From contig JACOSL010000016.1 of NCBI GenBank assembly GCA_016179045.1, forward strand, positions 1 through 64,000: 64,000 bases of DNA. Reading direction: 5' to 3'. The notes below the pieces were generated by a model. The model ran no database searches. It saw only the letters and a program-made list of their open reading frames with translations, and was not told the DNA's origin. Shown in pieces: positions 1 through 64,000 of the stretch (positions within the stretch are counted from its first letter, which is position 1; each line of letters begins with the position of its first letter). Position numbers and translations under genes: made by a program. This DNA comes from Fimbriimonas ginsengisoli (lineage in GTDB: Bacteria > Armatimonadota > Fimbriimonadia > Fimbriimonadales > Fimbriimonadaceae).

Positions 1-249
1 ATCCGTTCAACGCCAAATGGGCGCTTGCCGAGGGCGGGGGATCTCTCCCTTTGGTTCCTTTGCCGGAAATGGGGCAACTGGTCCCTCCGCCCGGGCCTTG
101 GCCTCAGCTTGCAACATCGGCCGCCACAACCATACAAGGGGGTAGGGGGTGGGTGGCTAGTGAGGGACAAGCGACAACGCGCGAACCCGCTAAAGAACCG
201 TCGCCGCGATTCCGCACGTCGTTATACAAAACCGAGAGGAGGATATCAA
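1..249. other. Upstream non-coding stretch with G-rich run
   Basis: No convincing gene is visible here. Reading frames run through the stretch but carry no family signature. A G-rich run of G3-G6 blocks lies near 137-160, reminiscent of the G-rich repeats seen near 26.9 and 49.7 kb. The last bases (about 233-242) contain the GAGAGGAGG ribosome-binding sequence of the next gene. Confidence 0.4.
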
Positions 250-663
250 GTGAACAAGAAGAACATCACGGCGCGAGCCGCGGCTGCCATCGCATTCGGA
301 CTCATGGCCTCTGTCCCCGCCGCAGCCCAAACCACAGCCCCCGTAGGCGCTCCGGCGTTATCGTTCGGACGCCCGGTCCGTGGAGACAGCTCGCACACGC
401 TCCTTCTCGTTTCGGCCATTGTCTTGGTCGTCGGCCTCGCCGAAAGCAACAGCACCCTCACCATTCTCGGAGGGGCGGGCGTGCTGATCTCCCTCTCCGA
501 AACCGGCCGGCTGTATCGGCCCGAGTCGCCCCGTCGCGGCGTCGATCTGGTGAAGGTGGGCCGCGTGTCGATGGGCGTCAGCCCGTTCGGGCAGATAGGA
601 CAGCCGCAAGGATTCTCGAGCCCCCAGCCCAGCGCCTACGTGCGGATCACGACTAAATTCTGA
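250..663 (+). CDS. Exported hypothetical protein with signal peptide
   Basis: The function is not recognised. The chosen start is GTG at 250, preceded by a strong purine-rich site (GAGAGGAGG) at optimal spacing. The same frame is open further upstream, but that part has no ribosome-binding site and no signal sequence. The 137-aa product begins with a typical Sec signal: basic NKK, a hydrophobic stretch rich in Ala, and cleavage after AAAQ near residue 26. A second hydrophobic stretch (LLLVSAIVLVVGLA) lies at about residues 50-65 and another (LTILGGAGVLISL) soon after, so the mature protein may be membrane-embedded. The C-terminus is Pro/Ser-rich and ends in VRITTKF. It stands alone, about 100 bp before a secreted hydrolase on the same strand. 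Confidence 0.7.
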   Translation: MNKKNITARAAAAIAFGLMASVPAAAQTTAPVGAPALSFGRPVRGDSSHTLLLVSAIVLVVGLAESNSTLTILGGAGVLISLSETGRLYRPESPRRGVDLVKVGRVSMGVSPFGQIGQPQGFSSPQPSAYVRITTKF

Positions 664-767
664 CTGCTCGGATGGATTCGCGGACGGCATCCGCCCCGCC
701 CCGCCCACACCTCATGAGGCGTTCGTCTTCGGCTGTACAGGCGCCCGGAAGGGTGTAGTCTCACGCC

Positions 768-1676
768 ATGACTCGACCCGCCGCCGCCATCGCGATCGCC
801 GTGCTCTCGTCCGTCGCCCTCGCCCAGGTGCTCCACCGCCCCGGCATCGATCTGCCCTACAAGGTCATCGGCAAGGGCAAGCCGGTGCTCCTGCTCTCCG
901 GCGGGCCGGGGTTCACGACCGACTACGAGATGGGTCTCGTCAAGGGCAGCCGCACCAAGGGAATCCAATGGATCCTCCTCGAGCAGCGCGGCACCCCCAG
1001 GGCGCGGCTGAAGAATCCAAGCGAAAAGACGCTCTCCCTCGCCAACTACGTCGCCGATCTGGAAGCCCTTCGCAACCAGCTTCATCTGAAGCGATGGACC
1101 GTGGTCGGCCACTCCTGGGGGAGCGTGCTCGCCCATGAGTACACGGCCCATCACCCCAACCGCGTCCACGGCCTGCTCCTGCTCGGCGACGTGGGGCCGG
1201 ACGCCAGCATGCTCAACCCGGCCGGGGATAACACCGACCGAATGCTGAACAAGGAGGAGCGTGAGGCGGAAGCCAAGGCGGGCGGCGATGTCACCAAGGG
1301 CCCCGCCGACGACGATGCCGGCCTCGCCCTCTTTCTGGTCCAGCTGCCCGGCTGCTTCTACTCAAGAGACAATGCGGACAAGAGTCGCTCGATGTTCGCC
1401 AAAGGCTGCCTGGTCGCTGACACCGAGAACTACGTGCTGCCCGCCCTTCTGAAGAACAAATGGAATGTGAGCAAGGCCATGCGCCGCTACAAGGGGCAGG
1501 TCATGGTGATCCAGGGCCGCCAGGACATGCTCGGCGAGACGCCCCTTTGGAAGGATGTGCTCGCGATGCCCCAGTGCCAGGGGTTCTTCATCGAGAGGTC
1601 GGGGCATATGCCCTGGCTGGAGCAGCCCCAGGCGTTCTTCAAGCCGTTCGATGCGTTTTTGAGGGAGATCAAGTAG
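768..1676 (+). CDS. Secreted alpha/beta hydrolase, proline iminopeptidase-like (S33 type)
   Basis: This is predicted to be a serine hydrolase of the alpha/beta fold. Residues 1-19 form a short signal peptide ending ALAQ, so it probably acts in the periplasm. The oxyanion-loop motif GGPG lies at about 45-48, the nucleophile elbow GHSWGS at 114-119 (Ser116), a candidate acid in GRQD near residue 253, and the catalytic His in SGHMPWLEQ near 282. The order and spacing match proline iminopeptidases and related S33 hydrolases. At 302 aa it has the usual family length. The substrate cannot be told from the sequence; an ester, amide or epoxide hydrolase remains possible. It appears monocistronic and is followed by a repeat element. 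Confidence 0.85.
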   Translation: MTRPAAAIAIAVLSSVALAQVLHRPGIDLPYKVIGKGKPVLLLSGGPGFTTDYEMGLVKGSRTKGIQWILLEQRGTPRARLKNPSEKTLSLANYVADLEALRNQLHLKRWTVVGHSWGSVLAHEYTAHHPNRVHGLLLLGDVGPDASMLNPAGDNTDRMLNKEEREAEAKAGGDVTKGPADDDAGLALFLVQLPGCFYSRDNADKSRSMFAKGCLVADTENYVLPALLKNKWNVSKAMRRYKGQVMVIQGRQDMLGETPLWKDVLAMPQCQGFFIERSGHMPWLEQPQAFFKPFDAFLREIK

Positions 1677-1774
1677 GCGGCGCTGGCCATGTGGAGGCAT
1701 TAAAGTTCTGATGGCTTGGCTTGATGACCGCGCGCTGCATCCGCCTCGGCCACGCCTCGAGCCAAGCTCTACCT

Positions 1775-1897
1775 ATGCCTCGGCCCACCCCTGGTGCCGA
1801 GGCTATAGAGCCCGTCCGGAGCGAGGGCGTTACGAGGGGGGCACGGGAAGAGATGGGATTTGCGGATGAACCTCGGCACTCAGATGCGCCGAGGCAT
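1775..1897. repeat. REPIN-like paired-hairpin element, copy 1
   Basis: The left end (1775-1806) begins ATGCCTCGGC and folds into a hairpin with stem GCCTCGGC/GCCGAGGC. The right end (1871-1897) is a hairpin CCTCGGC/GCCGAGG ending in GCAT. The right hairpin is close to the reverse complement of the left one, so the element has terminal inverted repeats that are themselves palindromes. The interior contains GAAGAGATGGGATT, shared almost exactly with copy 2. It lies downstream of the hydrolase and just beyond the 3' end of the convergent gene at 1914-3149. Confidence 0.75.
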
Positions 1898-1913
1898 GCG
1901 AAGCAGCCGACCG

Positions 1914-3149
1914 CTAACCACCGAGCTTTGTAGTTACTTCATGGTAAAGAAATAGTCCGTGCTGCCTCACTTCCTGCAAAGCCCTTTGGCGTACATCGAA
2001 CTCTCTCATCGTGGCGCTAGCAAGCCCAATCGCCGCGTACACTGCCGCTACGTACTTGGCAACGAGAGGAGCGTTGGCGATCGTGATGGCGATGGCCGCC
2101 TTCTGCGTAGAAGGTGTGGCATAAATTGCGCGATAAAGTGTGCGGGTTAGGCGGTGGTCGCGCAGCTTTGCTTGAATATCGTCCACACCGGGCTGAACCT
2201 CGCGCAGAAAGATCTGCTCGACCTCGTGAAGAAAGTCTGGGTCCCAGGACTCGCTTCTCGCCGTCTCGGACAGCCGCAGCATGGCTGACCTGAAGCGGGC
2301 CAAGTATGTCTCAATGTCCGCGCGGAGCTCGAGCGTCTCAGCTACCGTCAGCTGCGGAAAGGCCGGCAGACGCTGGAAGAGCTTAGCCGCTAATGCTCCG
2401 TGCTTTTGAAGCGGTGTTTGCTCGCGATTTATAACCACAATGCCCTCGTCGAGCGCGCTGCGTATCAGAGTGGCCGCAGTATCGTCCAACAGAGGTATTG
2501 TATAGGGATCCTTACAGGAGTCCACTATCCATTGAAACCAAGCCTCCGCGGCAGCCTCCACCGAGTGCCAGTCGCTGAAGGTGACCACCTCAAGTAGATT
2601 CCGGCTTGTCGCGAGCTCCAGTTCGGCGAATCCGTGATCGTCACCGATCTGCTCCACCATTCTTGAGACGGCGTCCCACTCCCTCTCGATGATTTCGTGC
2701 AACTCTCGCCTCAAGAGAAAGTCCGCGCGCGTCTTGGGACGGGTCCGAAACCGTCGCTCGACCTCGGCCAGAATGTTCGCGAGCTCATCGGCTCTGGACG
2801 GGTCGCAGATGGGACCGATCTCCCGCAGGAAAGCAAGCTTCTCGTGCAAGTCGAGCTTGGCCAGGCCACGAATTGCGCCGACGAGCGAAGCAGCCGGGCT
2901 GCAAAGCCTAACTGAATCCGCGTAAAGCAGCGCAGCCTTGACGCCAACCAAATCGACGTCCAGCGACGCCCCGGCGTCTGGGGAGGCGCAGACGGAGATC
3001 TCGACCCCGCGTAGCGCTGGTGCCCTTTCCGCTGTGGCCACCCGATTTGCCAGGCCAAAGCGAACGGCAAGTCGCGCGATCGCCTCTTCCGTACTGCTCT
3101 TGTCGCTCACGGGCGGTTCACACCGGGTGCCACCGGTCCAGACTACCAT
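1914..3149 (-). CDS. Hypothetical protein, 411 aa, unrecognised
   Basis: No family is recognised. The protein is largely helical and charged, with acidic/basic heptad-like stretches (residues about 90-180, for example EVERRFRTRPKTRADFLLRR). Near the C-terminus is a hydrophobic segment (AIAITIANAPLVAKYVAAVYAA, about 355-380) that could be a membrane anchor or a buried helix. No signal peptide is seen. The ATG at 3149 has no evident ribosome-binding site; a GTG at 3110, giving a protein that starts SDKSSTEEAIARL, is a credible alternative. The gene is bracketed by two REPIN-like elements in the same orientation (1775-1897 and 3184-3288), which suggests acquired or variable DNA. Confidence 0.6.
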   Translation of the reverse strand: MVVWTGGTRCEPPVSDKSSTEEAIARLAVRFGLANRVATAERAPALRGVEISVCASPDAGASLDVDLVGVKAALLYADSVRLCSPAASLVGAIRGLAKLDLHEKLAFLREIGPICDPSRADELANILAEVERRFRTRPKTRADFLLRRELHEIIEREWDAVSRMVEQIGDDHGFAELELATSRNLLEVVTFSDWHSVEAAAEAWFQWIVDSCKDPYTIPLLDDTAATLIRSALDEGIVVINREQTPLQKHGALAAKLFQRLPAFPQLTVAETLELRADIETYLARFRSAMLRLSETARSESWDPDFLHEVEQIFLREVQPGVDDIQAKLRDHRLTRTLYRAIYATPSTQKAAIAITIANAPLVAKYVAAVYAAIGLASATMREFDVRQRALQEVRQHGLFLYHEVTTKLGG

Positions 3150-3558
3150 CGACGGTCCGCGGGTTGCCTATGACTACGCCTACGCCTCGTACCGAAGCTT
3201 TCGAGCCCGATCAAGGCGAGAGCGTACGATGCGGACGCGAAGGAGATGGGATTAGAGATGAGCCTCGTACTCAGGTGTTCCGAGGCATGGCAAAAAATGC
3301 GCAGAAAAGCGCGCCATAGTATTCTCCTGCCGAAGTACTTCATAATGCTACCAGGACGAACACCTTGTATTTTCATTAAAATAGAGAGACGGAGTCAACG
3401 GATCGCTGGGCCAAAGGCGAACGATCTTGATGGGATGCCAATAAAGGCACTTCATTCAAGGGAACAAGATGGAGTGTTTCGCTGCATCTGTCCGACTCGA
3501 GACAACACAAATCTGCGGTCGTCGCTGTAACTTCCGCTAAGCAGAGTTCAAAGCAGCA
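3150..3558. other. 409-bp intergenic gap, repeat plus AT-rich leader
   Basis: The left part holds the degenerate REPIN-like copy 2 (3184-3288). The remaining 270 bp (3289-3558) is clearly poorer in GC than the rest of the window and contains AT-rich stretches such as TTTTCATTAAAATAGAG near 3370. That stretch may carry the promoter of the following gene, but no clear -35/-10 pair could be fixed. Frames open across this gap read through the repeat and are not considered genes. Confidence 0.5.
3184..3288. repeat. REPIN-like paired-hairpin element, copy 2 (degenerate)
   Basis: The left hairpin is decayed (GCCTCGTACCGAAGC). The right hairpin is better kept: CCTCGTAC, loop TCAGGT, then GTTCCGAGG followed by CATGG. 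Interior blocks GAGCCCG, GCGAG.GCGT and GAGATGGGATT align with copy 1, and TCAGGTGT aligns with the right end of copy 3. It sits just upstream of the 1914-3149 gene (minus strand). Confidence 0.6.
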
Positions 3559-4395
3559 ATGAAGAAAAGTGTCCATACCATAGCGATTCGAATGTGGCCC
3601 GAAGAAGAGCCTCATAAAGTGGCGAAAATCGTGCCCTACCCGGACGGTGGATATGCCGTTCTAGTTCCTTATCATAAAGAGCGTTCGGGTTTTGCAGCCA
3701 AGTTCGCTGTAGACTACAAGAAGGTTCGCGTGTATGAGGTTGACGAAAAGGAATATGTCTCCTTCGGGGCTGATGAACGCGTCAAATTCTCGTACCACAC
3801 TAGCGGTTTCGCTCAGTTTTCGGGAGAAAACCCTCGGACGATACTTTCCGGCCGCGAAGGTGACCAGATAAAGGGCGTTGGCATACTGACTCAGCCACCG
3901 CATATTCCGATTAAAACAGGTCCAACCTTAGGTTTGCTGTTTTGGGGCATCGATGAATTCGACGCTCTGCCACCGGGGGCTAAGGCAGAGGTCTTCGGGG
4001 AAGGCGATTTCTATCATGGAGGCGGTCCCGAACTTACAAATGCGTGCTTAATCGAAATATTTCACTTTGAGACGAGATTTTGGTCTGCGGTGAGGAAGTC
4101 GAACGACAGTTACATCTTGACAATGGTCTTCCAAATGTCTGAAGCTGCTGGGGCAGCCCGCGAATTGCGGGTCTTGGAGTTACCGGGGCAGTCATTCTTT
4201 TTAGGCGTCCTCGTCAGCCGAACGAGAGCCTCGTTTGAAGCAAGTTCTGGTTGGGTTATCAATGGGCCAAGTGTGATAACAGACCAGCACGAGAAAATTG
4301 GGGAACAGATCGTAGCGTTTTATCCCAAGGAAGCGGTTCCAGGCAAAACGATCTCGGGGTCGATCAATTTCAGCCCGCCGACCCAAGAAACCTGA
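3559..4395 (+). CDS. Hypothetical protein, 278 aa, low-GC
   Basis: No family is recognised. The protein looks soluble and beta-rich, with no signal peptide or clear membrane segment. Its N-terminal third has short strand-like repeats (KVAKIVPYPDGGYAVLVPY, KVRVYEVDEKEYVSF). Glycine and aromatic residues are frequent in the middle (GLLFWGIDEFDAL, GEGDFYHGGG). Base composition is visibly lower in GC than the surrounding genes, with many AT-ending codons, which suggests recent transfer. The gene ends 77 bp before a tRNA-Ser on the opposite strand, a common site for integration. The ATG at 3559 starts MKKSVHTIAIRM; no strong Shine-Dalgarno is seen. Confidence 0.7.
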   Translation: MKKSVHTIAIRMWPEEEPHKVAKIVPYPDGGYAVLVPYHKERSGFAAKFAVDYKKVRVYEVDEKEYVSFGADERVKFSYHTSGFAQFSGENPRTILSGREGDQIKGVGILTQPPHIPIKTGPTLGLLFWGIDEFDALPPGAKAEVFGEGDFYHGGGPELTNACLIEIFHFETRFWSAVRKSNDSYILTMVFQMSEAAGAARELRVLELPGQSFFLGVLVSRTRASFEASSGWVINGPSVITDQHEKIGEQIVAFYPKEAVPGKTISGSINFSPPTQET

Positions 4396-4471
4396 CGAAG
4401 TGTTGCCCTCCCACTCCTACCCGGCGTTGCGGTCAGAAAATCGACAATTTCTCGGCGACCCCCATACCCCC

Positions 4472-4559
4472 TGGAGGAGAGAAGGGGATTCGAACCCCTG
4501 AGTCCTTGCGGACCTGCGGTTTTCAAGACCGCCGCATTCGACCACTCTGCCATCTCTCC
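4472..4559 (-). tRNA. tRNA-Ser (anticodon UGA)
   Basis: Read on the minus strand, the gene begins GGAGAGATGGCAGAGTGG. It has a 7-bp acceptor stem (GGAGAGA/TCTCTCC), a D arm, an anticodon stem GCGGT/ACCGC with loop CTTGAAA (anticodon TGA), a long class II variable arm (GTCC/GGAC with loop GCAA), and a T arm AGGGG-TTCGAAT-CCCCT. The long variable arm and the anticodon identify serine. CCA is encoded directly after the acceptor stem and one unpaired base. That base (position 73) is U rather than the G usual for bacterial tRNA-Ser. Confidence 0.97.
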
Positions 4560-4596
4560 GAGGAGATTCTAGCCGCGCCGGAGGCCCGGCTAGACT

Positions 4597-4741
4597 TCGA
4601 ACGGTTGTCTAACGATGGTCGAACGATGGTCGGACAATGGCGGGGACAGGGGTCGAACGGTGGTCGAACAATGGTCGGACGATGGTCGAACGGTTGTCTA
4701 ACGATGGTCGAACCATTGCCCGGACGCTGGGGAACGGATGG
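4597..4741. repeat. 11-bp tandem array (TCGAACGATGG family), locus 1
   Basis: About 13 consecutive degenerate copies of an 11-bp unit fill the gap between the tRNA and the DUF4173 gene. Examples are TCGAACGGTTG, TCTAACGATGG, TCGAACGATGG, TCGGACAATGG, TCGAACGGTGG and TCGAACAATGG. The period stays 11 bp except for two 12-bp units. The array ends about 40 bp before the start codon at 4782. Confidence 0.9.
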
Positions 4742-4781
4742 GAGGCCCCGGGCGTTGCCCGTGAGCAGGAGGGCAACCACC

Positions 4782-6239
4782 ATGACGGCACGGACGCGAA
4801 TCGGGGCGGCGATCTTTCTAAGCTCCCTCGGCCTCGGAATCCTCGGCGACTCTCTCTTCCACTCGGCCAGCTACGGCCTCAACCTGCCTCTCTGGACCAT
4901 CGGGCTGTTCGGCGGGGCGATCGCCCTATCGCGATGGGCGGGCAAGCCCCTCGGAAGGGCCGCCACCCTCATCGCGACCCCGGTGCTGCTCTTCGCGCTG
5001 TGCTTCTTCTGGCGTGAGGCGCCCGAACTGAAGATTGCGAACGGAACCGCGATCGTGCTGCTCGTGGGGGCGGCGCTCGTGCGCTCGCCGCAAGGCGATT
5101 TCGCCCGGGCGAGCATCCTCGATCTCACCACCAAGGCCCTCTTCGCGTGGGTTGGCCTTGCCCGCGATTTCGTCGACCTCGTCACCAAAGATGTGCCCTG
5201 GCCGGGCGGCGAGGGCGCGAGGCAGCGCGCAAAGGCGGTGTTCCGTGGGCTGATTCTCGCCACGCCCCTGCTCATCGTGTTCGGGTTGCTGTTCGCGAGC
5301 GCCGATGCGGTGTTCGGCAAGGATCTCGGCCACTATCTCAGCCTCGAATGGCTGGATATGAACAGCGTTTGGACCACCATCTTCAACCTCGCCATCTTCG
5401 CCGGTCTGGCCGGAGGGCTGTATCGACGCATGCTCATGGCCGAGCCCAAGCCCGACGTGCCAGTAGCCCCGCCCAAGATCATCAAGACGATCGGGCTCAC
5501 CGAGGTCGCGGTCACCCTCTCCAGCCTGATCCTGATGTTCGGCGGGTTCGTTGCGGTGCAGGCTCGCGCCTTCTTCGGCGACGCGGCCTATGTGCGCGAG
5601 TCGGTCGGCCTCAGCTATGCCGAATATGCGCGCGCGGGCTTCTTCGAGCTGCTCGCGGTGGCGGCGATCGCGCTCGGCGTGCTTCTCGGCCTCCATGCGG
5701 TGCTCGAGCGCTCGGCCCGCAACCAGCGCGTGTTCGCCGGTCTGGCAAGCGGGCTGGTCGCCCTCGTCGGCGTGGTTGTCGTATCCGCGATGTGCCGCCT
5801 TAGCCTGTATGTGCAGGAATACGGCCTGACCGAACTCCGGGTGTACTCGGCCGCGCTCATTTTGTGGCTGGCCTTTGTGTTCGTGTGGCTGCTCGCGACC
5901 GTTCTGCACGGGCATCGGCAGCGGTTTGCTTTCGGGGCCTTGGCGGGTGCGTGTGCCGCGATTGCCGCGCTCAACGCGATCAATCCGGACGCCTTGATCG
6001 CGCGGGTGAACCTCGCCAGCGCCCACCATCCCGACCTCGAGTATCTGCAAACGCTCAGCCTTGACGCCTCCGCCGAGATCGACCGCGGTCTGGCGCGGCT
6101 GCCCGCCGCCGACGCGAACCAACTCCGCTCCGCCTTGAGCGAGAAATGGCGGGAAGAGACGACCTCCGATTGGCGCTCGATGAACGTGGCGCGCTGGCGC
6201 TATCTGCATCGGGGGCCGGCGACGATTTCCAGGCCGTGA
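4782..6239 (+). CDS. DUF4173/DUF4153-family polytopic membrane protein
   Basis: This 485-aa integral membrane protein has about 10-12 hydrophobic segments through residues 5-400 and a soluble C-terminal tail (about 410-485). The block SYAEYARAGFFELLAVA (about 285-301), followed further on by YGLTELRVYSAALILWL, is characteristic of the DUF4153/DUF4173 family; the family's function is unknown. The start is ATG 4782 because it is preceded by AGGAGGG with 8-nt spacing; the frame is open upstream through the repeat array but that part is not coding. The gene is flanked on both sides by 11-bp tandem arrays and appears to be transcribed alone. The C-terminal tail (DATANQLRSALSEK-like, charged) may be extracytoplasmic. 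Confidence 0.85.
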   Translation: MTARTRIGAAIFLSSLGLGILGDSLFHSASYGLNLPLWTIGLFGGAIALSRWAGKPLGRAATLIATPVLLFALCFFWREAPELKIANGTAIVLLVGAALVRSPQGDFARASILDLTTKALFAWVGLARDFVDLVTKDVPWPGGEGARQRAKAVFRGLILATPLLIVFGLLFASADAVFGKDLGHYLSLEWLDMNSVWTTIFNLAIFAGLAGGLYRRMLMAEPKPDVPVAPPKIIKTIGLTEVAVTLSSLILMFGGFVAVQARAFFGDAAYVRESVGLSYAEYARAGFFELLAVAAIALGVLLGLHAVLERSARNQRVFAGLASGLVALVGVVVVSAMCRLSLYVQEYGLTELRVYSAALILWLAFVFVWLLATVLHGHRQRFAFGALAGACAAIAALNAINPDALIARVNLASAHHPDLEYLQTLSLDASAEIDRGLARLPAADANQLRSALSEKWREETTSDWRSMNVARWRYLHRGPATISRP

Positions 6240-6241
6240 GG

Positions 6242-6300
6242 GATGGTCGAACGATGGTCGAACGATTGTCGAACGATTGTCGAACGATGGCGGGACGATG
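6242..6300. repeat. 11-bp tandem array (TCGAACGATGG family), locus 2
   Basis: This is the cleanest array. TCGAACGATGG, TCGAACGATTG, TCGAACGATTG and TCGAACGATGG run head to tail from 6247, followed by the diverged CGGGACGATG. It starts immediately after the stop codon of the DUF4173 gene and precedes the glycosyltransferase gene. Confidence 0.95.
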
Positions 6301-6367
6301 TCCGCTCGTGCTGCCACTCGGATGATCGTGAGCCCTCAAAGTGGCTAATAGGTAGACTCCTTAGCCT

Positions 6368-7297
6368 ATGGGGTCGGGGCCCGAGCTGTCGGTCGTCATC
6401 GTCTTCCACGACATGACCCGCGAGGCCCCGCGCACGCTCCACACCCTCTCTCGCGGCTACCAGCAGGGCATCGGCGACCTCCCCTACGAGATCATCGCGC
6501 TCGACAACGGCTCGTCCCGGCCCCTCGACCCGAAAGCCCTAGAGTGCGAGGGCGCGGAGCTGAGATACGAATTCATCGAGACCGATTCGGCATCCCCAAC
6601 TGGCGCGATCAACCACGGCGTCTCCCTCGCCAGGTCGGACCGGCTGCTCGTGATGGTGGATGGCGCGCACCTGCTCACCCCCGGCGTACTCGCGGGGGGG
6701 ATGGCCGCCTTCAAGCTGTTCCCCAATCCGCTTGCCGCCACGTTGACGCTCCATCTGGGCGGGAGCCAAAACGTGATCGTTTCTAAGGGCTACAACCAGA
6801 GGGCGGAAGACGAGCTTCTGGCCAAGGCGGACTGGCGCGCCGACGGCTACCGGCTGTTTTCGCTGCCCTTCGCAATCCCCGATGGCAGCCTCGGATGGTT
6901 TGGCTGCTTGTACGAGAGCAACGCGTTCTTCGTGGGTAAGGAGACGTTCCTCGGGCTCGGCGGCTTTCATCCCGGATTCGTCGCCCCCGGTGGCGGGCTC
7001 GTCAATCTCGATTTCTTTCGCCGGGCGCTCGAATCGCCCGACGTCGACTACGTGGTCTTGCTCTCCGAGGCCACCTTCCACCAGTTCCACGGCGGAGTGG
7101 CGACGAACGTGCCCGCCGACGCCCACCCGTGGTCGAAATTCGAGGCGCAGTATCGGACGATACGCGGCAAGAGCTACCAGCGGGCGGTGCGTGAGCCGTA
7201 CTGGCTTGGGCGAATCCATCCTCTGGCGAGGGACTTGGCCAGATGGTCGGCGCACCAGGGCCTGATCTGGTGGGGTAAGAACCGCCCGCCGGCGTGA
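6368..7297 (+). CDS. Family 2 glycosyltransferase (GT-A fold)
   Basis: This 309-aa cytoplasmic glycosyltransferase probably transfers a sugar from an NDP-sugar. The nucleotide-binding start LSVVIVFHDM lies at residues 7-16, ALDNGSS at 44-50 forms the usual second motif, and MVDGAHLLTPG at 96-106 is in the place of the metal-binding DXD. There the acidic pair is reduced to a single Asp98 followed by Gly-Ala-His, which is unusual for GT2. The acceptor region includes FVGKETFLGLGGFHPGF near 190-206. No membrane segment is present. It converges with the methyltransferase gene, whose 3' end is 7 bp away. Donor and acceptor cannot be told from the sequence. Confidence 0.8.
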   Translation: MGSGPELSVVIVFHDMTREAPRTLHTLSRGYQQGIGDLPYEIIALDNGSSRPLDPKALECEGAELRYEFIETDSASPTGAINHGVSLARSDRLLVMVDGAHLLTPGVLAGGMAAFKLFPNPLAATLTLHLGGSQNVIVSKGYNQRAEDELLAKADWRADGYRLFSLPFAIPDGSLGWFGCLYESNAFFVGKETFLGLGGFHPGFVAPGGGLVNLDFFRRALESPDVDYVVLLSEATFHQFHGGVATNVPADAHPWSKFEAQYRTIRGKSYQRAVREPYWLGRIHPLARDLARWSAHQGLIWWGKNRPPA

Positions 7298-7304
7298 GCG
7301 CCCG

Positions 7305-8213
7305 TCAGCCGTTTCGCCGCAGGAAGCCGTTGATGCACCAGGTGGCGTTGTAGCCGAAGAAATCGCAATAGGCGGGATCGATCGTGTACGCCCCCGGGTG
7401 GGCGGGGAGGAATTCGGTCAAGGCTTGCTTCGGGCCTTCGGCGGTGAGGCCGTCCTCCACCACGATGTATTCGCCCTCGCGCATGTGGGGGTGGAAGTGC
7501 TGGAGGACCGCGATCGAGGTGTCGCGAGTATGGTCGGCGTCGTCGATGACCAGCCACGGCCTCGGGCACCCCGCGAGCATCTCGGCGGGGAACACCTCGC
7601 CCAGTGCGCGGCCCGATCCGGCGAGAAACGTGATGTCTTCTCGCTCGATCGCGGTGACCTTTACGATGTCGAGCGACCAGATGTGGCTGGCGACCCCGTA
7701 GCTCTTCAGCAGGTCGGCCATCCATAAGGCGCTCGCGCCGTTGAACGACCCGATTTCGAACACGGAGGCGGGCTTGAGGTTCCAGAGGAGCAGCGGATAC
7801 AGGGCGAAGTCGAACGGGTTCTTGATCATCGGGTGGCCGCGGTAGGTGTAGCGATGGGTCGAGGCCTCGATCTGCTGCAGGAATTCGGGTCGCAGGCTGG
7901 ATGCCCATTGGCGCTCTTCCGCCGACCTCGCCGCAAGCTGCCTCAGCACCTCGCCGACCTTCTGTTTGAGTTCGGCTGCTTTGGTGGAGCCCGGGTTGAT
8001 CCTGAGCTCCGCTTCGGCGGCGGCATGCGCCTCTTGGAAGCGCCCCAGCCCGGCGAGGCATTGGGCGCGCATTTCGTTGAGGCCGGGCATGGCGGGGTCG
8101 AGGTTGGCCGCCTCTTCGAGGAGTCGGAGCGCCGAGAGCACCTTCTTACCGGCTAGGGCCTTCTGCGCCCGTCGATAGAGATCTTGCGCCTGATCTTGGC
8201 CCTGGGTGCTCAT
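7305..8213 (-). CDS. TPR-containing CmcI-like class I methyltransferase
   Basis: Residues about 8-90 form two TPR-like helical repeats (AQKALAGKKVLSALRLLEEA; GLGRFQEAHAAAEAELRI). Residues about 125-300 form a Rossmann SAM-binding domain: VFEIGSFNGASALWMADLL is motif I, and PWLVIDDADHT carries the acidic residues typical of the cephalosporin-hydroxylase/rhamnosyl O-methyltransferase (CmcI) family. The product is predicted to be an O-methyltransferase acting on a sugar or small molecule; the convergent neighbouring GT2 gene would fit glycan modification (inference). The start at 8213 is 39 bp from the divergent SDR start, so both promoters lie in that gap. Length (302 aa) equals a CmcI core plus the TPR extension. 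Confidence 0.78.
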   Translation of the reverse strand: MSTQGQDQAQDLYRRAQKALAGKKVLSALRLLEEAANLDPAMPGLNEMRAQCLAGLGRFQEAHAAAEAELRINPGSTKAAELKQKVGEVLRQLAARSAEERQWASSLRPEFLQQIEASTHRYTYRGHPMIKNPFDFALYPLLLWNLKPASVFEIGSFNGASALWMADLLKSYGVASHIWSLDIVKVTAIEREDITFLAGSGRALGEVFPAEMLAGCPRPWLVIDDADHTRDTSIAVLQHFHPHMREGEYIVVEDGLTAEGPKQALTEFLPAHPGAYTIDPAYCDFFGYNATWCINGFLRRNG

Positions 8214-8252
8214 CCCGCGCCCAGTCTTACCCGACCGGGTAGGATCGCCCGC

Positions 8253-9032
8253 ATGGACTTCGGGCTAGAGGGCCGGGTGGCGATGGTGGCTGCCGCAAGC
8301 AAGGGGATCGGGTTGGCGTGCGCCAAGGCGCTCGTGGACGAGGGTTGCTCCGTCTCGATTTGCGCGCGCGGCGAGGAGGGGCTGGAGGCTGCCTCGATCG
8401 AGCTGGGCGAAGCGAGCCGAACCTACTGCGTGGACGTGGCCGACGCGGCCGACCTGTCTTGGTGGGTGGACGAGACCCGAAAGGACCTTGGCCCGCCGAA
8501 CATCCTCGTGACCAACACGGGCGGCCCCCCCGCCGGGCCGCTTGCCGACATGACCGACGAGCAGTGGCAGGCCGGATTCGACGGCACGCTGATGAACGTA
8601 ATCAGGCTCGTGCGCCTGGTCGCGCCAGACATGGAGGCGAAGGGCTGGGGCCGCATCGTGCACCTCAGCTCGCTCGCAGCCAAGGAACCGGGAGTGCTGC
8701 TGCCGATCTCATCCACGCTCCGCACCGGACTTAACGCGCTCACCCGCCTGCAGGCGACGCAATACGCCCCGAAGGGAATAACGGTGAACGCGGTGCTGCC
8801 CGGCCACACCCTCACCGACCGCCAGCTGCACCTGGCCGAGGTGCGCGCCCAGCAGCAGGGCCTAACCCCCGAAGAAGCGCTCGCAAAGCAGGCGGCGGAG
8901 GTGCCGGTCGGGCGTTTTGCGCGGCCGGAGGAGATCGGTGCGGTCGTGGCCTTTATCTGCTCGAATCAGGCCGCGTTCTTGACCGGGGCGGCGCTGCTTG
9001 TGGACGGCGGGCAGACTAAGGGCCCCGGTTAG
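8253..9032 (+). CDS. Atypical short-chain dehydrogenase/reductase lacking the YxxxK pair
   Basis: This 259-aa SDR-fold protein starts at ATG 8253 (MDFGLEGRVAMV). The cofactor loop is AAASKGIG at 13-20, so the usual leading TG is replaced. VTNTGGPPAG replaces the NNAG strand motif. After the catalytic-Ser strand HLSS the expected Tyr (+13) is Ser and the expected Lys (+17) is Arg (ISSTLRTGL). The C-terminal LVDGGQ is standard. This pattern matches a known divergent BKR-like SDR subgroup without the classical tetrad, so normal hydride-transfer catalysis is doubtful. It diverges from the methyltransferase gene, and its 3' end overlaps the kinase gene by 17 bp in convergent orientation. Confidence 0.85.
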   Translation: MDFGLEGRVAMVAAASKGIGLACAKALVDEGCSVSICARGEEGLEAASIELGEASRTYCVDVADAADLSWWVDETRKDLGPPNILVTNTGGPPAGPLADMTDEQWQAGFDGTLMNVIRLVRLVAPDMEAKGWGRIVHLSSLAAKEPGVLLPISSTLRTGLNALTRLQATQYAPKGITVNAVLPGHTLTDRQLHLAEVRAQQQGLTPEEALAKQAAEVPVGRFARPEEIGAVVAFICSNQAAFLTGAALLVDGGQTKGPG

Positions 9033-10764
9033 AGAGCTGATCGAGCGCCGCGCGTAGTTCGCCGTAGCTGGGCGAGCCATTCTCGGCATAGACGATTGCG
9101 TCCTCGAGCACCTGCCGCGCCTCCAACGACTTCCCCCTCTTGGCGAGGTCGCTGGCGTGAGCCAGGCACTCCTGTCCGACCCGGTCGCGCGCGCGTCGCA
9201 GCCGGTCTTCGTAGATTCGCGCAAGCTGGGTGGTGCGCTCGTACTTGACCGCGAGCACCCATTCGTCCACCGAGCCCTTGAGGAGCGAGATGCGCTGCTG
9301 GGGATCGGCGACGCCGGGCGCGCGTCCATCCCAAAGCTCCGCGAGCAGACGGTGCGATTTGGCGCGGGTCTCGTCGTAGCCGAGGGCATCGTGCAGGTCT
9401 TGCTCGGCTTGGGTCGTCTGCCCTTCGTGCTCGGCGCGCTGCTCGAGCATCTCCGCGATCCGCTGCCGCGTCGCCTGCTTTTGGTCTTCGGTTTCCGCGT
9501 TGTCCAGGGTAGAGATCGCTGCATCCACGTCGGACGGCTTCGCGTTCTGAGAATTGATTTGAGGCGGAGGCGCGCGCTCGCTGAGCGCCTTGCTGACGCC
9601 GGCGACGAGCCCGACCGCGACCGCGATGAGCATCGCCACCAGGACGATCGCCAGGAAGAGCCGACCTACGAAGTAGCGCACCTCGGGCGAGATGAGGGGC
9701 TTGCGCGGGGGAGGCGGGTAATAGATTTGCGACGACGGCGTGTATCCGGTGGGGTGGCCGCCCGGCTTGGGCGGTCCGTACGGGTTCACCGCTGGCAAGT
9801 ACGGCGTTTGCACCGGGGGCGGCTGCGGGAAGGGCTGCACGTGCTGGCCACTCGCGTACGGGTTGACGATCGGCGGGGGCGTGGGCTGATAGAGGGTGGC
9901 CCCGAGGGCGGGGTGGCCCGGATCGATGACGGGGCCGAAGGCGACGGCGCGCTGCGCTCCTTCGATTGCGGCGAGCATTTCGCCCGCGCTCGTGTAGCGC
10001 AGGCCCGGGCTCTTGTCGACTGACCGCTCGATTACCTGCCAGAGGGCGTAATTGGCCTGGGTCGGGCGCTCCGCTTCCTTGTTCATGATCGCGTATGTGA
10101 TCGCGACCACGCTGTCGCCTTGGAACGGCTTCTGGCCGGCGATCATCTCGTAGAGCACCACTCCGACGCTGAACAGGTCGCTGCGCGCGTCGATCTCGCG
10201 ACCCACGATCTGCTCGGGAGACATGTAGCTCGGCGTGCCGAACACCTGCCCGTCCTGCGTGATGTTCTGCTCGAAGGTAAGGCGGGCGATGCCGAAGTCG
10301 GTGAGCTTGATCCGCCCGTCCGAGAGCAGTTGGATGTTGTCGGGCTTGATGTCGCGGTGGATCACGCCGTGGGTATGGGCGTAATCCAGCCCGTGGAGCA
10401 CGGCAGTGACGATCTCGACCGCGCGGTCGGGCGGCAGGAATCCCTTGGTGTCGAGCTCGTTGCGCAGGGTGTGGCCATCGAGATACTCCATCGCGATGAA
10501 GTGCTTTCCCGCGTCCTCGCCCACCTCGTAGACCGTCATGATGTTCGGATGGGTAAGGGAGCCGGCTGCCCGCGCCTCGCGCAAGAAGCGCTTGAGGCGG
10601 TCTGCGCGTTGCTGATCGGTGGCGCCGCCGAGGGTCGCCAACTCCTTGATCGCCACCCGCCGGTTCATCAGGGGGTCGTACGCCTCGTAAACGATGTCGT
10701 TCGAGCGCGCGATCTCTCGGATGATCTGGTATTTGCCGAGGGTGGTCGGAGGGTTGGCGCTCAT
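9016..10764 (-). CDS. Membrane Ser/Thr protein kinase (Hanks type) with extracytoplasmic domain
   Basis: Residues 10-270 are a Hanks-type kinase domain: VAIKEL (Lys40), catalytic loop HRDIKPDN (136-143), DFG (156-158), SPEQ (182-185) and ARSDLFSVGVVLYEM. The glycine-rich loop is degenerate: IREIARSNDIVYEAY has no glycine. A Pro-rich linker (about 285-360, many PPP and NPY units) leads to a single membrane helix (369-390). A charged helical, TPR-like domain of about 190 residues lies outside. There are no PASTA repeats. The kinase is predicted to phosphorylate Ser/Thr of cytoplasmic partners in response to a cell-envelope signal. The gene is monocistronic and overlaps the SDR 3' end by 17 bp; the AT-containing gap to 10946 should hold its promoter. 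Confidence 0.92.
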   Translation of the reverse strand: MSANPPTTLGKYQIIREIARSNDIVYEAYDPLMNRRVAIKELATLGGATDQQRADRLKRFLREARAAGSLTHPNIMTVYEVGEDAGKHFIAMEYLDGHTLRNELDTKGFLPPDRAVEIVTAVLHGLDYAHTHGVIHRDIKPDNIQLLSDGRIKLTDFGIARLTFEQNITQDGQVFGTPSYMSPEQIVGREIDARSDLFSVGVVLYEMIAGQKPFQGDSVVAITYAIMNKEAERPTQANYALWQVIERSVDKSPGLRYTSAGEMLAAIEGAQRAVAFGPVIDPGHPALGATLYQPTPPPIVNPYASGQHVQPFPQPPPVQTPYLPAVNPYGPPKPGGHPTGYTPSSQIYYPPPPRKPLISPEVRYFVGRLFLAIVLVAMLIAVAVGLVAGVSKALSERAPPPQINSQNAKPSDVDAAISTLDNAETEDQKQATRQRIAEMLEQRAEHEGQTTQAEQDLHDALGYDETRAKSHRLLAELWDGRAPGVADPQQRISLLKGSVDEWVLAVKYERTTQLARIYEDRLRRARDRVGQECLAHASDLAKRGKSLEARQVLEDAIVYAENGSPSYGELRAALDQLSNRGP

Positions 10765-10946
10765 GGGGCACGAAATCGCACGAAAAACGGCGGCTATGTA
10801 TTAAAAACGCGAATCTTTGCCGGCTCGTTCAAGGTGCTCTCTCGCGCCGACCCGCCAATGATATTCAATACTGCTCATGGTGGCGGAAACGGCGTCCGGT
10901 TAGAGAGGCGCCGCTGGATGTTCGTCCCCATGACCGTTCATCGGTG

Positions 10947-12101
10947 ATGCGAAGCGCACGGATGCTTTGGCCGGGAGCCCTGCTCCTGGTGGTTGCCGCT
11001 TCCGCGGCGGGTCTGGACCATGCGGCCCAGGCGTTCACCCGCTTTTTCGGGCCGAAGGCAGCCGTTCGCGTAGTTCGCCCAACTTTGCTTTGGGAAGTGT
11101 GGCCGGGTGAAGGCAGCCAGGTCACTTCCGCGACGATGGCGCTCGACGGGGCAGGCGTGCCCGCCGCCTACGACCTTGGGCGCAGGATGTTGGCCTACGA
11201 GCCGAGTTCGCCCCTCGCCTATGGCCCTCACCATGTGAACTGCCTTGTCACGATCGACGGGCACTACACGCTGCACAAGGAGTGGGATTTTCGCGTGCCG
11301 GCGGGCGCTTTGCTGGCTCTGCCCGAGTTCACGCAAATCGACGGGCAGATTCTCGGCGAGGTTAACGCGATTCGTTCCGACTACGGCTTGCCCGCCTTCG
11401 AGTTCGATCCTCGCCTTGCCGCCGCCGCGCGTGCGCACTCGGGCTACCTTTCCGCCAACTCGACCACGGGGCACTTCGAGCAGCCGGGTCACCCGGGATT
11501 CGTCGGCGATTCGCCCGGCGCACGGCTCGAAGCCTTCGGCTATGTGTACGATTCTTGGGAGTGCGTCAACTTCGGCACTTTGGACATAACCGAATCGGTC
11601 CGGAGTCTCTTTGACGCCCCGTACCATCGAATTCCGTTTCTGCAGCCGGGTCGCCTGATGATCGGCGGAGGGTGCGTGGATCGTCGCCTAACCCTCGAAT
11701 TCGAGATGACCAAGCTGTCGGGCACCGTGGTTTCGCCTCATGCGGGCGAGCGCGACGTTCCGACCCAGTGGAGCAGCTGGGAGCGCCCCAACCCCCTTCG
11801 GATGCACCCGGGCGCGAAAGTCGTCGGTTACCCGATCGTATTCAGCCGCTTCTCTCCTCGCCAATCGCGCCTGGTCGTGCAGGAGGCGGGGCTGTGGTCG
11901 TCGGACGGCTCGCAAGTTCCGCTCTATCTCAACACGGCGGCAAACGACGACCGCTTGACCTTCACCGCCTTCCTCATCCCTCAGCAGGCCCTTCGGGCAT
12001 CGACCTGCTACACGGCGGCGGTGCGCGCGCATACCGAAGACGGAGAGGATGTATCGGGCAAGTGGCGATTCACCACCGCTTCGGCCCAGCCGCGCCGCTG
12101 A
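10947..12101 (+). CDS. Secreted CAP (SCP/YkwD-like) domain protein
   Basis: This 384-aa exported protein has an N-terminal signal or anchor (LWPGALLLVVAASAAGL, residues about 7-23). Residues about 125-230 form a CAP domain: VNAIRSDYGLPAFEFDPRL, then AARAHSGYLSANS, GHFEQPGHPGF and RLEAFGY are the conserved helix, His and Glu blocks of the SCP/YkwD group. The C-terminal half is beta-rich, ending in a fibronectin-like segment (TCYTAAVRAHTEDGEDVSGKWRFTT) that also occurs after CAP domains elsewhere. Its role is unknown; bacterial members are mostly envelope proteins. GTG 10944 and ATG 10947 are both possible starts with the same signal. It converges with proS, 3 bp apart. Confidence 0.82.
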   Translation: MRSARMLWPGALLLVVAASAAGLDHAAQAFTRFFGPKAAVRVVRPTLLWEVWPGEGSQVTSATMALDGAGVPAAYDLGRRMLAYEPSSPLAYGPHHVNCLVTIDGHYTLHKEWDFRVPAGALLALPEFTQIDGQILGEVNAIRSDYGLPAFEFDPRLAAAARAHSGYLSANSTTGHFEQPGHPGFVGDSPGARLEAFGYVYDSWECVNFGTLDITESVRSLFDAPYHRIPFLQPGRLMIGGGCVDRRLTLEFEMTKLSGTVVSPHAGERDVPTQWSSWERPNPLRMHPGAKVVGYPIVFSRFSPRQSRLVVQEAGLWSSDGSQVPLYLNTAANDDRLTFTAFLIPQQALRASTCYTAAVRAHTEDGEDVSGKWRFTTASAQPRR

Positions 12102-12104
12102 GCC

Positions 12105-13622
12105 TCAATACGCCTTGGCGAACACGACCCGACGCTGGCTTGGCTTGCCCGAGAGCACGCATTTCCCGGGCTGATCGTCTTCTGGCTGCAGGCCCTTTAG
12201 CGGGATGCAGCGGATGGTGGCCCTGGTGCGCTCGGCGATTTCGTTCTCGGTCTCCGAGGTGCCGTCCCAATGGGCGACCACCAGGCCGGGTGCCTTTTCG
12301 CCTGAGAAGAGTTCTTCGAACTCGGCCCACGTGTCGACCCTGCGCGTATTCGTTTCCCGCATTTCCGTGGCCCGGCGCAATAGACCGTCTTGAATCTCGC
12401 CGAGAAGCGAGGCAAGCTTGGCAGGCAGCCCTGGGGCCAGCGGCTCGGTCGTCTTGTCGCCCGTGTCCCTGCGAGCGATCACGCACGTGCCCGCCTCCAG
12501 GTCGCGGGGCCCGAGTTCAACTCGCAGGCAGGCCCCTTTCAACTCCCAATCGTTGAACTTGAAGCCCGGACTCTCCTTATCTCGCTTGTCCACGTGCACC
12601 CGCATCGGCGAACCGTCCCAGCCCTGAGTTCGCAAGTCCGCCGCGAGCCTATCCGCCGCTTCGATCGTCCTCGAACGGGTTTCCTCGTCTCGGCCCATGG
12701 GCACGATCACGACCTGCACGGGCGCGAGCCGCGGGGGCACGACAAGGCCCTTGTCGTCGGAGTGCGCCATGATAACCGTCCCAACAAGTCTTGTGGAAAC
12801 GCCCCACGAAGTTGCGTAGACGTATTCCAGCTTGCCCTCTTGGCTCTGAAACTGCGTTCCGAATGCCTTGGCGAAGTTCTGGCCCAGGTGGTGCGATGTC
12901 CCCGCCTGGATCGCTCGCAAGTCCTGGGTCAGGGCCTCGATGCAGTAGGTGTGGTCGGCCCCCGCGAATTTCTCGACCTCCGACTTCAGCCCGGTGAGCA
13001 CGGGAACCGCCATCCATTCCTCTGCGAATCTTCGATACACCTCGAGGATAGTGAGCGCCTCTTGCTCGGCCTCATCGTAGGTAGCGTGGGCGGTATGGCC
13101 CTCCTGCCAAAGGAACTCGGCGGTGCGCAGGAACAGGCGTGTGCGCATCTCCCACCGCACGACGTTTACCCATTGATTGATCAGAACCGGCAGGTCGCGA
13201 TAGCTTTGAATCCACTTCGTGTAGGAGTTCCAAATGATCGTTTCGCTCGTGGGCCGGATGATGAGCTCCTCTTCTAGCTTCGACTCCGGATCGACCATGA
13301 GCCCTGTTCCATCGGGGTCGGCCATGAGCCTGTGGTGGGTGACCACCGCGCATTCTTTGGCGAAGCCCTTAACATGCTCGGCCTCGCGCTCTAGGAACGA
13401 CTTAGGGATGAACAGCGGGAAATAGGCATTCTGGTGGCCGGTCGCCTTGAACATATCGTCGAGCGCCCGCTGCATTAGCTCCCACAAGGCGTAGCCGTGG
13501 GGCCTGATCACCATGCAGCCGCGAACGGCCGAGTAGTCGGCGAGGCCAGCGCGCAGGACCAATTCGTTGTACCAATCGCTGTAGTTCTCCGCGCGCGGAG
13601 TGATGCCGAGGTTGTTGCTCAC
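12105..13622 (-). CDS. proS: Prolyl-tRNA synthetase, archaeal/eukaryotic type (ProS type 3)
   Basis: This class II synthetase charges tRNA-Pro. Motif 1 region: [16 protein letters not shown]. Motif 2: [28 protein letters not shown]. Motif 3: [19 protein letters not shown]. The anticodon-binding domain follows ([13 protein letters not shown]). The protein ends in the C-terminal zinc-like domain with the terminal FAKAY, typical of the eukaryote/archaeal-like form; there is no editing insertion. The open frame extends to 14003, but homologous sequence begins at [18 protein letters not shown], so GTG 13622 is chosen (505 aa, the usual 470-500). No strong ribosome-binding site is seen. The 5' extension lies opposite the start of the divergent kinase gene and is not coding. 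Confidence 0.93.
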
Positions 13623-13731
13623 GGGCTCTGAGTTTGGCACAGCATCGAGGCGCCTGCCAAAGAACCCTTGATTCAGGGCTTCAGGGGAGCCGACGACTCT
13701 CCGAAAATATGACGGGGCCTCATGCGGGGCC

Positions 13732-16700
13732 TTGATTGCATTCGGAGGCAACTTGACCCAGGGCGCAAGACGTTGGAAGGACCTCGCTTGGATTTGGGCG
13801 ATGGTGGCCGCGGCGGTGGGCATGCTAGCGGTTACCGCGGCCACTATCACGGGTTCGTTCGGAGTGCTTTTCTGGGGCGCAGCGACTTTGGTGGCGGGAG
13901 GGCTCTGCATGCGAGCCCGGTGCGCGGGCCGCTGGCAGTTCTTTGAGGACTCGGCCGACTCCCTTATCGTTTTGGATTCGGCCGGCTCCATTCTCGCCGC
14001 CAACCGTGCTGCGGCAACTTTGTTCGAACTGGGGAAGGATGAACTGGTCGGACGGCGCTTCGTCGAGCGTTTCGAAATGGACGATCGATCTCGGGCGCGC
14101 AGTGTTCTAAACGACCTCGCACGACACGGTCAGTCCATGGAGTTCGAGGTGCGCGTTCCACGCCATGAGGGCGAGCGGTGGATGAGTTGGAGCGGATGCC
14201 GCGAGCGGCGAGGCGAGCAGATTTACCTCACCGGGCGCGACGTGACCTATCGCCGGCTTGCGACTGACGCGATGCTTGAGATCGAAGGTCGATATCGCCT
14301 CGTGGTCGAGAGCGCGCAAGAGGTCGTGTTTCGGCGCGACGCGACCGGCCGGTGGGCCTTCCTTGGTTCGGCCTGGACCGATCTAACGGGTCATTCGGTC
14401 GAGGACACCATTGGCAAGCCATTCTTTGAATTCATCGATCCCGTCGATCTCGAGCGCAAGGCGGTGTTCGAAGATGAAATGATCACCGCTCGGCGCGAAT
14501 CGGGAAGGATCGAGTTGCGGTACCGCTGTGCGGACGGATCGGTACGTTGGCTTGACACGACCTTTCGCATGCAGTTCGATGCCGATGGGAACGTGGTCGA
14601 GACGATTGGCGCCCTGGTGGATGTGACCGAGCGGCGCGCTGCAGTGGAAGGAATCGAGCGAGAACGGGACTTCAGCCACGCGATTCTCAATACGGTCGGC
14701 GCGGTCGTCGTCGTGCTCGATCGTGAAGGCCGCATCGTTCAGTTCAACCGAGCCGCCCAGTCTCTGACGGGCTACGCCTTTGAGGAGGTGGTGGGGAAGG
14801 TTGTTTGGGAGGTCTTGCTTCCTCAGGAAGAGGTCGACTGGGGGAAAGCCAAATGGGCCGATTTCATCGCTCAGCCTTCGAGGGTCGCCTGCGAGAGTCA
14901 CTGGTTGACCAAGACGGGGGAGAAGCGCCTCATCAGCTGGGTCAACTCGGCAATATTAGCCCCAGGTGGCGATGCCGCCTTCATTATCGGAACCGGTATC
15001 GACGTCACCGACGAGCGGCGGGCCCAAGAGCAGCTTCAGCTAACCCAGGAGCGATTCGAATTGGCAGTCCGAGGCTCGCGCGACGGCATTTACGACTGGG
15101 ACATTGTGCGCAATCGCATGTACGTGTCGCCCAGGGCCAGGGAGATGTTGGGTTACGGTGATTGCGAACTTCCCGCGGGCCACGAGGCATGGCGGCAATT
15201 GGTGCATCCCGACGATCGACTGACGACTGATCGTGAGTTGGCCGAGTATTTGGGTCGCAAGTCCAGCGAGTACCGCTCCAAGTTCCGCGCTCGCAGACAA
15301 GATGGCAGCTACAGCTGGATGTTGGTTCGAGGGGTGGCGCAATGGGATCCGCACGGGCAGCCGACCAGGCTGGCCGGCTCCTTCACCGATGTCACCGGCG
15401 AAGTGGCAGCGCACGAGGCGGTGGTGGCAAGCGAGTCGGCAATGGCGGAAGCGCAGCGGCTGGCTCAAATTGGATCATGGGAGTTTGACCTCGAATCCGA
15501 GGCATGCACGTGGTCCGCGGAATGCAAGCGCCTAATCGGACTCGATCCCCACGGCCCTGCCCCAACGACCCGGGCTTACCAGGCCATGATCCATCCCGAG
15601 GACTTGCCGCAGGTCGTTGGGCTCATCGAGCACACGATCCTGACGGGAGATCCATACGAGTTCGACCAGCGCGTGTTCCTGCCGGATGGAACCATGCGAT
15701 ATCTGAGCGCCCGCGGGCAGGCCATCCGCGATGCGCATGGCGGGACCATCCGACTTGCCGGAACGCTGCAGGACATAACCGACCGAAAGCGGGCCGAGGA
15801 GGAGTTCATCGAGGCGCGCGAACTGGCGGTGGCCGCATCGAAAGCCAAGGGCGAGTTCCTCGCCAACGTGAGCCATGAGGTTCGCACGCCGATGAACGGC
15901 ATCATCGGCATGTCCGAACTGCTTCTGGAAACCTCACTCGAGCCCGATCAACGGAGCTTTGGTCTCGCGATCCGCCAAAGTGCGGACACCCTGATGAAAC
16001 TGCTCAACGATATCCTCGACTTCGCAAACCTGAAGGACTCCGACCTCCAATTCGGCAGCGAGCCCTTCTGGCTCGACGAACTACTCGCCGAGGTGGGGGA
16101 GGCGTTTCAACCCGAGGTGCGGGCCAAAGGGCTGGAGATGGACACCATCGCCCTTCCCGTACACCACTTGCAACTGCTGGGTGACACCGGGCGTCTGCGC
16201 CAAGTGCTGAACCACCTGATGAGCAATGCGGTGAAATTCACCGAGCATGGGACGGTGGGTCTGCGGGCCTTCGTCACGGATGCAGGTGTGCGGTTCGAGG
16301 TCTTCGACACGGGCATCGGGATCCCTGCCGAGCAACAAAGACTCATCTTTGAATCCTTCACTCAAGGCGATTCTTCCGCCTCGCGCAAGTTTGGAGGCGC
16401 GGGCCTTGGTCTCGCAATCGTCCACCAGCTCGTCGAGCGCATGCGAGGCCAAGTATCGCTCACGAGCCAACCTGGGGAAGGAAGCACCTTTCGCGTGTCT
16501 GTTCCGCTGCAGAGGGTCGTGGTCCCGGCCGCATCCGACGCCCTACCGGAGGAGACTCGGCGTTCGAGGCCGACCCGGACTCTGGTCGCGAGCGTGGATG
16601 AAGGCCGGGCCCAACTCATCGAGTGCCTTACTCGGGCTGGAGCGAGCGTCGAATTGGCCAATTCGGGCCGAAGAGCCGTTGACGCCGCGCTCGAGGGTCT

Positions 16701-17277
16701 CTTCGATTTGGTGCTCATAGACATGGACTTGCCCGGTATCAGCGGGCTCGAAGCAACCCGACTCATACGCGGCGAGGAAGACAAGCTCGCCAGGCACACG
16801 CGGATCGTCGGGCTCTCAAAGGGAACAAAAAAGAAAGATCGGCAACGGTGCCTGGAGGCGGGGATGGACGAGCACATCAGCAAGCCCGTGAGCGAGGAGC
16901 GCCTGCTGGCGATTCTTCACGGCGAACAAGCAGAAGAAGAGCTGCCCAACCTAGATGGCGAACACCTGCAAGAACTCTCCGGCGGCGATCCGGCGTTTGA
17001 GAGGGAACTTCTCGACACCTTCCTTGACAGTGTTCCCGGAATGTTGGCCGAGTTGCGCGAATCGATCTCTGCGGGAGATGAGTCGACGGCCGTGCGTGCC
17101 GCCCATACGCTTAAGGGCAGCTCGCGATCGGTCGGCGCCGCCGCCTTCGCCCAAGCGTGCCAGGCCGTCGAACTCGCTCTTCGCAACGGAATGAATCCCG
17201 ATCTAACCGAAGTCGAGACCTTGCTCGGCGAACTGTGCCTGGAAGTCGAGGCTTACTTCAACCGGCGCGCGGCCTGA
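13732..17277 (+). CDS. Multi-PAS hybrid histidine kinase with receiver and HPt domains
   Basis: This 1181-aa sensor has two membrane helices near the N-terminus (about 22-62). Four to five PAS/PAC modules follow (about 65-650), marked by repeated closures such as [36 protein letters not shown] and [12 protein letters not shown]. The HisKA domain has [20 protein letters not shown] (phospho-His). The HATPase has NAVKFT, DTGIGIP and GAGLGLAIV. The REC domain has LIDMDLPG (phospho-Asp) and SKPV. The HPt domain ends the protein ([13 protein letters not shown]). The full phosphorelay is therefore in one chain and no output domain is present; a partner regulator must lie elsewhere. The start is TTG 13732; ATG 13801 would remove part of the first helix. 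It is divergent from proS. Confidence 0.92.
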
Positions 17278-17311
17278 TTCGCGGGGCCTTGCGGTAGAGT
17301 CGGCTTTGCCG

Positions 17312-17887
17312 ATGGACATCGCGGCCAATCCGTTCCTATGGGCAGCAGGAGGGCTCTTCCTTCTGTTCGTATACGTGGTGGCCACGTTCAACCGCATAGC
17401 CAGGCTGAAGAACCACCTGCGGGAGAGTTGGGCAGACGTCGACGTGGCTCTCAAGCGCAGGTACGACCTTATTCCGAATTTGGTCGAGACGGTCAAGGCC
17501 TACGCGGCTCATGAGCAGCAACTCCTGACCAAGATCACTGAGGCCCGTACGCGGGCCATGGCCGCACCCGGCCTCGTCGAGCACGCGCAGCAGGAGAATG
17601 AGATGGTGCTCGGGCTCAACGGACTTCTTGCGCGAGTGGAGGCGTACCCGAACCTTAAGGCCAGCGAGTCTTTCCAGCAGCTTCAGATGGAGTTAGTGGA
17701 CACCGAAGATCGCATAGCGGCCGCGCGCCGTTTCTACAATGCGAACGTGCGTGACTTCAACAGCCTCCTAGCGTCGTTCCCATCCGGGCTCGTGGCAAAG
17801 GTGGCGGGCTGCGTGGAGGCGCCGTTCTTCGAAGTGCAAGATCTTGCGGTTCGGTTGCCCGTCCGCATCACGGCGTCAAATCTCTAG
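17312..17887 (+). CDS. LemA family protein
   Basis: This 191-aa protein starts at ATG 17312. An N-terminal membrane helix (PFLWAAGGLFLLFVYVVATFN) is followed by the LemA signature: FNRIARLKNHLRESWADVDVALKRRYDLIPNLVETVKAY. Then come helical segments ending in ARRFYNANVRDFNSLL..FPSGLVA, all well conserved in LemA. The topology is a short outside tail, one helix and a coiled-coil-rich body. LemA proteins are membrane-associated with an ill-defined role and often sit beside TPM-domain or M48 genes; here the M48 gene is 24 kb away. The gene follows the hybrid kinase by 34 bp and may be cotranscribed. It converges with the sigma-54 regulator. Confidence 0.9.
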   Translation: MDIAANPFLWAAGGLFLLFVYVVATFNRIARLKNHLRESWADVDVALKRRYDLIPNLVETVKAYAAHEQQLLTKITEARTRAMAAPGLVEHAQQENEMVLGLNGLLARVEAYPNLKASESFQQLQMELVDTEDRIAAARRFYNANVRDFNSLLASFPSGLVAKVAGCVEAPFFEVQDLAVRLPVRITASNL

Positions 17888-17893
17888 CGCACC

Positions 17894-19069
17894 TCACGCG
17901 GCGCGCGTGATGCTCGCAGGTAGCGACTCGGGCCGGAGAGTTCGCTCGCCGGTCGGACAGAGCACGACTGCCCGCTCCATCGTATTCTCGAGCTCGCGGA
18001 CGTTCCCGGGCCAGCGATAGGCGAGGAGAGAAGACTCCGCCTCGGTGCCGATTTCGAGTGGTACCCGTTCATTTTCGGAGGCGAACTTCAAAAGGAAATG
18101 CTTTGCAAGGGGCAGAATGTCTTCTCGGCGATCGCGAAGCGGCGGGATCTCGATGTCGACCACCTGGAGCCGGTAAAGAAGGTCGAGCCTAAATGTGTGC
18201 TCTTCAACCGCCTCGTGGAGATTCCGGTTCGTCGCAGTTATGAGGCGCACATCGACCCGAGTCGGTGAGGACGAGCCGAGGCGCTCGAATTGGCGTTCCT
18301 GCAACACGCGCAGCAGCTTCACCTGAATTGCCATCGGGATGTCGCCGATTTCATCGAGGAAGAGAGTTCCGCGGTTAGCCAGTTCGAAGCGTCCCGGCTT
18401 GGCGCCTTGAGCGCCAGTGAAGGCGCCCTTCTCGTATCCGAACAGTTCGCTTTCGAGCAGGGTTTCGGGCAGCGCCGCGCACGACACCGCGACAAAGGGT
18501 CCGGAAGCTCTCGACGAAAGTTCGTGCAGGGATCGGGCCACCACCTCCTTCCCCGCTCCGCTTTCGCCCGTGATCAGCACGGTCGCCCGCGAATCTGCAA
18601 CCTGCTTCACCATTTCAAGGACCTTGCGCATCGGCTCCGACTCCGCGATGAACCCACCACCGCTTGCATTGGGCGTCCTGTGTCGCGAGCGTGGATTGCG
18701 GGGAGCCTCGAGCGCACTTGTCGCGATCTTCTTTAGCACGTCGAGGTCGAACGGCTTGGTCACGTATTCGTGGGCGCCGTCGCGGATCGCCTGGACCGCC
18801 TGCGGGATGGTTCCGTATGCGGTGATAACGACCACCGGTAACTCGGGCCAACGTTCCTTGACCTGTTTCAGGAATTCATGGCCCGATTTGCCCGGCATCG
18901 TGACGTCGGTGATGACGAGATCGGCCTTTTCCGAAGTAAGCAGGCGCAGGGCCTCGGTGGCGTCCTCCGCGACGGACACCGCGAATCCATCCTTGGTGAA
19001 TGCCACCTCCAGAATTCGCCTGATGCTTGGCTCATCATCGACGATTAGCAGTTTTCGCTTCGGAGTCAT
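17894..19069 (-). CDS. Sigma-54 activator response regulator lacking the DNA-binding domain
   Basis: Residues 1-120 are a receiver (LLIVDDE; ITDVTMPGKSG with the phospho-Asp; VVITAYG; VTKPFD). Residues about 140-375 are a sigma-54 AAA+ domain: Walker A GESGAGKE, the sigma-54-contact loop FGYEKGAFTGAQ, Walker B GTLFLDEIGD, and RWPGNVRELENTMERAVVL. The protein then stops at ESLPASITRAA. The Fis-type HTH that normally follows (about 50-80 aa) is absent, and no other frame restores it before the convergent LemA gene. It overlaps the kinase gene by 4 bp (ATGA), so the pair is translationally coupled. It may activate RNA polymerase-sigma-54 from solution, as other HTH-less members do (inference). 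Confidence 0.93.
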   Translation of the reverse strand: MTPKRKLLIVDDEPSIRRILEVAFTKDGFAVSVAEDATEALRLLTSEKADLVITDVTMPGKSGHEFLKQVKERWPELPVVVITAYGTIPQAVQAIRDGAHEYVTKPFDLDVLKKIATSALEAPRNPRSRHRTPNASGGGFIAESEPMRKVLEMVKQVADSRATVLITGESGAGKEVVARSLHELSSRASGPFVAVSCAALPETLLESELFGYEKGAFTGAQGAKPGRFELANRGTLFLDEIGDIPMAIQVKLLRVLQERQFERLGSSSPTRVDVRLITATNRNLHEAVEEHTFRLDLLYRLQVVDIEIPPLRDRREDILPLAKHFLLKFASENERVPLEIGTEAESSLLAYRWPGNVRELENTMERAVVLCPTGERTLRPESLPASITRAA

Positions 19070-20586
19070 GCGGCGCGGCCACCCAAGCTCACCTCAAAGA
19101 CACTGCCCTTGCCCTCTTCGCTCCGAATGCTGAGAGCGCCTCCGTGAGCGTCCACGATCTTCCGCACGTTGCTGAGGCCGAGCCCGGTCCCTTTGGGGCG
19201 GGTAGTGAAGAAAGGCGTGAAGAGCCGGTCGAGTTCGGCGGCGGGAACGCCCTCGCCCGTGTCCTCGACGGTAAAGCCGTGGGGCTCCGCGACCAGGGTG
19301 ACGTTGCCCTTGCCGTGACAGGCTTGTAGAGCGTTGAGCGCAAGATTGCGAACGACCTGCTCAAGCTTGTTCTGATCCCCCTCAACCGTGTGCCCGTCGG
19401 TGGACCCGCGAACGTTGAGCTTGACGCCCGCCTTCTTGAATTCGGGCGCTAGTCTGCCCGCCACGTCCTTTAGGAGCGAGCCTATGTCCACGGGCACCCG
19501 TGTCACGCGCAGCGGACGGGCGAAATCGAGAAACTGGTCGCATAGCTCGTCAAGCTTGCAAGCCTCGGTGTGGATGATCTCGGCGAACTCGACAGCCTGA
19601 TCCGGCTCTTGCATGACCAATTGCGCGGCGGACCGGATGCCGGTGAGGGGATTCCGGATTTCGTGGGCGACTGCGGCCGTCATCTGCCCGATTTCGGCCA
19701 GGCGGCTCAGCCTTGCCACCTCACGCACGGCGCGCTCATGTTGCGAGACTTCTTCGATCGCCGCCGTCGCGCCTCCGCCGGGCATCGGCGCGCAAACCAG
19801 CGACCAGCTTCGATCCGACTTCTCGTCGTGGTAGCGACGGCGGATCGTCTGGCCGGAAAGGGCGGCGCGAAGCGAATCGCGCAGGCTGGCGAGCAGCGCA
19901 GTGAGCTCCGGGTGCTCGGCTTCGTCGCTCAGCATCCGTAGCGCTTCTGCGTTCGCCTCGGTGACTAGCTCTTGGTCGTCTACGACGACGACCGCCACCG
20001 CCAGGCATTGCAGCACCTCCTGAAGCCTGTCGCGCAGGATCCGCGCCTCCGATGCGGTCTGCCGTACCTTGGCGAAGAGCCTGGCGTTTTCGACCGCCAG
20101 GGCGATATGCCGAGCGACTGCTTCTGCCCTCTCCAATTCGGCCTGCCCAAACTCGGGGGCCGAAGCCGGGCGCGAAAGATTCAGAACGCCGATGCAGCCA
20201 CTCGCCGGGGAGATGAGAGGAAGCACGATCGCACTGCCGAGATCGGGTCGCTCGCGGAAGCGCCGATGAGATAGCAATGGGTGTTGAGTCGGGTCGCTGA
20301 CGAGCAACGGCCTGCCGAGCTCGATGCTCGCGCCTGCGATCCCCTCGCCAGGGCTCACGCGCGCATCCTCCGGCATCCTCGCGTCGAGACCCGTCTTGGC
20401 CATGAGCAGATATCGCTCGGAACCTTCGTGTCTTAGAAAGAGTGAGGCGCCCGACGCGCCGAACCAGTCAGCGCAATGCCCGAGGACCTTGCCAAGGGCT
20501 TCCTCCAGACCCTGCTTGCCGAGGTCCCACGAGGCGTCGAACAAGCTCCAAAAATCGGGATCGCCCGAATAGAGAGGCGCGGCCAT
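19066..20586 (-). CDS. Soluble GAF-PAS histidine kinase, NtrB-like
   Basis: This 506-aa kinase is the partner of the sigma-54 regulator. Residues about 25-170 form a GAF domain (GEGIAGASIELGRPLLVSD, AIVLPLISPASGCIGVLNL). A short PAS-like segment follows (about 195-275, VVVVDDQELVTEANAEALRML). The HisKA domain has AAVAHEIRNPLTGIRSAAQL with the phospho-His, and the HATPase has NLALNALQA, VEDTGEGVP and GTGLGLSNV. No membrane helix is present, so it senses a cytoplasmic signal, perhaps through GAF. The stop overlaps the regulator start by 4 bp; the operon order is kinase then regulator. A 63-bp gap separates it from the DUF4382 gene upstream, which may be in the same transcript. Confidence 0.92.
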   Translation of the reverse strand: MAAPLYSGDPDFWSLFDASWDLGKQGLEEALGKVLGHCADWFGASGASLFLRHEGSERYLLMAKTGLDARMPEDARVSPGEGIAGASIELGRPLLVSDPTQHPLLSHRRFRERPDLGSAIVLPLISPASGCIGVLNLSRPASAPEFGQAELERAEAVARHIALAVENARLFAKVRQTASEARILRDRLQEVLQCLAVAVVVVDDQELVTEANAEALRMLSDEAEHPELTALLASLRDSLRAALSGQTIRRRYHDEKSDRSWSLVCAPMPGGGATAAIEEVSQHERAVREVARLSRLAEIGQMTAAVAHEIRNPLTGIRSAAQLVMQEPDQAVEFAEIIHTEACKLDELCDQFLDFARPLRVTRVPVDIGSLLKDVAGRLAPEFKKAGVKLNVRGSTDGHTVEGDQNKLEQVVRNLALNALQACHGKGNVTLVAEPHGFTVEDTGEGVPAAELDRLFTPFFTTRPKGTGLGLSNVRKIVDAHGGALSIRSEEGKGSVFEVSLGGRAA

Positions 20587-20649
20587 ATCCCAATTGTTGG
20601 CGCGTGCCTCTCTACCTTGGACGACTATTTAGTCCTAAATGCAACCGGA

Positions 20650-21447
20650 CTAGGTGACGGTCACGACGCCGACCGCAGTATCCGTGCCTGTCGTGACGAC
20701 GACTCCGGAGAGAGTGGCCGTCTTGACCGTGCTCGTGGCGGGATCGGTCCAGGTGACGTTCAGCGTGTACGTGCCCGGCGGCAGCGCCCAGATCTTGAAT
20801 GTGCCGTCCGCTTGAGACATAGTGCCGTTCACGAGAGTGCCCGGCGCAAAGGCGGCGCCAGCCGCATAGGTGGCGTCGATCTCAGCCCCTGGCGCTGGCG
20901 ACGTGCCGAACATCACGGTTCCGCTGATCGTGCCCGCGTTGGTCAAGACGACCACTGGGATCACCGGATCCAGCCTGTAGGTGCCATCGCCGTCCAGATG
21001 GAGCGATCGAAGAAGGTTGAAGTCGAGCAGGATCTCGGTGTTGTTGTCCGCCGTGATCGTGTAGTCGACGTCGAGCTTTACTCCCGTTTGAACATCGCTC
21101 GGGATCACCACGTCATGGGTTCCCGTCCCGTCGGTGACGGTTGCCGATGTCACAAAGAGCCGGACTTGGGTGTAATCGCCAGGCGGAAGGTCGTGAGAGC
21201 CGAGCGTGGTGTCGTGCTCGGCGAATTGCAGCAAATTCAGAGTGATGGGGGCGCTGACGATGTCGACCCAGGCGTTCCCCACATGAGCTTGCACCGAGCC
21301 GATGGTCACCTCGAACGCGGTGACGCCGCTCAGAGGCGCATCCGCCATTCGGACGGTAAGTCGCCCCATTCCCGATCCAATTCCAGAGCCGCCGCATCCC
21401 CCTACGATCGGGATCAGCGCGGCCAACAGCCAAAGTCTCTTGAGCAT
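20650..21447 (-). CDS. DUF4382 lipoprotein with carboxypeptidase-regulatory-like domain
   Basis: The start is ATG 21447, giving a lipoprotein signal: MLKRLWLLAALIPIVGGCGG, lipobox VGGC with the acylated Cys at residue 18. GAGGT precedes the start. Residues about 27-170 match the DUF4382 pattern: LTVRMADAPLSGVTAFEVTI, then LNLLQF, LPPGDYTQVRLFV and LLDFNLLRSLHL. The C-terminal 80 residues form a beta domain of carboxypeptidase-regulatory/Cna-B type (GTISGTVMFG, FKIWALPPGTYTLNVTW). It is probably an envelope protein with structural or binding function. A longer frame to 21543 lacks these features. The 145-bp gap upstream to the NlpC gene stop shows no clear signals. Confidence 0.85.
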   Translation of the reverse strand: MLKRLWLLAALIPIVGGCGGSGIGSGMGRLTVRMADAPLSGVTAFEVTIGSVQAHVGNAWVDIVSAPITLNLLQFAEHDTTLGSHDLPPGDYTQVRLFVTSATVTDGTGTHDVVIPSDVQTGVKLDVDYTITADNNTEILLDFNLLRSLHLDGDGTYRLDPVIPVVVLTNAGTISGTVMFGTSPAPGAEIDATYAAGAAFAPGTLVNGTMSQADGTFKIWALPPGTYTLNVTWTDPATSTVKTATLSGVVVTTGTDTAVGVVTVT

Positions 21448-21592
21448 GCTTGTGTACCTCGCTTGCCAGTCGTTATTGGCCCACCGGTGCGGCGGGCGAA
21501 ACGCTCCGGTTAGACGGACGCTTGGTGCAGTAGCGTTCGGCATACTCGCCTCCGCAACCCTCTATCCGTCAAATCTGCCTAGTACACAAGAG

Positions 21593-23539
21593 CTACGAAT
21601 CGGGGATAAAACGTCGCACGATGGCGCAGCGCCTGCCATAGGCTGTGTTTGTACTCACCTGGTTGCCCACCGTTTCGGCGGTGCGGCCGTTTCCGATGTA
21701 GATCGCAACGTGCCCTGGGTTTGAGAAAACGAGCACATCGCCAAAATGCAATTCGTCATAAACCACCTGTCCGCGCTGGAGATATCCGATGATCTGAGAC
21801 TGGTGGGGAAGCGGAATGCCGATCGCGCTGAATACGTTGCTCACAAACCCCGAGCAATCCACCCCGTCATGGGTTGAGCCGCCCCAGCGATAGGGCACGC
21901 CTTGCCAACTGCGAATCTCGTCGAGCAACTGGTAGTGGATGGGCAGGTGAGGGCCGTCGTAGAGCGTCCCCGGCGTGATGCGAGCGTAAAGAGCGTAGCC
22001 TAGACCCGGGTTCGGGGCGCCGATTCCGATCGGAAACAAATTCGCCCTCGATATGTCGACTCCGTGTCCGCCGGGGGCGGGATCATCCGGGGAGGCAAAG
22101 GCGAGTGGCGCGTGGATCGGGCGTGAGATTTGGGTGGAACCGTCGACGCTGAGGGGCTGCTCCAACACCTGGCCGTTCCGGGCGGTCAGAACCTTTCCAT
22201 CGCCCATGTAAATCGCGCTGTAGTCGCGCCTCGACACCACATCGCCGAACTGGAGATCGGCCAGCGGCCTAGGCGCCATCAAGTCTCCGGTTGCCTTCAG
22301 CCGGGAGGCTTTGAACAACGAGCGCACGAACCGGTCGGGGTCGGAAGTCGCGATGTGTCGAACCTGGCCCTTCTGGGCCGCCTTCGCAACCGCCCACAGC
22401 CGGGCGTGGGGGACGCTGACCGGGCGCGTCGTTTGCGCCCCAAGCTCGTACCAGACGTATCGGCCCGAGGTGCCGAGGTCATGCGCGGCGTGGGAAATGT
22501 GGACGAGGCCGTCTTTGCGAAGTACCCATGCTCCGTCCGGCTCGGCCGCAATCGAAACCACCGGCGACGGATGGAGCGCGGCAAACACCTCGGTGCCCCC
22601 ATCTTCCAGGCTTGCGCAATACAGCTTCGAGCCGCTCGACCACCACATCGAGGGGCCGGCATAGGAGCAAGTCCGGGCGTACTTGGGCTTGATTGCGGGC
22701 TCTACGCGCCTAGGCTCCCAACTGTTTTGGTAGAACGGAATGGTGAGCAAATTGTCTTGATCAATGGCAACCACGCCCTCGGGCCCGATCAGCACGTTCG
22801 ACGTATCGGCATCGCCGTGCGGGTTGCTGATGACCTTCTCGCCCACCTTGATCTGGACCGGGGCGCCGGGCGCGTCGTGAAAGTCGAGCACCGAGCAGGT
22901 GTAGCCGCCGAGATACTTCGGACGCTCGTCGGGCCGAACCGACCAAGCGGACAGGATTCCGATTTGCTTGATTCCGCCTGCCGCCTGCGCCTTTTGGCGC
23001 TCGCCGTAGCGGCGCATCGTCACGAACAGGCCCTTGTCGCCGCTTGCATAAAACGCGGTCGGTCCCTGGCGGGCTTCGGCGGCCAGATCGGGCCCCAGCA
23101 CGTCCTCCGGCATCTCCGCCATCTTAGTGTTGGGGTCGACGAACCGCAATTCGCTATCCGACTGTACGCCGATGTAGCGGAACCATCGGCCAATGCGACG
23201 TATCGGGCCCTTGAGGGGCTCGGAAAGGTCGATCGACGTGGACTTGCCGTCTTTGTCGCAAAGGTACAGGGTGGAGGAGTCCTTCGTGCTCCACGCATAG
23301 CCGTGCGGCATGGCAAGCACGCACTGGGCTTCCGAGCTGCCTCCTGCCGCTGCGAGGATCGGGCGTCCGATCGAACCGTCGAGCACGGCGACGCCGCCCG
23401 TCTTGAGACCAACGACGAGCCGGTCGCCCGCCATACGCAAAGTGCTGGCCTCCCGAGCGTTGAAAGCGATTCCTCCTGCCTTCATCGGGGCTCCCGGCCC
23501 CGATGCGATCAGGCAGGCTAAGGTCAACGGCTGGAGCAT
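21593..23539 (-). CDS. Secreted NlpC/P60 peptidase with propeller-like N-terminus
   Basis: This 648-aa protein has a short N-terminal signal (LQPLTLACLIASGPG). Residues about 20-390 consist of short beta-rich repeats resembling a propeller (RLVVGLKTGGVAVLDG, GAWVLRKDGLVHISH). An SH3-like middle follows. The C-terminal NlpC/P60 domain (about 540-645) has VPYRWGGSTHDGVDCSGFV with the catalytic Cys, GDVLVFSNPGHVAIYIG with the catalytic His, then ETVGNQVS. It is predicted to cut peptidoglycan stem peptides in the periplasm. The start ATG 23539 is preceded on the minus strand by a TATAGAAT sequence (23556-23563) that may be the -10 element. The 3' end faces the DUF4382 start. Confidence 0.85.
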   Translation of the reverse strand: MLQPLTLACLIASGPGAPMKAGGIAFNAREASTLRMAGDRLVVGLKTGGVAVLDGSIGRPILAAAGGSSEAQCVLAMPHGYAWSTKDSSTLYLCDKDGKSTSIDLSEPLKGPIRRIGRWFRYIGVQSDSELRFVDPNTKMAEMPEDVLGPDLAAEARQGPTAFYASGDKGLFVTMRRYGERQKAQAAGGIKQIGILSAWSVRPDERPKYLGGYTCSVLDFHDAPGAPVQIKVGEKVISNPHGDADTSNVLIGPEGVVAIDQDNLLTIPFYQNSWEPRRVEPAIKPKYARTCSYAGPSMWWSSGSKLYCASLEDGGTEVFAALHPSPVVSIAAEPDGAWVLRKDGLVHISHAAHDLGTSGRYVWYELGAQTTRPVSVPHARLWAVAKAAQKGQVRHIATSDPDRFVRSLFKASRLKATGDLMAPRPLADLQFGDVVSRRDYSAIYMGDGKVLTARNGQVLEQPLSVDGSTQISRPIHAPLAFASPDDPAPGGHGVDISRANLFPIGIGAPNPGLGYALYARITPGTLYDGPHLPIHYQLLDEIRSWQGVPYRWGGSTHDGVDCSGFVSNVFSAIGIPLPHQSQIIGYLQRGQVVYDELHFGDVLVFSNPGHVAIYIGNGRTAETVGNQVSTNTAYGRRCAIVRRFIPDS

Positions 23540-23686
23540 TGTGCTAAAGGCGTGATTCTATACCCCAGAGGGGTGCAAGAGGCCAGATGGTTCATGTTCG
23601 CATCCATCCCAGCCTCGGCGCCATGCGGGAGTTGCAATGTTCGTGCCGAACCGCTCGAGGCGCAAAGCCGCAGACCCTCGCCAAAC

Positions 23687-23749
23687 GGACACCTGACAAT
23701 CGTTAGACAATCGTTCGACAACCGTCAGACCATCGTCAGACCATTGTTG
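23687..23749. repeat. 11-bp tandem array (TCGAACGATGG family), locus 3
   Basis: Seen on the plus strand as the reverse complement: CAATCGTTAGA, CAATCGTTCGA, CAACCGTCAGA and CCATCGTCAGA are consecutive 11-mers, then CCATTGTTGCG. It abuts the stop codon of the VPS10/BNR gene, on the side away from its coding sequence. Confidence 0.9.
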
Positions 23750-23751
23750 CG

Positions 23752-26715
23752 TCAGGGCTTGGCAGGAGGCTTGGCCGAGAGCAGCGCGTTCGCTCTATCC
23801 TGTAGCCCTTTGAACGCCTCGTCCATCGCGGCGGTGGGCGCAAGGTCGGCGCCCTCGACCTCGCTCAAGAGCCAGCCGAGTCCGCCCATCACACCGTCCA
23901 CCTCGTCCGCCCTGAGCCTCCCACGCGCCGCTTCCAGTTTCGCCAGCAGATCAAGGCACGATTTCGAAAGCTGGAACTGCCGGCGCAAGTCGGCCAAGCT
24001 CGTGGTGACGCGCGGATCCATCTTCAGCGCGAGTGGCTGCTCGTAGGCCATTCTGTCGACGGTCAAGCGCACCTTGTACTGCCCCGGCAGCGCCCAAAGA
24101 GCGGTGGTCGGATAGGTTGTGTCGTGAACGATCGCCTGCATCGGCACCCAGCCGGTTGGGGGCAACTGAAACAACCGCAGATCCCAGATGAATCGGTGCG
24201 AGCCCGCCGAGCGGGCAAGAGGCTGGAACGGCCGAATCCAATACTGCGGCACTTGCAGGTCGGTCTCAGGGAAGTCGAACGGCTTGTCAGACGACGAGAA
24301 TCGCCTGAGAACCTCACCTTGCTCACCGACGATCTCGAGCGAGACCTCCTTGGCATCGGCCGCGAGAACATAGTTGAGGATCGCTCCCTCGGGCGGGTTC
24401 TTGCCACCAGGCTCGTCGGGCGGCAAGGGGGTGTCCGGGTTGGTGTTCCATCGAACGCGGATCGCGGTTTGGGGCTTGAATAACCGTGTCGCCGCCTTGC
24501 CGTCGATTTGCCTGAGAGGCGTTACGTCGTCGAGAATCCAGAACGAGCGCCCGTGGGTGCCGACCACCAGATCGTCTTCATGGACGACGAGGTCGCGGAT
24601 CGAGGTTGCGGGCATATTGAGCCGCAGCGGAAGCCAATTCTCGCCATCGTCGATCGAGAAGTACACGGCGCGCTCGGTGCCGCAATAGAGCAGCCCGGCG
24701 CGAACCGGATCCTCACGAATCGTGTTGGTTGGCGAATCGTCGGGCAGCCCGCGGACGATCCTCGTCCACGTCTTCCCGCCATCGTGAGTTCGGTAAAGGT
24801 AGGGATGGAGGTCGTCGAGTCGAATCCGGTTGATCGCCAAATAGGCGGCGGCTTTGTCGAAGTGCCCCGCGTCGATCTGCGAAACCTTGCTCCAGGCGGT
24901 CAGGTCGGGCGGGGTCACGTTTGCCCACGTCTTGCCGAGGTCGCGCGTGACGTGAACGAGCCCGTCGTCGGTACCCGCCCACAGCAAGTTGCGATCGAGG
25001 GGCGACGGGCCAAGCGAATACACGACGCCACGCCGGCGCATCTTCGCCAGTTCGGGCGTGCGATACACACCGATGCTGGCGGGAACGTCGGTCTGCTCGC
25101 GGCTGAGGTCGGGGCTGATCACGTCCCAGTGCTGGGCGCCGTCGTTGGTCTTGAAGATCACGTTGCCCGCGTACAGCAGCATCGTTGGGTCGGCGGGCGA
25201 GAACATCACGGGCGCGGTACGCAAGAAGCGAACTTCGCCCCGGCGCAGGGCTTGCGGTCCCACCGACTGCGCTTGGCCGGTAAGTCGGTCGTAGCGGCTG
25301 AGCTTGCCCCCGTAGACCAAGTTCGGATGAAGCGGATCGGGCGCGACGTAGCCGTACTCCTCCGCCGCTACCGGATGCCATTCTCGAAACGTGATCTGTC
25401 CGTCCGGCCCACGGCTCATCACCGCCGCAGATCCGCTCTCCTGCTGCCCGCCGTACACCCAGTAGGGGAACTGGTTGTCGGTGCTGACGTGATAGAACTG
25501 CGCGGTTGGCTGGTTGTACCAAGAGCTCCAGGTCTCGCCGCCATTGACGGTGACCACCGCGCCCTGGTCGGAGGCGAGAAGGATGATGTCGGGATTGTCG
25601 GGGCTGATCCAGATCGTGTGGTAGTCGTCTCCGCCCGGCGCTCCCTTCCAGGCGGTGAAGGTCTTGCCCCCGTCGGTCGAGCGGTAGGTCGAGGTGTTGG
25701 CGACGTAGAGCCTGTCCGGGTCCTTCGGATCGACCTTGATCTCGGCGAAGTCGTCGCCCCGCTCCCACAACCGCATTTGGCCATTCACCTTCGTCCAGCT
25801 TTCGCCCGCGTCTTCGGACCGGTACACGCCGCCCAACGCTTCATTGGCGTCCACCAGGGCGTACATGCGGTTGCCGTTGCTTGGCGCCACCCCGATCCCG
25901 ATGCGCCCCAGTCCTTGCGCGATGGTGGGCAGCCCCTTCGTGAGCTGCCGCCACGTATCGCCGCCGTCGGTCGACTTGTAGAGCCCGCTGTTCGGACCTT
26001 GCCAGTGGCCGTTCTCCCAGGGCGCTTGCCGGCCCGCCCACAGGTCGGCGTACAGAGTCTGCCGGTCCTTCGGATCGGCGGCGAGAGCGATCGCGCCCGT
26101 GTTCTCATCTTTATAAAGCACTTTCGCCCAGGTTTTGCCGCCGTCAGTGGAGCGAAACACGCCACGCTCCTCGTTCGCGCCATAGGGGTGGCCCAGCACA
26201 GCCACGAACACCCGGTTGGGATCGTGCGGGTCGATGAGGATCGCCCCGATCTGGAGCCCGTCGCGCAAGCCCAGGTGCTCCCACGTCTTGCCGCCGTCGA
26301 CTGACTAGTAAATCCCATCGCCGACCGACAGGTCGGGCCTCTGCAGCCCTTCGCCACTGCCAACGTAGATCACGTTCGGGTCGGAAGGCGCAACCGCAAG
26401 CGCGCCGATCGAGCCGGTCGGCTGGTCGTCGAAGATCGGCTTCCAGGTGCGGCCCGAGTCGTTGGTGCGCCAAACGCCGCCGTTGTTCACGCCGGTGTAG
26501 AACAGGTTAGGCTGGCCGGGAACGCCGGTCGCGCCCACCGTGCGTCCTCCGCGGAATGGCCCGATCATGCGCCAGCGGAGCGCGTCGTAGAGGATGTAAT
26601 CCGAACCCTGGACGTTGAACATGTCCTGGGCATTGCTGCGCGCAATGAAACGCGGGTGGGCGGCTATGGCGACGATAGCTATGGTAAGAAGACCAAGGCG
26701 GGGGCGGTTCATCAA
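23752..26715 (-). pseudogene. VPS10/BNR-repeat propeller protein interrupted by one amber codon
   Basis: One continuous frame encodes about 987 residues but is broken by a single TAG (26305-26307) after residue 136. The N-terminal part has a signal peptide (LGLLTIAIVAIAAHPRFIA) and begins the propeller. Downstream, sortilin/VPS10-type BNR motifs recur (FRSTDGGKTW, YRSEDAGESW, YRSTDGGKTF, YRTHDGGKTW). The normal repeat would read IYKSTDGGKTW; here it reads IY, stop, SVDGGKTW, so AAG to TAG is the simplest change. The C-terminal region (about 650-987) is the beta/helical tail of this secreted glycosidase-like family. The rest is intact, so it is either a recent pseudogene, a readthrough gene, or a sequencing error. 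A shorter product from 26268 would lack a signal peptide. Confidence 0.8.
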
Positions 26716-26896
26716 GAGCCCATGCTACGCGATTCGCATCGCGCCGCTTGGGTCCCGGAGGGTCTACGGCCAGACCAGCCCCTCGATTCCGACTAAGGCC
26801 GTCGGCGTGCTTTGCGCGGACGGGGGAGATATTGGGAGGGGCGCAAAGCATGAGCGCGGCCTGCCGGTCTGGGGCTCGCGGTCTGTCGAGGCTTGT

Positions 26897-26947
26897 CCAT
26901 CACCCTCCCCCTGCCCCCTCCCTCGAGGGAGGGGATATTTTTTCTTT
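26897..26947. repeat. G-rich palindromic repeat, copy 1, followed by a T-tract
   Basis: CCCCTCCCTC/GAGGGAGGGG is a perfect 20-bp palindrome (26915-26934). On the plus strand it is followed by ATATTTTTTCTTT, which looks like an intrinsic terminator. Its left part, read on the minus strand (AGGGGGAGGGTGAT), is repeated at 49712-49726. On the minus strand it has four or more G-runs and could form a G-quadruplex. No plus-strand gene lies upstream to be terminated. Confidence 0.6.
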
Positions 26948-27071
26948 GGCTCGCTCGCGCCCTCCGGGCGCTCGCTCACCTCTTCGCTTTCGCAACGCCA
27001 TCCTTGGCGTTGCCAGAACGCAAGTGGTTCATAGGGAGTGTTGCCATGACGCGGCGAGCGGAAAGCTTCCT

Positions 27072-27117
27072 GAGCCACTCAAGGCCACTGCAGAGCCACC
27101 GCAAGGCCATGCAAAGC
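27072..27117. repeat. Second 11-bp-like repeat family (AGCCACGCAAG), locus 1
   Basis: AGCCACTCAAG, GCCACTGCAG, AGCCACCGCAAG and GCCATGCAAAG follow each other with a period of 10-12 bp. The cluster ends 10 bp before the stop codon of the minus-strand gene at 27127. The same units occur at 30049-30089, again just past the 3' end of a minus-strand gene. Confidence 0.6.
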
Positions 27118-27126
27118 GAATGGCGG

Positions 27127-27897
27127 TTAGGCCAGGGTGAGCGGACTATCCCAGGTGGCGGCGAAGCTCGCGTCCTGAGCCACGTAGTGGGGAAGTCGTT
27201 CGACGAAGCCCTCCATAGCCTGCGCCATGTCGAACGCATCGAACGGATCGAACGGCCGGTCGCGAACGCTGACCAGCCACCAGCCGCCCATCTGCCAATC
27301 GCGCACGGGCAAGCTCATCAGGTATTCGATCACTTTGGGATCGAGCAGGTCGTAGGCCTTCTTCTCATCGTCGCACTGGACAACGTAGCGGCGGTTGAAC
27401 TCCTCCATTTCGAACTTGATGTCTTGCATCCCGAGATGCTCGCCGATGCGCGTGAACACGTTCTCCGGCCCGATGCGCAGACTCGGCAAGATCATCGAGA
27501 CGCGCAGGGCGGATACCGAGCATGTGAACGTGGTGCTGCTCTTGCCCGTGCTGATCGTGTAGCGGTATTGAAACAGATAGCAATCCGAGCGCTCGCGGCG
27601 GGCCACCAGCAGGTCGGTCAAACGCCGGTTCGTCCCCCTCGTGAAGGGCTCAAACGGCTGAAGCTGGAGGAGCAGAGGATCGGCGGGCGCGGAATCGAAC
27701 AGCCCAAAGAACGGGCCCGGATCGTAAATCTTGTTCGGGTAGCCCTGAGCGTAATAGGTGAATCCCTGTGTGTTGGCGAAGTCGAAGCAGGTCTCGCGCA
27801 TCCGCTCGGCCCGCGCGTTCGAGGCCGCCTTCACGACGACGGCGATGCCGCCGAACACGATGACCGCGACGAGAATGAGCAGCGACGGATCGACCAT
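27127..27897 (-). CDS. Membrane-anchored hypothetical protein, 256 aa
   Basis: No family can be named with confidence. A single N-terminal membrane helix (SLLILVAVIVFGGIAVVVKAA, residues 4-24) is followed by a cytoplasmic or periplasmic domain of about 220 residues. Landmarks are FANTQGFTYY, FQYRYTISTGKSSTTFTCSVSAL, and EEFNRRYVVQCDDEKKAYDLLDPKVIEYLM. The last block resembles a widespread uncharacterised membrane-anchored group in actinobacteria and others, in which an FNRRF-type motif is followed by a DP motif and an L-rich helix. The start ATG 27897 places the helix at the very N-terminus. It is isolated, with repeats on both sides. Confidence 0.7.
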   Translation of the reverse strand: MVDPSLLILVAVIVFGGIAVVVKAASNARAERMRETCFDFANTQGFTYYAQGYPNKIYDPGPFFGLFDSAPADPLLLQLQPFEPFTRGTNRRLTDLLVARRERSDCYLFQYRYTISTGKSSTTFTCSVSALRVSMILPSLRIGPENVFTRIGEHLGMQDIKFEMEEFNRRYVVQCDDEKKAYDLLDPKVIEYLMSLPVRDWQMGGWWLVSVRDRPFDPFDAFDMAQAMEGFVERLPHYVAQDASFAATWDSPLTLA

Positions 27898-27947
27898 TGC
27901 CCATCGGCGACGATACCTGCGGTACGCAGGGCGACTAGCGAAGAGGG

Positions 27948-27999
27948 ATGAGTGACGGGATGTCGCTCGTCACTTGTCACTCGTCGCTAGTCTCGTCGG
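27948..27999. repeat. GAGTGACG/CGTCACTC short repeat cluster
   Basis: GATGAGTGACGGGATG is followed by CTCGTCACTTGTCACTCGTC, so short GTGAC-type units occur in both orientations within 50 bp. The same units (CGACGAGTGACGAG, GGCGAGTGACGGG) recur in the leader of the isocitrate dehydrogenase gene near 55490-55530. The cluster lies between two minus-strand genes. Confidence 0.45.
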
Positions 28000-28021
28000 A
28001 TGTGATCGCTTCGCTATCGCT

Positions 28022-28453
28022 TCAGAGCTTGATGTCGACGATGCCGCTCACGCCGACGCCGTCCACGCGCTTGATGTCCTGGATGACATCCTTGCTCGAG
28101 ACCGGGATGAGCGCCTTGACCCGCACCTCATGGCCGAAGAGCTCGGCGTCAGGCTGTGCCACCGCGACCACCTGATCGACCTTGTTCCTGGGGCCCATGA
28201 TCTGCGCGCCGCCGATCGCATGGCTTGCGCCGATGCCCACCGTCAAAATCGGCACCACCTTGGTTGTGGTCGCATAGGTGTCCTTGTGGTTCGAGATCCT
28301 GTTGATCGCGCTGTTCATTTGGGGGCCGAACTGCTTGATCGCGACGGCTACGCCGCCGATCTTCAAGAGCTGGCCGAGTTGCGAAAAGCCGATCCCCGCC
28401 AAAGCAATGGCGCCTACGCCCGTCACAACCACTCTCTTCATCCTTTGAGTCAT
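28022..28453 (-). CDS. Small exported hypothetical protein
   Basis: The family is not recognised. The start ATG 28453 is preceded by AGGAGA with 7-nt spacing. The 143-aa product has a signal-like N-terminus ([20 protein letters not shown]). The mature part has alternating short strands and helices, including [21 protein letters not shown], and ends in [14 protein letters not shown]. The hydrophobic stretches are moderate, so it could be periplasmic or attached to the membrane. It stands between a repeat cluster and the divergent serS gene; the 116-bp gap to serS should contain both promoters. Confidence 0.7.
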
Positions 28454-28569
28454 CGATTTGTCTCCTGCCTAAGCATTCCTTTCGGATAGACGATTCTAGG
28501 TCGCCCTGGGTTTTCCTGGCCTTACCCTCGGTGATTGTCGGCAGGGCTTCGCGGGGTTTAATCGAATCG

Positions 28570-29847
28570 ATGCTCGACCGCAATCTCCTCCGTAACGATC
28601 CCGAGGCCGCGCGCGCCGGGGCAAGCGCCAAACACGTGGATGCGCCCATCGACGAGGCGGTGCGCCTGATTCGCGAGCGCGCCGACCTGCTGACGGGATT
28701 GGAGGCAAAGCAGGCGGAACTCAACAAAATCAGCAAGAGCATCGGTGCGCTGATGGGGCAGGGCAAGCGCGACGAGGCGGAGGCAGCCAAGGCCCAAACC
28801 AAGGGTCTAAAGGAGGCGATACAGGAAGGCGAGGCGCGCCAGCGAGATGTCGAAAGCGCCCTCGAGGCGGCCGAGCTCTCGATCCCCAACATCCCCCACG
28901 CCAGCGTGCCGGAAGGCAAGGGGCCGGAGGACAACGTCGTCGTGCGCCAATGGGGCGAGCAAGCCGAGCCGGCGGGGGGCGCAAAGCCGCATTGGGAGAT
29001 CGCCGAGAGGCTGGGGCTACTCGACCTCGCGCGGGCGAGCAAGATCTCGGGCAGCGGGTTCGCCTTGTACACCGGCTGGGGCGCGCGTCTGCAGCGGGCT
29101 CTCTTCAACTTCATGGCCGACCACCAGACCCTTCGCAACGGCTACCGCGAGATTTATCCGCCGTTCATGGTCACGGGTGCCTGTCTGATCGGGACCGGCC
29201 AGCTTCCTAAGTTCGAGGAGGACCTTTACAAGGTGGACGACGATCTGTATCTGATCCCGACCGCTGAAGTGCCGGTAACCAACCTGTATCGCGATGAGAT
29301 TCTCGATGGCTCGTCCCTCCCGATCAAGATGGCGGCCTACTCAGGCTGCTTTCGGCGCGAGGCGGGCGCGGCGGGCAAGGACACTCGCGGCATCCAGCGC
29401 GTGCACCAATTCGACAAGGTGGAGCTTGTGAAGCTGACGCTGCCCGAGGACAGCTTGGAGGAGCTGGAATCACTCACCCGCGACGCTGAGAGCGTGCTCC
29501 AGGCGCTAGGGCTGCACTACCGGGTGTCGCTCATGTGCACGGCCGAGATGGGCTTTTCGAACTCGAAGCAATACGATCTCGAGCTGTGGTCCCCGGGGCT
29601 CGGGCGCTATCTCGAGGTCTCGAGCTGCTCGAACTTCGATTCGTTCCAGGCGCGGCGGGCGAACATTCGGTTTCGGCGGGCCCCCGGCGAGAAGCCGGAG
29701 TTCGTTCACACGCTCAACGGCAGCGGGGTGGCATGTCCGCGTCTCTTTGCGTGTCTCATCGAGGCGTGCCTGCAGGCCGACGGGTCGGTGCTCCTGCCCG
29801 AGGTCTTGCGGCCATATGTGGGGACCGACCGACTGGTCGCGGGCTAA
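28570..29847 (+). CDS. serS: Seryl-tRNA synthetase
   Basis: This class IIa synthetase (425 aa, normal length) charges tRNA-Ser. Residues 1-110 form the long antiparallel coiled-coil arm that contacts the tRNA variable arm ([20 protein letters not shown] to [16 protein letters not shown]). The catalytic core contains [43 protein letters not shown] (motif 2 region), [22 protein letters not shown], and motif 3 [19 protein letters not shown]. The protein ends [13 protein letters not shown] 28570 gives the standard start; an upstream in-frame start adds 13 unrelated residues. One of its substrates, tRNA-Ser(UGA), is encoded at 4472-4559. Confidence 0.97.
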
Positions 29848-30048
29848 GTTTGCGCAGCTGGCAAAGAAAATTTTGGGGTAGCGAGGTCCGTTCCCGGTGA
29901 TCCGCCCCTTCGAAGAGGGGGAGATTGTGTGATGGAAAGTCAAGTGCCGGTGCACGGTTCGGGCATCCAAGCCGTACCGCGTTTGAGCACGGCACCGATG
30001 CAGGAGCAAGGGGGGCGTCGTTCGGCAGCCGGTGACCAGTCGATCCGC

Positions 30049-30089
30049 GCCACGCACAGCCACGCAAGGCCATGCAGAGCCACGCAAGC
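30049..30089. repeat. Second 11-bp-like repeat family (AGCCACGCAAG), locus 2
   Basis: GCCACGCAC, AGCCACGCAAG, GCCATGCAGAG and CCACGCAAG lie head to tail immediately past the 3' end of the minus-strand gene at 30098. The remainder of the 250-bp gap after serS (29848-30048) shows only a short hairpin (CCCCTTCGAAGAGGGG region, about 29905-29920) and no gene. Confidence 0.6.
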
Positions 30090-30097
30090 GCCCCCGT

Positions 30098-30613
30098 TCA
30101 CATGTGCAGCGTGACCGTGCGTGCGACCTCGGTGTGCATCGGGTCGCCCTTCTTGATCTCGACCTCTTTGCCCTTTACGAACACTCCGGCCGCGAGGCCG
30201 ACCGGGCCGAGGACGATCGCGCCCGCGCCCGCCGTGCCCGCCGCGCGGTCGGTCTTGCTGCCCTTGAACTCCTTGCCTTTGCGGGCGGGTCGCAGGCCGA
30301 TGCTCGCCCCGTGCAGGCGCAAAGGATCGATTGTGATCTGAATCTGCGCGTTCTTGCCGAAGGTGCCGCGCCGCCGCACTTCGCTCACGATGCCGGTGAC
30401 GCGCGTGCCGCGGGCGATCGCGGTGTGGCCGTCGATCGTGACCGCCTCGGAAACCTTGAATTTCACCTTGTCGCCGGGCTTGGCCGTCTTCGTGGTCAGC
30501 GCCTGGTCGAAAACGAGGTTCACCGCCGTGTTCTCGCGCAGGACGGTGTCCGCCGCCATCGCGACGAGGGTGGATAGAGAGAGGGCGATTGCGGCAATGA
30601 GTCTGGTGGTCAT
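30098..30613 (-). CDS. Exported hypothetical protein, 171 aa
   Basis: The start ATG 30613 follows AAGGAG with 8-nt spacing; a longer frame runs back through an 11-bp array and is not coding. The signal peptide is RLIAAIALSLSTLVAMAA (cleavage near residue 20). The mature part matches a pattern common in acidobacterial and related exported proteins: VNLVFDQALTTKTAKPGDKV, then a VTIDGHTAIARGTRVTGIV beta hairpin and GKNAQIQITIDPLRL. A Gly/Ala-rich hydrophobic segment (AGTAGAGAIVLGPVGLAAGVF) lies at about 120-140, and the C-terminus is charged. The function of this group is unknown; it is probably periplasmic or attached to the envelope. Confidence 0.75.
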   Translation of the reverse strand: MTTRLIAAIALSLSTLVAMAADTVLRENTAVNLVFDQALTTKTAKPGDKVKFKVSEAVTIDGHTAIARGTRVTGIVSEVRRRGTFGKNAQIQITIDPLRLHGASIGLRPARKGKEFKGSKTDRAAGTAGAGAIVLGPVGLAAGVFVKGKEVEIKKGDPMHTEVARTVTLHM

Positions 30614-30663
30614 TCTTCTTCTCCTTTCTAGAAAACTGTAGCACGGCGAGGGGGAGTGTCTCG

Positions 30664-30713
30664 CACCATGGTTCGACCATTGTCCGACCATCGTTCGACA
30701 ACCGTTCGACGTC
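30664..30713. repeat. 11-bp tandem array (TCGAACGATGG family), locus 4
   Basis: CCATGGTTCGA, CCATTGTCCGA, CCATCGTTCGA and CAACCGTTCGA are four consecutive units (reverse orientation), followed by CGTCC. The array lies between the divergent starts of the exported protein (30613, minus) and the AAA_35-WD40 gene (30770, plus), where promoters are expected. Confidence 0.92.
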
Positions 30714-30769
30714 CGCCCCTGGGCCGTATGGCCCGCGCCCTAGGTTCAAACGTGGATAATGGAGTTACG

Positions 30770-33700
30770 ATGGCGGCGGTTGCACGCAGCAGCTTTTTTG
30801 TTTCGGGCGGGACTCTCCCGCTCGAGACGCCCAGCTACGTCGTTCGTGCCTGCGACGACGCGCTCTTTGAATCGCTCAGCGAGGGCCGATTCTGCTACGT
30901 GCTCAATTCGCGCCAGATGGGCAAGTCGTCCTTGTCGGTGCGGACAATGGAGCGGCTGGAGGGCGTGGGCATCCGCTCGATCTTCATCGATCTCACCAAG
31001 ATCGGCGGGCGCAACGTAACCCCAGAGCAGTGGTACGCCGGTCTGCTTGGCGAGGTGGGCCGCGCCCTCGGTCTCCGCCAGCAGATGTTCGATCATTGGA
31101 AGGATCACGACCATCTTGGCCCGATGCAGCGATTCTTCGGCGCTTTGCGGGAGGTGGCACTCGATGCCCAGCCCGGCAACCTGGTCATTTTCATCGATGA
31201 AATCGATGCGACTCGGGGCCTTTCTTTTTCCGCCGACGAGTTTTTTGCCGGCATCCGCGAGTGCTACAACCGGCGCGTCCACGATCCCGGCTATTCCAGG
31301 CTGACGTTTTGCCTCGTGGGAGTGGCCGTTCCCAGCGATCTGATCCGCGATCCCCGTACAACGCCTTTCAACATCGGCGATCGCATCGTGCTTGCCGACT
31401 TCAGCCTCGATGAGGCGAATGCCTTCGCCCAGGGTCTCGGGCCGGACGGCCAGCAGCTCATCAAGCGGGTCCACCATTGGACGAGCGGGCACCCGTTCCT
31501 CACCCAGAGCCTTTGCGTTGCGCTGAGCTCGCGCAACGGAGAAGCGAGCGAGGAGCTTGTGGACAAGCTTGCCTCGGAGATGTTCTTTGCCGCCAAGGCG
31601 CGTGAGACCAACATCAACCTCGCCGACGTGGGCAACCGGGTGCTGAACGGCGCGCCCCTCGACGCGGACGTCAATCTATTTCGCGCCGACGCCCTGCACT
31701 GCTACGAGAAGGTGCTGGCGGGCAAAGAGCCGGTGGCGGACGATGACACGAACGAGTGCACGTCCGTGCTCAAGCTAGCGGGGTTGCTGCGCGTGGATGG
31801 CGGGCATCTCAAAGTCCGCAATCGCATCTATGAGCGGGTCTTCGACCGGGCCTGGATAACCGAGAACATGCCCGAGCAGGAGGTTCGACGCCAAAAGAAG
31901 GCTTATCTCAAGGGCGTTTTGCGCACCGCGGGCATCGCGGCCGCGGTCATCCTCGGCGTTGGCGGCCTGGCCTTCAGCAACTACCGGCTTGCCAAGGAGC
32001 GGGCGATCGCGCTCGCCGAGGCGAAGAGCGAGAACGCGAGGGCCAACTACGAACTGTACGTTTCCAAGATGGGCCTGATCGCGGGCGCTTGGGAGCATAA
32101 CAACGTTGACCTCGTTCAGGACGTCCTCGCGGAAACGGCGGCCAGTCCCGCCAGGAGCTGGGAGTGGGATTACTGGGATCGCCTCGCCAACAATTACCTG
32201 TATCAGTCGGACGAAGAACTAGCCATCTGGCCCCGATTCTCGCCCGACGGCAAGCAACTGGCGTCCCGTTTCGACGACCACATCACGATTGCCGACGCGA
32301 GGACCGGCCGGGTCATTCGTAAGTTGTCCAACGTTCGGCGGGGGGTAGGGATTTGTCGATGGACCCACGACGGCAGGCTGCTGGATCTCGTCAGCGGCGA
32401 GGACTTGCAACTGCTCGATCCAATCGCCGGCAAGGTGATCCGGACGCTCATTCCCAAGTGTGATGGATTCGTGGTTTCCAATGACGCGCCGCTAGTCCAG
32501 GGCGGCTCAGGTGGGGGGCATGGCAATAATTCACAGCAAATGATTGTCGATCTGAACGGTACGAGGACTCTCCTCGGCCTGCCGGTCCTCAACGCCGCGT
32601 TCGCCCCTGGTGGACAACGCATTCTGCTCATCGGCGGGTCGCAAAACCGCCCGGAGCGACAGGCGATTTTGATGGAGTGGCCTTCTAAGCGCATTTTGCA
32701 GCAGGCGCCCCTTTCGCCCGGCGTGCGCTCCGCGTCAGTTAGTTTCGACGGAAGATTCGCGGTCGTGGGCGACGTCGATGGCACCGTCACGCTCATGGAA
32801 CTCCAGACACTCAAGCGTCTGTGGTCGAAGCCGATCCACCACGGCTTCGTGCGCACGGTTGACTTCTCGGCGGATGGCAAGTGGCTGGTGTCCGGCGGAG
32901 GCGACAACGTTGGGCATATCCTCGACGCCAAAACAGGCGTGATCCTACGAACCTACCGCGGCTGCACCGACATCACGATTAGCTCCAAGGGCGATCGTGT
33001 GCTCTGCACTTATAGCCGTTACCGCGGCTACGATCCACGCGCGCCCGATGATCAGCCCGTCCTGAGCCTTAGCGGAGCACCGATCCGTGGGGTCGTCCCC
33101 AGGCAAGACGGAACGTTCCTAGTGCAGGGCCTTTTCGGCAAGAAGTGGTTCTTGGATTCCGACCTCAAGACAGTTCGCCCCGCCCCCGACGGCAAGGGCG
33201 CTGCGGGCGACCCCAACATGATCCTCATCGCGAACGGAAGCGGCTCCGCTCTTTACGATTTGACCACTGGGAAGACGGTTCTCGAACTCGATAGCGCCTA
33301 CGACGTCACCTTCTTCACGGCCAGTGCGGATCATCGCATCGTGGTCGTCGTGGATGGAGCCAGGAAGATGGGGGCGGTTTACGAACTGACATCCCGCAAG
33401 AGGATCGCCAGTATCCTTGCGGCGGGCGATGACACGACGGGACAAATCTCGCCGGATGGCTCCATCCTAGCTGTTGGCAAGCTCGATAGCACGGTCACGA
33501 TCCTCAACGCCCTGACCTTCACATTCATGCAAACGCTTCGAGGGCACCGGCTCCCGGTAGTCGCCTTCCGTTTTTCCAACGACTCACGTCGCCTTATTAC
33601 GTGCGCCCAGGACGACACCGCGCGCGTGTGGGACCTCGCGACGGGCCAGTCGGTTCTTCTCAAAGGCCATTCGGAGACAGTGAACGCCGCCGCGTTCACA

Positions 33701-33901
33701 CCAGACGGCTCTCGTGTTGCGACTGGGAGCCTGGACCACAGCGTACGGATTTGGGACTCGCGAACCGGGCGCGAGTTGGCGCGTCTGGAGGGCCACAACG
33801 CCGAGGTCACCTCGGTCGCCTTCGACAATCAAGGCAAGAACCTGCTTAGCACGAGCATCGACGGAACGATTCGTGTATGGCAAACTGGTAAAGAGAAGTA
33901 G
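30770..33901 (+). CDS. AAA_35 NTPase - transmembrane - WD40 repeat protein
   Basis: This 1043-aa multidomain protein starts at ATG 30770 after GGAG with 5-nt spacing. Residues about 5-360 form an AAA_35-type (STAND-like) ATPase: Walker A RQMGKSSL near 45, Walker B LVIFIDEID near 140, then DFSLDEANAFAQGL and HHWTSGHPFLTQSLC. One membrane helix lies at about 383-402 (GIAAAVILGVGGLAFSNY). A coiled coil follows (KERAIALAEAKSENARANYEL). From about 450 to the end are WD40 repeats, clearest at the C-terminus (LRGHRLPVVAFRF..ARVWDLATGQ; LKGHSETVNAAAF..VRIWDSRTGR; LEGHNAEVTSVAF..IRVWQTG). The layout suggests a ligand-sensing propeller coupled to a signalling NTPase. The next gene, 14 bp on, shares the AAA_35 module. 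Confidence 0.88.
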   Translation: MAAVARSSFFVSGGTLPLETPSYVVRACDDALFESLSEGRFCYVLNSRQMGKSSLSVRTMERLEGVGIRSIFIDLTKIGGRNVTPEQWYAGLLGEVGRALGLRQQMFDHWKDHDHLGPMQRFFGALREVALDAQPGNLVIFIDEIDATRGLSFSADEFFAGIRECYNRRVHDPGYSRLTFCLVGVAVPSDLIRDPRTTPFNIGDRIVLADFSLDEANAFAQGLGPDGQQLIKRVHHWTSGHPFLTQSLCVALSSRNGEASEELVDKLASEMFFAAKARETNINLADVGNRVLNGAPLDADVNLFRADALHCYEKVLAGKEPVADDDTNECTSVLKLAGLLRVDGGHLKVRNRIYERVFDRAWITENMPEQEVRRQKKAYLKGVLRTAGIAAAVILGVGGLAFSNYRLAKERAIALAEAKSENARANYELYVSKMGLIAGAWEHNNVDLVQDVLAETAASPARSWEWDYWDRLANNYLYQSDEELAIWPRFSPDGKQLASRFDDHITIADARTGRVIRKLSNVRRGVGICRWTHDGRLLDLVSGEDLQLLDPIAGKVIRTLIPKCDGFVVSNDAPLVQGGSGGGHGNNSQQMIVDLNGTRTLLGLPVLNAAFAPGGQRILLIGGSQNRPERQAILMEWPSKRILQQAPLSPGVRSASVSFDGRFAVVGDVDGTVTLMELQTLKRLWSKPIHHGFVRTVDFSADGKWLVSGGGDNVGHILDAKTGVILRTYRGCTDITISSKGDRVLCTYSRYRGYDPRAPDDQPVLSLSGAPIRGVVPRQDGTFLVQGLFGKKWFLDSDLKTVRPAPDGKGAAGDPNMILIANGSGSALYDLTTGKTVLELDSAYDVTFFTASADHRIVVVVDGARKMGAVYELTSRKRIASILAAGDDTTGQISPDGSILAVGKLDSTVTILNALTFTFMQTLRGHRLPVVAFRFSNDSRRLITCAQDDTARVWDLATGQSVLLKGHSETVNAAAFTPDGSRVATGSLDHSVRIWDSRTGRELARLEGHNAEVTSVAFDNQGKNLLSTSIDGTIRVWQTGKEK

Positions 33902-33915
33902 TCCTTCTTGAACCT

Positions 33916-35991
33916 ATGCCCGAGCCGGCATCCCCGTCCACGGAGATTGCCCATGTCCTTTTTTTGGACTTGGTCGGCTATTCGCGCGAGTCCACCGCCG
34001 GTCAAGCGAAGCTGATCGGCGAATTGACGCGCCTCGTGAGCGTGTCACCCACCTTTGCGGAGGCGAGAGGCACGGGGGGTGTGCTGCCCCTCCCGACTGG
34101 CGACGGCATGGCGCTGCTTTACACCGGCGAGGTGACCGCCCCTGCTCGTAGCGCGCTCGAGCTATGGACGCCCCTGCGGGAGGCCGGACTTCGGGTGAGG
34201 ATGGGCTTGCACAGCGGCCTCGTGCAGCGCCAAACCGACATTGCCGGGCATGCCAACGTGGCCGGGGAGGGCATCAACACCGCCCAGCGCGTGATGGACC
34301 TTGGCGAAGAGGGCCACATCCTTGCCTCCGATCAGTACGCCTCGTGGCTCGGCCAGTCCGAGACCTGGAAGCCGAGGCTGCGGCTTGTGGGCATCGGCCG
34401 AGCCAAGCACGGAGTGCTGCTAAAGGTCCACTGCCTGTCCGGCGATGGCTTTGGGCGCCCGGAGGCGCCTCCCGGCGTGCGGGCGGTGCGTGACGGCGAG
34501 GTATCGATGGGGCAAGACCTCGCGATCCTCTACCGCCGGGGCAAGCAGCAGGACGAGCAAGTCATGGGTGCCATCGAGGCTCATTTGAGCGCGCTTGGCC
34601 ATCGGGTGTTCGTCGACCGGCACCTCAAGATCGGCGTGGAGTGGGCCAAGGCGATCGAGGAGCGGATCAGGGCTTCGGACGCGGTGGTCGCGATCCTATC
34701 CGACGCCTCCACCGGCAGCGAAATGCTCGAATACGAGCTGGAGACCGCGCTCGACGAGCATCGCAGTCGGGGCAAGCCCGCCATTCTGCCCGTTCGATTG
34801 GGCAGCTCGAAACCGCTCGAAGGCTCGATTGGAGCCATCGTAAACCCCCTCAATTTCACGGTCTGGGATGACGCCGAGGACGATCGCCGCGTAGCGGCCG
34901 AGATCGCCTCGGCTATAGCGGAACCGCTCAAGGCACCGTCCGACGAGCGAATGCTGGAGCCGGTCGGCGGCGCGGTGCCGCCGGATTCGTCTTTCTACGT
35001 GGAGCGCGAGGCGGACGCCGAGTTCCTCGACGCTCTTGGCCACAACGAGAGCATCGTGCTCGTCAAGGGGCCCAGGCAAATGGGCAAGACCTCGATGCTC
35101 GGCCGGGGTGCGAAGCTCGCCCGCGAGCAGAACTGGAGCACCGCCCTGACCGACTTCCAAAAGGTCGGCGGCTCGCAGCTCGCCTCTGAGGACGCGTTCT
35201 ATCGGTTGCTTGCCGCCACACTGGCCCGCCAGTTCAAGTTTTCCTACGACTTCGAGTCCGAGTGGCTCGAGGTGTTCGGCGCCAACATGAATCTCGACAA
35301 CTTCGTGCGCGCGCTCGCCGAAGCCTCGGATGGCCCCATCGTCTGGTTCATGGACGAGGCCGACCGCCTGTTCGGGATTCCTTTTGCGAGCGACTTCTTC
35401 GGGCTCATTCGCTCTTGGCACAACTCGCGCGCGACCGAGTCGAACGGGCCCTGGGGAAAGCTCACCGTCGTGATCGCGTATGCGACCGAAGCCCACCTGT
35501 TCATCCAAGACCTAAACCAGAGCCCGTTCAACGTGGGCAGGCAGTTCGAGCTATGCGGTTTTACGCTAGAGCAGACTGAGGACCTGAACGGCCGGTACGG
35601 GTCTCCGCTGCGTAGCGGTGAGGAAGTGCGAAGCCTCTATGGATTGATCGCGGGCCAGCCTTTCCTCACGCGCCGCGCCCTCGACGTGCTGGCGCGGGGC
35701 TCGACCGACTTTGCCAGACTGCTCTCAACTGCCGATCGCGACGACGGACCGTTCGGCGACCACCTGAAGCGGATTCTCATCGCCGCCTCCAGGCTGCCCA
35801 GCGTCGCCGATGCGCTCCGGAACTCGCTCAGTTGCTCGTCGAACGGGGAATCCGAGGGCTTGCACCGCCTGGTAGCGGCCGGCATCTTCAAGCAAGGGCC
35901 GGACGGGTCGTTCGGCTTTTGCTGCGAGTTGTATCGCCGTTACCTAGCCGGGCACATGCCGGTGGGGTCGATGGGCGTCGCCGCCAGCTGA
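33916..35991 (+). CDS. Class III nucleotide cyclase - TIR - AAA_35 fusion protein
   Basis: Three modules lie in 691 aa. Residues about 10-175 form a class III nucleotidyl cyclase domain: LFLDLVGYS with metal-binding Asp18, LPTGDGMALLY with Asp63, and GEGINTAQRV carrying the transition-state Asn and Arg. The purine-selecting Lys position before GDG looks like Leu. Residues 198-335 form a TIR domain: DLAILYRRG, then HRVFVDRHLKIGVEWAKAIE, SDAVVAILSDASTGSEMLEY (candidate catalytic Glu274) and PAILPVRLG. Residues about 350-680 form an AAA_35 ATPase with Walker A GPRQMGKT (385-392) and Walker B VWFMDEAD (476-483). There is no membrane helix. A cyclase and a TIR effector in one chain with a STAND ATPase suggests a self-contained immune or stress switch (inference). 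Confidence 0.88.
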   Translation: MPEPASPSTEIAHVLFLDLVGYSRESTAGQAKLIGELTRLVSVSPTFAEARGTGGVLPLPTGDGMALLYTGEVTAPARSALELWTPLREAGLRVRMGLHSGLVQRQTDIAGHANVAGEGINTAQRVMDLGEEGHILASDQYASWLGQSETWKPRLRLVGIGRAKHGVLLKVHCLSGDGFGRPEAPPGVRAVRDGEVSMGQDLAILYRRGKQQDEQVMGAIEAHLSALGHRVFVDRHLKIGVEWAKAIEERIRASDAVVAILSDASTGSEMLEYELETALDEHRSRGKPAILPVRLGSSKPLEGSIGAIVNPLNFTVWDDAEDDRRVAAEIASAIAEPLKAPSDERMLEPVGGAVPPDSSFYVEREADAEFLDALGHNESIVLVKGPRQMGKTSMLGRGAKLAREQNWSTALTDFQKVGGSQLASEDAFYRLLAATLARQFKFSYDFESEWLEVFGANMNLDNFVRALAEASDGPIVWFMDEADRLFGIPFASDFFGLIRSWHNSRATESNGPWGKLTVVIAYATEAHLFIQDLNQSPFNVGRQFELCGFTLEQTEDLNGRYGSPLRSGEEVRSLYGLIAGQPFLTRRALDVLARGSTDFARLLSTADRDDGPFGDHLKRILIAASRLPSVADALRNSLSCSSNGESEGLHRLVAAGIFKQGPDGSFGFCCELYRRYLAGHMPVGSMGVAAS

Positions 35992-35996
35992 TCCGC

Positions 35997-36263
35997 CTAA
36001 GCGTAGGTCGGTCGCTTCAGCCAGGCCTTCGGGATGGGCTTAAGGCCGCAGAGCACGGCGGAGAACTCCGGGCTTTTGAGGGCCGAGGTTGCCACGGTGA
36101 GCTTGACCGTGCCGTTTGGCGTCTTCACGCGCACGGTCTGCAGGTTGGGCTGCTGCACGCGGTTCTTCTTGGGCGCCTTGTATTTCCACCCCTGCGAGTG
36201 GGTGTTGCGGATGTGCTTGGCGTTGTTGCCCTTCTTGCCGCTTACCTGACAGATCTTGGCCAT
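35997..36263 (-). CDS. rpmB: 50S ribosomal protein L28
   Basis: This 88-aa basic protein of the large ribosomal subunit is recognised by MAKICQVSGKKGNNAKHIRNTHSQ at the N-terminus, WKYKAPKKNRVQQPNLQTVRV in the middle and a CGLKPIPKAWLKRPTY-like end. Only one Cys lies in the N-terminal block, so this is a zinc-free version. It converges with the TIR fusion gene (5-bp gap). The region upstream (36264-36337), next to the asd 3' end, is short. No other ribosomal genes are adjacent. Confidence 0.95.
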   Translation of the reverse strand: MAKICQVSGKKGNNAKHIRNTHSQGWKYKAPKKNRVQQPNLQTVRVKTPNGTVKLTVATSALKSPEFSAVLCGLKPIPKAWLKRPTYA

Positions 36264-36337
36264 GATTCAACTGGGTGACCCGGAAGGGCCGCACGGAACC
36301 GATAGGATACTCGGTCGAGTCCGCTGAGCGCAAGAGG

Positions 36338-37387
36338 TCAGGGTGGAGTCGAGGCGGGCGGCAGGGCCGGTGGTTGCGGGAGTCCTAACGCCAGCTCCGC
36401 GATCTGAAGCGCGTTCAGAGCCGCGCCCTTGAGCAATTGGTCCGTACAGGCGAACAGGCTAATCGCGGAGGGGTGAGATAAGTCTCGCCGGATTCGCCCG
36501 ACAAGCACGTCGTCTTGGCCCGAGGCGAGGAGCGGTGTAGGGAAGCGGTTGGCGGCGCGATCGTCGATCACGCGCACGCCGGGGGCGGCAGCCAGCGCGC
36601 TACGAACTGCATCTTCGGTCGGCGCGGCGCCCGCAAATTCGATCGTTATCGATGCGCTGTGGGCGCGCAGCACGGGCACGCGCACGCAAGTTACGTTCAC
36701 CTTCAGCTCGGTGGCCCCGAGAATCTTCCGGCACTCGAGGATCACCTTCCACTCTTCCTCGTTGTAACCAGCCTCGTTGATCGGCGTGTTGTGGCTAAAG
36801 AGATTGAAGGCGTAGGGATCGGGGGCGATGCCCGCTCGGGGCTCGCGACCGGCAAGAACTTCTCCCGTCTGCTCTCGAAGCTCCCGCATGAGGGCGGCGC
36901 CGCCGCCGCTCGCACTCTGGTAGGTGCTTACGACCAGCCGCTCGATCCGGCCCAGGGCGCGCAGGGGCGCGACCGCCATGAGCACAAGGATCGCGGAGCA
37001 ATTGGGCACCGCAATCAAGCGATCCTTGGGCCCGACGGCATGGGCGTTGATTTCCGGGATCACCAGCGGAACGCCGGGGTCCATCCGAAACGCGCTCGAG
37101 TTGTCGATGACAAGAGCCCCCGCCGCCATCGCGGGCGGCGCGAATTCGCGCGAGCGCGAGGCGCCCGCACTGAAGAATGCCACCTCGACCCCGTCGAACG
37201 AGGTCGGTGCAACCGGCACCACCGCGATTTCCTTTCCACGGATCAGCAAGCGCTTGCCCGCAGAGCGCTCGCTCGCCAGCAGGCGCAGCCCGCCCACGGG
37301 AAAGTGCCGCCGCTCGAACAGGGTCAAGAACTCGCCACCGACCGCGCCCGTTGCACCGAGCACCGCCACGCTCAATTTGCGCTCCAC
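36338..37387 (-). CDS. asd: Aspartate-semialdehyde dehydrogenase
   Basis: It reduces aspartyl-4-phosphate to aspartate semialdehyde (lysine, threonine and methionine route). The NADP-binding start is LSVAVLGATGAVGGEFLTLF. The catalytic Cys lies in VPNCSAI, STYQSASGGG follows, and HSASITIEF carries the conserved His region. Strand FSAGASRSREFAPPA and NSSAFRMDP are family blocks. With GTG 37387 the protein is 349 aa, close to the usual 330-370. The frame is open to 37510, but the extra part lacks similarity and overlaps the start of the divergent AraC gene; TTG 37375 is also possible. The C-terminus is Pro-rich (LPQPPALPPASTPP), a small extension beyond the family end. Confidence 0.92.
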   Translation of the reverse strand: MERKLSVAVLGATGAVGGEFLTLFERRHFPVGGLRLLASERSAGKRLLIRGKEIAVVPVAPTSFDGVEVAFFSAGASRSREFAPPAMAAGALVIDNSSAFRMDPGVPLVIPEINAHAVGPKDRLIAVPNCSAILVLMAVAPLRALGRIERLVVSTYQSASGGGAALMRELREQTGEVLAGREPRAGIAPDPYAFNLFSHNTPINEAGYNEEEWKVILECRKILGATELKVNVTCVRVPVLRAHSASITIEFAGAAPTEDAVRSALAAAPGVRVIDDRAANRFPTPLLASGQDDVLVGRIRRDLSHPSAISLFACTDQLLKGAALNALQIAELALGLPQPPALPPASTPP

Positions 37388-37475
37388 CGCCTTGTGATAC
37401 CCAACCGCCGCTTGCGGCGGGCGCCTTCCCGGCTTGTTGTAGACTGCCTGACCATCCCAGGGGGCATGCGATTCC

Positions 37476-38375
37476 TTGAGAAGCGCCGAGCTGGATTCCC
37501 ATGTCGACATCCGCTTCGATTGCCCGCCCGGGGCGGGCGTTCAGCGGCGAGCGGAGCTGCCCGCCTTTCGTCACGCCCGCGTCGAAACCCTTACCGGCTC
37601 AACCTCGAACCCCGTGTTCGGACGTGCGTCGATTGACGAAAGCGTCAATTTCCTCGCAATCAACCTTCACGGAACGCTATTGATGCGGGCGCCCCCTCAG
37701 GGACGCCTGGTCGTCGTTCCCCCCGCAAGCGTGGTGCTCGTTAGCGGGGGGGCATCCGCCTCGATCTGCGCCGGCCGGGGCGAGCATCTGGTGACCGCGG
37801 TCAGCTGGGCATCTTCGGCAAGCCCGGTGCTTACCGCCTGGATGCGAGATCGGTCGCCGCCGGATTGCCAGGGCCGCGCGGTGGCCTGTCAGCCCCTACG
37901 GCCTCACCTGGCGTTAGCGGCAGTCCGTTTGGAGGAGGCCCGAGCCGCAGGAGGCGCGGAGCCCTTGCTGCTCTCGGCCATCGAGGAACTGGCAACGAGG
38001 CTCTTGCTATCCGAGGACGAATTGCAGTTGGCGAGCCTGCCTCCTGGCTTGCCCGACGCCCTGCGAGACGTGACAGGCAAGGTGAGAGAGCAGCCGACCG
38101 CTCGCTGGCCCCTGGGTCTGGCGGCGGACGCTGCCGGCTACTCCGCCTTCTATTTCAGCCGCGTCTTCAGATCGTTGGTCGGCTACGGATTCAAGGAGTT
38201 TGTAGATCGTTGCCGAACCGAAATCGCAGTGCAAAAGTTGTGCACGACGATGGACACGGTAGCCGCGATTGCGGCAGCTTCTGGCTTCGGCACGCCGCAC
38301 TCGCTAAGGCTCTCCGTTCTTGAATACCTCGGGTTGCTTCCTTCGGAGTTTCGTGCTGCGCCGGAGGGGACGTAA
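37476..38375 (+). CDS. AraC-family transcriptional regulator
   Basis: Residues about 1-170 form a poorly conserved beta-rich sensing domain. The C-terminal ~100 residues (about 195-295) are the AraC/XylS double HTH: WPLGLAADAAGYSAFYFSRVFRSLVGYGFKEFVDRCR, then VAAIAAASGFGTPHSLRLSV. The first HTH keeps the typical YFSRVF core, and the second has the SGF..PHSL motif in place of the usual FxDxSHF. It is predicted to be a DNA-binding regulator. The frame begins at TTG 37476, without an obvious ribosome-binding site, so the true start is uncertain. Its coding region starts within 90 bp of the divergent asd start, so it may control asd or its own downstream membrane protein gene, which starts 2 bp after its stop. 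Confidence 0.8.
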   Translation: MRSAELDSHVDIRFDCPPGAGVQRRAELPAFRHARVETLTGSTSNPVFGRASIDESVNFLAINLHGTLLMRAPPQGRLVVVPPASVVLVSGGASASICAGRGEHLVTAVSWASSASPVLTAWMRDRSPPDCQGRAVACQPLRPHLALAAVRLEEARAAGGAEPLLLSAIEELATRLLLSEDELQLASLPPGLPDALRDVTGKVREQPTARWPLGLAADAAGYSAFYFSRVFRSLVGYGFKEFVDRCRTEIAVQKLCTTMDTVAAIAAASGFGTPHSLRLSVLEYLGLLPSEFRAAPEGT

Positions 38376-38377
38376 CC

Positions 38378-39715
38378 TTGGGTCAGCTCCGGCTTGGTCT
38401 GGCAAGGCTGCGAACCCGCGGTGGGTTTGCCGTCCTCGCCGCCCTCGTCATCCTGCTCGCGATGGTGTTTGGGCCGGCGGCGAGGTACCTCAACTTCAAG
38501 AATCCCGACGACAGCGCCGCCATGCTCGGGGCGCGGGCAACTTCGGTCGATTATCACGACATCTACATCTCGCTCGAATCCAAGAGGTCGTTGGCGGACA
38601 CCTTCGATTGGTGGCACGCCAGTTGGGTCGTCACGCGAAACACCTTTTGGCGACCGCTAACGATGCAGGCGTGGTGGATCGAGTCTCGCGCTTTCGGCGA
38701 GTTTCGGACCCACAACTGGATGCGGGCGTCGGTGGTCCTCTACGCCCTGTACGGCGCTCTCTTTGCGGCGTTCGTCGCGCGGCTTACCCGTCGGCGCTCC
38801 TTAGCCCTTCTGAGCCTCGGCTTGTTCATGCTGCCGCACGGCTTTCTCGGCCCCGTCGCGGCGCACTTCTGGCCGGGGTTTCAAGAGCCGGCCGCGAATC
38901 GGCTCATCATTCAGTGGCTCGACCAGCCGGACCTGTGGGCCAACTGCCTGACCCTTGGCTCGTTGCTTCTGGCCCTCCATGAGCGTTGGGTCGGTGCCCT
39001 GCTTTGCGCGGTCCTGGCGGTCTGCTTCAAAGAGAGTGGCTGGCTCACCTTTCCTGACCTCGTCATCGTGCTTTGGCTCAACGGATCGCTGGCGCGCGTC
39101 CCGAAGTGGGTTTACCCGGCGACCGGCTCCGCCATTCTCGCGTTGGTGGCCTTGCGATGGTCGGCGGGACCCGAGGTTTTCCGCGGGTACTCGATGGGCA
39201 CGAACGCGAATTGGTCGATCCGCTATTACCACGGTGTGTCTTCGATGGCATTGGACGAGCTGGAGAGGCCCGGCGTGTGGCTGCTCGCCGCCTCAATCTA
39301 CGGGTTGGCACGATGGAGGCCGCGCTCTCTGACGCTGGGCGCGGGGATGCTCCTTGCGGCGATCGGCGTCTCGTCGAGCTTGATCGCTCTTCAGTCGGGT
39401 GTACGGCTCGATGTGGGCTTCGCTATGCTCATCGAGGATTGGATGTCGCCTGTGGCTCTGGCGATGTGGCTGACATCCTTCGTCCTGCTTTGGCGTTCGC
39501 CCCTTCGCAAGTGGGCGGTAGCCTTCGTGGCGCTCGGCCTGCTTGCCGCTTTGCCCTATGCGGCCGCGACCCAGGCACGCATCCACGTGCTTACGATGTC
39601 GGCGATGTTCCAGGCTGTGCTTGGTGCTTGCATGGTCCTAGCACTAGCCGAATCGGCGATAGGGCGCCTGCCAGCTTTGGCGAGGCAGCAAGCGACACCA
39701 ATCGCTTCGTCCTAA
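38378..39715 (+). CDS. Polytopic membrane protein, GT-C-like, unrecognised
   Basis: This 445-aa protein has about 10 hydrophobic segments ([20 protein letters not shown] near the start, then [52 protein letters not shown] and so on). A soluble first loop at about 40-100 carries NPDDSAAM and [10 protein letters not shown], followed by [12 protein letters not shown]. The order (first helix, acidic loop, many helices) resembles GT-C glycosyltransferases or O-antigen polymerases, but no diagnostic motif is firm. TTG 38378 is chosen because GGAGGGG precedes it with about 9-nt spacing and the stop of the AraC gene is 2 bp upstream, which points to translational coupling. It converges with trpB, with a 4-bp overlap. 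Confidence 0.75.
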
Positions 39716-40887
39716 AAGTGCAGCAGCCGCGCGGCGACGTCCATGTCCTTGTCGCCTCTGCCGCTCATATTAACAAGCACGCGTGCGCCCTTGGCGAAGA
39801 GCCCGCCGCGAAACACGGCCGCGAACGCATGGGCCGATTCAAAAGCGGGAATGAGTCCTTCCAGCTCGGAGACGCGCTGGAAGGCGTCCAGGGCCTCCTC
39901 ATCCGTCGCCGCGATGTAGCGCACGCGGCCCGAATCCTTGAGCTGGGCATGCTCTGGGCCAACGCCGGGGTAGTCCAATCCCGCCGAAACTGAGTGGGTG
40001 GCGAGCACCTGGCCGTGTTCGTCTTGCAGCAGGTAGCTGTGGGCGCCGTGAAGCACCCCGGGGGAGCCGGCGACGAGCGTCGCGGCGTGCCGGCCGCTCG
40101 CCAAGCCGAGCCCCGCCGCCTCGACGCCGACGAGCTCAACACTTGTATCCCCAAGGAAGGCCGTGAACAGGCCGATCGCGTTCGACCCGCCTCCCACGCA
40201 GGCGACCGCCGCGTCTGGCAGCCGGCCATGTCGGTCCAGGTACTGCCCGCGCGCCTCATCGCCGACCACCCTTTGCAACTCGCGCACCAGGGTCGGGTAA
40301 GGGTGGGGACCGGCGACCGAGCCGATCACATAGTGGGTCGTCCTCACGCTCGAAACCCAGTCGCGAAGCGCTTCGTTGAGCGCATCCTTGAGCGTCTTCG
40401 TCCCCGACCCCACCGGGTGGACCTGCGCACCGAGCAGCTTCATCCGAAACAAGTTGAGCTGCTGGCGCGCACAATCCTCCTCCCCCATGTACACCTCGCA
40501 CGGCAAGCCGAGCATCGCGCAAGCGGTGGCGGTCGCGACGCCATGTTGGCCCGCGCCCGTTTCCGCGATGATCCGTACCTTGCCCATCCTGCGCGCCAGC
40601 AAGCACTGACCAAGCGCGTTGTTGATCTTGTGGGAGCCAGTGTGAGCCAGGTCCTCCCGCTTGACCGACACGGTGAGGCCGGTCTCCGCGCTGAGGCGGG
40701 GCGTTTCAGTTAGAGGCGTCGGGCGCCCAACGACATCGCGCAGGAGGTCGTCGAGCTCTCGCCTGAAACCGGGATCGTCCCAGGCGGCATTGAACGCTGC
40801 CTCAAGCTCGTCGAGGGCGTGCACAAGCGTTTCGGGGACGAAGCGGCCGCCGTAGGCACCAAACCGGCCAGGAGATTGGGTAGGCAC
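39712..40887 (-). CDS. trpB: Tryptophan synthase beta subunit
   Basis: This PLP enzyme condenses indole with serine to tryptophan. It is 391 aa, the normal length. [21 protein letters not shown] is at the N-terminus. [19 protein letters not shown] carries the PLP-binding Lys. [32 protein letters not shown] (phosphate loop) and [19 protein letters not shown] are all well kept; the Glu, Asp and Ser residues of the active site look intact. It is a trpB1-type enzyme, yet trpA and the other trp genes are not adjacent. It lies downstream of a prepilin gene that has its own terminator, so trpB is probably transcribed separately from the 20-bp AT-containing gap. Confidence 0.97.
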
Positions 40888-40910
40888 GCTACGATTCTAG
40901 ATCGCGCGCT

Positions 40911-40952
40911 CAAACAGAAAACGGCGATCGCCTCGAAAGACGATCGCCGTTT
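40911..40952 (-). terminator. Rho-independent terminator of the prepilin gene
   Basis: On the minus strand, stem AAACGGCGATCG / CGATCGCCGTTT (12 bp, loop of 10) is followed by TTTTCTGTTTG. The perfect stem and the U-rich tail, about 40 bp after the prepilin stop codon, mark a terminator for that gene, placed before trpB. Confidence 0.9.
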
Positions 40953-40993
40953 GGTTCCGTGCAACCCAGTTCGGGTTACGCTGCCTGCTGCGC

Positions 40994-41332
40994 TTACGGC
41001 AGTGCGTGGCCCGCGATGGTGCAGGTCGGGTTGGTGCCGACGCCAAGAATGGCGTAGACGCCGCCACCGGCGCACGTGGGCTGCGACTTCATATAGGTCG
41101 GCGTCAGGTCGCCCCACACGGGAACGTCGCCTGTGTTCTTCTTGTTGTCCATCGCCCACTGCTCCTTGGCGGAGTCGATCTGCTTCAGATTGGCGATGCA
41201 GCTGTTCTGGCGGCTCGTCTGGCGAGCCTGCACAAAGTTCGGCACGGCGATAGCCATCAAGATGCCGATGATCAGCACGACGATCATGATCTCGACGAGC
41301 GTGAAAGCGCGCGTCCTTCTGATCTTGTTCAT
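40994..41332 (-). CDS. Type IV prepilin-like protein (class III leader)
   Basis: The start is ATG 41332; AGGAGG lies upstream at about 11-nt spacing. The leader MNKIRRTRA is followed by the prepilin peptidase site A/FTLVEIMIVVLIIGILMAIA (conserved Phe+1 and Glu+5), so the leader is about 9 residues. The 112-aa protein then has a short globular part with cysteines (NSCIANL, QPTCAGG, TCTIAG) that could form a disulfide, typical of type II secretion or type IV pilus minor pilins. The frame is open upstream to 41464 without such features. A strong terminator follows. It is a single-gene unit; no pilus assembly genes are nearby. Confidence 0.9.
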   Translation of the reverse strand: MNKIRRTRAFTLVEIMIVVLIIGILMAIAVPNFVQARQTSRQNSCIANLKQIDSAKEQWAMDNKKNTGDVPVWGDLTPTYMKSQPTCAGGGVYAILGVGTNPTCTIAGHALP

Positions 41333-41517
41333 ACCTCGGTAATCCTCCTTCGGTTCGGGCAGCGCAGCCCGCATGTCGGGCATTCCATCTGGATTGTCGG
41401 CATTTGCCAGGCAATGCTCATGGGATTGACCGATCCCGGCAAGATTTGAAGGTGGACGCAACAATTTCCCGTGCCGGGTTCGGCCTAGGGCTTGGGGAAC
41501 CTGCCAAAATTGCAGTC

Positions 41518-42090
41518 GTGGCAGCGACCCTTACCATCCATCGCGTTTTGGTAAGACCGGAATCCGAGGCGAAAGTCAACGAACTGTTTCTGAAGATCCT
41601 TGAGCATGCGAGCGCCGGCGCCCAGTTCGAAGCGGGAACCCTTTGGAAGCTCGACGGCGAGGCTGACTCATACCTCGCCGTTTTGGAATACGAGGACCGC
41701 CGCGCCGTTCGTGGGGCGCTGACCCGGGTCATCGAGAGCGGGTTGATGGAGGAAGTGCTCGGCGCGCTCGCCGGCAGCCCTGACCGAATCGTGGTCGATC
41801 CAGTTCATCATCGAGGCGCGCGACTCTCCGATTCACCACTCTTTTCGTTTCTCTCCGTAAGCGAGCGAATCGCGGAGTTGGGGTGGGGCCAAGGCGAGAG
41901 CGACGAACTCAAAGCAATCCTCAACGAACTGGCGATGCTGCCTGGCTATCGAGGGGCTGCCTGGGGACCCCGCGCCGGTCTCACCGAGGAGATCGTCAGC
42001 CTCGTTGCTTGGGATTCGCGCGATGCCTTTGAGAGTTCGATGCCTCTCTTGCCCACCCACGCCGTTCGCCTTTACCGCCGTGTGTTATAG
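41518..42090 (+). CDS. Possible antibiotic-biosynthesis-monooxygenase-like (ABM) protein
   Basis: The family is weakly supported. The start is best placed at GTG 41518; the open frame to 41404 has no similarity and lies in the prepilin leader region. The first ~95 residues form a typical dimeric alpha/beta-barrel pattern: LTIHRVLVRPESEAKVNELFLKILEHA, a strand AGTLWKLDGEADSYLAVLEYED, and a helix RAVRGALTRVIESGLMEEVL. A second, similar but diverged half may exist (SERIAELGWGQGES, then RAGLTEEIVSLVAWDSRDAFESSM, then HAVRLYRRVL). The role is unknown. It lies before an M48 protease gene on the same strand, separated by 31 bp. Confidence 0.6.
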   Translation: MAATLTIHRVLVRPESEAKVNELFLKILEHASAGAQFEAGTLWKLDGEADSYLAVLEYEDRRAVRGALTRVIESGLMEEVLGALAGSPDRIVVDPVHHRGARLSDSPLFSFLSVSERIAELGWGQGESDELKAILNELAMLPGYRGAAWGPRAGLTEEIVSLVAWDSRDAFESSMPLLPTHAVRLYRRVL

Positions 42091-42121
42091 AACTTGGCTC
42101 CGGCGGCGGGCGTCTGAACGG

Positions 42122-42937
42122 ATGGTGAAAGGATTCCTACCGCTGCTAATCGCGCTCGTTGTGCCGGTCGGGGTCTGCGCGGACGTGTTTCGGCCAGGGC
42201 CCAATCAGCAGCTTCAACTGGGCGAACGGGCTGCGGCAGACCTGCGCAAGAGAGAGAAGGTCTTGCCCGCATCCGATGCACGGGTTCGTCTGGTGCGTCG
42301 AGTGGGCCAGAGGCTCAAAAAGGTGTTCTCCGACCCGGGCAAGCCTTGGAAGTTCACATTCGACGTCATCGACAGCAAGCAGGTGAACGCCTTTTCCCTC
42401 CCGGGCGGGCCGAGCTTCATCTATACCGGGCTACTCTCGAAGCTGAAGACCGAGGACGAGCTTGCCGGCATCATGGGCCATGAGATCACCCACGTGCGGC
42501 GCGAGCACTGGGCCTACGCCTACGCCGAAGGACAGAAGCGGCAACTGGGGCTCACTCTTGCTCTGATCTTGCTGCGTGCGAACCGCACCGTCGGCGATGT
42601 CGCTGGCATCAGCAACGACCTCGTCTTCAACCTGCCTTACTCCCGGCGGCATGAGACCGAGGCCGACGAGGGCGGCCTGAAAATGATGGTTTCCGCCGGA
42701 TACAACCCCGAGGGAATGGTGGATGCGTTCAAAATGCTTGCCAAGGAGGCAGGAGCCGGCCATCCGCCCGAGTTTCTCTCTGATCACCCCAGCGATGCGT
42801 CACGCGTCAAGCACATGCAGGAGATCATCGCGGGGATGGATCGCGATTTCCCATCCCAACGGCCGCTTGAGGTGAAGGCTGCCGTCGAGCCGGAAGACTT
42901 CCTGGCTTACCGGCTCGAGTACTACGGGTTGCGATAG
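42122..42937 (+). CDS. M48-family zinc metalloprotease (BepA/LoiP-like), exported
   Basis: The start ATG 42122 gives a signal peptide (KGFLPLLIALVVPVGVCA, residues 3-20). The zinc-binding HEITH lies at 120-124, with the third ligand Glu178 in SRRHETEAD. VNAFSLPGGPSFIYTGLL (89-106) is the M48 pre-motif. The 271-aa length and absence of extra membrane helices fit the soluble periplasmic M48 peptidases such as BepA and LoiP, which act in envelope protein quality control. The C-terminus has HPPEFLSDHPSDASRVKHM. The Cys near the signal end is at position 19, so lipidation is doubtful. The gene is 36 bp before the zinc-ribbon protein gene. Confidence 0.93.
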   Translation: MVKGFLPLLIALVVPVGVCADVFRPGPNQQLQLGERAAADLRKREKVLPASDARVRLVRRVGQRLKKVFSDPGKPWKFTFDVIDSKQVNAFSLPGGPSFIYTGLLSKLKTEDELAGIMGHEITHVRREHWAYAYAEGQKRQLGLTLALILLRANRTVGDVAGISNDLVFNLPYSRRHETEADEGGLKMMVSAGYNPEGMVDAFKMLAKEAGAGHPPEFLSDHPSDASRVKHMQEIIAGMDRDFPSQRPLEVKAAVEPEDFLAYRLEYYGLR

Positions 42938-42972
42938 CGCCGCGTAATCCCGACTCGCGCTAGAATGGCGTC

Positions 42973-43563
42973 ATGGGCCTGTCCCCGGACACCGCTTCTC
43001 CGATGGTTCCCCTCGTGATCGACGGCGTCACGGTCGAGGTTTGCAAGCAAACCGGTGGAATCTGGTTTGGCGAAGGCGCCTTGGCGGCGATCCGGCTCGG
43101 GGGGCCAGGGGAGCTCAAGAAGCTCGACGACCAAACCGCAGTGACGCAGCCGGCGGCGGTGCAACCGGATCGGCCCCATCGGTGTCCAGACGACGGCGCC
43201 TCCTTGCTTCACTACCATTACCTGGGCACCTCACCCGTAGTGCTGGAGCAGTGCATGCAGTGCGGCGGGATCTGGGCGGCGCACACGGAACTCGACAAGA
43301 TGGTCGCACTTGCGAGCGCGGCTCCGGCGACCGCTGCGCTCCACCAGGTGAACTACCCGCTCGACAAGAACGGCGAATACGACGATACGCCGGTTACGCC
43401 CCTGCGGCAAAATGTCAGCCCGGAAGTGCTGGCTGCCGTTGCCCAGCTCGATGCGGAGCGCGACGAGACTGTGGCACGCTACAACGCCTTTTCGCTGTTT
43501 CTGAAATGGATCAACTGGGATCCGTTTCGGGTCTACATCGGCCAGGGCCGGTATCCGACTTGA
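42973..43563 (+). CDS. Double zf-TFIIB-like zinc-ribbon protein
   Basis: This 196-aa protein has two zf-TFIIB-type modules. The second (about 70-110) is complete: HRCPDDGASLLHYHYLG, then EQCMQCGGIWAAHTELDKM, with the final CxxCGGxWxxxxEL block. The first (about 15-45) keeps only the second half (EVCKQTGGIWFGEGAL) and lacks the first Cys pair, so it may not bind zinc. The C-terminal 80 residues are unmatched and helical. Such proteins are small and of unknown function; they may bind nucleic acid or stabilise complexes. It is transcribed after the M48 gene and converges with the Nudix gene. Confidence 0.75.
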   Translation: MGLSPDTASPMVPLVIDGVTVEVCKQTGGIWFGEGALAAIRLGGPGELKKLDDQTAVTQPAAVQPDRPHRCPDDGASLLHYHYLGTSPVVLEQCMQCGGIWAAHTELDKMVALASAAPATAALHQVNYPLDKNGEYDDTPVTPLRQNVSPEVLAAVAQLDAERDETVARYNAFSLFLKWINWDPFRVYIGQGRYPT

Positions 43564-43601
43564 GCGAGACAGAGTAGCCCCTCTGGGGCCAGACCCCGCT
43601 C

Positions 43602-44072
43602 TCAAGCAAGGCGGTCTGGCAGCGACGCACGCGAATGACGGAAGACCTGCTCGGTGAGTGGATTCCAGAGCGAGTACATGCTTGGCAGATCGTCCAGCGC
43701 GACGAGCCTGCCCGCTCGGCTCTCCCCACCAGGCGCGGGCTGGCCCATTTCGGTTACTCGGCCGGCGAAGCACTCTGCCCAGCGCGCCGCGCGTCCGGTC
43801 CCGATCCGATAGCAACCGATGCGGGTCCAGCTTTCAAGTCTCGCAGCACCTTCTTCGGCGAGTTCCCGTTCGGCGGCGGCAAGGGGTGTCTCGCCGGGCT
43901 CGACGCGCCCGCTCGGAACGGTCCAACCGCGACCCTCGATGTCGCAGACGAGAACTCTTTCTCCGAGCCAAGCAAACACGAGCACGGCAAAGGGACTCTT
44001 GGAGCACGGGAATGGCGCCCCATGGAAGGTCATCGGCTCTCCTTCGTACGAATCTTTGGAAAAGTGTGGCAC
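43602..44072 (-). CDS. Nudix hydrolase
   Basis: This 156-aa hydrolase is predicted to cleave a nucleoside diphosphate linked to another group. The Nudix box is complete at 55-76: G55-RVEPG-E61-TPLAAAE-R69-E70-L-A-E-E-G-A, which carries the catalytic Glu residues that bind the metal. Upstream, VLVFAWLGERVLVCDIEGRGW forms the first strand pair. The substrate cannot be told. The start at 44072 is 3 bp from the signal peptidase stop, so the two are an operon. Sequence further upstream belongs to the peptidase. Confidence 0.9.
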   Translation of the reverse strand: MPHFSKDSYEGEPMTFHGAPFPCSKSPFAVLVFAWLGERVLVCDIEGRGWTVPSGRVEPGETPLAAAERELAEEGAARLESWTRIGCYRIGTGRAARWAECFAGRVTEMGQPAPGGESRAGRLVALDDLPSMYSLWNPLTEQVFRHSRASLPDRLA

Positions 44073-44075
44073 GGC

Positions 44076-44567
44076 TTAGCGCGGGGCCACGACGACCTTG
44101 CCTATCACCTTAGAAAGGCTAAATGGCCCCAGCGAACGACTGTCTTCGGAAACCTTGAGGTTGTCGCCGAGCACGTAGATCATGCCTTGCGGCACCACGT
44201 AGTCGCCCGCGCCCAGCGGATGCGAGTCGGGAACGTTCTCAAAGTCCACGGTTTCGCCCGCTAGCGCTTTCACTCGCTTTATGATGAATTCGTTCGGCGA
44301 TCCTCCCTGGACCACGACCACATCGTTGTCGCGGAGCCCGCCGACGAGCCAATAGGCCTGCGTGACCAACACGCGGGTTCCATTAGGGAGGTTGGGCAGC
44401 ATCGAATCTCCGCTGACCTGGACAATTTGGAAGTTCTCGTGCATGAACAGGGCAAACCCGAGCACGAAGAGCAGGCCGATGCCGAAGCCGGTGATGACGC
44501 GCTTGCGAGGACGGTTGGTCGGGCGCACGGGTTCGCGAGGGAGAACGCGCGGGTTCGCTATACTCAT
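44076..44567 (-). CDS. lepB: Signal peptidase I
   Basis: This membrane-bound serine peptidase of family S26 removes signal peptides. The 163-aa form has a single membrane anchor (ITGFGIGLLFVLGFALFMHE, residues 25-44). SGDSMLPNL carries the catalytic Ser55, and EFIIKRVKALAGE carries the general base Lys97. YVLGDNLKVSEDSRSLGPF is the conserved region. The size is close to Gram-positive-type SPase I. It is the first gene of a two-gene unit with a Nudix hydrolase, and its 5' region is divergent from the DUF4446 gene (44-bp gap). Confidence 0.93.
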   Translation of the reverse strand: MSIANPRVLPREPVRPTNRPRKRVITGFGIGLLFVLGFALFMHENFQIVQVSGDSMLPNLPNGTRVLVTQAYWLVGGLRDNDVVVVQGGSPNEFIIKRVKALAGETVDFENVPDSHPLGAGDYVVPQGMIYVLGDNLKVSEDSRSLGPFSLSKVIGKVVVAPR

Positions 44568-44611
44568 AAGGTCGCCGCCCTTAAGGGTCGGCTCGCTGGG
44601 AGCGCTTTCGC

Positions 44612-45121
44612 ATGGGTGCCGAGAAGGACTGGGGAGGAACGTTGCCGCAAGCCCTCATGGTCGCGGTCCCCGTTCTTGCGGTTCTCGTGATCTACCTTTG
44701 GATCAGGTTGGAGCGGCTGCGCGCCCCGTGGCAAGCCCTCCTTAGAGCTCCCGGCGGCCAAAATCTGGAGGCTGTGCTGCTCGAACATTTGCGCGAGCGT
44801 CTCAAGCTGGAATCCCATGTGCAAAATCTGGATATCCGCCTGACGGACCTCGAAGCGGGAATGATCGGCGCTAAGCGACATTTTGGTCTCGTTCGTTATG
44901 ATGCTTTTGACGATGTGGGGGGTTCCCAAAGCTTCTCGCTCGCAATGTGCGACGACCGTGGCGACGGCGCGGTTCTCACCAGCCTGATTGGAAGGACAGA
45001 TTGCCGCGTGTACTGCAAATCGCTTGAGGCGGGCCGCTCGGAACGCGCGCTCTCGAAAGAAGAGGAAGAGGCGCTGAGGGCGGCCAGGGATGCCGGCGCC
45101 CTGGCTTCGTCGCCGGGCTGA
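44612..45121 (+). CDS. DUF4446-family protein
   Basis: This 169-aa protein has an N-terminal membrane helix (ALMVAVPVLAVLVIYLWI, about 14-31), a helical coiled coil (LEAVLLEHLRERLKLESHVQNLDIRLTDLE) and the conserved DUF4446 block: HFGLVRYDAFDDVGGSQSFSLAMCDDRGDGAVLTSLIGR, then DCRVYCKSLEAG and LSKEEEEALRAAR. The family is widespread in Firmicutes and related phyla, with unknown function. The start ATG 44612 has GGGAG about 9 nt upstream. It is followed after 15 bp by an ECF sigma factor gene, so the two may be cotranscribed. Confidence 0.9.
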   Translation: MGAEKDWGGTLPQALMVAVPVLAVLVIYLWIRLERLRAPWQALLRAPGGQNLEAVLLEHLRERLKLESHVQNLDIRLTDLEAGMIGAKRHFGLVRYDAFDDVGGSQSFSLAMCDDRGDGAVLTSLIGRTDCRVYCKSLEAGRSERALSKEEEEALRAARDAGALASSPG

Positions 45122-45136
45122 ACGCGCTAAACAACC

Positions 45137-45733
45137 ATGACGGAGCGCTATCTCGCCGACGATATGTTGATCCAGCGAGCCCAAGGCGGCGACCGCGGCG
45201 CGCTCGACATGCTCGTAGAAAAGCACGAAACCAGGGCCTACCAATACGCGTTCCGCCTGACTCGGAATCCCGACGAGGCGGCCGACATCGTGGCCGATGC
45301 GTTCGTTCGCGTGGTTAACGCCTTGCCGAACTTTAAGGGTCAAAGCGCCTTCTCGACGTGGCTCTACCGGATCTTGACGAACTGCTTTCTGGACCAGCGG
45401 AAGAAGGATCGCACGCGGGGGGTGGTGAGCCTCGAATCGGTCATGCAGACCGACGAGGGCGAACTTGAGCGCCAAGTCGAAGATCCGGCGGGGGACGTGT
45501 TCGAGCAGACCGCTCGGCTGGAGCGGGGGAGACTTGTTGAGATTGCGGTTTCGCGGCTACCCGAGTACCAGCGAGCGATGATCGTGATGTATCACGCGGA
45601 CCGGCTCGCGTACGACGAGATCGCGGCCGCCCTCGACCTGCCGATCGGTACGGTGAAGAGCCGCCTCAACCGGGCGAGGCTATCCCTTCGGGAACTGCTG
45701 GCCCGAGACGAGGAACTTTTCAAAATGGGGTGA
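45137..45733 (+). CDS. ECF sigma factor (RpoE-like)
   Basis: This 198-aa sigma-70 factor has only regions 2 and 4. Region 2: AFRLTRNPDEAADIVADAFVRVVNALPNFKGQSAFSTWLYRILTNCFLDQRKK. Region 4: RLPEYQRAMIVMYHADRLAYDEIAAALDLPIGTVKSRLNRARLSLRELL. It directs RNA polymerase to a stress or envelope regulon. A putative anti-sigma gene follows after 63 bp, so regulation by sequestration is likely. The factor is the second gene after DUF4446. The region 2 core is close to RpoE, and the linker (EGELERQVEDPAGDVFEQTAR) is about 30 residues. Confidence 0.93.
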   Translation: MTERYLADDMLIQRAQGGDRGALDMLVEKHETRAYQYAFRLTRNPDEAADIVADAFVRVVNALPNFKGQSAFSTWLYRILTNCFLDQRKKDRTRGVVSLESVMQTDEGELERQVEDPAGDVFEQTARLERGRLVEIAVSRLPEYQRAMIVMYHADRLAYDEIAAALDLPIGTVKSRLNRARLSLRELLARDEELFKMG

Positions 45734-45796
45734 AGTCAGAGATTCGGAGGCGGAGAGCCTGCGGGTTGTTGGTCGGTCAAGGAATGCACTGGATAA

Positions 45797-46645
45797 ATGA
45801 ATAAGGACAAGGCATACGATTTCTTCTCGGCGTACCAAGAGGGCGTGCTGGACCCAGGTTTGCGTCAGGCGTTCGAGCAGAAGCTGGCTTCCGATCCTCA
45901 AGTTGCCGAGGAGTATCGGCGGTTTGAACTTACGCTACGGGAAGTGGACGAGGTGTTTCGGTCTCCGGTCGAGACGCCGCGCGATCTGCACGAACGCATT
46001 CTGAGTCGGATCGACCGCCATCTCTATGAGCAAAAGCGGAAGCGCCCTGTGTTAGGGCTTGCCGGCATTTGGCGCAATTTAGCCTTCGGCACACTGGCCG
46101 CAGCGGCACTCATTGGAGGCATATACGGTCTCATGACCCGGGCCGGCGGACCCGCGCGGGCGGGTGTGGTTGGCCAGTCCGGCACGACCAGCTTGCAGTT
46201 TCATGCCTCGCTGAGTTCCATGTTCGTCGAGATCAATGCCGCTCGCGAAGAGACGCTGACCGTCCGGTCGATTGATGGACAGGTGCTGAACGAGGTGCGA
46301 ATCCCGGCCGGTGAATGGCGCAGGACGCCATTGCTTAACCGGCAAGAAACGGCCGCCGTGCTGTCCGTCGAAATCGAAGGTGACAAGCTGTCCCACATAG
46401 TTGGCCTTCCGGGCCGCGTCCAAACGTCTCTGCAGACGGGCTCGGGCAACCTCGCCGAGTTTGCGCGCGCCCTCGCAGGTTGGTATCGGTCGCCCGTGCT
46501 CGTGGAAGTTGCCCAGCCGACTCAGCCGGTTCGGTGGAATTTCACCCAGTCGGGGCCGACCGAGGCAGCGTCGGCCGCCCTTCAGGACATGCCCTTCACG
46601 GTCGAATCCCGCGACCCGAATCTCGTTCGGATCGCCGATCGCTAG
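45797..46645 (+). CDS. Probable anti-sigma factor with a C-terminal STN-like domain
   Basis: Residues 1-70 resemble the helical anti-sigma domain (DKAYDFFSAYQEGVLDPGLRQAFEQKLASDPQVAEEYRRFE), but without the zinc HxxxCxxC motif. One membrane helix (AFGTLAAAALIGGIYGLM) lies at about 94-111. The periplasmic part (about 115-282) ends in a segment like the STN domain of secretins and TonB receptors (LAEFARALAGWYRSPVLVEV, DMPFTVESRDPNLVRIA). The order sigma then anti-sigma, 63 bp apart, and the membrane helix suggest it holds the upstream ECF factor at the membrane and releases it on an envelope signal (inference). It overlaps the convergent gene by 4 bp. Confidence 0.78.
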   Translation: MNKDKAYDFFSAYQEGVLDPGLRQAFEQKLASDPQVAEEYRRFELTLREVDEVFRSPVETPRDLHERILSRIDRHLYEQKRKRPVLGLAGIWRNLAFGTLAAAALIGGIYGLMTRAGGPARAGVVGQSGTTSLQFHASLSSMFVEINAAREETLTVRSIDGQVLNEVRIPAGEWRRTPLLNRQETAAVLSVEIEGDKLSHIVGLPGRVQTSLQTGSGNLAEFARALAGWYRSPVLVEVAQPTQPVRWNFTQSGPTEAASAALQDMPFTVESRDPNLVRIADR

Positions 46646-47499
46646 TCGCTCTTCTCGACGGGACTTGTCAGCCTGGCCACAAGGCCGTTCAAATGCCGGT
46701 GCAGCGCGTCTTGGCTTGCGATCGCCACGCGAACGCGAACGACGAACACTTTCATCGCCTGATCTGTCCCTGTTCCGTCCCAGGCTACGGTCTGGGCGAC
46801 GTATCCCGTGTCGCTCGTCGGTTGACCGCTCGACGCTAAGGCGGCGATTACCCTTTCCTGCCGCTCGTCCCGAAGAGCGAGGAAGCGCGCCCTCAGGATG
46901 ACCGGCTCGATCGGTCGCTGGTGGCTCTGAAAGTCGGCCAGCCAGGTAGCCAGATTGGACCGGGCGGTGGCGTTCCCGGGCAGACAGCCTTCCAGCAATC
47001 TAACGGCTCTTCGCTGCTGCAAGGAGCACACGCCAGCCGCTCCCACGTCCGAATACTTGAGGATTTCTGAGATCTCGAGCGAGCGGCGAGTCAGTGAGGC
47101 AACTGCGTCCAGATCTCCACGGCGCGCGGCTCGCCGGGCATGTAGCAGCAGCAGGTCGCTCAAGCTCTGGTACGTACGAAGGATCTCCGCCCTCGGGCCC
47201 CGATTGAAGGACCCCTCGGCCGTCACCGGCTCGAGATCGCGCAGTTTTCCCCGTCTGTGATCTGCGATCCAGTCGTCGGCAAGGCGGATCGACACGTCGG
47301 CGCTTCGCTTCGCGCTCACCAGATGGGTTTCGCTCTTGACGACTACCTCACGATAAGCCTTCACCCGGGATTGGCTCGTGGCGTCCAGCTTTGGCGCCTC
47401 GAAAGCCTCGATTCGTATTCGCGCGGCCACCGCTAGGCAAAGGAGCGGTATCGTCGGGACGACGCACAATGCGCCCAGGGCAAGCCGGCGGAGCGACAT
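46642..47499 (-). CDS. Membrane-anchored hypothetical protein, 285 aa
   Basis: The function is not recognised. An N-terminal membrane helix (LALGALCVVPTIPLLCLAVAARI) is followed by a large helical, charged domain. Landmarks are YQSLSDLLLLHARRAARRGDLDAVASLTRRSLEISEIL, which looks like a TPR or helical hairpin, and QQRRAVRLLEGCLP. It lies convergent to the anti-sigma gene and is transcribed towards it. The 217-bp upstream gap contains an AT-rich section with the promoter of the next, divergent ECF factor. Composition is ordinary; there is no sign of transfer. Confidence 0.7.
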   Translation of the reverse strand: MSLRRLALGALCVVPTIPLLCLAVAARIRIEAFEAPKLDATSQSRVKAYREVVVKSETHLVSAKRSADVSIRLADDWIADHRRGKLRDLEPVTAEGSFNRGPRAEILRTYQSLSDLLLLHARRAARRGDLDAVASLTRRSLEISEILKYSDVGAAGVCSLQQRRAVRLLEGCLPGNATARSNLATWLADFQSHQRPIEPVILRARFLALRDERQERVIAALASSGQPTSDTGYVAQTVAWDGTGTDQAMKVFVVRVRVAIASQDALHRHLNGLVARLTSPVEKSD

Positions 47500-47653
47500 C
47501 TTCCCCTCAATTCTCGGGAGGTGGCCGGGATTTTCCCAGCAAAATGATGGGTCTCGTCGAGGCGCGTGGAGCGGACTATGGGGTTCAGATAATCATGAGA
47601 AGTTCACAGAATTACGAAAAGTATGGGTAAATAGACCTAAGATTTTCTAAACC

Positions 47654-47683
47654 TTGACTAAGAATATCGAAACACGCTAGTAT
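47654..47683 (+). promoter_or_regulatory. Sigma-70-type promoter of the second ECF factor
   Basis: TTGACT (47654-47659) and TAGTAT (47678-47683) are separated by 18 bp, in the only AT-rich section of the gap. The start codon of the downstream gene is 34 bp further on. Spacing and hexamers are close to consensus; this is a sequence match, not a measured start. Confidence 0.65.
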
Positions 47684-47716
47684 GGACATCGACCCGCGGA
47701 CTACCGCAGGTCAACT

Positions 47717-48277
47717 ATGAAATCGAATCGAATCCTGAGCTGGGAAGCACATCTGATCCAACGCGCGGCGCAAGGAGAGGGCGTTGCGTTCGAACTCTTG
47801 GCGGACCTCCACCGCCCGGCGCTGAGGAGCCTGGCTCTCCGAATGCTCCGAAACAGCGACGATGCCAACGACGTGGTGCAAGAGACGCTTGTCAAGGCGT
47901 TCCGCGCGATCGGCGACTTCGATCCCGAGCGCCCGCTACGCCCGTGGCTGTGCCGCATCTGCGCGAACTGCTGCGTGGACGCGGTGCGCGGAAAGCGGCG
48001 CGAGGGCGAGCCGCTCGAGGGCCACGAAAACCTGATTCGCGACGACGGGCCCGATGTCGACGAGAGCGCGGGCGATAGCATCGAGCGTGAGCAGGTGCTC
48101 AATGCGGTTGAGCGGCTGCCCGAGCGCTACCGCCGGATCATCTTCATGCGCCATTTTCGGCACATGGACGTCAACGAGATCGCGGTCGCGCTCGGCAAGC
48201 CCGAGGGCACGATCAAAAGTTGGCTCTTCCGCGCGCGGGCGATGCTGCGCAAGGACCTGCAGGTCGCCATGGGCTAG
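47717..48277 (+). CDS. ECF sigma factor
   Basis: This 186-aa sigma factor has regions 2 and 4 only. Region 2: RMLRNSDDANDVVQETLVKAFRAIGDFDPERPLRPWLCRICANCCVDAVRGK. Region 4: RLPERYRRIIFMRHFRHMDVNEIAVALGKPEGTIKSWLFRARAMLRKDL. The linker is short and acidic. No anti-sigma gene is adjacent; the neighbour is a FliL-like gene convergent 8 bp away. AGG of CGCAGG is 7-nt from the start ATG, and a sigma-70-like promoter precedes it. Confidence 0.92.
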   Translation: MKSNRILSWEAHLIQRAAQGEGVAFELLADLHRPALRSLALRMLRNSDDANDVVQETLVKAFRAIGDFDPERPLRPWLCRICANCCVDAVRGKRREGEPLEGHENLIRDDGPDVDESAGDSIEREQVLNAVERLPERYRRIIFMRHFRHMDVNEIAVALGKPEGTIKSWLFRARAMLRKDLQVAMG

Positions 48278-48285
48278 CGCCGCCG

Positions 48286-48843
48286 CTACTGGGTGGCGAA
48301 GCTGGTGAAATACACCTTCAGCACGGGGCCGGTGGGCGAATCGAAGTCGTCGGGGACTTTGGCGAGCGCGCCGGCTCCCGGCCTTTTGGCCGGGCTCTCG
48401 CTGAGCAGAACCTCATTGACATCGGCCGCGATTTCCCGCTTTAGGTCGCGCAGCTGGTCGAGCGAGCGGATGTCGCTCAGCTTCTTCGCCCGTAACCGTA
48501 AGATGATCGCGTCCTGGATGGCGGGCTTTGCCTCTTCGAGCTTGGCCTTGTCGAAGTCTTTCACGAGGTGGAGCGAGATCTCCGCCTTGAGATAGCTTGT
48601 TCCGCCATCGAGATTGACGAGAAATTCCTTGATCGGCTCGATCGTGCCGAGCTTGGGCGCGATCACCGCCGTCTTCCGCGCCGAAGGCTTCTTCTTGCCC
48701 GAGCCCATGAAGAAATAGCCGCCGCCGGCGAGAATCAGGGCGAGGGCGATGATAACGGGCAGCTTGCCGCGCTTCTTCTTCGCCTCGGGCTGGGCCGTCT
48801 CTTCGGGCGCCTTCTTCTGCTCTTGGGTGGGTTCGTCGGCCAT
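48286..48843 (-). CDS. fliL: FliL-like flagellar basal-body-associated protein
   Basis: The start is ATG 48843 (MADEPTQEQKK); a longer frame is less likely. The 185-aa product has a charged cytoplasmic tail, one membrane helix (KLPVIIALALILAGGGYFFMG, about 40-60) and a periplasmic FliL domain: LGTIEPIKEFLVNLDGGTSYLKAEISLHL, then KPAIQDAIILRLRAKKLSDI, and VYFTSFATQ at the end. In flagellated bacteria FliL stabilises the stator and sits in fli operons. No other flagellar gene is near, so it is an orphan copy. It converges with the ECF gene (8-bp gap). Confidence 0.85.
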   Translation of the reverse strand: MADEPTQEQKKAPEETAQPEAKKKRGKLPVIIALALILAGGGYFFMGSGKKKPSARKTAVIAPKLGTIEPIKEFLVNLDGGTSYLKAEISLHLVKDFDKAKLEEAKPAIQDAIILRLRAKKLSDIRSLDQLRDLKREIAADVNEVLLSESPAKRPGAGALAKVPDDFDSPTGPVLKVYFTSFATQ

Positions 48844-48949
48844 GTTGGGACGCTTGGGGCGGGGGCTCCCAGCATTAAGTATCGCCATCTGGGCGGGCCA
48901 ATCGCAGGGTTTGCACCAAGGGGCTGTGGCATTTGCCTGGAATTGCCTC

Positions 48950-48955
48950 TATAAT
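48950..48955 (+). promoter_or_regulatory. Perfect -10 element (TATAAT) upstream of the DUF1326 gene
   Basis: TATAAT is located 51 bp before the start codon. No convincing -35 element is present at 16-18 bp upstream. In the leader a short hairpin GGGGC/GCCCC (loop 6, about 48973-48988) precedes the ribosome-binding site TTGGAGGA. Confidence 0.55.
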
Positions 48956-49005
48956 GTGAAGTTGCAGCAGGGGCGCGTTAGCCCCTAGTTCTTGGAGGAA
49001 TTCAA

Positions 49006-49677
49006 ATGGGATCAAAAGCTAAGCCGATGATTGTCGCCGCCCTGGCTATGTCGCTGGCGGGCGGCGCACTGGCCGGAAAGGCCAACACCTGGAGCATCAA
49101 GGCCGACATCATCGAGGCCTGCTCCTGCTCGATGTTTTGCGAGTGCTACTTCAACATGCACCCCGAGGGGATGATGTGCGAGTTCGACAACGCGTTCAGC
49201 GTCGCCGAGGGGCACATGGGCGATGTGGACTTCAGCGGGAAGAAGTTCTGGCTCTCGGGCGACCTGGGAAGCGACTTCACCAAGGGCATGAAGCACGGCA
49301 TCGTCACCTTCGAGCCGGGCACGACCAAAGAGCAGAAGGGCGCGATCGGCTTTGTGCTCGGCAAGGTCTATCCGGTCAAGTGGGCGGAAATGAACATGGA
49401 TGAGGCCAAGATGACGTGGGAGCGGACGGGCGACAAGGGCCACGCGACCCTCGACGGCCATGGTGAGGTGAACCTCGAGGCGGTGCCGGGCGCGAACGGC
49501 AAGCCGATCGTGATCAACAACCTGAAGTACTTCGGGGCGGACACGAACAACGGCTTCGAGCTGGCCTACAGCAACCACCACTACAAGGGCTTCGGGATGG
49601 ATTACACCCACGAGCATCGCAACGGGTTCTTCATCCACATCGAGGCGACGGGCGCCATGCCCGAAGCGGGCAAGTAG
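49006..49677 (+). CDS. DUF1326-family exported protein
   Basis: This 223-aa protein starts at ATG 49006 after GGAGG with 6-nt spacing. A signal peptide (MIVAALAMSLAGGALAG, residues 8-24) is followed by the DUF1326 block: WSIKADIIEACSCSMFCECYFN with closely spaced cysteines, HGIVTFEPGTTKEQ, GAIGFVLGKVYPVKW, and HATLDGHGEVNLEAVPGANG. Cysteines (CSC, FCEC) and histidines (NHHYKGFGMDYTHEHRNG) could bind a metal. The family's function is unknown; many members are periplasmic or cytoplasmic without signal. It has a clear -10 element and stands alone, followed by a G-rich hairpin. Confidence 0.88.
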   Translation: MGSKAKPMIVAALAMSLAGGALAGKANTWSIKADIIEACSCSMFCECYFNMHPEGMMCEFDNAFSVAEGHMGDVDFSGKKFWLSGDLGSDFTKGMKHGIVTFEPGTTKEQKGAIGFVLGKVYPVKWAEMNMDEAKMTWERTGDKGHATLDGHGEVNLEAVPGANGKPIVINNLKYFGADTNNGFELAYSNHHYKGFGMDYTHEHRNGFFIHIEATGAMPEAGK

Positions 49678-49690
49678 CCTTTCCTGCCCA

Positions 49691-49726
49691 CCCCTCCCTT
49701 GATGGGAGGGGGTAGGGGGAGGGTGA
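49691..49726. repeat. G-rich hairpin repeat, copy 2 (G-quadruplex potential)
   Basis: CCCCTCCC, loop TTGAT, GGGAGGGG form an 8-bp stem, then GTAGGGGGAGGGTGATTT. It contains at least four runs of three or more G (GGG, GGGGG, GGGGG, GGG). The inverse copy is at 26897-26934. It starts 14 bp after the DUF1326 stop codon; the T-tract of an intrinsic terminator is missing. Confidence 0.6.
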
Positions 49727-49818
49727 TTTGCAAGACTCGCTTCCGCGCCTCAGGGCGGAGGGACGAGAGTTCTCCGGGGCGGGCCGTTCGGCCCACCCCG
49801 GTTCGTTTTGTGCCCATC

Positions 49819-49850
49819 ATGCCTCGGCCTACCCCTGGTGCCGAGCCTAT
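49819..49850. repeat. REPIN-like element, isolated left hairpin
   Basis: ATGCCTCGGCCTACCCCT at the start and GGTGCCGAGCCTAT at the end match the left end of the complete copies at 1775 and 50365, with 1-2 changes. The right hairpin is missing, so this is a solo end. It lies 19 bp from an 11-bp array. Confidence 0.75.
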
Positions 49851-49869
49851 ACGCGCCGTGGCTCGCGAC

Positions 49870-49927
49870 GATGGTCCAACCGGCAATCGTTCGACGATCA
49901 TTCGACCATGTTCGACGACTGCTAGAC
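49870..49927. repeat. 11-bp tandem array (TCGAACGATGG family), locus 5 (degenerate)
   Basis: GATGGTCCAAC, CGGCAATCGTTCGA, CGATCATTCGA, CCATGTTCGA and CGACTGCTAGA are unit-like, mostly in reverse orientation, with 10-14 bp spacing. It is the most decayed of the five arrays and lies directly before the small membrane protein gene at 49975. Confidence 0.6.
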
Positions 49928-49974
49928 TGTGATTCGCAGAACGTCGGGAGCTCCGGCGGAGTCGAGAAGAGTAT

Positions 49975-50190
49975 ATGAAACAGGCTACATTGCCACTGCC
50001 CGAAATTGGCGTGATCGCCGCGACCCGCGGGATGCTTGGCGCCGGCGTCGGGCTTCTCTTGGCTCAGAGAATGCCGAGCGCGAGAGCCAGGCGCATCGGC
50101 TCCGTGCTCATCGCGATCGGGGTGATCAGCACGATCCCGTTGGTCCTTGATGTCTTGAGGAAGGTTCGCGCCTCCGAGGGCCGTGGCTAA
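49975..50190 (+). CDS. Small membrane protein, 71 aa
   Basis: This short protein has a hydrophobic region: IGVIAATRGMLGAGVGLLLAQ and IGSVLIAIGVISTIPLVLDVL, probably two membrane helices with a basic loop (RMPSARARRIG). Function unknown. The start ATG 49975 is preceded by a weak GAGAAGAG. The stop TAA touches the GTG start of the next small ORF, suggesting coupling. Composition fits the coding style of the genome; the basic loop and the paired helices support a real protein. Confidence 0.55.
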   Translation: MKQATLPLPEIGVIAATRGMLGAGVGLLLAQRMPSARARRIGSVLIAIGVISTIPLVLDVLRKVRASEGRG

Positions 50191-50358
50191 GTGTTCTCGG
50201 TGCGACCATGGTGGTGGTATCTGCTTACAAGCGCTGGAATACTCGTCCTGCTTGGCTACACCTGGCCGGACATTGATTCGTTGCATCGCGTGACCGGCGT
50301 GGCGTTGCTTGCAGCCAGCGTGGTGTTGTGCGTCGGCAGGATCAGGAATGCGGGCTAG
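50191..50358 (+). CDS. Small membrane protein, 55 aa, coupled to the preceding gene
   Basis: The frame begins GTG immediately after the TAA of the previous gene (TAAGTG) and ends TAG at 50356-50358. The product (FSVRPWWWYLLTSAGILVLL and VTGVALLAASVVLCVGRIRN) has two predicted membrane helices with a short loop (GYTWPDIDSLHR). Gap-free arrangement with the 49975 gene and a nearby CGAGGG sequence support translational coupling. No homolog is recognised. It is followed 6 bp later by a REPIN-like element. Confidence 0.5.
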   Translation: MFSVRPWWWYLLTSAGILVLLGYTWPDIDSLHRVTGVALLAASVVLCVGRIRNAG

Positions 50359-50364
50359 CGGCCA

Positions 50365-50512
50365 ATGCCTCGGCCCACCCCTGGTGCCGAGGCTATCGAC
50401 ACTATTGTACCGGGTCGCCGACCGCATGGATGTTGGCCTGGAGGTAGTGTGAGGATTGAGAGTAGCTATGAGATTAGCAATAAAGCCTCGGCACTCAGGT
50501 GTGCCGAGGCAT
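50365..50512. repeat. REPIN-like paired-hairpin element, copy 3 (best right end)
   Basis: The left end (50365-50396) matches copy 1 almost perfectly. The right end is a perfect hairpin: GCCTCGGCAC (50485-50494), loop TCAGGT, GTGCCGAGGC (50501-50510), then AT. The centre differs from copies 1 and 2. The ends are near inverted repeats of each other. Confidence 0.8.
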
Positions 50513-50591
50513 GGAAGAGGGGTCCCATGCTTTCGGTGGTGGTGGAGGTCACACTTGGTGAGCTTAGCCTTTGCTTTGGTTGCCTAAGCAC

Positions 50592-50756
50592 ATGGGGCGT
50601 AAGTTGTTTTTGGTGGGGACGTTGGCATACATTCTGACCCTGGGAGTGATCTATGCCTATTTGTTACTGACGTCAGAACCGCTCACGATTCAGCCGTTAG
50701 TAGCGACGCTCCCCGGTTACGTGCTTATCTTGGCTATCCATCTTCGGCGGCGCTGA
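50592..50756 (+). CDS. Small membrane protein, 54 aa
   Basis: The ATG at 50592 starts MGRKLFLVGTLAYILTLGVIYAYLLL, a hydrophobic helix with positive residues in front, followed by a second hydrophobic stretch (LVATLPGYVLILAIHLRRR) ending in a basic tail. This is a typical two-helix small protein. A longer in-frame start (50571) exists. No ribosome-binding site of note is seen, and no family is recognised. It lies 80 bp after the REPIN-like copy 3. Real coding status is uncertain; helix pattern and basic flanks favour it. Confidence 0.4.
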   Translation: MGRKLFLVGTLAYILTLGVIYAYLLLTSEPLTIQPLVATLPGYVLILAIHLRRR

Positions 50757-50921
50757 TTAGTTTCCCCCGTAAGTATTCACCTTGGCCAGGAGGGGGAGTA
50801 CGCGGGCGGACCAGCAGCCTGTTGTGGCGCCTCGCGATATGGATAATGTCCGGCGCTGGAAGTGCGGTTGACTCCTCGGTGTGGCCTGCCGCGTGAGATG
50901 TTGGGACACGTCCATGGAGCC

Positions 50922-51488
50922 TCACCCCTCTCGCGCAGCAACCCCCATCAGCGAAGGCGCCGCCAGCAGCTCGTCCAGCCGCGCATCGCTCGCCGCCGCG
51001 AAGCCGGCGGCGAGGCGCTCGAACTCCGACTGGTGCGCCCCGCGAATCTCCCGCCGCAGGCGCCCTTCGAGAAACCGCACCTTCTCCTCCCGCGTCTCGC
51101 AGATCAGCCTCGGCACCTCGACCGGGCGGAGCGCCTCATCCATCGCCACCATCGTGACGCGGGCTGTGTTTGTGTGCCGCCTCTCCCCCTTCAGCACGTT
51201 CTCGGCGAATACCTCGATCGTGACCTCCAGGCTTGTCCGGCCGACGTAGGTGACGGTGCCCACGCAGGTCACCAGCTCGCCCACCTCGATCGGCTCGTGA
51301 AAATCCACCCGGTCGACGCTGGCGGTGACGCACACGTGCCCGGCAAAGCGCGAGGCGGTGGCATAGGCGGCGATGTCGAGCATCGAGAGCACGCGCCCAC
51401 CAAACACCTTGCCGAGGAAGTTGGCGTCGTTCGGAGTCATCACCTCCGACATCTCGACGCGGCTGGCGGAGGCCGGCTTGGCGCTCAT
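50922..51488 (-). CDS. Acyl-CoA thioesterase, hotdog fold (YciA/BFIT-like)
   Basis: This 188-aa protein is predicted to hydrolyse acyl-CoA. It has the hotdog strand-helix: MTPNDANFLGKVFGGRVLSMLDIAAYATASRFAG with a conserved Asn and Gly stretch, then VTASVDRVDFHEPIEVGELVTCVGTVTYVG and TSLEVTIEVFAEN. The C-terminal ~60 residues (RLRREIRGAHQSEFERLAAGF and so on) form a helical extension beyond the 130-140-residue core. It is the last gene of OsmC-tpiA-thioesterase; its ATG overlaps the tpiA stop (ATGA, 4 bp). Confidence 0.88.
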   Translation of the reverse strand: MSAKPASASRVEMSEVMTPNDANFLGKVFGGRVLSMLDIAAYATASRFAGHVCVTASVDRVDFHEPIEVGELVTCVGTVTYVGRTSLEVTIEVFAENVLKGERRHTNTARVTMVAMDEALRPVEVPRLICETREEKVRFLEGRLRREIRGAHQSEFERLAAGFAAASDARLDELLAAPSLMGVAAREG

Positions 51489-52276
51489 GCGCTCATTACG
51501 ATCCGGCTGAATTCGAGAGGGTCGAGGCTCGCGCCCCCGACGAGGCCGCCGTCGATCCCATCCTGCTGAAACAGATCGCCCGCGTTCGCCGCCCGCACGC
51601 TGCCGCCGTAAAGCACGCGGATGTTCTCGGCCACGTCCGCATCGAGCAGCTCGGCCAGCACCGAGCTCACGAAGCGGCACACCCGCCCCGCCTCCTCGGG
51701 CTCGCACGTGTTGCCGGTGCCGATCGCCCAAACCGGCTCGTACGCGACCACGAAGAAGTAAAGCTCGGAAGCATCGATGCCGGCGAGCGCTCCCGCAAGC
51801 TGCTCTCGGATCACCGCCTCGGTAAACCCCTCTTTCCGCTCTTCGGTCGTCTCCCCCACGCAAAGGATGGGGATGAGCGCGTGAAAGAGCAGCGCCTTGA
51901 GCTTCAGGTTGATCGTCTCGTTGGTCTCGACGAACGTGCTCACCGTGCTCGCGGGAACTTCGAGCTTGCCAAACCGCCCGCGCGTTTCGGAGTGGCCGAC
52001 GATGCAATGGGTGACCCCCGCATCGTCTAGCATGCGCGGGCTGATGCGGCCGGTGAACGCGCCCGCGTCCTCCCAGAACACATCCTGCGCGCCCACCTTC
52101 ACATGGGTGTCCTTGACCAACTCGCGAACGCTATGGATGCAGGTGGCGGGCGGGCACACCACCACGTCCACCGTGCTCTTGGCGCTCACCATCTTGATGA
52201 AGCTCTGGACGGCGGCGGTCGCCTCCGCCTCGGTGAAGTTCATCTTCCAGTTGCCTACCACTAGGCGGGTGCGCAT
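51485..52276 (-). CDS. tpiA: Triosephosphate isomerase
   Basis: This glycolytic enzyme interconverts DHAP and glyceraldehyde-3-phosphate. VVGNWKMN carries the active-site Lys, CIVGHSETR the catalytic His, and VVAYEPVWAIGTGNT the catalytic Glu and loop. YGGSVRAANAGDL is the phosphate-binding loop. The length is 263 aa (usual 250). The start is taken as ATG 52276, because AGAGG is spaced 9 nt away; ATG 52285 overlaps the OsmC stop (ATGA) and has no spacing for a ribosome-binding site. It is the middle gene of a three-gene operon. Confidence 0.95.
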   Translation of the reverse strand: MRTRLVVGNWKMNFTEAEATAAVQSFIKMVSAKSTVDVVVCPPATCIHSVRELVKDTHVKVGAQDVFWEDAGAFTGRISPRMLDDAGVTHCIVGHSETRGRFGKLEVPASTVSTFVETNETINLKLKALLFHALIPILCVGETTEERKEGFTEAVIREQLAGALAGIDASELYFFVVAYEPVWAIGTGNTCEPEEAGRVCRFVSSVLAELLDADVAENIRVLYGGSVRAANAGDLFQQDGIDGGLVGGASLDPLEFSRIVMSA

Positions 52277-52281
52277 CGCTG

Positions 52282-52734
52282 TCATCCTCTTTCGATCTTG
52301 GGCTCGACGGTGATCGCCACTTTGCCGCGAATGGCGTTGGTGATGATGCAGTATGCGTCGGCCTTATGGGCCATGTCGGTGGCGAGGGCAATCTGGTCGT
52401 CGGTGGCGGCGGCATCGAGCACGATCGTAGGTCGGATGACGGCCGCCGTGTAGGTGAACTGGGCGCCCGCCTGTTCGACCGAGCCGACCGCCTCGGCGCG
52501 CACGCTCTTCAGGGGGATTTTGCGGTTGGCGGCGATGATCCCGAAGGTCATCGTGTAGCAGGCGGCGATCGCGCTTGTGAGCAGTTCTTCCGGGCTCGCC
52601 CCGCCGCCGGGGCCCTGGAACTCGGGCGGCACCGCGACCGCGATCTGGGTGTCGCTGTGGTGGCTGACAACCTTGCCCGAACCTTCGCGCCCTCCCGTCC
52701 ATGAGACGGTTACCGGGTACTCGTGCGTGGGCAT
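52282..52734 (-). CDS. OsmC/Ohr-family peroxidase-like protein
   Basis: This 150-aa protein is predicted to reduce organic hydroperoxides by a pair of cysteines. The first lies in TSAIAACYTMTFGIIAANRK and the second in KADAYCIITNAIRG; both are at the family positions. Landmarks are GPGGGASPEELLTSAIAACY and LKSVRAEAVGSVEQAG. The first gene of the operon with tpiA, its stop overlaps the tpiA alternative start. ATG 52734 is chosen (MPTHEYPVTVSWTGG). The longer GTG 52764 start adds ten residues and has no better ribosome-binding site. Confidence 0.9.
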   Translation of the reverse strand: MPTHEYPVTVSWTGGREGSGKVVSHHSDTQIAVAVPPEFQGPGGGASPEELLTSAIAACYTMTFGIIAANRKIPLKSVRAEAVGSVEQAGAQFTYTAAVIRPTIVLDAAATDDQIALATDMAHKADAYCIITNAIRGKVAITVEPKIERG

Positions 52735-52842
52735 GACCGGGTTATACCCCTGCGGGCGTTTCACTGGATTGCCCCACCGGACAGCTCAAGACGCTCTCTC
52801 TGGCTTGGGGGTTGCTGTGCCAGGGATTATCGCACGCAGGGT

Positions 52843-53130
52843 ATGGTCGTTCGGGTGAAGCTGGTTTTCCGCGCCCACGCAATCCAAAGGCTTTTCGAGC
52901 GTGGCGTCTCTGTGGCCGATGTCGAGCGCTTGCTTGCCTCAGGTCGCACGATTGAGGAATATCCAGGCGACTTCCCATTTCCCAGTCGGCTCGTACTTGG
53001 TTTCATCGGAGAGAGGCCAATCCAAATCGTCGTTGCCGAACATCGGACGGCAAACGAGGCGATAATAATAACGGTCTACGAGCCCAATGCCGCCGAGTGG
53101 GAGCCAGGCTTCGCCAAGAGGAAAACATGA
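52843..53130 (+). CDS. DUF4258-family protein, probable toxin
   Basis: The protein is 95 aa from ATG 52843; GTG 52855 (KLVFRAHAIQRLFERGVS) is an alternative. The core is FRAHAIQRLFERGVSVADVERLLASG, then PSRLVLGFIGERPIQIVVAEH and AIIITVYEPNAAEWEPGF. This is the DUF4258 pattern (His-Ala-x-x-R-x-x-x-R-G start, strand pair and final Y-P), related to the RelE-like small ribonuclease fold. The gene overlaps the antitoxin-like gene by 4 bp (ATGA), typical of type II toxin-antitoxin pairs. The toxic activity is inferred from context, not shown. Confidence 0.8.
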   Translation: MVVRVKLVFRAHAIQRLFERGVSVADVERLLASGRTIEEYPGDFPFPSRLVLGFIGERPIQIVVAEHRTANEAIIITVYEPNAAEWEPGFAKRKT

Positions 53131-53351
53131 CCTGCCCAATCTGCAAGACCGGCCATACGAGCCGGGGGACTTCTACAATTACGCTTGAGCGCGGCTCTAC
53201 GACGATCGTGTTCAAGGAGGTGCCAGCGAACGTCTGCCAAACGTGCGGCGAGGTCTATGTGGACAGCGACGTCACCGAGCGTCTCCTGCGCGAGGCCGAG
53301 GGCGCCGCTGCCGCGGGAGTGCAGGTGGAAGTTCGAGCGTACGCGGCGTAG
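53127..53351 (+). CDS. YgiT-type zinc-finger protein, probable antitoxin
   Basis: This 74-aa protein has two CxxC pairs (CPIC and CQTC) that bind one zinc, with the block TCPICKTGHTSRGTSTITLERGS, VFKEVPANVCQTCGEVYVDS and a helical end (TERLLREAEGAAAAGVQVEVR). It corresponds to the N-terminal zinc domain of MqsA but has no HTH domain. The start ATG 53127 overlaps the upstream stop (ATGA), so it is made with the DUF4258 protein. Such order (toxin first) is the MqsRA-like arrangement. DNA autoregulation may be absent because the HTH is missing. Confidence 0.85.
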   Translation: MTCPICKTGHTSRGTSTITLERGSTTIVFKEVPANVCQTCGEVYVDSDVTERLLREAEGAAAAGVQVEVRAYAA

Positions 53352-53485
53352 GCTGAGGCTGACCTGGCGGCCGAGCGCCGCTGAGCGAAGTTGACGATGG
53401 TAGCCGGCAGAGAGCAAGCGCATCCAATACCAGTTAAGAGGGCGCGAATTCTTCAAAGCGAAAACCCGATTGTGCGGGAGCGTGC

Positions 53486-55006
53486 ATGAGGCTCCCGCTA
53501 GGAATAAGCCGACGGGAGTTTCTCTACCTAGTCGGGGGAGCTGCGGCGGGAGCCGGTGGCCTCGCGGGAGGGCTCTGGCTCAACGCTAGGGCGGGGCGAA
53601 GCGTCGGCTCAGTCTCTCTTGACGTCAACGACATCCACTCAAAGCTGAACCCGACGCGCGTCGCCGCCATCGAACGTCCCGATTCGCTCGAGCAGCTTCT
53701 CGGGATTGTAGGCAGGGCGAATCGCGAGAAGAACAAGCTTTGCATCGCCGGCTCCCGGCACGCGATGGGTGGTCAGCAGTTCGCGGATGGCGCGGTGATG
53801 GTGGACACGCGCGGAATGCGGGACGTGATGGACCTCGACACCCGGGCGGGCCTAGTGCGAGTGGAGGCCGGGGTCGAATGGCCCGATCTAGTCGAGCAGG
53901 TCGCCCAGCGGCAACCGGGCGTGACGGACTACTGGACGATCCGATGCAAGCAGACGGGCGCCGATAAGCTGACGCTGGGCGGCGCGGTTGCCGCGAACGC
54001 TCACGGACGAACCTTGAAGCATCCGCCCGTCGTCGCTGACATCGACGAGCTTCTACTCGTGACCGCCTCGGGCGACCTGGTTCGTTGCAGCCGCACCGTG
54101 AACCCAGAACTCTTCAGGCTGGTCTGCGGTGGCTACGGGCTGTTCGGGGTCGTGCATTCGGTGGTGTACCGGCTGGAGAAGCGCCATAAGCTGGAGCGTG
54201 TGGTCGAGGTAGTGACCTCCGACGAGCTGATGCCGGCGTTCAACCGTAGGATCGATGAGGGATTCACGCTCGGCGACTGGCAGTATGCGATCGACGACGC
54301 GTCCGACGAGTTCCTGCATCGCGGCGTGTTCTCGTGCTACAAGCCCGTACCTATCGATACGAAGATCGCCGAGGACCAGAAGAAGGTCTCGGACCGGGCC
54401 TGGCAGGAGCTCGTGTACCTCGCGCACACCGACAAGAGCCGGGCGTTCAAGCTATACGCCGACTACTACCTAAAGACCTCGGGACAGATCTACTGGTCGG
54501 ACACCTCGCAACTTGGGGGCTACGACGTGGACTATCACCTGGGAACGGACCGCCGCCTGGGTTCGAAACATCCAGGCACCGAGATGATCACCGAGATCAA
54601 TGTGCCACGCGCCCGACTCGCCGACTTCCTGCGGGCGGCCGCCCAAGGACTTCGCAAGCATAAGGCAAGCGTCATCTATGGCACGATTCGACTAGCTGAG
54701 AAGGACGACTGGTCGTTCCTGACGTGGGCAAAGCAATCCTACGCTTGCGTCATCTTCAATCTGCACGTCGAGCACACTCCGGAAAAGATCGCCCAGGCGG
54801 CCGATGCCCTTCGCATGCTCATCGATCTGGCCGCCGAGCGAAGCGGCACGTACTACCTGACGTACCATCGCTGGGCGACCAAGTCGCAGGTTCTCTCCTG
54901 CTATCCCCAGTTTGGGGAGTTCCTGGCCAAGAAGGAGCATTACGACCCCACCGGGCTATTCCAAAGCGAGTGGTACCGGCACTACCGCCAGATGTTCGCG
55001 GCGTAA
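53486..55006 (+). CDS. Tat-exported FAD-linked oxidase (lactone oxidase-like)
   Basis: This 506-aa flavoenzyme starts with a twin-arginine signal: SRREFLYLVGGAAAGAGGLAGG. Residues about 55-220 form the FAD-binding PCMH domain (KLCIAGSRHAMGGQQFADGAVMVDTRGM, then TLGGAVAANAHGR). The C-terminal half contains HRWATKSQVLSCYPQFGEFLAKKEHYDPTGLFQSEWY, resembling aldonolactone oxidases such as D-arabinono-1,4-lactone oxidase. It is predicted to act outside the cytoplasm on a sugar lactone or similar substrate. The gene is followed by the split isocitrate dehydrogenase genes on the same strand. Confidence 0.85.
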   Translation: MRLPLGISRREFLYLVGGAAAGAGGLAGGLWLNARAGRSVGSVSLDVNDIHSKLNPTRVAAIERPDSLEQLLGIVGRANREKNKLCIAGSRHAMGGQQFADGAVMVDTRGMRDVMDLDTRAGLVRVEAGVEWPDLVEQVAQRQPGVTDYWTIRCKQTGADKLTLGGAVAANAHGRTLKHPPVVADIDELLLVTASGDLVRCSRTVNPELFRLVCGGYGLFGVVHSVVYRLEKRHKLERVVEVVTSDELMPAFNRRIDEGFTLGDWQYAIDDASDEFLHRGVFSCYKPVPIDTKIAEDQKKVSDRAWQELVYLAHTDKSRAFKLYADYYLKTSGQIYWSDTSQLGGYDVDYHLGTDRRLGSKHPGTEMITEINVPRARLADFLRAAAQGLRKHKASVIYGTIRLAEKDDWSFLTWAKQSYACVIFNLHVEHTPEKIAQAADALRMLIDLAAERSGTYYLTYHRWATKSQVLSCYPQFGEFLAKKEHYDPTGLFQSEWYRHYRQMFAA

Positions 55007-55098
55007 CCGCGCCGGGCTGGGTTTGACACGGCCCCGGTCGCACCCCCATAATGCCTCTCGGCGAGGCGAGCGGCCCGCCACAAAAGGGGAACCGGCCG

Positions 55099-55401
55099 AT
55101 GATGAACCTGCATGGAGTGGACGTGTACTTGTGGCACCAAGGAACTCCCGACGTGCCCAAGGAGTACGGCGCGATGAGGCTGCTGTTCATCTCCAACCGG
55201 GGCACCAAGGTGTATCCGCCCCCCGCGCCCGACATGGAGCTTCTCGACTGGCCTCGATGCCGCTACCTGTCGGACGCTGAGGTCACCGACGCCGATATCG
55301 ACGCCCTCGTCGGGCATCTCACCGGCCTTGGCTGGAAGTGGACCAAGACGCAGAAGCTGTTTCGCAAGGACGGGGTGGATCAGTTTTCGCAGCCGTATTA
55401 G
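55099..55401 (+). CDS. Stand-alone isocitrate dehydrogenase C-terminal-domain protein
   Basis: This 100-aa protein matches the extra C-terminal domain of Thermus-type NADP isocitrate dehydrogenase. The shared landmarks are VDVYLWHQ (VDVF in Thermus), LLFISNRGTKVYPPPAPD (KMISNRGTQVYPPTGG), WPRCRYL (YRCRFL), a W-containing helix and strand (GWKWTKTQKLFRKDG) and a final F. The catalytic core is not here; it is encoded by the next gene at 55548. The start may be ATG 55099 or 55102 after AGGGGAA. So in this genome the domain is split off and placed upstream of the core, in reversed order. It may bind the core in trans (inference). Confidence 0.75.
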   Translation: MMNLHGVDVYLWHQGTPDVPKEYGAMRLLFISNRGTKVYPPPAPDMELLDWPRCRYLSDAEVTDADIDALVGHLTGLGWKWTKTQKLFRKDGVDQFSQPY

Positions 55402-55547
55402 GGGGTGGCATGGGCTTTAGCCCGCGCAGAGCGGCTAACCGGGCACGACGGAGCGTGCCCCTCCCGCGTGTGGAGATCGACGACGACGAGCGACGAGTGA
55501 CGAGAATGGAAGGGACCAGTGGCGAGTGACGGGAGCAATCAAAAGCA

Positions 55548-56549
55548 ATGGCGCATAAGGTTTGTCTGATTCGCGGCGATGGCACTGGCCCCGAGCTCGT
55601 GGCGGCGGTCGAGCACGTCATCAAGGCGGCCAAGGTCGATATCGAATGGATAGAGGTCGAAGCGGGCCTCAAGTGCGTCGAGGCGGGCAAGCCGATCGTG
55701 CCCGATGCGACCATCCAGAAGATAAAGGAGGTTGGCGTTGGGCTCAAAGCGCCGATGACCACGCCGATCGGGAAAGGCTCGGTCTCCCCCAACGTCACGC
55801 TGCGCAAGCGGCTCGACCTTTATGCCTGCGTGCGGCCAGTTCGGACGCTGCCCGGCGTACCGACGCCGTTCGATGGGCTCGACATCGTGATCTTTCGGGA
55901 GAACACCGAGGACCTTTACGCGCAGATCGAATACATGGCCACCGAGCGGGTGGCGCACTCGGTGAAGATGATCTCCGATTTCGGGTGCCAGCGCATCATT
56001 CGCGCCGCGTTCGAATACGCCCGCAAGAACGGGCGCAAAAAGGTGGTCGGGGTGCACAAGGCCAACATCATGAAGATCGCCGACGGACTGTTTCTGCGCA
56101 TCTTCAAGGAGATCGCGGCGGAGTATCCCGAGATCGAGAGCTGGGACAACATCATCGACAACCAGTGCATGCAGCTCGTCACCAAATGGAAGCTTTACGA
56201 CGTGCTCGTCACCCTCAATCTTTACGGCGACATCATGTCCGATCTCGCCGCGGGGATGATGGGTGGCCTCGGGGTCGCGCCGGGTGCGAACTTCGGTGAT
56301 AAATGTGCGCTCTTCGAGGCGGTGCACGGCTCCGCGCCCAAGTACACGGGCATGAACAAGGTGAATCCGACCGCCCTGCTGCTCAGCGCGACCCTGATGC
56401 TCGAGCATCTGGGCGAGAAGAAGGCGAGGGACGATATTGAAGGCGCTCTGATCGCCACCCTGAAGAAGGGCGTGAAGACCTACGATCTGGGCGGCAGCGC
56501 CACTACGAGCGGATTCGGCGAGGCGATCGCGAGCGAGCTGAAGGCCTAA
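55548..56549 (+). CDS. Isocitrate dehydrogenase, catalytic core
   Basis: This 333-aa beta-decarboxylating dehydrogenase converts isocitrate to 2-oxoglutarate. GKGSVSPNVTLRKRLDLY has the Ser-x-Asn-Val-x-Leu-Arg substrate site of IDH rather than of isopropylmalate dehydrogenase. VRPVRTLPG, ENTEDLYAQIEYM, GDIMSDLAAGMMGGLGVAPGAN and EAVHGSAPKYTGMNKVNP follow. The Lys-Tyr pair in APKYTG matches the NADP-type enzyme (NAD types have Asp-Ile). It is about the size of a core without the Thermus-type C-terminal domain, which is encoded just upstream. The 146-bp gap to that ORF holds GAGTGACG repeats. It overlaps the small minus-strand gene by 4 bp. Confidence 0.9.
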   Translation: MAHKVCLIRGDGTGPELVAAVEHVIKAAKVDIEWIEVEAGLKCVEAGKPIVPDATIQKIKEVGVGLKAPMTTPIGKGSVSPNVTLRKRLDLYACVRPVRTLPGVPTPFDGLDIVIFRENTEDLYAQIEYMATERVAHSVKMISDFGCQRIIRAAFEYARKNGRKKVVGVHKANIMKIADGLFLRIFKEIAAEYPEIESWDNIIDNQCMQLVTKWKLYDVLVTLNLYGDIMSDLAAGMMGGLGVAPGANFGDKCALFEAVHGSAPKYTGMNKVNPTALLLSATLMLEHLGEKKARDDIEGALIATLKKGVKTYDLGGSATTSGFGEAIASELKA

Positions 56550-56713
56550 GAGGCCTCGCGCTGCGCCCAAGCGCCGACCGCCTGGGAAATCTTCTTCAGT
56601 ACCGAGCGGCTCTCGGGCGTGTCCTCGTCCGCGCTCTTGAGACAGCGCGCGAAGAGTTCGAAAGCCTCGTCCCGAGTCAAGCGAAGAAGAACCAAATCGG
56701 CGTCGCGCTCCAT
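56546..56713 (-). CDS. Small conserved-looking acidic protein, 55 aa
   Basis: Charged helical protein, MERDADLVLLRLTRDEAFELF then RCLKSADEDTPESRSVLKKI and a short tail. The pattern of hydrophobic residues at i, i+3/4 suggests two helices. Start choice: ATG 56713 has AAGGA 11 nt upstream; ATG 56725 and a TTG at 56743 are in frame. The stop overlaps the isocitrate dehydrogenase stop by 4 bp. No family is recognised; it could be a regulator or binding protein, but this is speculation. Confidence 0.5.
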   Translation of the reverse strand: MERDADLVLLRLTRDEAFELFARCLKSADEDTPESRSVLKKISQAVGAWAQREAS

Positions 56714-56881
56714 CCCGATCCACATCCTTGGCCTAGCCGACAACTGCGCTCAGGCAGAAGCGACGAATCCTCGCAATTCGACCGGCCTGACGACCCGGCT
56801 CGATACGTCCTCCCAATGAGGCCCCGAGATTGGCCCAAGGCGATTGGATTTGGCCAAAGGAGGGCTACAATAACGTAGGGC

Positions 56882-59800
56882 ATGATTCGCCGCCTGACCG
56901 CTTTGATCTGCGTGATTGGGGCGGCGCTGCCTATGGCAGCGGCGCAGACGCTCTCTGGCGTCCAGACGGTCGACTTCATCAGGTTCCATTCGGGCTCGCT
57001 TGGGCTTCCACTTCGTCATGGCGGCGTCGTGCCCGGGTCCGAACGAGTCGAAGTGGACGGGCGCGCTCTCGCGAACGGCGAGTACTCGCTCGATTGGGAT
57101 TCCGGCATCGTTTACGTTCAACGCGCGCTGCGCGAGGGCCAGGCGGTGCTCGTTTCCTACCGCTTCGATGCGACCAAGACGGGTAAGGCTTCGGCCGCGG
57201 TCGGTGGGCCGGGAACGTTTCGATACGACGTCGCGCCGGGCGGCCTAAGCATGCTGTTCGGGTTGGGGATGGCCGAGCGGAGCGCCGAGGGCGGCGTGCT
57301 CAGCTCGAACGTGCTCGGCTGGCACAACTCGCTGGGTCTTGGCGGTGGTGCGCTCAAGGGGCTGTTCCTGCTCGGCCAGCGACAGCAGGTGGATTCGCGC
57401 TCGGCCTACGAATATCAGGCCGCGCCCTCGACGCCAGGGGGCCAATCGAGGCTGATTTCCCAAAGCCTTACGACCCACGTGGCGGGCGGCGCCTTCCAGG
57501 CGGATTTTCAAGATGTGGGCAAGGGTTTCACCGCTTTTGGCGCGGCCTTATCGGGCGGGGCCGACCCCAAGGCGGTCGAGCAGCTTCAGAAGGAGCGCGG
57601 CCTGCGACGATTCGGTTTTGGGTTCAAGGATCTGCAGCTTGGCGGCGCGTCTCTCAGCGACAGTTTTCGCGAAGTGGGTGGCGATGGACACGGCGTCTCC
57701 TGGCGCAGCTTCGGTTTGCAGCAAGGCAAGGTGAGCCTGAACTACAGCGGGCACCGGGTCGACCAGGGTTTCAACCGCTTCTCCGATCTTGCCGAGACGG
57801 ATCGAGACCAGCTTGCCAAGGAAGTTGGGCTGCGGCGCGAGGAGTTTCACGGCTCGCTGGATTCGACGCACGGCCTCAGCACCCTGAAGTTCTCCTCGGG
57901 CCTTGTGGGCTCAGCCTCGGGCCAGCTTCACAGCGGTGAGCTGAACGCAAGCGGGACGGGCTGGCGGCTAAGCCACGAACAGCTCGCGGTTTCGTCCGGC
58001 TTTGCTTCCTTTCCCGTGTTGACGCCGGCTGAGGTCGATGCCCAGCTAAGGTCGGTCGGGCGCATGTTCGGACGCGACTGGCAGCCCAAGCCTGAGGAGC
58101 GCCCGGGCCTGTTTCAGAGCGTCGGGCTCGGCCGCGACCATACGAGGCTGGAGCTCCAGCCCGCCGGCAAGTGGAAACTCGCCTTCGACAGCCTTCGGCT
58201 CGACGGCAGGACCGACGCGGGCCGCGTCGATGGATTCGAGGCGTCTTCCACGGCTGGGAGCCTGCGCTACCGGCACGAGCGGTTCGGCTCAAGCCTGACC
58301 GAATTGAATTCATTGATGGGCTTCGAGAAGGAAAAGCTGGGCGTCCTTGCCGGTCTGGACCGAACAGATCTCGGGTTCACATTCGCGTTGTCGCCTCGCC
58401 GCAACTTCGTCTTCGATTCGATGCGCTCCGACCTGGCGGCGGGCGGCGCAAGCCGGCTCGCTTGGACCCTTAACGACCCGCGAGGCCAGCTTTCGTTCAG
58501 CCAGCACCGGGTCGACGCCGGATTCGACCAGGCAGCGCAGCTCGTCGATCCCGAGAAGGATTTGCTCGCCGCCCTACGTGGATACGCCGAAAGGGATGCT
58601 CACGCCAAGTGGCAGTTGACGCCCGCCCTTAAGTTCGACGGTCTTTTCGGTAATGCGTCCTCGACCGAAGGCGATAGAACCCGGCAGATCCAGAACCTCC
58701 TGCTTGGCTGGGCTGCGAGCAAGACAACCTCGGTCGAGTTCGCCCACCTCGCCCAGCGCGATGCAGATCCCACTGGGCTGCTTTCATCCGCCGAAACAGA
58801 TCGCTTGACCCTTCTGCGAGACTTCGGCCGGTTGGGCAAGCTGAAGTTTCAGACTGAGCGCAACGCGTTCGACGGCTCGATCGGCCACCCGGCTGGATTC
58901 GTCCGCGAGCTACTCAACTACGATGTCAAGCTCCCCGGGCGGACAAGCCTCACTACCGAGCAGATACGCACTCGCTGGCAGGATGGCCAGCGGGAGGACT
59001 CGGTGACCGAAACCCTGGCCGTTCCCCTTGGCAAGCGGGCGGGCATGAGCCTGACCGAGGGCTTGACCGACCGGCAGGGCGACGGTAAGGACGAGCATAG
59101 GCGCAGCCTCGGCTTCTGGTTCGAGCTTGCGAAAGACATGAAGCTGAACTACGGCAAGGCGCGACAGATCGCGGGCGGGCAGCAAGGTACAGCGCAGACC
59201 GCACTTGGGCTCACGCCCGGCGCTTTGGGAGATTTCAAGTTCGGCCCTTCGGGCTACGCGGCCAACACCTGGGATGCGGGCCACACCGCCGCGACGAGCA
59301 ATTTGACCCTCTCCAACGCGCGGCCGCTACACTTTGGCCGTGTCTCCGACTTCAAGTTCGACGTCGGCTCGGAAACCGCCGCCGATCAGGGCAACTGGCT
59401 GAAGGAGAACCGGCTGCTCCGCTTCTCCGGCAAGGTCGGCGTGAGCGGATTCGGCGCCGAGTTCCGTAGCCAAATGGGCCCGGACGGGTCGCGTGCGGTC
59501 GATCGAGGGTTTAGCCTGAGCTCGGACCAGGCCGAAACCAGGCCGATTCGCTGGAGCACGGCCTACAAGATGCGCACCCTGCCCGGCTACCAGCGAGTCT
59601 TGATCGGCAACACGAGCCTGACCGCCAAGATCGGAAAGGGCTTCGAACTCACCCAGCAGCTTGTGGCCAACCCCGAGCAGGCGAAGCCCGACGCGCTCCT
59701 CGGTACGATCACGGCCCCGACCCACGTTCAACGGTGGAAGCTGGATTACAAGAACGACCCCAGGGTCGTGGTCTCGGGCTCATACGATGAGGCGAAGGGG

Positions 59801-60079
59801 GACGTGACCTCCACCAGCCGCACCGGAGGGCTGGCGGTGACCTTCAACCAAGCGAGCGGATCGCCCTTCACCGTGTTTTACGGGGAGCAGACCAGCCAAT
59901 CTAGCGGCACGCAGCAGCATTCGGCACGCTACTACCTGCGATACGACCCCCGGTCCACGTCTCAGCAGAGCCTGAGCCTGTTCCTCGGCAACGTCACATA
60001 TAACCGCACGCTCGGCCAGGCCGACGGCGGCCTTTCGATCCGCGTCGACTATCAGTTCAAGTTCTCGACAGCCGGCTAG
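56882..60079 (+). CDS. Large secreted beta-rich protein, outer-membrane-like, with internal repeats
   Basis: This 1065-aa protein has a signal peptide (LTALICVIGAALPMAAAQ, cleavage near 22). The remainder is beta-rich with alternating hydrophobic and polar residues, Gly/Ser/Asp turns and almost no Cys, like an outer-membrane barrel or surface fibre. A recurrent block is visible: YSGHRVDQGFNRFSDLAET at about 285-303 and SQHRVDAGFDQAAQLVDPEK at about 540-560, each followed by a charged helix and a strand such as LKFSSG or LKFDG. A short N-terminal domain (VEVDGRALANGEYSLDWDSG) resembles a beta-sandwich. It ends VDYQFKFSTAG. Family not recognised; a diderm cell envelope is implied. Confidence 0.7.
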   Translation: MIRRLTALICVIGAALPMAAAQTLSGVQTVDFIRFHSGSLGLPLRHGGVVPGSERVEVDGRALANGEYSLDWDSGIVYVQRALREGQAVLVSYRFDATKTGKASAAVGGPGTFRYDVAPGGLSMLFGLGMAERSAEGGVLSSNVLGWHNSLGLGGGALKGLFLLGQRQQVDSRSAYEYQAAPSTPGGQSRLISQSLTTHVAGGAFQADFQDVGKGFTAFGAALSGGADPKAVEQLQKERGLRRFGFGFKDLQLGGASLSDSFREVGGDGHGVSWRSFGLQQGKVSLNYSGHRVDQGFNRFSDLAETDRDQLAKEVGLRREEFHGSLDSTHGLSTLKFSSGLVGSASGQLHSGELNASGTGWRLSHEQLAVSSGFASFPVLTPAEVDAQLRSVGRMFGRDWQPKPEERPGLFQSVGLGRDHTRLELQPAGKWKLAFDSLRLDGRTDAGRVDGFEASSTAGSLRYRHERFGSSLTELNSLMGFEKEKLGVLAGLDRTDLGFTFALSPRRNFVFDSMRSDLAAGGASRLAWTLNDPRGQLSFSQHRVDAGFDQAAQLVDPEKDLLAALRGYAERDAHAKWQLTPALKFDGLFGNASSTEGDRTRQIQNLLLGWAASKTTSVEFAHLAQRDADPTGLLSSAETDRLTLLRDFGRLGKLKFQTERNAFDGSIGHPAGFVRELLNYDVKLPGRTSLTTEQIRTRWQDGQREDSVTETLAVPLGKRAGMSLTEGLTDRQGDGKDEHRRSLGFWFELAKDMKLNYGKARQIAGGQQGTAQTALGLTPGALGDFKFGPSGYAANTWDAGHTAATSNLTLSNARPLHFGRVSDFKFDVGSETAADQGNWLKENRLLRFSGKVGVSGFGAEFRSQMGPDGSRAVDRGFSLSSDQAETRPIRWSTAYKMRTLPGYQRVLIGNTSLTAKIGKGFELTQQLVANPEQAKPDALLGTITAPTHVQRWKLDYKNDPRVVVSGSYDEAKGDVTSTSRTGGLAVTFNQASGSPFTVFYGEQTSQSSGTQQHSARYYLRYDPRSTSQQSLSLFLGNVTYNRTLGQADGGLSIRVDYQFKFSTAG

Positions 60080-61803
60080 CCGAGCTTCAGTTCGTGCCGC
60101 ACCGCGCCCGCGCGCTCGTGCCTTGCGGTGAGGCGATAGGTTCCCGCGCCTTGCACGACCCAATCGAAAACCACGAGGTCGTCGGTGGCGTTCGTCTGCC
60201 AGGCAAAGCCGCCCGCCGTCACATGGCTCCAGCCAGATAACTGGCCCGCGTCCTGCCTGAGTTGGCCGCCCGAGAGCCAGCCTGGCGCTTGCGAGCCCGC
60301 GCTGCCGACGGCCTCGCCATCTCGCTCGATCTCCCCGATCACGCCTCGGCAAAGCTTCTTGTCGGCGGCAAGCTTCGTCACGTTGGTGGGCAACCAGCCC
60401 GTGTTCTGCACGGCCAGCCGGATTCGCCAGGCGTTCTTGCCGACCGGCTCGGTGCGAACCTCCTTCAACTCAAGTTTCGGCGTCGCAAGCGCCTGCCACA
60501 CCACCCAGGCGCCAAGCGGTGCAACCTCCGGCTCGAGGAAGTCCAGCGGCGGATTTCGGAAGGCGTAGTGTGCGTCCCAGCCTCCAATCTCGATCCTCCC
60601 AAGCTGAGGATGGTCGAACCCGTACCACTCCACATGGCCTTTGCCACCCAGCTTCTCGTCGCTCCAGGCAAGCAGCTTCTCGTCGTCCTCGAACGGGTGC
60701 TCGCGGAACCAATCGATGTACTTGTAGTCGGTGATGCCGGCCTGCCGCTGCGGCGACCAGATCTCGGTGGTCCAGGCATACACGCCGCGATGCTCGTACA
60801 TCCAGTCGTCGAACACGCCCGAGATGACCTCCTTTGGGTGGTAGCGAAAGTCGGCCCAGACCGAAATGGCGGGATAGCCGGTGATCTCCTTGCCCTTCTC
60901 GCCGATCGCGTTGTAGGCCCACACGTCCTCGGCAGGGAGGTCGTCGTCCGAGTGCCGGCCAGGTGGGCGTAGATTCACGCCGCTGTACGTGTGGAAGCAC
61001 ACCGCGCCGCAGATGTTGGGCCGCTTGACGATCGCCTCGGCGGCGGCGCGAATCTCCGGCTCGCTGGTTGGGAAGTCGCCCGCCCCGACCTGCTCGTGTT
61101 CGGCCCGCCAGCCAACCGGGAAGTTACGATTGAGATCGAGTCCCTCCTTGATCCGTCGCCCGCGCATCGTGATGCCATCGAAATGATGAAACAGCCCTTC
61201 GGGAAGGAGCCGGTAGGCTTTGCCGGGGGGATCGCCGGGGTCGCGGCGCTGCATGAGGCGCGGATTCTTCTCGCTGACCTTCCACGGCCCGTTCGGATCG
61301 GGCACGCGCATGCTCAGCACACGCCCGTCGCCATCTAGGTCCTGGCGCTCAAGGCCGTACAGGTCGTCCTCGTCGTACGGATAGGCGCGCGTCGAGGAAC
61401 GGATGACCCGAGGAGGGGTTTCGAGGGCCCATTCTGCGCCGTCGGGGTTAAGGCGCGGAACCAAATAGAACGCGCGCGAATCAAGGGCGCGGGCCGCCTG
61501 CTCTTGTTCCGTGCTCTTCTTTGTCGCACGATGGCTGGTAACGAGCCGGTTGAGCAGGTGCAGCACGGCGGTGGAGGCGCTGACTTCGGAGGCGTGGATG
61601 TTTCCGTCGCACCAGAAGGCGGGCTTATCCGAGGCCGGGCCCGTTGCCTGGTTGGTCACGGTCAAGAGCCAGATGTCGCGTCCCTCGTGGCTCTTGCCGA
61701 TGGATTCCATCGCAACCAGGCCGGGGTTTTCGGCGGCGAAGGCGCGCAAGAGCTGGGTGAGCTCGTCGTAGCGATAGTAGCGGTTGAATTCGATCTTGGG
61801 CAC
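60076..61803 (-). CDS. M14-family zinc carboxypeptidase-like protein
   Basis: This 575-aa protein has a carboxypeptidase domain (about 10-390): DGNIHASEVSAST carries the His-x-x-Glu zinc ligands, AVCFHTYSGVNLRPP carries the third His, and AWTTEIWSPQ has the catalytic Glu. FYLVPRLNPDGAEWALETPP is another family block. The C-terminal ~180 residues form a beta domain (WVVWQALATPKLELKEVRTEPVGKNAWRI and so on). No signal peptide is seen, so a cytoplasmic location or an unannotated upstream start is possible. It overlaps the upstream-facing large protein gene by 4 bp, convergent. Peptide substrate unknown. Confidence 0.88.
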   Translation of the reverse strand: MPKIEFNRYYRYDELTQLLRAFAAENPGLVAMESIGKSHEGRDIWLLTVTNQATGPASDKPAFWCDGNIHASEVSASTAVLHLLNRLVTSHRATKKSTEQEQAARALDSRAFYLVPRLNPDGAEWALETPPRVIRSSTRAYPYDEDDLYGLERQDLDGDGRVLSMRVPDPNGPWKVSEKNPRLMQRRDPGDPPGKAYRLLPEGLFHHFDGITMRGRRIKEGLDLNRNFPVGWRAEHEQVGAGDFPTSEPEIRAAAEAIVKRPNICGAVCFHTYSGVNLRPPGRHSDDDLPAEDVWAYNAIGEKGKEITGYPAISVWADFRYHPKEVISGVFDDWMYEHRGVYAWTTEIWSPQRQAGITDYKYIDWFREHPFEDDEKLLAWSDEKLGGKGHVEWYGFDHPQLGRIEIGGWDAHYAFRNPPLDFLEPEVAPLGAWVVWQALATPKLELKEVRTEPVGKNAWRIRLAVQNTGWLPTNVTKLAADKKLCRGVIGEIERDGEAVGSAGSQAPGWLSGGQLRQDAGQLSGWSHVTAGGFAWQTNATDDLVVFDWVVQGAGTYRLTARHERAGAVRHELKLG

Positions 61804-61942
61804 GGCGCGCAGGATACCTTTCGGATTCTCGTGCCATCAGCAGGCCGCGCTCGTTGGCGGGCGTCTCCTGTTTTTCTGAGCGTCGGTGAGATTTGGGGGA
61901 GTCTGGAACGTCCAAACGGTGTAGGTTGTTCTTCTGTATTAG

Positions 61943-61965
61943 CTGTTGAGCCGAATCCTCAACAG
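61943..61965 (+). promoter_or_regulatory. 8-bp inverted repeat before an ECF sigma gene (possible operator)
   Basis: CTGTTGAG, spacer CCGAATC, CTCAACAG is a perfect 8+7+8 palindrome 19 bp before ATG 61985. It may be an operator for autoregulation or a leader hairpin. It also overlaps the TTG that would be the alternative start of the gene. Confidence 0.4.
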
Positions 61966-61984
61966 ATTTGTAGATGTTCTTGTC

Positions 61985-62602
61985 ATGATCAATGAGTCGA
62001 TCCGCTTGGATGCCCGCAACGAGGTTCGCTTCAGCGTACTGATGAACGGCGCATACCGCAAGGTGTTCAACATGGCCTATCGGCTTGCCGGGAATCGGCC
62101 GGACGCCGAGGACCTAACCCAAGAGGCCTTCTACCGGGCCTATCGCAGCTTCAACGACTTCGAAGGCGACCGCCCGTTCGAAAACTGGATTCTCCGCATC
62201 GTCACCCGGCTGTTTCTCGACATGCTTCGCAGCCGGAAGCGGCGTGTGAAGACGGTTTCCTACGACGCGCCGATCCCCCGCGAGGGCGACGATAGCCTCC
62301 GTTTCGACGTGCCTGATTCGCAGCGGAACCCTGAGCAGCGGGCGGTTGATGCCTCCTTCGGCGAGGACCTGCAGCTGGTGCTGGATTCGCTCACGCCCCA
62401 GCAGCGGCTTCTCATCACCCTTGCCGACATTCAAGGCGTTCCGTATAAGGAGATAGCCGAAATCCTCCACAGACCGGTCGGAACGATTCGCTCGCGGCTA
62501 CACCGCACCCACAAGGTGCTACGGGCTCGATTAGAGGTGGTCCGGCGTGAGATCGCACAGCCGCTCCGGGCGCCTAGGCCCGCGCTCGGGATGAGCGGCT
62601 AA
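61985..62602 (+). CDS. ECF sigma factor
   Basis: This 205-aa sigma factor has region 2 (AYRLAGNRPDAEDLTQEAFYRAYRSFNDFEGDRPFENWILRIVTRLFLDMLRSRK) and region 4 (SLTPQQRLLITLADIQGVPYKEIAEILHRPVGTIRSRLHRTHKVLRARL). The linker is acidic. The start ATG 61985 is chosen; TTG 61946 in frame would add 13 residues and overlaps an inverted repeat. No anti-sigma gene is adjacent: the following gene encodes a basic exported peptide on the other strand. It is the third ECF factor in the window. Confidence 0.92.
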   Translation: MINESIRLDARNEVRFSVLMNGAYRKVFNMAYRLAGNRPDAEDLTQEAFYRAYRSFNDFEGDRPFENWILRIVTRLFLDMLRSRKRRVKTVSYDAPIPREGDDSLRFDVPDSQRNPEQRAVDASFGEDLQLVLDSLTPQQRLLITLADIQGVPYKEIAEILHRPVGTIRSRLHRTHKVLRARLEVVRREIAQPLRAPRPALGMSG

Positions 62603-62604
62603 GC

Positions 62605-62865
62605 CTACTTGCCCCGTCGACCGTGCGCCCTGCGCGCCGGATGCCCCGCTCGCTTGACCTGGCTGGCCGGTCTTCGATGATACGAGCGCCTCTTGCCCCT
62701 CTTGGCGCGATGAGGCTTGGCAATCTTGGTTGCCTTGAGCTTCGGGCTCGCGACCGCCTCCTGATTCAGGCGAGGCGTGGGCGCGAGCGAGCGGGTTTGC
62801 ACTTGGCCAAGCGCGCTCAGCGCCATGATCGAACCTAGGGCTAAAGCCAACCATCTGCAAACCAT
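62605..62865 (-). CDS. Small exported Arg/Lys/His-rich protein
   Basis: The start is ATG 62865 because GGAGG is exactly 8 nt upstream; a GTG two codons earlier is too close. The 86-aa product has a signal peptide (WLALALGSIMALSALGQ, residues 5-21), then a strongly basic tail with repeated KR, RR, HR and GKR (KRGKRRSYHRRPASQVKRAG, HPARRAHGRRGK). The predicted mature part has a very high pI. It may be a cationic envelope peptide or bind nucleic acid or polyanions; function unknown. It lies 2 bp past the ECF gene stop, in convergent orientation. Confidence 0.7.
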   Translation of the reverse strand: MVCRWLALALGSIMALSALGQVQTRSLAPTPRLNQEAVASPKLKATKIAKPHRAKRGKRRSYHRRPASQVKRAGHPARRAHGRRGK

Positions 62866-62995
62866 TATCACGACCTCCGATAGGCGGCGCCAAGTCCGCG
62901 CAACTCAACGATTATGCGGACGCGCGAAGCGGTTAGTCAATCCAGAAGGTCCTGGGTCCCCCTCGCCAGGTGCAAGGTGGGCGTAAGATGCATCC

Positions 62996-64000
62996 ATGTT
63001 CGCATTCCTGCCCCTCGCGACAATCGCCCACCAGGGCGATCTCACCCTCGTCTACGAAAGGTCCGGATTCCTCGATACCGGCTCCTACGCGGAGGCGGTG
63101 TGGTTCTGTCGCCGCCTCTCCGACCTTGCGCCCAAGCGCGCGAAGCTCATCAGCTTCGGCACGAGTCCGGAAGGTCGCGACATGGTCGCGCTCGTCGTCT
63201 CGAAAGATGGAGAGTTCGAGCCTGAGCAGTTGTCCAAATCGTCGCGCCCGCTCGTGTACATCGAGAACGGCATCCACAGCGGCGAGATCGAAGGCAAGGA
63301 CGCGACCCTCATCCTGTTGCGCGATATCCTCGTCGGCAAGAAGCACGAAGCCTTGCTCGACGCCGCCAACCTGCTCGTGGTGCCCGTGTTCGGGCTCGAC
63401 GCCCATGAGCGCTCCAGCAAGTACAACCGAATCAACCAGAACGGACCGCGCGAGCAGGGATGGCGGGCGAGCGGCCAAAACCTGAACCTCAACCGCGACT
63501 TCATCAAGGCGGATGGGGGTGAGATGCGCGCGATGATCGGCCTCATGCACCGCTTCCGCCCCGATTTCTGCTTCGACAACCACACCACCGACGGGGCGAA
63601 TTATCCGTACCAGCTCCATCTCGGGATCCCGCATTGGCATACGCTCGATGCAGGCGTCGCCGCCTGGGCGGCGGAAATGGAAAGGGCGGTCACCGCGCAA
63701 CTCGAGGTTGACAAGCTGCCCAATGCACCTTATTTCGAGTTCGTGGGCGGTTCCGGCGCGCCGGAGAAGGGCTTCGCGGTGGACGACTTCGGCCCGCGCT
63801 ACTCCACCGGCTACTGGGCGGCGATGAATCGGCCCAGCATGCTCGTCGAGACCCACATGCTCAAGCCCTACAAGGAGCGGGTCGACGCGACCTATGTGAC
63901 CATGGTGCGCACGATCGAATACGTGGGCGCCCACGCCAAAGAGCTGAAGGCGGCGAACGCCGCCGCCGACGCGGCCGAAGCCTCCGCCGCGCCTGGATTC
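62996..64000 (+). CDS. M14-family zinc carboxypeptidase (cut by the window end)
   Basis: This partial gene has 335 codons without a stop and runs off the window. The start ATG 62996 begins MFAFLPLATIAHQGD, a hydrophobic start that may be a signal. The zinc ligands are in YIENGIHSGEIEGKDATLIL (His and Glu), the third His in FCFDNHTTDGANYPY, and a candidate catalytic Glu in NRPSMLVETHMLKPY. SGQNLNLNRDFIKAD is the conserved Arg/Asn block. The end (EYVGAHAKELKAANAAADAAEA) is Ala-rich. It is a second M14 protein 1.2 kb from the first; the two are not closely alike, and both could act on cell-wall peptides or secreted protein. Confidence 0.88.
   Translation, partial: MFAFLPLATIAHQGDLTLVYERSGFLDTGSYAEAVWFCRRLSDLAPKRAKLISFGTSPEGRDMVALVVSKDGEFEPEQLSKSSRPLVYIENGIHSGEIEGKDATLILLRDILVGKKHEALLDAANLLVVPVFGLDAHERSSKYNRINQNGPREQGWRASGQNLNLNRDFIKADGGEMRAMIGLMHRFRPDFCFDNHTTDGANYPYQLHLGIPHWHTLDAGVAAWAAEMERAVTAQLEVDKLPNAPYFEFVGGSGAPEKGFAVDDFGPRYSTGYWAAMNRPSMLVETHMLKPYKERVDATYVTMVRTIEYVGAHAKELKAANAAADAAEASAAPGF

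Follow-up and report, generated by a model that had tools for sequence, protein, structure and literature searches.

Short tandem arrays lie scattered between the genes of the Fimbriimonas ginsengisoli genome analysed here (the source genome), and facing arrays of the same layout were found around most genes for the S23 protein (PF05635), in several phyla. We consider it likely that the 11-bp arrays that make up family A in the source genome are the arms of S23/IVS-type elements, most of which carry no gene. The content, positions and pairing of the arrays were observed directly, as were an element copy centred on S23, between groES and groEL, and one site that is occupied here and empty in relatives.

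The initial annotation had described 11-bp units, in both orientations, at five intergenic sites of the window, the 64,000-nucleotide stretch of DNA analysed (contig C18). All five are borne out with refined coordinates, the phase being broken at the last of them (Table 1). The window also holds features absent from that annotation: two arrays of a second family, B, and one 7-bp array of a third, C.

Table 1 Tandem arrays in the window and their gene context.
Feature	Position	Strand	Units	Context
Family A array	4597–4640	+	4	Followed, one extra base later, by a second run
Family A array	4642–4718	+	7 (first degenerate)	Degenerate units continue to 4741
Family A array, both runs	4597–4718			37 bp between its 5′ end and that of tRNA-Ser (4472–4559, minus strand)
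Family A array	6247–6301	+	4 good, 1 degenerate (last)	Begins 7 bp past the TGA stop of a DUF4153 gene (4782–6239), pointing away
Family A array	23697–23751	−	5 (first degenerate)	Directly abuts the stop of minus-strand gene 23752–26268, pointing away
Family B array, CTTTGCGGTGG type	27074–27117	−	4, of 10–11 bp	About 10 bp between its 5′ end and the stop of minus-strand gene 27127–27897
Family C 7-bp array	27962–28009	−		About 12 bp between its 5′ end and the stop of minus-strand gene 28022–28453
Family B array, 10-bp form	30049–30088	−	4, CTTGCGTGGC	About 9 bp between its 5′ end and the stop of minus-strand gene 30098–30613
Family A array	30666–30709	−	4	Divergent genes on either side (30098–30613, minus; 30770–33901, plus)
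Degenerate family A array	49884–49926	−	Broken phase	Weakest of the five sites; possible lone inverted partner unit near 49868–49878, on the 3′ side

A whole-genome search for a dimer of the family A unit, TCGAACGATGG, with up to 3 mismatches returned 93 matches (58 forward and 35 reverse), and the same pattern read backwards as a control returned 0 forward and 0 reverse, so this is a real repeat family and not a product of chance. The 2.27-Mb genome (66 contigs) contains approximately 45 to 50 family A arrays. We located 49 of them in 422 kb of the genome (the window plus loci L040–L074), a sample that was mostly picked around arrays, and the number is therefore not a density. In the same 422 kb, period-11 arrays occur 45 times in 60 kb of intergenic DNA versus once in 362 kb of coding DNA; the earlier statement that the arrays always sit in gaps thus holds almost without exception, and the 11-bp phasing recurs in the other copies. 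The located arrays adjoin protein-coding genes or tRNA genes, and none lies inside 23S rRNA. Across 290 other genomes of the phylum, the family A dimer gave single three-mismatch matches only, at chance level. A search for known RNA families found tRNA only.

Four is the modal number of units (24 of the 49 family A arrays). Within an array, units resemble one another no more than units shuffled genome-wide do (P = 0.33), and neighbouring units are slightly more similar than shuffled ones (8.50 versus 8.22 of 11; P = 0.001). The units follow a position-specific consensus without local homogenization, and only a single candidate for a copied array was found (C48:2290 and C63:24286). Three tandem copies of a stretch of about 330 bp with a family A array are found at L044 (C14:19155, 19485 and 19811).

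Placement follows a rule. Genes were called with a simple codon-usage finder, which places starts only approximately. By these calls, 35 of 47 family A arrays have the end with the first unit closer to a gene edge than the opposite end (median distances, 34 bp at the first-unit end and 118 bp at the opposite one), as do 21 of 24 family B arrays, giving 56 of 71 for the two together (P = 1e-6). Arrays of both families run away from the gene whose edge the first unit adjoins, and at stop codons the distance is frequently 0 to 15 bp. Because the rule holds at gene starts as well as at gene stops, the orientation of an array is set by the gene edge and not by transcription. When two arrays share one gap they face each other across a core of approximately 11 to 25 bp; most arrays in the genome are solo.

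Family B, the second 11-bp family (CTTTGCGGTGG, with 10-bp variants), gave 42 dimer matches genome-wide and 0 in the control. At C23:19785, family A and B units follow one another in phase within one array. Family C has 7-bp units, GTCRCTY (RAGYGAC on the G-rich strand), and further sites of this family lie at C61:42114, C30:16772 and C2:19160. In the assembly, which is 93% complete, no S23 partner was found for family B or for the 7-bp family. An A-core-B element (L046; C20:2327–2481) stands between genes of a region that is likely a prophage or derived from a phage, with a major capsid protein E gene downstream. A palindromic hairpin family, GGGACGCCAAGGATGGCGTCCC, often follows arrays (on C14, C35, C43 and other contigs), and CCTCCCTTGAGGGAGG and GGGCACGACGGAGCGTGCC are other common repeated hairpins in the genome.

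The site that is occupied here and empty elsewhere lies between relA and dtd. In relatives (L221–L224), where the C terminus of RelA is recognizable, the stop of relA and the start of dtd overlap (NTGA). In the source genome the two genes are 160 bp apart, with an A4-core-A4 element inside and TGAG on each side; these flanks are known from this one locus alone, which is no proof of target duplication. Folded as RNA, both this element and the S23 element are more stable than shuffled sequence (z = −2.98 and −3.51, respectively).

The sole S23 gene of the source genome sits between groES and groEL (PF05635 match, 104 bits) and is enclosed by inward-facing family A arrays (C63:24286–24329, plus strand; C63:24722–24765, minus strand). 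Its product is a sequence homologue of Xanthomonas XCC0516 (PDB 2gsc; E = 4.6e-21). An S23 gene between inverted ends was found at this one family A pair and not at the other family A or B arrays. Several relatives also have S23 at groES, for which reason we rejected a fresh insertion there, and groES-linked S23 proteins largely cluster (one clade of 11 among the 70 proteins has 7 linked members). The gap between groES and S23 holds a 7-bp GTTGGCA array in one relative (G010) and an 11-bp GTCGCCAAATC array in another (G004). From these comparisons, S23 is probably old at groES, with only the array units having turned over there. Units that flank S23 also occur as dispersed arrays in both relatives: the 10-bp GGTTCGGATT and 7-bp AGTTGGC in G004, and GTTGGCR in G010. 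The G004 genome has a dispersed 10-bp array family, GTTCGGRTTN (L299–L318), with a unit in common with its S23 locus (L193). An 11-bp unit in a further genome (G015), GTGAGCGAAAG, proved to be three copies of one sequence and was dropped as a dispersed family.

Facing arrays with locus-specific units flank most S23 genes of the relatives, of Bacteroidales and of cyanobacterial, Gemmatimonadota and Riemerella plasmids. Among 91 S23 genes surveyed, a short tandem array lies upstream of 65 (71%), downstream of 51 and on both sides of 43; at the thresholds used, the upstream array was absent from 26. In 385 long open reading frames from relatives, which served as controls, the corresponding numbers are 4 (1%), 10 and 0. 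As the surveyed S23 genes are related and not independent samples, P values for these comparisons are only descriptive. Windows offset by 850 bp at S23 loci contained arrays in 21 and 18 of 181 cases, counts that are raised in part because S23 genes and arrays cluster. The two arrays at an S23 gene match better inverted in 34 cases and directly in 6 (medians, 0.86 and 0.43), and the upstream arrays are G-rich (1,037 G versus 321 C). Their units are 6, 7, 8, 9, 10 or 11 bp long, most commonly 7 bp. We found no S23 in the phages searched, and among open-access full texts we found no paper that ties S23 to tandem arrays. On plasmids of two cyanobacterial genera, Anabaena sp. 90 (L373) and Pseudanabaena galeata (L377), an S23 gene with tandem arrays is flanked by cas6 and cas4 of a CRISPR operon, which in Anabaena contains Cas1d (type I-D). 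Another locus (L358; G133:C7:3000–20000) has several clustered S23 genes with nested arrays of differing units.

Although the initial annotation recognized no known family, the placement rules match those of heptamers in Xanthomonas and Nostoc, and the link to S23 leads to IVS elements. The G-rich repeats GGGAATC and GGGGA(C/T)T (GGGGAYT) of Xanthomonas and Nostoc are intergenic, have mostly four units and lie 28 nt from the 5′ open reading frame versus 160 nt from the downstream one, whatever the direction of the frames; in Xanthomonas they form 70 to 75 convergent pairs per genome (PMC4692102). The arrays of the source genome are likewise intergenic and dispersed, with a mode of four units, facing pairs, a position nearer the 5′ frame and closeness to stop codons. 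Unlike those 7-bp repeats, the family A unit is 11 bp long and has no G3 tracts: 0 of 49 arrays have the four G3 tracts of a G-quadruplex, so the placement rules here cannot depend on quadruplex formation. The account of the Xanthomonas and Nostoc repeats emphasizes G-quadruplexes and does not mention S23 (PMC4692102). The IVS in the Coxiella 23S rRNA is 428 nt long and has an S23 gene with tandem heptamers directly before its start; its complementary ends form a 28-bp stem, RNase III excises it and it has been termed a selfish element (PMC4990558). Common to it and to the elements described here are the S23 gene, short tandem repeats before its start, complementary stem-forming ends and a host gene that stays functional. 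The elements of the source genome differ in lying between protein or RNA genes, in having arms of 4 × 11 bp and in being mostly gene-less, and cutting by RNase III is only predicted for them. More distant likenesses exist. The TAACTGA heptamers of Beggiatoaceae, patchy in Cyanobacteria and Bacteroidetes, are likewise short intergenic tandem arrays at the edges of genes, for the most part directly before start codons, with a 7-bp unit and no reported link to S23 (PMC4679880). The BrickBuilt MITE of Porphyromonas gingivalis is an intergenic element with inverted ends and a minisatellite of 23-bp units (PMC4596501), and shares that combination with family A but not paired facing arms around S23.

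The full element, as we picture it, would consist of a tandem array with its G-rich strand inward, an S23 gene and the same array inverted. Most copies in the source genome would have lost S23 or never held it, leaving two facing arrays with a short core, or a solo arm. The element may arrive by insertion, with a preference for gene edges and stop codons; S23 may help it to spread, and gene-less copies would rely on an S23. In transcripts the two arms could form a stem, which would render the insert tolerable and might be cleaved by RNase III in the way demonstrated experimentally for the 23S rRNA IVS that carries S23; loss of one arm would leave a solo array. Neither transposition nor any activity of S23 is known. 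Against this account stand the ratio of about 45 family A arrays to one remaining S23 gene, the lack of S23 partners for family B and the 7-bp family, the apparent independence of the arrays, unlike what recent copying predicts, the probable age of S23 at groES and the 26 surveyed S23 genes without an upstream array. Since most arrays are solo, decay has to be assumed.

Several properties of family A would also suit binding sites. A protein stepping by 11 bp, either a CarH/MerR-like tetramer or a nucleoid protein, might bind four units on one face of the DNA near gene edges and so control or insulate transcription. The mode of four units fits, as does a position-specific consensus without local homogenization, which binding sites would show, and three or four 11-bp direct repeats in tandem make up the binding sites of CarH tetramers (PMC9304148). 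However, the CarH motif nnnnTnnACAn is missing from TCGAACGATGG, and with TnnACA absent from the family A unit frequencies we rejected CarH-type operators, which share the 11-bp step but occupy few promoter sites, whereas family A occupies dozens of gene edges. Arrays are also equally frequent after stops and before starts, and relatives have other units and periods between groES and S23. The suggestion that an 11-bp unit reflects one helical turn does not extend to the equivalent arrays beside S23, which step by 6 to 11 bp and mostly by 7, or to the 7-bp array at groES in G010. We regard this reading as quite unlikely; a protein that reads one DNA face is possible in the source genome, although not needed. 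Among the roles that had been offered at the outset, selfish repeats fit best, and protein binding loses its best 11-bp precedent, CarH, on the motif. Non-mobile RNA elements of the host, which would act in 5′ or 3′ untranslated regions near gene ends through stability, termination or G-quadruplexes and among which S23 would merely be found, would account for the tight fit to stop codons and for paired arms that out-fold shuffled sequence; the Xanthomonas repeats are mostly transcribed and within 50 bp of the ends of open reading frames (PMC4692102). The lack of quadruplex capacity in family A and an orientation fixed by gene edge and not by direction of transcription argue against such elements, which would also leave the facing arrays of S23 genes and the relA/dtd insertion unexplained, and we think them unlikely.

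Neutral microsatellites, gained and lost by slippage in gaps as the sole tolerant DNA, would explain why coding DNA is almost free of arrays and why adjacent units are slightly more alike, but not one unit at about 45 unlinked loci, a unit number that peaks at four instead of declining from two, or oriented placement. Similarity within arrays is not raised overall; the unit statistics led us to reject recent slippage, and we judge the neutral reading very improbable. Facing arms do resemble terminal inverted repeats, and the TGAG flanks at one locus, relA/dtd, would suit REP/RAYT elements or a classical MITE moved by a Y1 or DDE transposase. The genome, however, has one weak Y1_Tnp match, none is linked to arrays, up to 9 occur in relatives that lack the family, and the arms are tandem arrays with units that differ between genomes. 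We therefore rejected RAYT/REP, and rate this class of explanation as highly improbable. Viral origin was also rejected, as viral contigs have no family A match and phages have no S23. The same 11-bp consensus recurs in rumen Bacteroidales (RUG377, G062 and relatives; 13 of 148 genomes searched) in near-palindromes of about 94 bp with units TCGAACGATGG and TTAAACGATGG and a TATAT-like core. Their arms point outward and show no co-variation between left and right, with unit 1 less similar from one arm to the other than expected (7.9 versus 8.6 of 11); we set aside a horizontally shared family, the likeness being either coincidence or kinship. Such palindromes occur in G062 and G146 at L036, L037, L076, L079, L105 and other loci.

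S23 was first known from insertions in rRNA and has for many years been described as functionless. Short tandem arrays between bacterial genes have been described more than once, whether as G-quadruplex repeats, as post-transcriptional binding sites or as repeats without known use. The present results tie the two together: S23 genes of several phyla lie between facing arrays, and the repeats of the source genome have both that unit and that layout. On a broader view, which we find conceivable although we lean slightly against it, S23 would define widespread, unrecognized small mobile elements with inverted short-tandem-repeat ends and fast-changing units; the dispersed heptamers, decamers and 11-mers of Xanthomonas, of Nostoc (STRR-like) and of the source genome would be gene-less derivatives or solo arms, and the IVSs of 23S rRNA the same element in another home. 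Explanations that depend on the sequence of a single unit, be it G-quadruplexes or the 11-bp helical face, are weakened. Our findings suggest that many puzzling repeats between genes are fragments of a single kind of genetic element that has been overlooked, and the tie between S23 and the arrays opens a direct test of both the function of S23 and the origin of the repeats.
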